This document shows positions 1-13,906 of a stretch of 13,906 nucleotides of DNA, in pieces. Each line of letters begins with the position of its first letter. Position 1 is the stretch's first letter. The position numbers were made by a program, and so were the translations under genes. This DNA comes from an uncultured Chthoniobacterales bacterium (GTDB lineage: Bacteria > Verrucomicrobiota > Verrucomicrobiae > Chthoniobacterales > UBA10450), in contig CATPCN010000683.1 in NCBI GenBank assembly GCA_955652855.1, positions 1 through 13,906 of the forward strand, read 5' to 3'. Under the pieces are notes generated by a model. That model was not told where the DNA came from. It was given only the letters and a program-made list of their open reading frames with translations, and did no database searches.

Positions 1-2
1 AG

Positions 3-1205
3 CTTCCAAGCCAGTGGGACTTTGCGATACAGGCATGCCTCGCCAGACTTCCGCAAGCCCGTCCGGGTTCCTGCGGGGAGTTTCTTCGTCTCCTCGAAGG
101 ACATGAGGGATCGACCCGGTTCTGGCTCCGGCGGTATGGGCGCCGCACTGCGTTCACAACGCTTATCCTTAGTGCGTGCGGAGCAACGGCGTATTTCGTG
201 CCTTTGCGATTTCCACATTCCCCATCCCCTCCGTTGCTTGCAATTGCAAGCTATAAGCGCGGAGAAGAATTTGTGCGGCGGCGAAACTCCGAAGGTATTC
301 AAAATGCCATCCAGGAGTTCCGGCAGGCTATAGCAATTGATTCTACTTACGCACAAGCCTGGGCCAGTTTGGCTGACGCTTACTGCGCCGCTGCGCATTA
401 CGACTTTATCGAACCCAAAGCCGCTCGCACCGAGGCAGAGAAGGCAGCACGAGAAGCCCTTCGATTAAATGGCCATCTCGCCAAGGCTCAGGGCGTTCTC
501 GCCTATACCGATTCAATCGATCTCAACAGATGGCGCCTGGCCGAGCCTTCTTTTCGCAAGGCGATCAACCTTGATCCCAATGAGCCTCTTCCCCACGCCT
601 GGTACGCTGCCTATCTGGGCCGCCTCGGGCGATTTGACGAGGCCATTGCTCAAGCTAAACGTGCCGTCGAAATTGAGCCCGGATTCTTTTATCTGAACCA
701 TCAGCTTGCCGCTGAATATTTTCGGGCAGGCCGCATTCAAGAATATTATCGTCAGTCATTGGATCTAGTTCGGTTGCAACCGTTTGAACCCAGCTCTCAC
801 CTGAGCCTGGCACGAGCTTGCGAATGGCTTGGCCATTACGAAGAGGCGCTGAATCACTGCGACGACGCAGCCAAGTACGGCAACCCACTCGCGACACTCT
901 GCTATCGTGGAACCATCGAGGCAGCCCGAGGCAACCGTACGAAGGCTTTTGAGATCGCTCGACAGGTGGAAGCGTATTGGAGCCAAAAGCCCTTCGAGGC
1001 CAGCCTACTCGTCAATCTATATGCGAAACTCGGGCAATTCGAGAAAGTGCTGGATGTTCTCGACGAAGCCTATAAACGTGGTGACGGGACCGTCCTTGCA
1101 TGTGCCACGAGTCTTTATCTCGAACCGATGAAATCGCTGCCACGGTACCAGGCTTATCTCCGAAAACTTGGTTTCGATTCGTCGACTCTCAATAAACAGC
1201 GCTAA
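3..1205 (+). CDS. Membrane Ser/Thr protein kinase with C-terminal TPR domain (5'-truncated by window edge)
   Basis: The frame is open from the first bases, so the gene starts outside the window and only its C-terminal ~400 residues are visible. Residues 1-33 of the visible part (SQWDFAIQACLA, then the Arg-Pro of QARPGS and EFLRLLEG) match the last helices of a bacterial Hanks-type kinase domain, where a conserved Arg precedes Pro. One hydrophobic segment follows at about 49-66 (TAFTTLILSACGATAYFV) after a basic stretch (WLRRYGRR), which puts the rest outside the cytoplasm. The remainder is helical TPR-like repeats, clearest around IQNAIQEFRQAIAID, WYAAYLGRLGRFDEAIAQA and HYEEALNHCDDAAKYG. Kinase-TM-TPR proteins are frequent in Acidobacteria and often accompany ECF sigma factors like the one at 4933. 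The stop overlaps the convergent YcaO gene by 4 bases. The kinase call rests on a short C-terminal piece; a DNA-binding regulator-TM-TPR protein is the alternative. A GTG at 198 would give only the TPR part and is unlikely to be the true start. Confidence 0.8.
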   Translation, partial: LPSQWDFAIQACLARLPQARPGSCGEFLRLLEGHEGSTRFWLRRYGRRTAFTTLILSACGATAYFVPLRFPHSPSPPLLAIASYKRGEEFVRRRNSEGIQNAIQEFRQAIAIDSTYAQAWASLADAYCAAAHYDFIEPKAARTEAEKAAREALRLNGHLAKAQGVLAYTDSIDLNRWRLAEPSFRKAINLDPNEPLPHAWYAAYLGRLGRFDEAIAQAKRAVEIEPGFFYLNHQLAAEYFRAGRIQEYYRQSLDLVRLQPFEPSSHLSLARACEWLGHYEEALNHCDDAAKYGNPLATLCYRGTIEAARGNRTKAFEIARQVEAYWSQKPFEASLLVNLYAKLGQFEKVLDVLDEAYKRGDGTVLACATSLYLEPMKSLPRYQAYLRKLGFDSSTLNKQR

Positions 1206-3289
1206 AGGATACAGGGATCTGGATTCAACGCCAATTCTTGCAAGGGGGCAGGCAGCCACCCGAGCTTTACGGGAACGTCGTACAGCCGTCCGGCCTCGAA
1301 CCGCGGCCCGTAGTGTCGCAAACCAGGCGCCACCACCCGTACCACCGGTATTCCGAGTTCCGGTCTGGTTAGATTGACGCTGTAAGCTTCAATGCCCGCA
1401 CGCCGCAACGCATTCAGGCAAAGCGTGAGCGCTACTTCTGTACTCACTGCCCGTACCTGGGGTGTGCTGGCTTGTCCGTCAGGCACCAGATAAGTATGCG
1501 TCTGGATCGAACTCTTGTTAAGCCATAGGCGTTGATCGAGATTATGGCCAGACCGCAACCCCCAATACCAAAACTGCGTTAGCTCCGCGATTGCGCGCTT
1601 CGCCGCGTTCACGCCGCACACGTCCGCCGCGCAGCCGAAGAGTAGGTTTTCTCCCTTATCGTCAGCCGATACCGCGGCGTAAACCGGAATCTCCAAATCG
1701 TGAGTCAGATCCAGCAATTCGAGTGTTCGATTGTTGGAAAGGAATATCTTCCGGGCGCTCTGCACGTCCTGGTCGTCCCATGTCTTCAACTCAACACCGG
1801 GGCGCCTAAGGCGGTTGTACCACCAGATTGCTAGTGCATCGCGCTCGATTAGCTCCAGCAGGCCCCTCAAAGTTGCGTCCACGAAGGTTTCTCCCGCAGC
1901 GCAGCCGTTCGTGTCCGCGTAGTTGTAAAACGGCTCTCCGCGAAACGGATACCACAGGTAAGCATAGCCGGCTGGAACATAGCACTCGCCCTCATTCAGC
2001 AAGGACTGGGCCTTTATCCAGGCCGTGGTTCGTTCGGGGTCGACTGCCTCCGGTACGCCATGCAAACTCCCTGGACCCGAATTCCAGTCCTCACGTGCCG
2101 AAAGTTGCGCTGCGCTAAAGAGCAAGAGTTTCGCTGGATGCAAGCCATCAAGCTCACCAATTCGCCCCCATACCAGCGGCTCATCGCCGACGAAAACGCA
2201 GGAATAGCGCTCGATCGCCTCCATTGTGCATCGCCGGACGGCCTCCTCCGCCGTTGGCCCTTTTCCATCCGCCGACAGTGGAGGCAGCGGGTCGCGGACG
2301 CCCGCCTTTGGAAGCGGCAGCAGTACCGCACTATTGGCCAGATAAACAAAACCAACCGGTCCGTCCGACTCCTGTAGTCTGTCGACGATCCCGGTTCGCG
2401 GACTCTGCAGGGACGCCCGAAAACTCATCGAGTCCTCGCTCGCTTCAGGACCGCATCGCGCGCAATTCCTTCGGGCCATAATTGGAAAGGCCTGGTTTGT
2501 GAGAGTGTGAAGATCAAAGGTCCAGAGATACCCCGGAGTCCAACCTGGCGGCTGCCCGGCTGCCCACAGTGTTGCGACGGTGGCGATTAATCCTGAAGCT
2601 ATCGTCATCGTGCTCGGTAGCCACGCAACCGAGGACGACGGGGCTCTCTCGGTTGGTGTGAGTCCGGTCACTGTCAGTTCCGGCCATCGGCGCAGCCTCA
2701 TCCAGTAGGCCAGGCATTCCCAGCACAACGGTCCTTCCCTCGACAAATACGGCCCGATCCAGATCTCGTTTCCCGATGGTTTGGCAAGTAAGACTGCCTT
2801 GCGGTTTGCTGCAAGCTCTGTCACCTCTGGCCGCAGGTAGTCGTCCGTGACGACGATAGACAAGTCCCCGTCCACTCGCGTTTCCACATCATTCGCGTTC
2901 AGCAGGGCCTCCAGAGCAGGGCCAAAATTCGGCAGCAGCGACACCACGGCAACTGGCTGAAGCGGACCGCGGGATCCAACAATGTCCCAAAATGCCGCTG
3001 AGTTGCGCGATATAGGTCGAGCGTGGGCTTGGACAATGACTCGTTCGCTGTACAATTCCTGGACTGCGGTTCCGATCGCAGCTCGATCGTAGGGTGGGCT
3101 GGCTTGTTCGGTTAGTGAACCCAACGTTTTCGGTTGCTGGAGAAGGCGAATGAGGTGTTGCAATAACGGGTCACCGACGAGGAATTGGCGGTGTTCAAGG
3201 AGCAGGCCAAGAGTTCCGCCCTGCGTAGCGAGCGGTACCAGGCCCGCGTTCCAGCAGAGAACCGTATTTTCGTCGAGTTGAACATTCAT
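1202..3289 (-). CDS. Fused E1-like/YcaO cyclodehydratase (TOMM-type RiPP maturation protein)
   Basis: A 695-aa protein of the fused cyclodehydratase kind, which uses ATP to turn Cys/Ser/Thr of a substrate peptide into azolines. The N-terminal ~90 residues look like a winged-helix peptide-recognition domain. The E1-like part carries a zinc tetrathiolate pair, CWEC (189-192) and CARC (276-279). The YcaO part has the ATP-binding sets TMEAIERYS (E357, E360), LLELIERDA (E479, E482) and AKRAIAELTQ (E569, Q572). The C-terminus is NPDPCIL, a weak version of the Pro-rich tail of many TOMM YcaOs. The frame extends upstream to 3376 and 3313, but bases beyond 3289 belong to a repeat found again upstream of 4175, where no YcaO exists; I therefore take the ATG at 3289. 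No start has a good Shine-Dalgarno. No dehydrogenase, TfuA, protease or transporter lies in the window, so the product may stay an azoline. The substrate is unknown; the divergent genes at 3463 and 4280 are the obvious candidates. Confidence 0.9.
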   Translation of the reverse strand: MNVQLDENTVLCWNAGLVPLATQGGTLGLLLEHRQFLVGDPLLQHLIRLLQQPKTLGSLTEQASPPYDRAAIGTAVQELYSERVIVQAHARPISRNSAAFWDIVGSRGPLQPVAVVSLLPNFGPALEALLNANDVETRVDGDLSIVVTDDYLRPEVTELAANRKAVLLAKPSGNEIWIGPYLSREGPLCWECLAYWMRLRRWPELTVTGLTPTERAPSSSVAWLPSTMTIASGLIATVATLWAAGQPPGWTPGYLWTFDLHTLTNQAFPIMARRNCARCGPEASEDSMSFRASLQSPRTGIVDRLQESDGPVGFVYLANSAVLLPLPKAGVRDPLPPLSADGKGPTAEEAVRRCTMEAIERYSCVFVGDEPLVWGRIGELDGLHPAKLLLFSAAQLSAREDWNSGPGSLHGVPEAVDPERTTAWIKAQSLLNEGECYVPAGYAYLWYPFRGEPFYNYADTNGCAAGETFVDATLRGLLELIERDALAIWWYNRLRRPGVELKTWDDQDVQSARKIFLSNNRTLELLDLTHDLEIPVYAAVSADDKGENLLFGCAADVCGVNAAKRAIAELTQFWYWGLRSGHNLDQRLWLNKSSIQTHTYLVPDGQASTPQVRAVSTEVALTLCLNALRRAGIEAYSVNLTRPELGIPVVRVVAPGLRHYGPRFEAGRLYDVPVKLGWLPAPLQELALNPDPCIL

Positions 3290-3355
3290 TAGTCTTGAAT
3301 CATAACTCGACATGAAATGGATTGGGAGATCGCGAACTGAGAAAAGGAGAATAAC

Positions 3356-3466
3356 ATGACGAACCTGAATTTGCATACGAACCGTAAGGTGCGCATTCGC
3401 CGCGCGGTCGATGAGGTATTTTCACCATGCCGTCTGATCAAAACGGAAGAGAGGACGAACTCGTGA
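3356..3466 (+). CDS. Possible 36-aa leader peptide translationally coupled to the first paralogue
   Basis: ATG preceded by AAAAGGAGA at 6-8 bases, a strong ribosome site. The frame runs 36 codons (begins MTNLNLHTNRK, ends KTEERTNS) and its TGA overlaps the GTG of the next gene as GTGA, a standard coupling arrangement. The same ribosome site and ATG recur at 4175 in unit 2, but there one-base differences keep the frame open into the paralogue. The amino acids match between units only over the first few codons, so a conserved peptide function is doubtful. It could be a coupling leader, a decayed N-terminal extension, or a tiny RiPP precursor; with only one Cys and few Ser/Thr, the last is weak. 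Confidence 0.35.
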   Translation: MTNLNLHTNRKVRIRRAVDEVFSPCRLIKTEERTNS

Positions 3467-4005
3467 GTATTCAAGATGAAACCCTAGAAGACGGTCGGTC
3501 CCACTTCCTCAACATCACCACTCATCCTAGTGGCACAGAGCTCTGGACGTACCCACCAGGTGCCAAACGTTTGGGTTTGGTCGTTGGGCTTCCTCAAACC
3601 TGCCGCAAATCTCGTCCGGGAGGATCCAGCAGATACGGTTCCCCTGAATGGTTCAAAGAGATCTCGTTCGTCGACACGGTCGACCTTGCAGTTCTGGAAC
3701 GCGCTCGAACGTGGATCCCTGACCGCTTAGGCAACGACCCGGGCTCCGTGGGGTGCGCTCACGTTTCGATGGGTGCAACGGTCACGAAGATTGTGCCGGG
3801 CGCTGGGAGTTTTACCGAACAGCCCTATCCGGCGGGCACCACCGCCGTATTCTATAGCTTGGCGATCGGGCCGGACCAGGACCCGACGAAACCTTTCGTC
3901 GCCTTGGCGATTTGGATATCGGACAAAGACTGGCCCGCTGATTTGCAAGAATTTATAGACGCTACGCGCCGCTCGAAGCTGGTTGTAAGCCCGTGTTCGC
4001 CTTAG
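3463..4005 (+). CDS. Unknown-family protein, paralogue 1 (no signal peptide, C-terminal Cys-Ser-Pro)
   Basis: A 180-aa protein I cannot place in a family. It shares about 55% identity with the next gene over the last ~155 residues, with blocks SRPGG-SRYGSPEW (50-63), VGC-HVS (96-102), TTAVFYSLA-GPDQD (126-140) and the ending CSP. Conserved cysteines are C47, C98 and C178. The GTG start follows GAGAGG at 8 bases and aligns with the equivalent GTG of paralogue 2; an in-frame ATG at 3427 would add 12 residues. Unlike paralogue 2 it lacks the twin-arginine segment and has only ~20 residues before the common region, so it probably stays in the cytoplasm. It is divergent from the YcaO cyclodehydratase, which makes it a candidate substrate or partner; Cys-Ser at the very C-terminus could in principle be heterocyclised. 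That role is inference. Confidence 0.8.
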   Translation: MSIQDETLEDGRSHFLNITTHPSGTELWTYPPGAKRLGLVVGLPQTCRKSRPGGSSRYGSPEWFKEISFVDTVDLAVLERARTWIPDRLGNDPGSVGCAHVSMGATVTKIVPGAGSFTEQPYPAGTTAVFYSLAIGPDQDPTKPFVALAIWISDKDWPADLQEFIDATRRSKLVVSPCSP

Positions 4006-4107
4006 CTCGGCTTGCGCGAGAGATCGAGTCGCGCGCACTCAGTTCCCCGTTTAGCCAGGCTTTTGCGACCACCCAGTCGCGCTTCACCGTCCGTTCGGAG
4101 AGACCGA
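4002..4107 (-). pseudogene. Remnant of the ECF sigma factor 3' end
   Basis: These 106 bases, read on the minus strand, match codons for the last ~34 residues of the sigma factor at 4933-5520, from GLSERTVKRDW through LNGELSARD. I count one substitution (tttt for tttc) and a 2-base length difference close to the stop that shifts the frame. There is no sigma-2 region, no start and no upstream part, so it cannot act as a sigma factor. It marks the right edge of duplication unit 1 and sits directly after the stop of paralogue 1, just as the intact sigma gene sits after paralogue 2. Confidence 0.88.
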
Positions 4108-4174
4108 ATTAGTCCGGAGCATAACGGACATGAAATGGACCAGGAGATCGCGAACCGAGAAAAAGGAGAGTAAC

Positions 4175-4279
4175 ATGACGAATCCGAATTCGCGTACGAA
4201 GCAGCGGTGTGAATTCTTCGCACCGTTGATGAGGTACTTTTACAGGGTCTTCAATAAAGACAGAAAGGAGGACGAGCGC
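4175..4279 (+). other. In-frame upstream leader of paralogue 2 (alternative long start)
   Basis: Equivalent of the 36-codon leader of unit 1. ATG 4175 has an independent strong Shine-Dalgarno, and the 35 codons read straight into the GTG at 4280 instead of stopping. If used, it buries the Tat signal about 58 residues inside the protein (signal at 58-73 of a 253-aa form), which would hinder export. The gene could therefore give a long cytoplasmic and a short exported form. The frame differs from unit 1 by single-base length differences on either side of a shared 'gatgaggta' block. Confidence 0.4.
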
Positions 4280-4936
4280 GTGAGCACTCAAGGTGAAAGC
4301 AAACCCGCGGAGATGCTGCGCGTGGCAAACCGGCGCAAAGGCATTGGCCGGCGCGGCGTTCTGGCCAGCGCCTTACCACTAATGGCGTTTGCTCGCAAGA
4401 CGCAGGCAAAGGCCCGCGGCCAGGTGGAGGTCATGAACGTCAAACCCGATCTTATTAACGGCACAAAGCTTCAGATGTACCCAGGGCCTCAATTGCTGGG
4501 GTATGTTATTGGGATACCTCAAGTCTGCAGGGGATCTCGCCCGGGAGGATTAAGCAGATACGGTTCCCCTGAATGGATTCAGGAGATCACCTTCATCGAC
4601 ACGAACGACGTTGCGATCGCGAACAGCGCTCGTCAGAAGCTCGGCCCCATCCGTGTAGGCAACATGGTGGGCACTGTCGGGTGTGGTCACGTTTCAAAGA
4701 ACGTAACGGTCACGAGGATTTTACAAAAAGGACCGAGTAGTTTTGACGAACAGCAATATCCACCAGAAACGACGGCTGTATTCTACAGCCTGGCGGTCGG
4801 GCCGGACCAGGACGCGAAGAAACCGTTCATCGCGTCGGAGATTTGGGTATCGGCCGCCGCGTGGGACGAGAAGTCGAAAGAGTTCATTAAGGCCAGAGAC
4901 CGCGCGGCGAATGCCGGAAGCAAGTGTTCGCCTTAG
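4280..4936 (+). CDS. Unknown-family protein, paralogue 2 (Tat-like signal, C-terminal Cys-Ser-Pro)
   Basis: A 218-aa protein paralogous to the preceding gene. The N-terminus has a twin-arginine motif and hydrophobic stretch (GRRGVLASALPLMAFA, 23-38) followed by ARKTQAKA, so Tat export is likely. The domain from about 60 to the end shares all conserved blocks with paralogue 1, with cysteines C83, C135 and C216 and the CSP ending. Two starts are credible. GTG at 4280 follows a perfect AAGGAGG at 8 bases and places the Arg pair normally. ATG at 4175, also with a strong AAAAAGGAGA, adds 35 residues in frame (MTNPNSRTKQ...). I chose the GTG because it aligns with the paralogue's start. The stop overlaps the convergent sigma stop by 4 bases. 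Family and function are unknown; it may be a YcaO substrate or a secreted effector. The extracytoplasmic Cys pair could form a disulfide. Confidence 0.82.
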   Translation: MSTQGESKPAEMLRVANRRKGIGRRGVLASALPLMAFARKTQAKARGQVEVMNVKPDLINGTKLQMYPGPQLLGYVIGIPQVCRGSRPGGLSRYGSPEWIQEITFIDTNDVAIANSARQKLGPIRVGNMVGTVGCGHVSKNVTVTRILQKGPSSFDEQQYPPETTAVFYSLAVGPDQDAKKPFIASEIWVSAAAWDEKSKEFIKARDRAANAGSKCSP

Positions 4937-5520
4937 CTCGGCTTGCGCGAGGTCGAGTCGCGCGCACTCAGTTCCCCGTTTAGCCAGGCTTTCGCGACCA
5001 CCCAGTCGCGCTTCACCGTCCGTTCGGAGAGACCGAGGAGGAGTCCGATCTCCTCCTCGGTCAACCCGCCAAAAAAACGCATCTCTACGATCTTCGCCAG
5101 GCGTGGGTCCTGGAGCGCCAACCGGTCCAGAGCTTGGTCCAGGCTCAGGAGAGAATCCAGTTTCTGTTCGCATACCACCAGTGCCTCGTCCAGCGTCATT
5201 TTTGGTTTTCCAGACCCCCTTTTCTCCGCTCTATTCTTTCGCGCATGATCGATCAGGATCCGCCGCATCACCGATGACGCCACGGCGAAAAAGTGTGCCC
5301 GGCATTTCCAGTCTGACCTGTATTGTCCCGCCAATCGTATATAGGTTTCATGCACAAGGGCCGTCGCTTGGAGAGTATGACCGGGACGCTCCCGGCGCAA
5401 GAAGGACCCGGCGAGCTTGCGCATTTCGTTGTAGATCAACGGAAACAGTTCATCTTCCGCCGCCACGTCGCCGGCGGACAACCTGTGTAAAAGAAGAGTG
5501 ATTTTCCCCGAATTCTCCAT
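4933..5520 (-). CDS. ECF-type RNA polymerase sigma factor (Sigma70_ECF, X6-like group)
   Basis: A 195-aa sigma factor with region 2 at about 10-95 (LFPLIYNEMRKLAG, RRERPGHTLQATALVHETY, AHFFAVASSVMRRILIDHAR) and region 4 at about 120-185 (DPRLAKIVEMRFFGG, EEEIGLLLGLSERTVKRDW). The RERPGHTLQ-TALVHE signature is typical of the large Sigma70_ECF group of Acidobacteria and Planctomycetes, whose members often work with Ser/Thr kinases rather than a classic anti-sigma. I start at ATG 5520, 8 bases after GGAGAG; the upstream TTG at 5526 would sit too close to that site. The stop overlaps the stop of paralogue 2. The copied tail at 4002-4107 shows that this gene was beside the paralogue family before the duplication. 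Its target promoters are unknown; the neighbouring YcaO locus and the kinase at the left edge are the natural partners to consider. Confidence 0.93.
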   Translation of the reverse strand: MENSGKITLLLHRLSAGDVAAEDELFPLIYNEMRKLAGSFLRRERPGHTLQATALVHETYIRLAGQYRSDWKCRAHFFAVASSVMRRILIDHARKNRAEKRGSGKPKMTLDEALVVCEQKLDSLLSLDQALDRLALQDPRLAKIVEMRFFGGLTEEEIGLLLGLSERTVKRDWVVAKAWLNGELSARDSTSRKPS

Positions 5521-5612
5521 CGTCAACGCTCTCCACAGTCTCCGATAATAACAGGATGGACCATCGCCTTCATTCTGCTGCTGCGCGACAAATGGGTCTA
5601 CGATACTGAACG

Positions 5613-5789
5613 ATGGATAAGCGTCTAAGGACCAGGCTTTTCGCGTGGTGGTACTTCGCCATCGCGGCCGGATTCGTTTTGCTGGCCATCAACCGCTGGC
5701 TGGTGGGCGAACCCAAGTGGCTGATCATCCTGCGGCTCGCGATAGCTCTTGGGTTCTCGCTGCTCGGCTTCGCGACCTGGCGAAAGTGA
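5613..5789 (+). CDS. Small two-helix membrane protein
   Basis: A 58-aa frame on the plus strand, starting MDKRLRTRLF and ending FATWRK. It has two hydrophobic segments, about 10-26 (FAWWYFAIAAGFVLLAI) and 38-55 (LIILRLAIALGFSLLGF), separated by NRWLVGEPKW. The basic start and basic end suggest both termini are cytoplasmic. It is divergent from the sigma gene and stops 2 bases before the end of the convergent VWFA gene, so it fits the gap exactly. No strong Shine-Dalgarno is visible before the ATG. I recognise no family. The clean hydrophobic pattern and exact fit between neighbours are the arguments that it is real. Confidence 0.6.
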   Translation: MDKRLRTRLFAWWYFAIAAGFVLLAINRWLVGEPKWLIILRLAIALGFSLLGFATWRK

Positions 5790-5791
5790 AT

Positions 5792-7414
5792 CTATTTCCT
5801 GGCAACCGGAATCCTTATCGGAATCTGCAGTGAGCCGACGTTGCCAGTGGAGCGATCCACGACAATGATGCGCAGGTGGCTTGCGTTCTCCACGGGCTCG
5901 ACGACCTTGGTGAGAATGAGACCTCGTTTCTGGATGTCGTCGTAGCGCTCTTTTTTCAGATTCATGCTCAGCGATTGAGTCTCGACGTTCAGTAGTTTCC
6001 CATCGGCCGCGACTTGCACCCAGCCCAGCTCGATGGCGCCTACCCAGCGATCATTCTGTTGTTGCAGGACGATGGTGGTCTGATCGATCTGCGCGACGAC
6101 TTGCAGGCTTCCAGGCTTCGGTTTGTCGACGGGGTCGGTGCGGGCATTGAGGCCGATGCCGGTTCCCTCCAGCGGGGTTTCAATCGCGTTCTTGATCTCG
6201 GCTTTGATTTCCTTTTCGCTCGGCGTCTGCGCGGTGAACGCGACAAAACCTTTGCGATAGCGAACATCCACTCCCGGCCTGTCCACCTTAACCTTGATGT
6301 CGTGAAATTTGCCGTCCCAATCGCCGCTATCCGGATAGAAGCCGAGCGTGTAGGTGACTCGAGCATCATTGACGGCGTTTCGGACGGCGCTCGTCAGATC
6401 GTTGGTATTGTAAAAAGCCTTTCCTCCGGTGCGTTCGGCGAGAATCTCCATGGTGTCCAAATTCGGCGGGAAGAAAATCTTGGGCGCCTGAACTCCCCCG
6501 CGCGCGGATGTACCGCGGACGGACGCGGACATGCGTGGATCGACCATCAGCCCGCGGGCGTCGACCGGATAGATCGCGATATTGGCGTCGTTCATCGCGC
6601 GCGCCACGCGGGTCGTCTCCTCGTTGAAGGTGCGGTGCTCCCGATTTGGATGGTCCAGCGAGAAATCCTCGGGCTCCAAGCCCAACGTGAACGGGAATCC
6701 ACCCGATACCCAGACCAGGTTCTTGCGTCCGGGCAGCGATGCCAGGTGATGGGCGATGGCCTCCATTGCGTCCAGTGTAAAGTTTGCTTTATTGACGTTG
6801 TAGAAATCCGATATCACCTGGTTGGAATTGGCGAGGAACTGGTCCAGATCGTCGTTTCCCGTGGGGTCGACAGGCGCGGGATCGGCAGCGTCCAACTCGC
6901 TGGAAATCTGGCCCCGATATTTCGCCAGGGCCTGGGTGAGATGCTCCGAATTGTTCGTGAAATCATGCAAGATGCGCAGATTGCCGCCAAGCAAATAGAG
7001 CGCGACTCGATCGTGCGGCTGTATTTCGCCGAGGAACTTGACGATCTGCTTGCGCGCATAGGCCTGATCCTGGAAGCGCGTGTTCAGGCCGTCAAAAAGG
7101 ATGACGGTGGTGCTGGTGGGCGTGTCCGCGCGTTGCAGCCGGTTAGAGAAAATGTTCGGGGGCAGGGCCGGCCAAGCCTTGGGATGGGTATCGATGGAGT
7201 CGACTGCAAAGACGGCAACTTTCTGCGGCTTGCCTTTGTCGAGGATGGTGAAGTCCTCTTTCTTGAGATCCGCAACCGGCTCGCCCTTTTTGTGGACCAC
7301 GACGTTTACTTGAACCAGTCGTGTAGTGACACGGATGGTCGGGTTATTTTGATCTTGAGCAAACAGGCTGATGGTGGGAAGCAGAAGGCAGGCGGTGATC
7401 AGGCAGCGATGCAT
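5792..7414 (-). CDS. Exported VWFA-related protein (acidobacterial family)
   Basis: A 540-aa protein with a signal peptide (MHRCLITACLLLPTISLFAQ, residues 1-20). The opening IRVTTRLVQVNVVVHKKG-PVADL-KEDFTILDKGKPQ is the hallmark of the acidobacterial VWFA-related family (TIGR03436-like). The A-domain core strand is TTVILFDGLNT (102-112); DGLNT replaces the DxSxS metal-site motif, which is common in this family, so metal-dependent ligand binding is uncertain. Later landmarks are GRKNLVWVSGGFPF (229-242), IAIYPVDARGL (279-289), TYTLGFYP (354-361) and DVRYRKGF. About 150 C-terminal residues beyond that have no assignment. The ATG follows AGGAGA at 6 bases. A double-hairpin repeat and an operator-like cluster lie just upstream, so it is probably transcribed separately from the regulator gene behind it. 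Function is unknown; a periplasmic or surface protein interaction role is the usual guess. Confidence 0.93.
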   Translation of the reverse strand: MHRCLITACLLLPTISLFAQDQNNPTIRVTTRLVQVNVVVHKKGEPVADLKKEDFTILDKGKPQKVAVFAVDSIDTHPKAWPALPPNIFSNRLQRADTPTSTTVILFDGLNTRFQDQAYARKQIVKFLGEIQPHDRVALYLLGGNLRILHDFTNNSEHLTQALAKYRGQISSELDAADPAPVDPTGNDDLDQFLANSNQVISDFYNVNKANFTLDAMEAIAHHLASLPGRKNLVWVSGGFPFTLGLEPEDFSLDHPNREHRTFNEETTRVARAMNDANIAIYPVDARGLMVDPRMSASVRGTSARGGVQAPKIFFPPNLDTMEILAERTGGKAFYNTNDLTSAVRNAVNDARVTYTLGFYPDSGDWDGKFHDIKVKVDRPGVDVRYRKGFVAFTAQTPSEKEIKAEIKNAIETPLEGTGIGLNARTDPVDKPKPGSLQVVAQIDQTTIVLQQQNDRWVGAIELGWVQVAADGKLLNVETQSLSMNLKKERYDDIQKRGLILTKVVEPVENASHLRIIVVDRSTGNVGSLQIPIRIPVARK

Positions 7415-7433
7415 GAATGTCTCCTAGTTGTCG

Positions 7434-7537
7434 GTGGCGCGGCCTCTCAGGCTGCCGCCTCGAGACCCGTCTCGATGCTTCGCGGAAAGAGCCTCGAGAC
7501 GAGTCTCGAGGCCGCAGACACGAGTGTTCGCGCCACG
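7434..7537. repeat. Double-hairpin palindromic repeat, copy A (MITE/REP-like)
   Basis: About 104 bases with terminal inverted ends GTGGCGCG/CGCGCCAC. Inside lie two hairpins: CTCGAGAC-cc-GTCTCGAtG (imperfect) and CCTCGAGAC-ga-GTCTCGAGG (perfect, 9-base arms, 2-base loop). It matches copy B at 10061-10168 with five substitutions and a 3-base gap, counted by eye. It carries no gene. It sits 20 bases upstream of the VWFA ATG and leaves the Shine-Dalgarno intact, so it would be in the 5' leader of that mRNA if transcription starts beyond it. Confidence 0.9.
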
Positions 7538-7542
7538 TCCAA

Positions 7543-7583
7543 TGTGCATACTAGCTATAGCTAGTCCACTGTGCATACTAGCT
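7543..7583. promoter_or_regulatory. Operator-like cluster of ACTAGCT half-sites upstream of the VWFA gene
   Basis: A 14-base direct repeat, TGTGCATACTAGCT, occurs at 7543 and 7570 (27-base period, about 2.5 helical turns). The first copy overlaps a perfect 16-base palindrome, ACTAGCTATAGCTAGT (7550-7565). The half-site ACTAGCT therefore appears three times, at 7550 and 7577 in one orientation and at 7559 in the other. The cluster lies between the end of the sigma-54 activator gene and the VWFA start, where the VWFA promoter must be unless it is read through. The arrangement suits a dimeric repressor. I do not recognise the consensus and see no matching regulator in the window. Confidence 0.5.
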
Positions 7584-7595
7584 CATCGTAGCGTC

Positions 7596-8939
7596 TTAGT
7601 GGCGCTCTCTGCTCAGTCCCAGGACCCGGATTCGCTTGTGCAGATTCGTTCGTTCCATGCCTAGGGCGCGGGCCGCGCCTGAAACGTTCCAGCTTGATTC
7701 CTCCAGCGCCCGGAGGATATGATCGCGCTCGGCGCCCTCGCGGGCTTCCTTCAAGTTGGAGCGGGGTCCGCTATCCTGCGGCAAGCGGATTTCTACCGGT
7801 ACCGAATCGGGCGTGAGATGGTCGCCGGCGGTGAGAATCGCCATGCGCTCTATGATATTTCTTAACTCGCGGGCGTTACCGGGCCACGAATAACTTTCCA
7901 GTATCCGATAAGTCTCCCGATCGATCTGCTTGGAATGAAAATTATTGCGAACGCAGAAGTCTTTCAGGAAATAATCCGCCATGGCGCCGATATCGTGGGT
8001 CCGCTCGCGAAGAGATGGAACGCGAATCGGCACGACGCACAGGCGATAATACAGATCCTCCCGAAACTTCTGCTGGGCCACCAAGTCGGCAAGATTGCGA
8101 TTCGTGGCGGAAATCACGCGAACAGTAACGTGGATGGGCTGCTCGCCACCCACTCGATGAAACTCGCCTTCCTGCAAAACGCGGAGCAGCTTGGCTTGCG
8201 AGCCTGCGTGCAGATCGCCAACTTCATCCAGAAAAATGGTCCCGCCGTCGGCCAGCTCGAATTTTCCTTTTCGCGTTGAAGTGGCGCCCGTAAATGCGCC
8301 CTTCTCATGTCCGAATAATTCACTCTCTAAAAGGTCCGATGGAATGGCCGCGCAATTGACCTTCACGAAAGCGCCGTTGGCGAAGGGGCTTTCACGGTGG
8401 ATGTGCGCCGCGAGCAATTCCTTGCCCGTGCCGGATTCACCCATGATCAGGATTCGGGCGTCCGATCGTGCCGCCATACTGGCCTGTTCGACCACTCGGA
8501 CGAACGCGGGGCTGGCTCCAATCATGCGGGCGCCGGTGCCGACCAGCTCCAGCAAACGCTCATTTTCGCGCCGTAGATTAATTTGTTCGAGAGCGTTCTT
8601 GAGGGAAAGCAGAACCTTGTCGCGGCTGAGCGGTTTTTCCAGAAAATCGAATGCTCCGGCGCGCGTCGCTTCCACCGCGTCGGCAATGGTGCCGTGGCCG
8701 GAGATCATGATGGCGGGGGCGGGATGATCGCGCTCGCGCAGGTAGCGGAGCAGGTCTATGCCGCTGCCGTCGGGTAGGCGGACATCGAGTAGCAGGGCGT
8801 CGGCGCGGTCGCAGACTGCTTTGGCTTCAGCGACGGTGCGGGCGATGGTGATGGCATAGCCTTCGCGTTCCAAAATGAGCCGGAGCGAGGCGCCGATGTT
8901 GGGCTCGTCGTCGAGGATTAGAATGCGCTTGGCGGCCAT
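7596..8939 (-). CDS. Sigma-54-dependent response regulator, NtrX/NtrC-like
   Basis: A 447-aa three-domain activator. The receiver domain (1-120) has the acidic pair D10/D11, the phosphoacceptor D52 (LLLDVRLPDGSG) and K102. The AAA+ domain (about 138-370) has Walker A GESGTGKE (167-174), the sigma-54 contact loop GAFTGA (214-219) and Walker B GGTIFLDEVG (232-241), plus WPGNARELRN. The C-terminal Fis-type helix-turn-helix is about 415-440 (WNVSGAARALGMERTNLHKRI). All key residues are present, so it should be active. The start is 8 bases downstream of the VWFA stop with no clear Shine-Dalgarno, which suggests translational coupling in the operon that contains its likely kinase at 10185. Target promoters are unknown; I found no convincing TGGCAC-N5-TTGC site in the window by eye. 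Confidence 0.96.
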   Translation of the reverse strand: MAAKRILILDDEPNIGASLRLILEREGYAITIARTVAEAKAVCDRADALLLDVRLPDGSGIDLLRYLRERDHPAPAIMISGHGTIADAVEATRAGAFDFLEKPLSRDKVLLSLKNALEQINLRRENERLLELVGTGARMIGASPAFVRVVEQASMAARSDARILIMGESGTGKELLAAHIHRESPFANGAFVKVNCAAIPSDLLESELFGHEKGAFTGATSTRKGKFELADGGTIFLDEVGDLHAGSQAKLLRVLQEGEFHRVGGEQPIHVTVRVISATNRNLADLVAQQKFREDLYYRLCVVPIRVPSLRERTHDIGAMADYFLKDFCVRNNFHSKQIDRETYRILESYSWPGNARELRNIIERMAILTAGDHLTPDSVPVEIRLPQDSGPRSNLKEAREGAERDHILRALEESSWNVSGAARALGMERTNLHKRIRVLGLSRERH

Positions 8940-8947
8940 GTTTAAGA

Positions 8948-10057
8948 CTAGTTCGCTCCGTTGAAGACTTGGTTCAGATTATTGATGGCACGGAAGGGGC
9001 CCGCCGCGTCTTCGTCACTTTTGGTGGGCCGCAGGCCCATGAGCGCTCCCTTACGGTCGCGGTTCTGTAAGTAGCCGGCTTGCAGCCCGTTGACATGCCA
9101 GGAGGCCTGTCCTACATCGTCCATGGACCAGTAGCCGGGGCGGCTTCGGACTGTGAATCCGGCCTTGTTTAATTCGACACGAATCTTGTGGAAGCCGCCC
9201 TCGCCGAGGTTCGATGGGGAGTAGCTCAGTAAGTATTGGCCGTGGATCTCCTCGCCGATCCTGGTGACAGCGTCTTCCAGCGAGTGCTGTTTGAGGAAGG
9301 GATATTGTCGGCCGCCGGTGTAACGGGTTAGGACAGACAATGGATTCTCGATCACCAGCGTCTTTATGCCGCCGTAAATTTCCTGGATCAGGGCCTTGAT
9401 ATCGAGCGATAGGCCTTGCCCTGAGGGTAGAAATATCTTGCCGGCGGCGTGCGCGCGTGAAACGTTGAGCGAATAGATCAGGATGTTGTTCAGCTCGGCT
9501 TCGGCCACGGCGTCGCGCAGCTTGCTTTCGCTGCCGCGGTCGCGGGTTTCGGAAATCAGCAACAGAATGCGGCGGCGATCCCGGGGCCGCTGCTGGAGCA
9601 GATGGATGGCCTCGAGCGTGGCATCGATCAGATGGCTGCTGGCGTAGGAGAATTCGATGTGATGCAGAGTCTGCGTCAAGCGGCCGAGATCGCTGGTGAA
9701 GTTCTGCACCACGTTGACGTGTTTGTCGAAGGTCATGATGGAGCATTCGCCGCCGTCGCCTACTACCAGAGTTCCCAGTAGCGGTCCGAGTTCATGAATT
9801 CGCGGAAGAATGCCTTCGACGGTCAGATTGGTCTCAATGGCAACAGCTAGCGAGATGGGCAGGAAATCGGCATCTTCGTGAATTCGTTGTTGGGTCTCGT
9901 TGTCGAAGAGAGTGAAATCAGTGAGCGTTAGGCCGTTGATAAACTTCCCGCGCTGATCCGTAACTGAGGTGGGAGCGATTACCAATCGAACTGGTACCCG
10001 TGCTATCGGCGGCTCTTGCTGGGCGAGGAGCGGGGTCAGCGTCAGGAAACCGAGCAC
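8948..10057 (-). CDS. Second VWFA-related protein, 5' end disrupted by a repeat insertion
   Basis: Body of a VWFA-related protein: RVPVRLVIAPTSVTDQRGKFINGL followed by TDFTLFDNETQQ is the family opening, then the A-domain core ISLAVAIETNLT, where ETNLT has lost the metal-site Asp and first Ser. Later landmarks are DRRRILLLISETRDRG, NILIYSLNVSRAHA and QYLLSYSPSN. The family start should be a signal peptide, and FVLGFLTLTPLLAQQ is there, but directly before it lies repeat copy B. The original ATG at 10176, with its ribosome site, now reads into the repeat and stops at 10075. I give the GTG at 10057 (369 aa, very short signal n-region); GTG 10207 is the other in-frame start, overlaps the kinase by 23 bases and translates through the repeat. 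The gene lies between the kinase and regulator genes with tight spacing. The downstream frame is intact, so decay is recent or the protein is still made. Confidence 0.8.
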   Translation of the reverse strand: MLGFLTLTPLLAQQEPPIARVPVRLVIAPTSVTDQRGKFINGLTLTDFTLFDNETQQRIHEDADFLPISLAVAIETNLTVEGILPRIHELGPLLGTLVVGDGGECSIMTFDKHVNVVQNFTSDLGRLTQTLHHIEFSYASSHLIDATLEAIHLLQQRPRDRRRILLLISETRDRGSESKLRDAVAEAELNNILIYSLNVSRAHAAGKIFLPSGQGLSLDIKALIQEIYGGIKTLVIENPLSVLTRYTGGRQYPFLKQHSLEDAVTRIGEEIHGQYLLSYSPSNLGEGGFHKIRVELNKAGFTVRSRPGYWSMDDVGQASWHVNGLQAGYLQNRDRKGALMGLRPTKSDEDAAGPFRAINNLNQVFNGAN

Positions 10058-10060
10058 GAA

Positions 10061-10168
10061 CGTGGCGCGGCCTCTCAGGCTGCCGCATCGAGACTCGTCT
10101 CGATGCTCCGTGGACGAAAGAGCCTCGAGACGAGTCTCGAGGCCGCAGACACGAGTGTCCGCGCCACG
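10061..10168. repeat. Double-hairpin palindromic repeat, copy B, inserted in the start of the second VWFA gene
   Basis: About 106-108 bases with terminal inverted ends GTGGCGCGG/CCGCGCCAC and two internal perfect hairpins with 2-base loops: CATCGAGAC-tc-GTCTCGATG and CCTCGAGAC-ga-GTCTCGAGG. It is the same element as copy A at 7434. On the left it abuts the codons of the VWFA signal peptide; on the right it stops about 7 bases from an ATG with a good ribosome site. It carries no gene. Size and structure fit a MITE or a REP-type pair mobilised by an enzyme encoded elsewhere. Confidence 0.92.
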
Positions 10169-10173
10169 GATTG

Positions 10174-10186
10174 CATCCGATCCCTT
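10174..10186 (-). promoter_or_regulatory. Stranded ribosome site and ATG of the disrupted VWFA gene
   Basis: On the minus strand AAGGGA is followed by TCGG and ATG (10176). The Shine-Dalgarno overlaps the TAA of the upstream kinase gene, as expected in a coupled operon. The reading frame runs MQSVARTLVSAAS... into repeat copy B and stops at 10075. If about 107 bases are removed, the same ATG joins the signal peptide codons as MQ(S)FVLGFLTLTPLLAQQ. It is therefore the likely ancestral start. Confidence 0.65.
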
Positions 10187-11567
10187 ACGCGGCTGGAAGT
10201 AGGACACGGAAAGCGGCGCCTCCCAGCTCGCCCTGCACCAGCACGATGTCGCCGCCCCATAGCAGGGCGCTCTTGCGGGCGATGGAGAGTCCCAGGCCCA
10301 TACCGCCGCGCTTGAATGATATTGTCGGCTCAAACAGAGTGCTGCGCGCCTGGGCATTGACGCCGGGGCCGGAATCGTGAACTTCAATCGCGACTTTGCC
10401 GCTGGCCGCCGCGGTCACGCCCAACACCACTCCGCCCGCCTTCGCCGCTTGGGCCGCGTTTTCGAGTAAATTGGTCAGCACACCTTTGACCAAATCCTCG
10501 TCGGCGTACGCCATGGGATCGTCCGGCGCAAGGCGCACGCTGTAGACAATGTCGGGGTGGGCCGTTCGCAGAAACGCGATTCGTTCTTCCAGCAACGAAT
10601 TGATGTCGAGCCGTTTGGGCGCTACCGGAGGCTCGCTGGCGAATTCCGAAAAGGCGCGGACACGCCGCTCCAGACCCATCACCTCGTCCACAACGATCTG
10701 CGCGGCTTGCTCGTAGAATTCGCTTCCAGGACCGGTTTGACGGGCGGCGATCTCTTCCATCGTCAGCCGGATGGGTGTCAGCGAATTCTTCACCTCGTGC
10801 GCCATTTTGCGGGCCAGCGCCTGCCAGCTTTCCAATCGCGTGACGTAGACCAGGCGCTCCTGCGATTGCTTCAATTCGTCCGCCATATTATTGAAGGCCT
10901 GGATGGCGGCGCCGATTTCGTCATCGCGCGCGATGGCGACTCGGCTGTCCAGATTACCGGCGGCAACCTGCGAGAGCCCCGTAGTCAATTGCTGGATTGG
11001 GCGGCTGACTCGATGCGCGAAGTAGACCAAAGCGAGCAGCGCGACGATCCAGATGGCGGCTATCAGTACAAAAAATGAGTACGTCACCCCGCGGTGCAGA
11101 TCGCGCGCGCCATCGGCCGCGACTACGGAACGCGCGTGCGCATATTGATCGGAAAGCTGCTGCATAGCCACGCCGTGCAGCGATGTCGAATACATCCAGA
11201 CTTCCGAGCCGTGACGGAGCAGATAATCCAACCGGTCGCCTTTGTTCCCGGCCAAGACAAAAGTTTCGGGCTCCTCGCTTGCGTCGAATTCCTGCACGGC
11301 GAGCGGCCATTGCGCGCGAGCGGCGGGGACAAAATGTTGCGGGCTGACGCGTCCGGCAGCAGCATCCTGCTTCAGCGACTCACAGGTTCGCTGATACAAT
11401 TCACGTCCAGTTTTTTCCAGCGACTTGGATACCTGATCGAGTTCCTTGGTGGAGGCTTGCGAGAGGCTCCAGTCAAACAGCGACACGGACACCCAGGCCG
11501 TCACCAGCAGCGGCGCCAGCGTGGCTATCGCAAAAATAAGAATGAGCCGATTGCGGAGGCGATTCAT
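10185..11567 (-). CDS. Membrane sensor histidine kinase, NtrY-like
   Basis: A 460-aa sensor. The first membrane helix is about 7-30, followed by an extracytoplasmic sensor region of ~130 residues, and the second helix is 162-184. The HAMP domain follows (about 184-236, HRVSRPIQQLTTGLSQVAAGNL). The dimerisation helix carries the phosphoacceptor His257 in ARKMAHEVKNSLTPIRLT, an NtrY-type H-box. The ATPase domain has NLLENAAQA (366-374), DSGPG (398-402) and GGMGLGLSIA (421-430). There is no PAS domain, which makes it shorter than classical NtrY. Its ATG overlaps the stop of the DUF4390 gene as ATGA, so the two are translationally coupled. The natural partner is the response regulator at 7596, two genes downstream. 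The sensed signal is unknown; coupling to an outer-membrane protein gene and DUF4390 hints at the envelope. Confidence 0.95.
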   Translation of the reverse strand: MNRLRNRLILIFAIATLAPLLVTAWVSVSLFDWSLSQASTKELDQVSKSLEKTGRELYQRTCESLKQDAAAGRVSPQHFVPAARAQWPLAVQEFDASEEPETFVLAGNKGDRLDYLLRHGSEVWMYSTSLHGVAMQQLSDQYAHARSVVAADGARDLHRGVTYSFFVLIAAIWIVALLALVYFAHRVSRPIQQLTTGLSQVAAGNLDSRVAIARDDEIGAAIQAFNNMADELKQSQERLVYVTRLESWQALARKMAHEVKNSLTPIRLTMEEIAARQTGPGSEFYEQAAQIVVDEVMGLERRVRAFSEFASEPPVAPKRLDINSLLEERIAFLRTAHPDIVYSVRLAPDDPMAYADEDLVKGVLTNLLENAAQAAKAGGVVLGVTAAASGKVAIEVHDSGPGVNAQARSTLFEPTISFKRGGMGLGLSIARKSALLWGGDIVLVQGELGGAAFRVLLPAA

Positions 11568-12157
11568 TGCTTCAGATCAGCTAGATGAAAAGGCGCCGAT
11601 TCGAGTGCCCAGCGATCCTGCTGCGGCCGGGTGGGGCGGCTGAACAGTTCGATGAGAGTGGTAATGCTGATGCCTTGGTCAGCGGTAATGGAGGCCTGTT
11701 CCCGTGTCTCGGCACTACGCACTTCCAGGCGCGCCCACAGCGGCTTATCGGTGGGCAAAGCGCCCGCTGATAAGAACGTATTCTGAAGGCACCAGGCCTC
11801 TGCCGCACTGGCCGAAAGATGCGAGCCGAACTTCCCAAAGTTGCCCAAGCGAACCACCTTGAATTTTTCTTCCCACACATCGTAGCTCAGCATGTATCTG
11901 GCTAGCGACCTGCCCACGACATTGCTCTTGACGCCGGCGGAAATCGTCAGTTGAAAGTCGAATGGAACCGTAGCGCCGTCATGCAGGCGTTGCAGAGCCG
12001 TGCCGGTGAGAAAATGCAGTCTGGGTGCGAGCACATGGATGACTTCGCCGGACCGGCGCACGAATAGATCCTCAGTCGACACACTCATGGCGCACAGTCC
12101 AAAACATAACAGCGCAAGGGAAAAGTATCGCGCTGTCAGCGTCCGCTCCCGCGTCAA
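11564..12157 (-). CDS. DUF4390 family exported protein
   Basis: A 197-aa protein with a signal peptide (about 1-25, TARYFSLALLCFGLCAMS), followed by ~170 residues of mostly beta-prone sequence with SYDVWEEKFKVVRLG (91-105). Length, context and the YDVWEEKF--V region fit DUF4390, a family of unknown function usually encoded just upstream of NtrY-type kinases, as here. The start is probably TTG at 12157, 9 bases after an AGG; the nearby ATG at 12165 is out of frame and stops after three codons, and the next in-frame ATG (12088) would remove the signal. It begins 13 bases after the stop of the outer-membrane gene and overlaps the kinase start by 4. It may be a periplasmic input protein for the kinase, which is inference. 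Confidence 0.8.
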   Translation of the reverse strand: MTRERTLTARYFSLALLCFGLCAMSVSTEDLFVRRSGEVIHVLAPRLHFLTGTALQRLHDGATVPFDFQLTISAGVKSNVVGRSLARYMLSYDVWEEKFKVVRLGNFGKFGSHLSASAAEAWCLQNTFLSAGALPTDKPLWARLEVRSAETREQASITADQGISITTLIELFSRPTRPQQDRWALESAPFHLADLKQ

Positions 12158-12170
12158 CTAGTCATACCTG

Positions 12171-13454
12171 TCAAAAATTCATGCCGGCAATGAACACCGG
12201 ATCGGCGTGCCCTTGGCGTATCGGAAAGGCAACCGCCAGCAAAAACGCTCCTTTTTGAAAAAACCCCAAACCGCTAGAGATCCCGATCCCGGCCGAGTGT
12301 CTGGGTTGCGGCGACTTTCCACTGTCCCACACCGCTCCGGAATCATAGAATACCCGCATAATATGGTACCCATAGGTGACGGACGCGTGGACCGCCCGGT
12401 TTCCACCAAGGGGATCGAGATCGTACTTATTCCAGCCGCGAAGGGTTGTGCTATTCCCTAAAACGAAGCGCTCAAATAGCGGCGCATGGCCTGAAATCAT
12501 GCCTGCGACGAGAGCGACTTCCACCGATTGATGGTCGTGCCGGAGATCGTAACGGACGTTGACCGCCTGCCGGGTGTAGGCGAGGTCCGTGCCGAGCATT
12601 TTGGTGGCCGCGCGCAGACTATAACCTGCGTCCAACTCCTGATTGGTGGCGTCCGAAGCCTCCCAACGCCGATGATAGCGCAGAGTATTTATCACAGCGT
12701 TGGCCGACTCCGATCGCGCGGCCGAAAGTTGAGGTTCCAATTTCTCGAAGCTCAAGCCGACGGTCAGCGTCAGCGGCTTGGCGAGAACAAAAGTGGCGCT
12801 GGGCTCAAAGTTCAAGCGGGAACGATAGGCGCCAGCGCCCAGGGAAGAAGGTGTATCCAAAGCAGTAAGAGTGGCGCGATCGTATTGTTCGTGAAAGGCG
12901 TCGAATTCGAAGCCAAGCTTGACGCGATTGTTGGCGAGCGACAGACGCTGGTATTTCAGACTGACGCCGGAAAACCGCTCGGCCAGCGTGTCGCCATCGG
13001 TGACGGCGCCGACCGTGATGGCATTCGCGCCGATGGTGGCGGTGGCCTCGCCGACGGCGGTCCAGCCTTGGGTTGAGTTATAGGCGAACTTCGGAATGGA
13101 AAGGTCGAAATTGTTACCGCCCTTGTCGACGGCCAGCAGCACCTTCACACATTCGGGAGCGCCGCCGCGCGCCACTTTAAAAGTCACGTCGTGCGCGCGC
13201 AGCTCGTTACGGATTCGGCCGGTCAGGCGTATCACGGCGTCGGTGCTGAGCTTGGACCCGATTAGCCGCTGCATCTCCTGGATGGCGGAAGTGCTGAGGC
13301 GGTAGTGACGCTCGCCGGTGAAGCTGATGCTCTCGATGGTGTAGCGCGAATTGACGTTGAGGTCGGTGGAGACGGCTTCGTCGGCGGTGGCAGTGTCGGA
13401 GGGTTGGCTGAGGAGGCCGGCGGCCGCGACCAAAGCTAAGAGAACGAGCTTCAT
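12171..13454 (-). CDS. Omp85/BamA-TamA-like outer-membrane beta-barrel protein
   Basis: A 427-aa protein with a signal peptide (MKLVLLALVAAAGLLSQ), one POTRA-like segment (about 37-110, YTIESISFTGERHYRLS...) and a C-terminal barrel. The barrel signature FERFVLGNSTTLRGWNKYDLDPLGGN (327-352, LRGW at 338-341), VFYDSGAVWD near 368 and the C-terminal Phe (AGMNF) are typical of the surface-antigen/Omp85 family. A single POTRA makes it smaller than BamA (five) or TamA (three), so it is unlikely to be the essential BamA. The ATG follows AGGAG at 5-6 bases. It is the first gene of the minus-strand operon and precedes DUF4390 and the kinase. Possible roles are export of a partner or insertion of surface proteins. 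The substrate is unknown. Confidence 0.88.
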   Translation of the reverse strand: MKLVLLALVAAAGLLSQPSDTATADEAVSTDLNVNSRYTIESISFTGERHYRLSTSAIQEMQRLIGSKLSTDAVIRLTGRIRNELRAHDVTFKVARGGAPECVKVLLAVDKGGNNFDLSIPKFAYNSTQGWTAVGEATATIGANAITVGAVTDGDTLAERFSGVSLKYQRLSLANNRVKLGFEFDAFHEQYDRATLTALDTPSSLGAGAYRSRLNFEPSATFVLAKPLTLTVGLSFEKLEPQLSAARSESANAVINTLRYHRRWEASDATNQELDAGYSLRAATKMLGTDLAYTRQAVNVRYDLRHDHQSVEVALVAGMISGHAPLFERFVLGNSTTLRGWNKYDLDPLGGNRAVHASVTYGYHIMRVFYDSGAVWDSGKSPQPRHSAGIGISSGLGFFQKGAFLLAVAFPIRQGHADPVFIAGMNF

Positions 13455-13906
13455 GGGGACTCCTGGTGCAATCGCTCTTCCAATCGTAACTGATTGGAGG
13501 GGCGGGGTTTGTTTCTGGGGGTTGTGTGCTGGGGGCGCACAGGTGTGACGGGTGTTGAGCCGGAATGGTAAAACGAACCCACATGCGTCCAGGAGGTGCT
13601 GGGTGGTGGGGATTGGTTCGCAGGTACGTGGGGATGCAACTGCTTGATTCTTAGGGTCGCTCTGGTGGAGGTGGGTTTCAATTTCATGATTTGAAAAAAC
13701 GAAGCCATCGTTGGCCGGGCGTTTGGCTGTCTCGATGGCTGAGAGCTTGAGGCTTCGTTATTGGCGGTATCGGACGTTGAAATGTTGACACTTGTGGCTT
13801 CCCTTCTGTCATTGGTATAGCACGTGAGAATTGAGCCGAAGGGTGGCTTTCGGGGGAAGTTGTTGAGGGGATACGTTAAGATAATTTCTGATGATCGGTG
13901 ACTCCT
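13455..13906. other. Region upstream of the operon, no convincing gene
   Basis: About 450 bases. Open frames here (for example minus-strand 13451-13708) are low-complexity, rich in Pro, Thr and His, and overlap the start of the outer-membrane gene in another frame, so I do not call them. The operon promoter should lie here on the minus strand, but I see no clear -35/-10 or sigma-54 site. The only notable structure is the pair of competing inverted repeats at 13700-13757. Confidence 0.5.
13700..13757. other. Competing inverted repeats (possible RNA structure)
   Basis: CGAAGCC (13700-13706) can pair with GGCTTCG (13751-13757), while AGCCATCG (13703-13710) can pair with CGATGGCT (13733-13740). 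The two left arms overlap at 13703-13706, so the stems exclude each other unless strands swap. A short GGCC/TTTGGC motif sits in the inner loop. On the minus strand the structure lies about 250 bases upstream of the outer-membrane gene and could be in its leader. No poly-U run follows, so it is not a standard terminator. Confidence 0.3.

Follow-up and report, generated by a model that had tools for sequence, protein, structure and literature searches.

A rare protein family beside a fused YcaO cyclodehydratase keeps a cysteine third from its C-terminus and may serve as its substrate

The cyclodehydratase gene and its duplicated neighbor

The stretch of DNA analyzed here (hereafter, the window) comprises 13,906 nucleotides from an uncultured Chthoniobacterales bacterium. 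It carries the gene for a fused cyclodehydratase and, divergent from it, two tandem copies of a partner family, followed by a sigma factor gene. The features to which we refer are the following:

1202..3313, minus strand: fused cyclodehydratase (RRE/E1/YcaO) of the LynD/TruD type, about 703 amino acids
3289..4107, plus strand: duplication unit 1 (5' edge of the YcaO gene, copy 1, partial 3' end of the sigma gene), from DNA alignment and repeats D1-D3
3356..3466, plus strand: ORF of 36 amino acids with a Shine-Dalgarno-like site; its stop codon (TGA) and the GTG start of copy 1 overlap
3463..4005, plus strand: copy 1 of the partner family (P0002), 180 amino acids from GTG, or 192 from an alternative ATG at 3427
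3601..3651, plus strand: conserved loop of copy 1, CRKSRPGGSSRYGSPEW
3994..3996, plus strand: C-terminal Cys codon of copy 1, third from the end
4006..4107, plus strand: partial copy of the 3' end of the sigma gene downstream of copy 1; nearly the same sequence recurs at 4937-5036 (repeat D3)
4108..5036, plus strand: duplication unit 2 (region upstream of copy 2, copy 2 itself, authentic 3' end of the sigma gene), from DNA alignment and repeats
4175..4936, plus strand: copy 2 of the partner family (P0001), 253 amino acids
4349..4393, plus strand: Tat-like signal of copy 2 (RR, then GVLASALPLMAFA), from a hydropathy scan; common to the relative P0004
4526..4576, plus strand: conserved loop of copy 2, CRGSRPGGLSRYGSPEW
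4925..4927, plus strand: C-terminal Cys codon of copy 2, third from the end
4933..5526, minus strand: ECF-type sigma factor (TIGR02999); the duplication took in the 3' end of its gene, and its role in the YcaO system is putative

The open reading frame of the enzyme extends over 1202-3376 on the minus strand, and its start probably lies at 3313 or 3289. The product consists of an N-terminal RRE-like region, an E1-like region with four zinc-type cysteines and a YcaO domain. Both PF02624 (YcaO; 239.2 bits, cut-off 25.7) and TIGR03882 (E1-like/leader-binding region; 70.5 bits, cut-off 36.9) scored above their cut-offs, and TIGR03604 (SagD-type domain) fell narrowly below its own (211 bits against 219.25) with positions 1-373 of 377 matched. 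A profile of 12 sequences (the window enzyme and 11 relatives) aligned with LynD 6-773 in one stretch, with TruD nearly end to end and with MusD in two stretches. The motifs GKG...EAxERYS, NGxAAG...ELxERD...WWYNR and CWxCL...CPxC were kept in this alignment; the window enzyme reads GKG...EAIERYS, a block with conserved glutamates, and NGCAAG...ELIERD...WWYNR, and its E1-like part keeps the four cysteines (CWxCL, CxxC). We take the GKG/NGCAAG-type motifs to be the nucleotide site and these cysteines to be the zinc site. The domain scores and the near full-length alignment with LynD and TruD bear out the preliminary description of this DNA, which had reported a complete E1-YcaO cyclodehydratase divergent from two paralogues.

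The two copies of the partner gene are diverged (51-52% identical proteins). For copy 2 the longest ORF begins at 4130, but a Shine-Dalgarno-like AAGGAGA stands 5' of the ATG at 4175. In the final 158 codons of their alignment, the copies agree at 69% of nucleotides and at 58% of synonymous sites (42% of synonymous sites different), and the Ka of 0.34 against a Ks of 0.62 (Nei-Gojobori, 158 codons) makes both copies look to be under protein constraint. Directly 3' of both stop codons, repeat D3 (4016-4107 vs 4945-5036) is 97% identical over 92 nt; the near-identity spans 3990-4107 and 4921-5036 and sets in at the codons TGT-TCG-CCT-TAG (Cys-Ser-Pro-stop). Because the flank is so much more alike than the synonymous sites of the copies, it was presumably homogenized recently, and gene conversion would be the simplest route to a near-identical flank of otherwise old duplicates. 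The region upstream of copy 1 aligns to its counterpart in copy 2 with two single-base gaps, which give rise to the 36-aa ORF; by DNA alignment, this ORF is a frame-shifted counterpart of the N-terminal region of copy 2.

Several other features of the window were recorded. At its left edge, 3-1205 (plus strand) encodes the C-terminal part of a TPR protein, which is cut by the window edge and converges on the YcaO gene. No Pfam match was found in the first 66 residues of this protein, and its first residues seem to resemble the last part of a Ser/Thr kinase domain; the gene is of interest because locus L003, an NHLP-Burk locus discussed below, has a kinase/cyclase fusion. Beside the sigma gene, 5613-5789 (plus strand) encodes a putative membrane protein of 58 amino acids (high GC3, 0.81) with no credible Pfam or NCBIfam match. 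Two window proteins carry a TIGR03436 acidobact_VWFA domain above the cut-off, which gives the window an acidobacterial character. A repeat some 105 bp long, made of two 53-nt blocks (92% and 98% identical), is dispersed at 7434-7537 and 10062-10168 and might represent an interspersed element of the genome. Twelve window proteins were searched against Pfam and 10 of these also against NCBIfam (excluding the ORF 13451-13906); no dehydrogenase, TfuA, peptidase or ABC exporter was found among them.

The partner family and its cysteines

A word-based search of about 5.8 billion proteins with a profile of both copies (E up to 10) returned five rows: the two window proteins, the full-length relatives P0003 (196 aa) and P0004 (228 aa), with 40-45% identity to the window copies, and P0005, a fragment of 106 aa listed with no contig that is 95% identical to the N-terminal part of copy 2. 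All statements on the family therefore rest on only four full-length proteins. None of the four had a credible match in Pfam, NCBIfam, PHROGs or PADLOC (the best, weak matches, each in a single member, were PF01320 with E 0.13 and phrog_23708 with E 0.39), in agreement with the preliminary description, whose author had not recognized the family.

Three invariant columns hold 12 of the 14 cysteines in the four proteins. One of them is the third residue from the C-terminus in every member (CSP, CSP, CPG and CPA), and the last 17 aligned columns are otherwise invariant only in one Ala and one Arg; the tail has this single Cys and few Ser or Thr. The C-terminal Cys-Ser-Pro and two internal cysteines previously read in both paralogues were confirmed. 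It had also been asked whether relatives keep Cys-Ser at the end. The Cys at position -3 is kept in all four proteins, but neither the Ser nor the final residue is conserved in P0003 and P0004. A further point raised earlier, that Cys-Ser-Pro lies at the edge of the near-identical 3' flank and could owe its conservation to recombination, is right for the window taken alone, where the near-identity begins in these very codons. Since the relatives end in CPG and CPA, the Ser-Pro common to the window copies may be a product of flank homogenization. The -3 Cys of P0003 and P0004 cannot be explained by conversion within the window, because these proteins are encoded on other contigs and share 40-45% identity with the window copies.

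Conservation is densest in an internal loop, C-R-x-S-R-P-x-G-x3-Y-G-S-P-E-W, in which 12 of the 17 columns are invariant in the four proteins, compared with 46 of 159 for the domain. The two blocks named in the preliminary description, SRPGG-SRYGSPEW and TTAVFYSLA-GPDQD, are both present in the window copies; across all four members, the second shrinks to a YSL core.

Structure models of copy 2 (mean pLDDT 52.5, pTM 0.47) and P0003 (mean pLDDT 63.1, pTM 0.67) are weak; they point to a beta-rich domain, then a helix and a tail of low confidence. In the P0003 model the last 8 residues and also residues 54-69 have pLDDT below 50. No usable fold match was obtained in the PDB (both models) or in a viral library (P0003 model), which with models of this quality does not imply a new fold. 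By sequence and hydropathy scan, two of the four members (P0001 and P0004) have twin arginines followed by a hydrophobic stretch; in P0004 it reads SRR-ALLAGLLPIAAFA, and in both it looks Tat-like. No signal-like stretch was seen in copy 1 and P0003 (starts of P0003 and P0004 as called by their sources).

Among the best 120 of 370 YcaO homologues, which were examined for matching contigs, P0009 (60%) has the same listed source and contig size as P0003 (ena; 22,167 bases), and P0012 (58%) the same as P0004 (jgi; 52,963 bases). Judged by equal size and source, the members of each pair probably lie on one contig. The co-occurrence of homologues with YcaO genes, put forward earlier as a check, is thus found for both relatives with a contig, to the extent that equal contig size and source identify one contig. 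In an enzyme tree of 34 rows (the window, 30 of the 31 rows P0006-P0036 and three outgroup rows; P0011, the window's own fragment, was omitted), the window enzyme groups with P0006, P0007, P0008, P0009, P0010, P0012 and P0021 (eight enzymes, SH-aLRT 88). A partner is known for three of these eight, window included, and for the other five none was detected by the word-based search. Some partnerless enzymes are encoded on short contigs (P0010, 2,248 bases with little beyond the gene; P0006, 7,305; P0007, 9,186) and others on long ones (P0008, 100,681 bases; P0021, 150,872 bases, gene truncated). Three changes on the 34-row tree are required to explain the partner label, and its clustering was no better than that of shuffled labels (500 of 500). 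Three explanations are conceivable: gain and loss of the partner, divergence past detection, or other substrates of the enzyme. We conclude that the partner family is real, linked to YcaO, without known relatives in the databases searched and very rare at the sensitivity of a word-based search.

Possible substrate role and competing explanations

We favor, by some distance short of certainty, the view that the family is a substrate of the YcaO enzyme in some form. Its most specific version, in which the members are protein-sized TOMM precursors of a new sort, modified by the neighboring enzyme, and the -3 Cys is the modified residue, is our leading proposal and a tentative one, to which we would give slightly less than an even chance. 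According to this proposal, the paralogues would be the substrates of the adjacent fused cyclodehydratase, and the folded domain of about 155 residues would dock on the enzyme as a leader of unusual size. The short flexible C-terminal tail would then enter the YcaO active site, where ATP-dependent cyclodehydration would convert the -3 Cys to a thiazoline (-18 Da). No oxidation step would be expected to follow, given that no dehydrogenase was found among the scanned window proteins. For copy 2 and P0004, the modified protein could subsequently be exported in its folded state via Tat and trimmed by signal peptidase, with no need for a dedicated RiPP transporter. The enzyme architecture, the conserved cysteines and the tandem duplication, on which this scheme builds, are established here. 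In its favor count the complete LynD/TruD-like enzyme, the divergent adjacency in the window, the probable pairing of both relatives with YcaO homologues, the invariant -3 Cys, the low pLDDT of the last 8 residues in the P0003 model, the constraint on both copies, the negative scan for a dehydrogenase, TfuA, peptidase or transporter, and the NHLP-Burk and MprE7/MprC precedents. Against it count the small number of members, the five partnerless enzymes (two of them on long contigs), the unclustered partner label, the position of Cys-Ser-Pro beside a homogenized flank, a tail with one Cys and few Ser or Thr, the lack of a signal-like stretch in copy 1 and P0003, and the internal loop as a competing site.

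The preliminary description had offered, as one of two options, that the enzyme could modify whole proteins at a C-terminal Cys-Ser. This idea is supported in part: the association with YcaO and the -3 Cys speak for it, and the drift of Cys-Ser in the relatives and the five partnerless enzymes speak against it. A strong form, in which the thiazoline sits at the C-terminus of whole folded proteins and the Tat-exported protein itself is the product, not a released peptide, appears unlikely to us.

The family could also be the substrate and yet be modified elsewhere, namely in the internal loop, so that the whole protein would end up with a heterocycle within its chain or with another YcaO modification. 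YcaO enzymes that act inside whole proteins are known (thioglycine in McrA), the dense invariant columns of the loop include a Cys and Gly-Ser, and residues 54-69 of the P0003 model are of low confidence. On the other hand, low pLDDT from four sequences is weak evidence, the conservation of the loop may equally be that of a structural element or an active site, and E1/RRE-fused enzymes of this type are described, in the accounts cited, for cores that follow a leader (PMC12455567; PMC4603692). We hold modification of the loop to be rather improbable. Far less credible still is that the 36-aa ORF is a classical precursor, with copy 1 translated by coupling behind it. Its Shine-Dalgarno-like site, the overlapping TGA/GTG and a codon score of 0.13 per codon, within the range of its neighbors, would fit such a role, but it contains only one Cys and is frame-shifted in a region whose counterpart is intact in copy 2 and P0005. 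The earlier remark that no normal short precursor is visible accordingly needs qualification: a short ORF with a ribosome-binding-like site does exist, and it is not an obvious TOMM precursor.

Readings in which the family is no substrate have to be weighed against the same data. Its members might be helper, immunity or target proteins, with the true short precursor outside the window or encoded elsewhere; just 1.2 kb separates the YcaO gene from the left edge of the window, the five partnerless enzymes make another substrate possible, and distant precursors are described for other TOMM systems (heterocycloanthracin, PMC4603692). A scan of 1-6000 for short ORFs with Shine-Dalgarno-like sites gave no precursor-like candidate beyond the 36-aa ORF, and one would not expect a helper to keep an invariant Cys while the rest of its tail drifts. 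We regard this possibility as unlikely. Finally, the proteins could be exported for reasons unconnected with the enzyme, the three cysteines forming a disulfide or a metal site and the adjacency to YcaO reflecting chance or common regulation. The Tat-like signal in two of the four members, the three invariant cysteines and the beta-rich domain of the weak models would agree with this; against it stand the two relatives, both probably encoded on the same contig as a close YcaO homologue, and the lone -3 Cys, for which a low-confidence tail would be an odd place if its role were structural. We consider such an unconnected function quite improbable.

Comparison with known systems

The nearest kind of system is NHLP-Burk (BMA_0021-BMA_0022, TIGR03795), in which, as described in PMC2887384, tandem diverged paralogues lie by a fused cyclodehydratase and one of them ends in Cys or Cys-Cys. 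In locus L003 of a Paraburkholderia plasmid, the order is a kinase/cyclase fusion, two precursors (118 and 120 aa), of which the second ends in CC, and the cyclodehydratase. Copies 1 and 2 of the window likewise form a tandem diverged pair beside a fused cyclodehydratase. Unlike the L003 precursors, however, the window family is larger (180-253 aa), its Cys stands at -3 in all four members instead of being the last residue, two members have a Tat-like signal and the window genes are divergent from the enzyme. A search of NCBIfam, including TIGR03795 and TIGR03793, gave no family at E up to 5 for any of the four members, and hhalign of the window family against the L003 precursor pair returned a probability of 0.1. 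With an arrangement that is partly the same and no sequence relation, the window family may work like NHLP-Burk without being a member of it.

Related plasmid loci were noted in the course of this comparison. On a Variovorax plasmid (L004), an unannotated ORF at 963-2747 (plus strand) upstream of the cyclodehydratase appears by eye to consist of two fused NHLP-Burk-like units and ends in FTC. Plasmids of Methylovirgula (L005, 3533-7263) and Bradyrhizobium (L006, 3845-7580) have a fused cyclodehydratase directly followed by a SagB dehydrogenase; in these two loci no neighbor is named as a precursor, hypothetical proteins occur, and not all plasmid genes are covered by the gene table.

With regard to the proposed docking, a close parallel is MprE7, whose folded leader docks on the RRE-bearing YcaO cyclodehydratase MprC and whose Cys lies downstream of the fold; in the account cited, this NHLP is an 81-residue leader that forms a three-helix bundle with an L(X)4L motif, and MprC works with the oxidase MprD (PMC12455567). 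The window family is predicted to share the folded, protein-like leader, the RRE-bearing cyclodehydratase and the Cys beyond the fold, but it is predicted to be beta-rich and is about twice as long, and no oxidase was found among the window proteins scanned. The enzyme itself has the same architecture and motifs as LynD, TruD and MusD by profile alignment. Cyanobactin clusters carry PatA/PatG-type proteases (PMC4603692), whereas no protease of this type was found among the window proteins scanned. As to export, MelA1/MelH is described as a case in which a secreted protein of more than 30 kDa is modified at its extreme C-terminus by a RiPP enzyme (PMC12636315), and Sec signals are, according to the cited text, frequent in MNIO precursors (bufferins) and rare among bacterial RiPPs (PMC12452194). 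An exported protein modified by a RiPP enzyme is what these systems would have in common with the window family, for which it is a proposal only; they use an iron oxidase instead of a YcaO enzyme and Sec or lipoprotein signals, and we claim no homology.

If the proposed role is true, an unrelated folded family would join the structured leaders or substrates accepted by YcaO cyclodehydratases, YcaO chemistry would be linked to Tat export, and protein-sized precursors in tandem with a terminal Cys would seem to have had more than one origin. The prediction is readily checkable, as it concerns one enzyme, one protein and one mass change, with three cysteines to distinguish.
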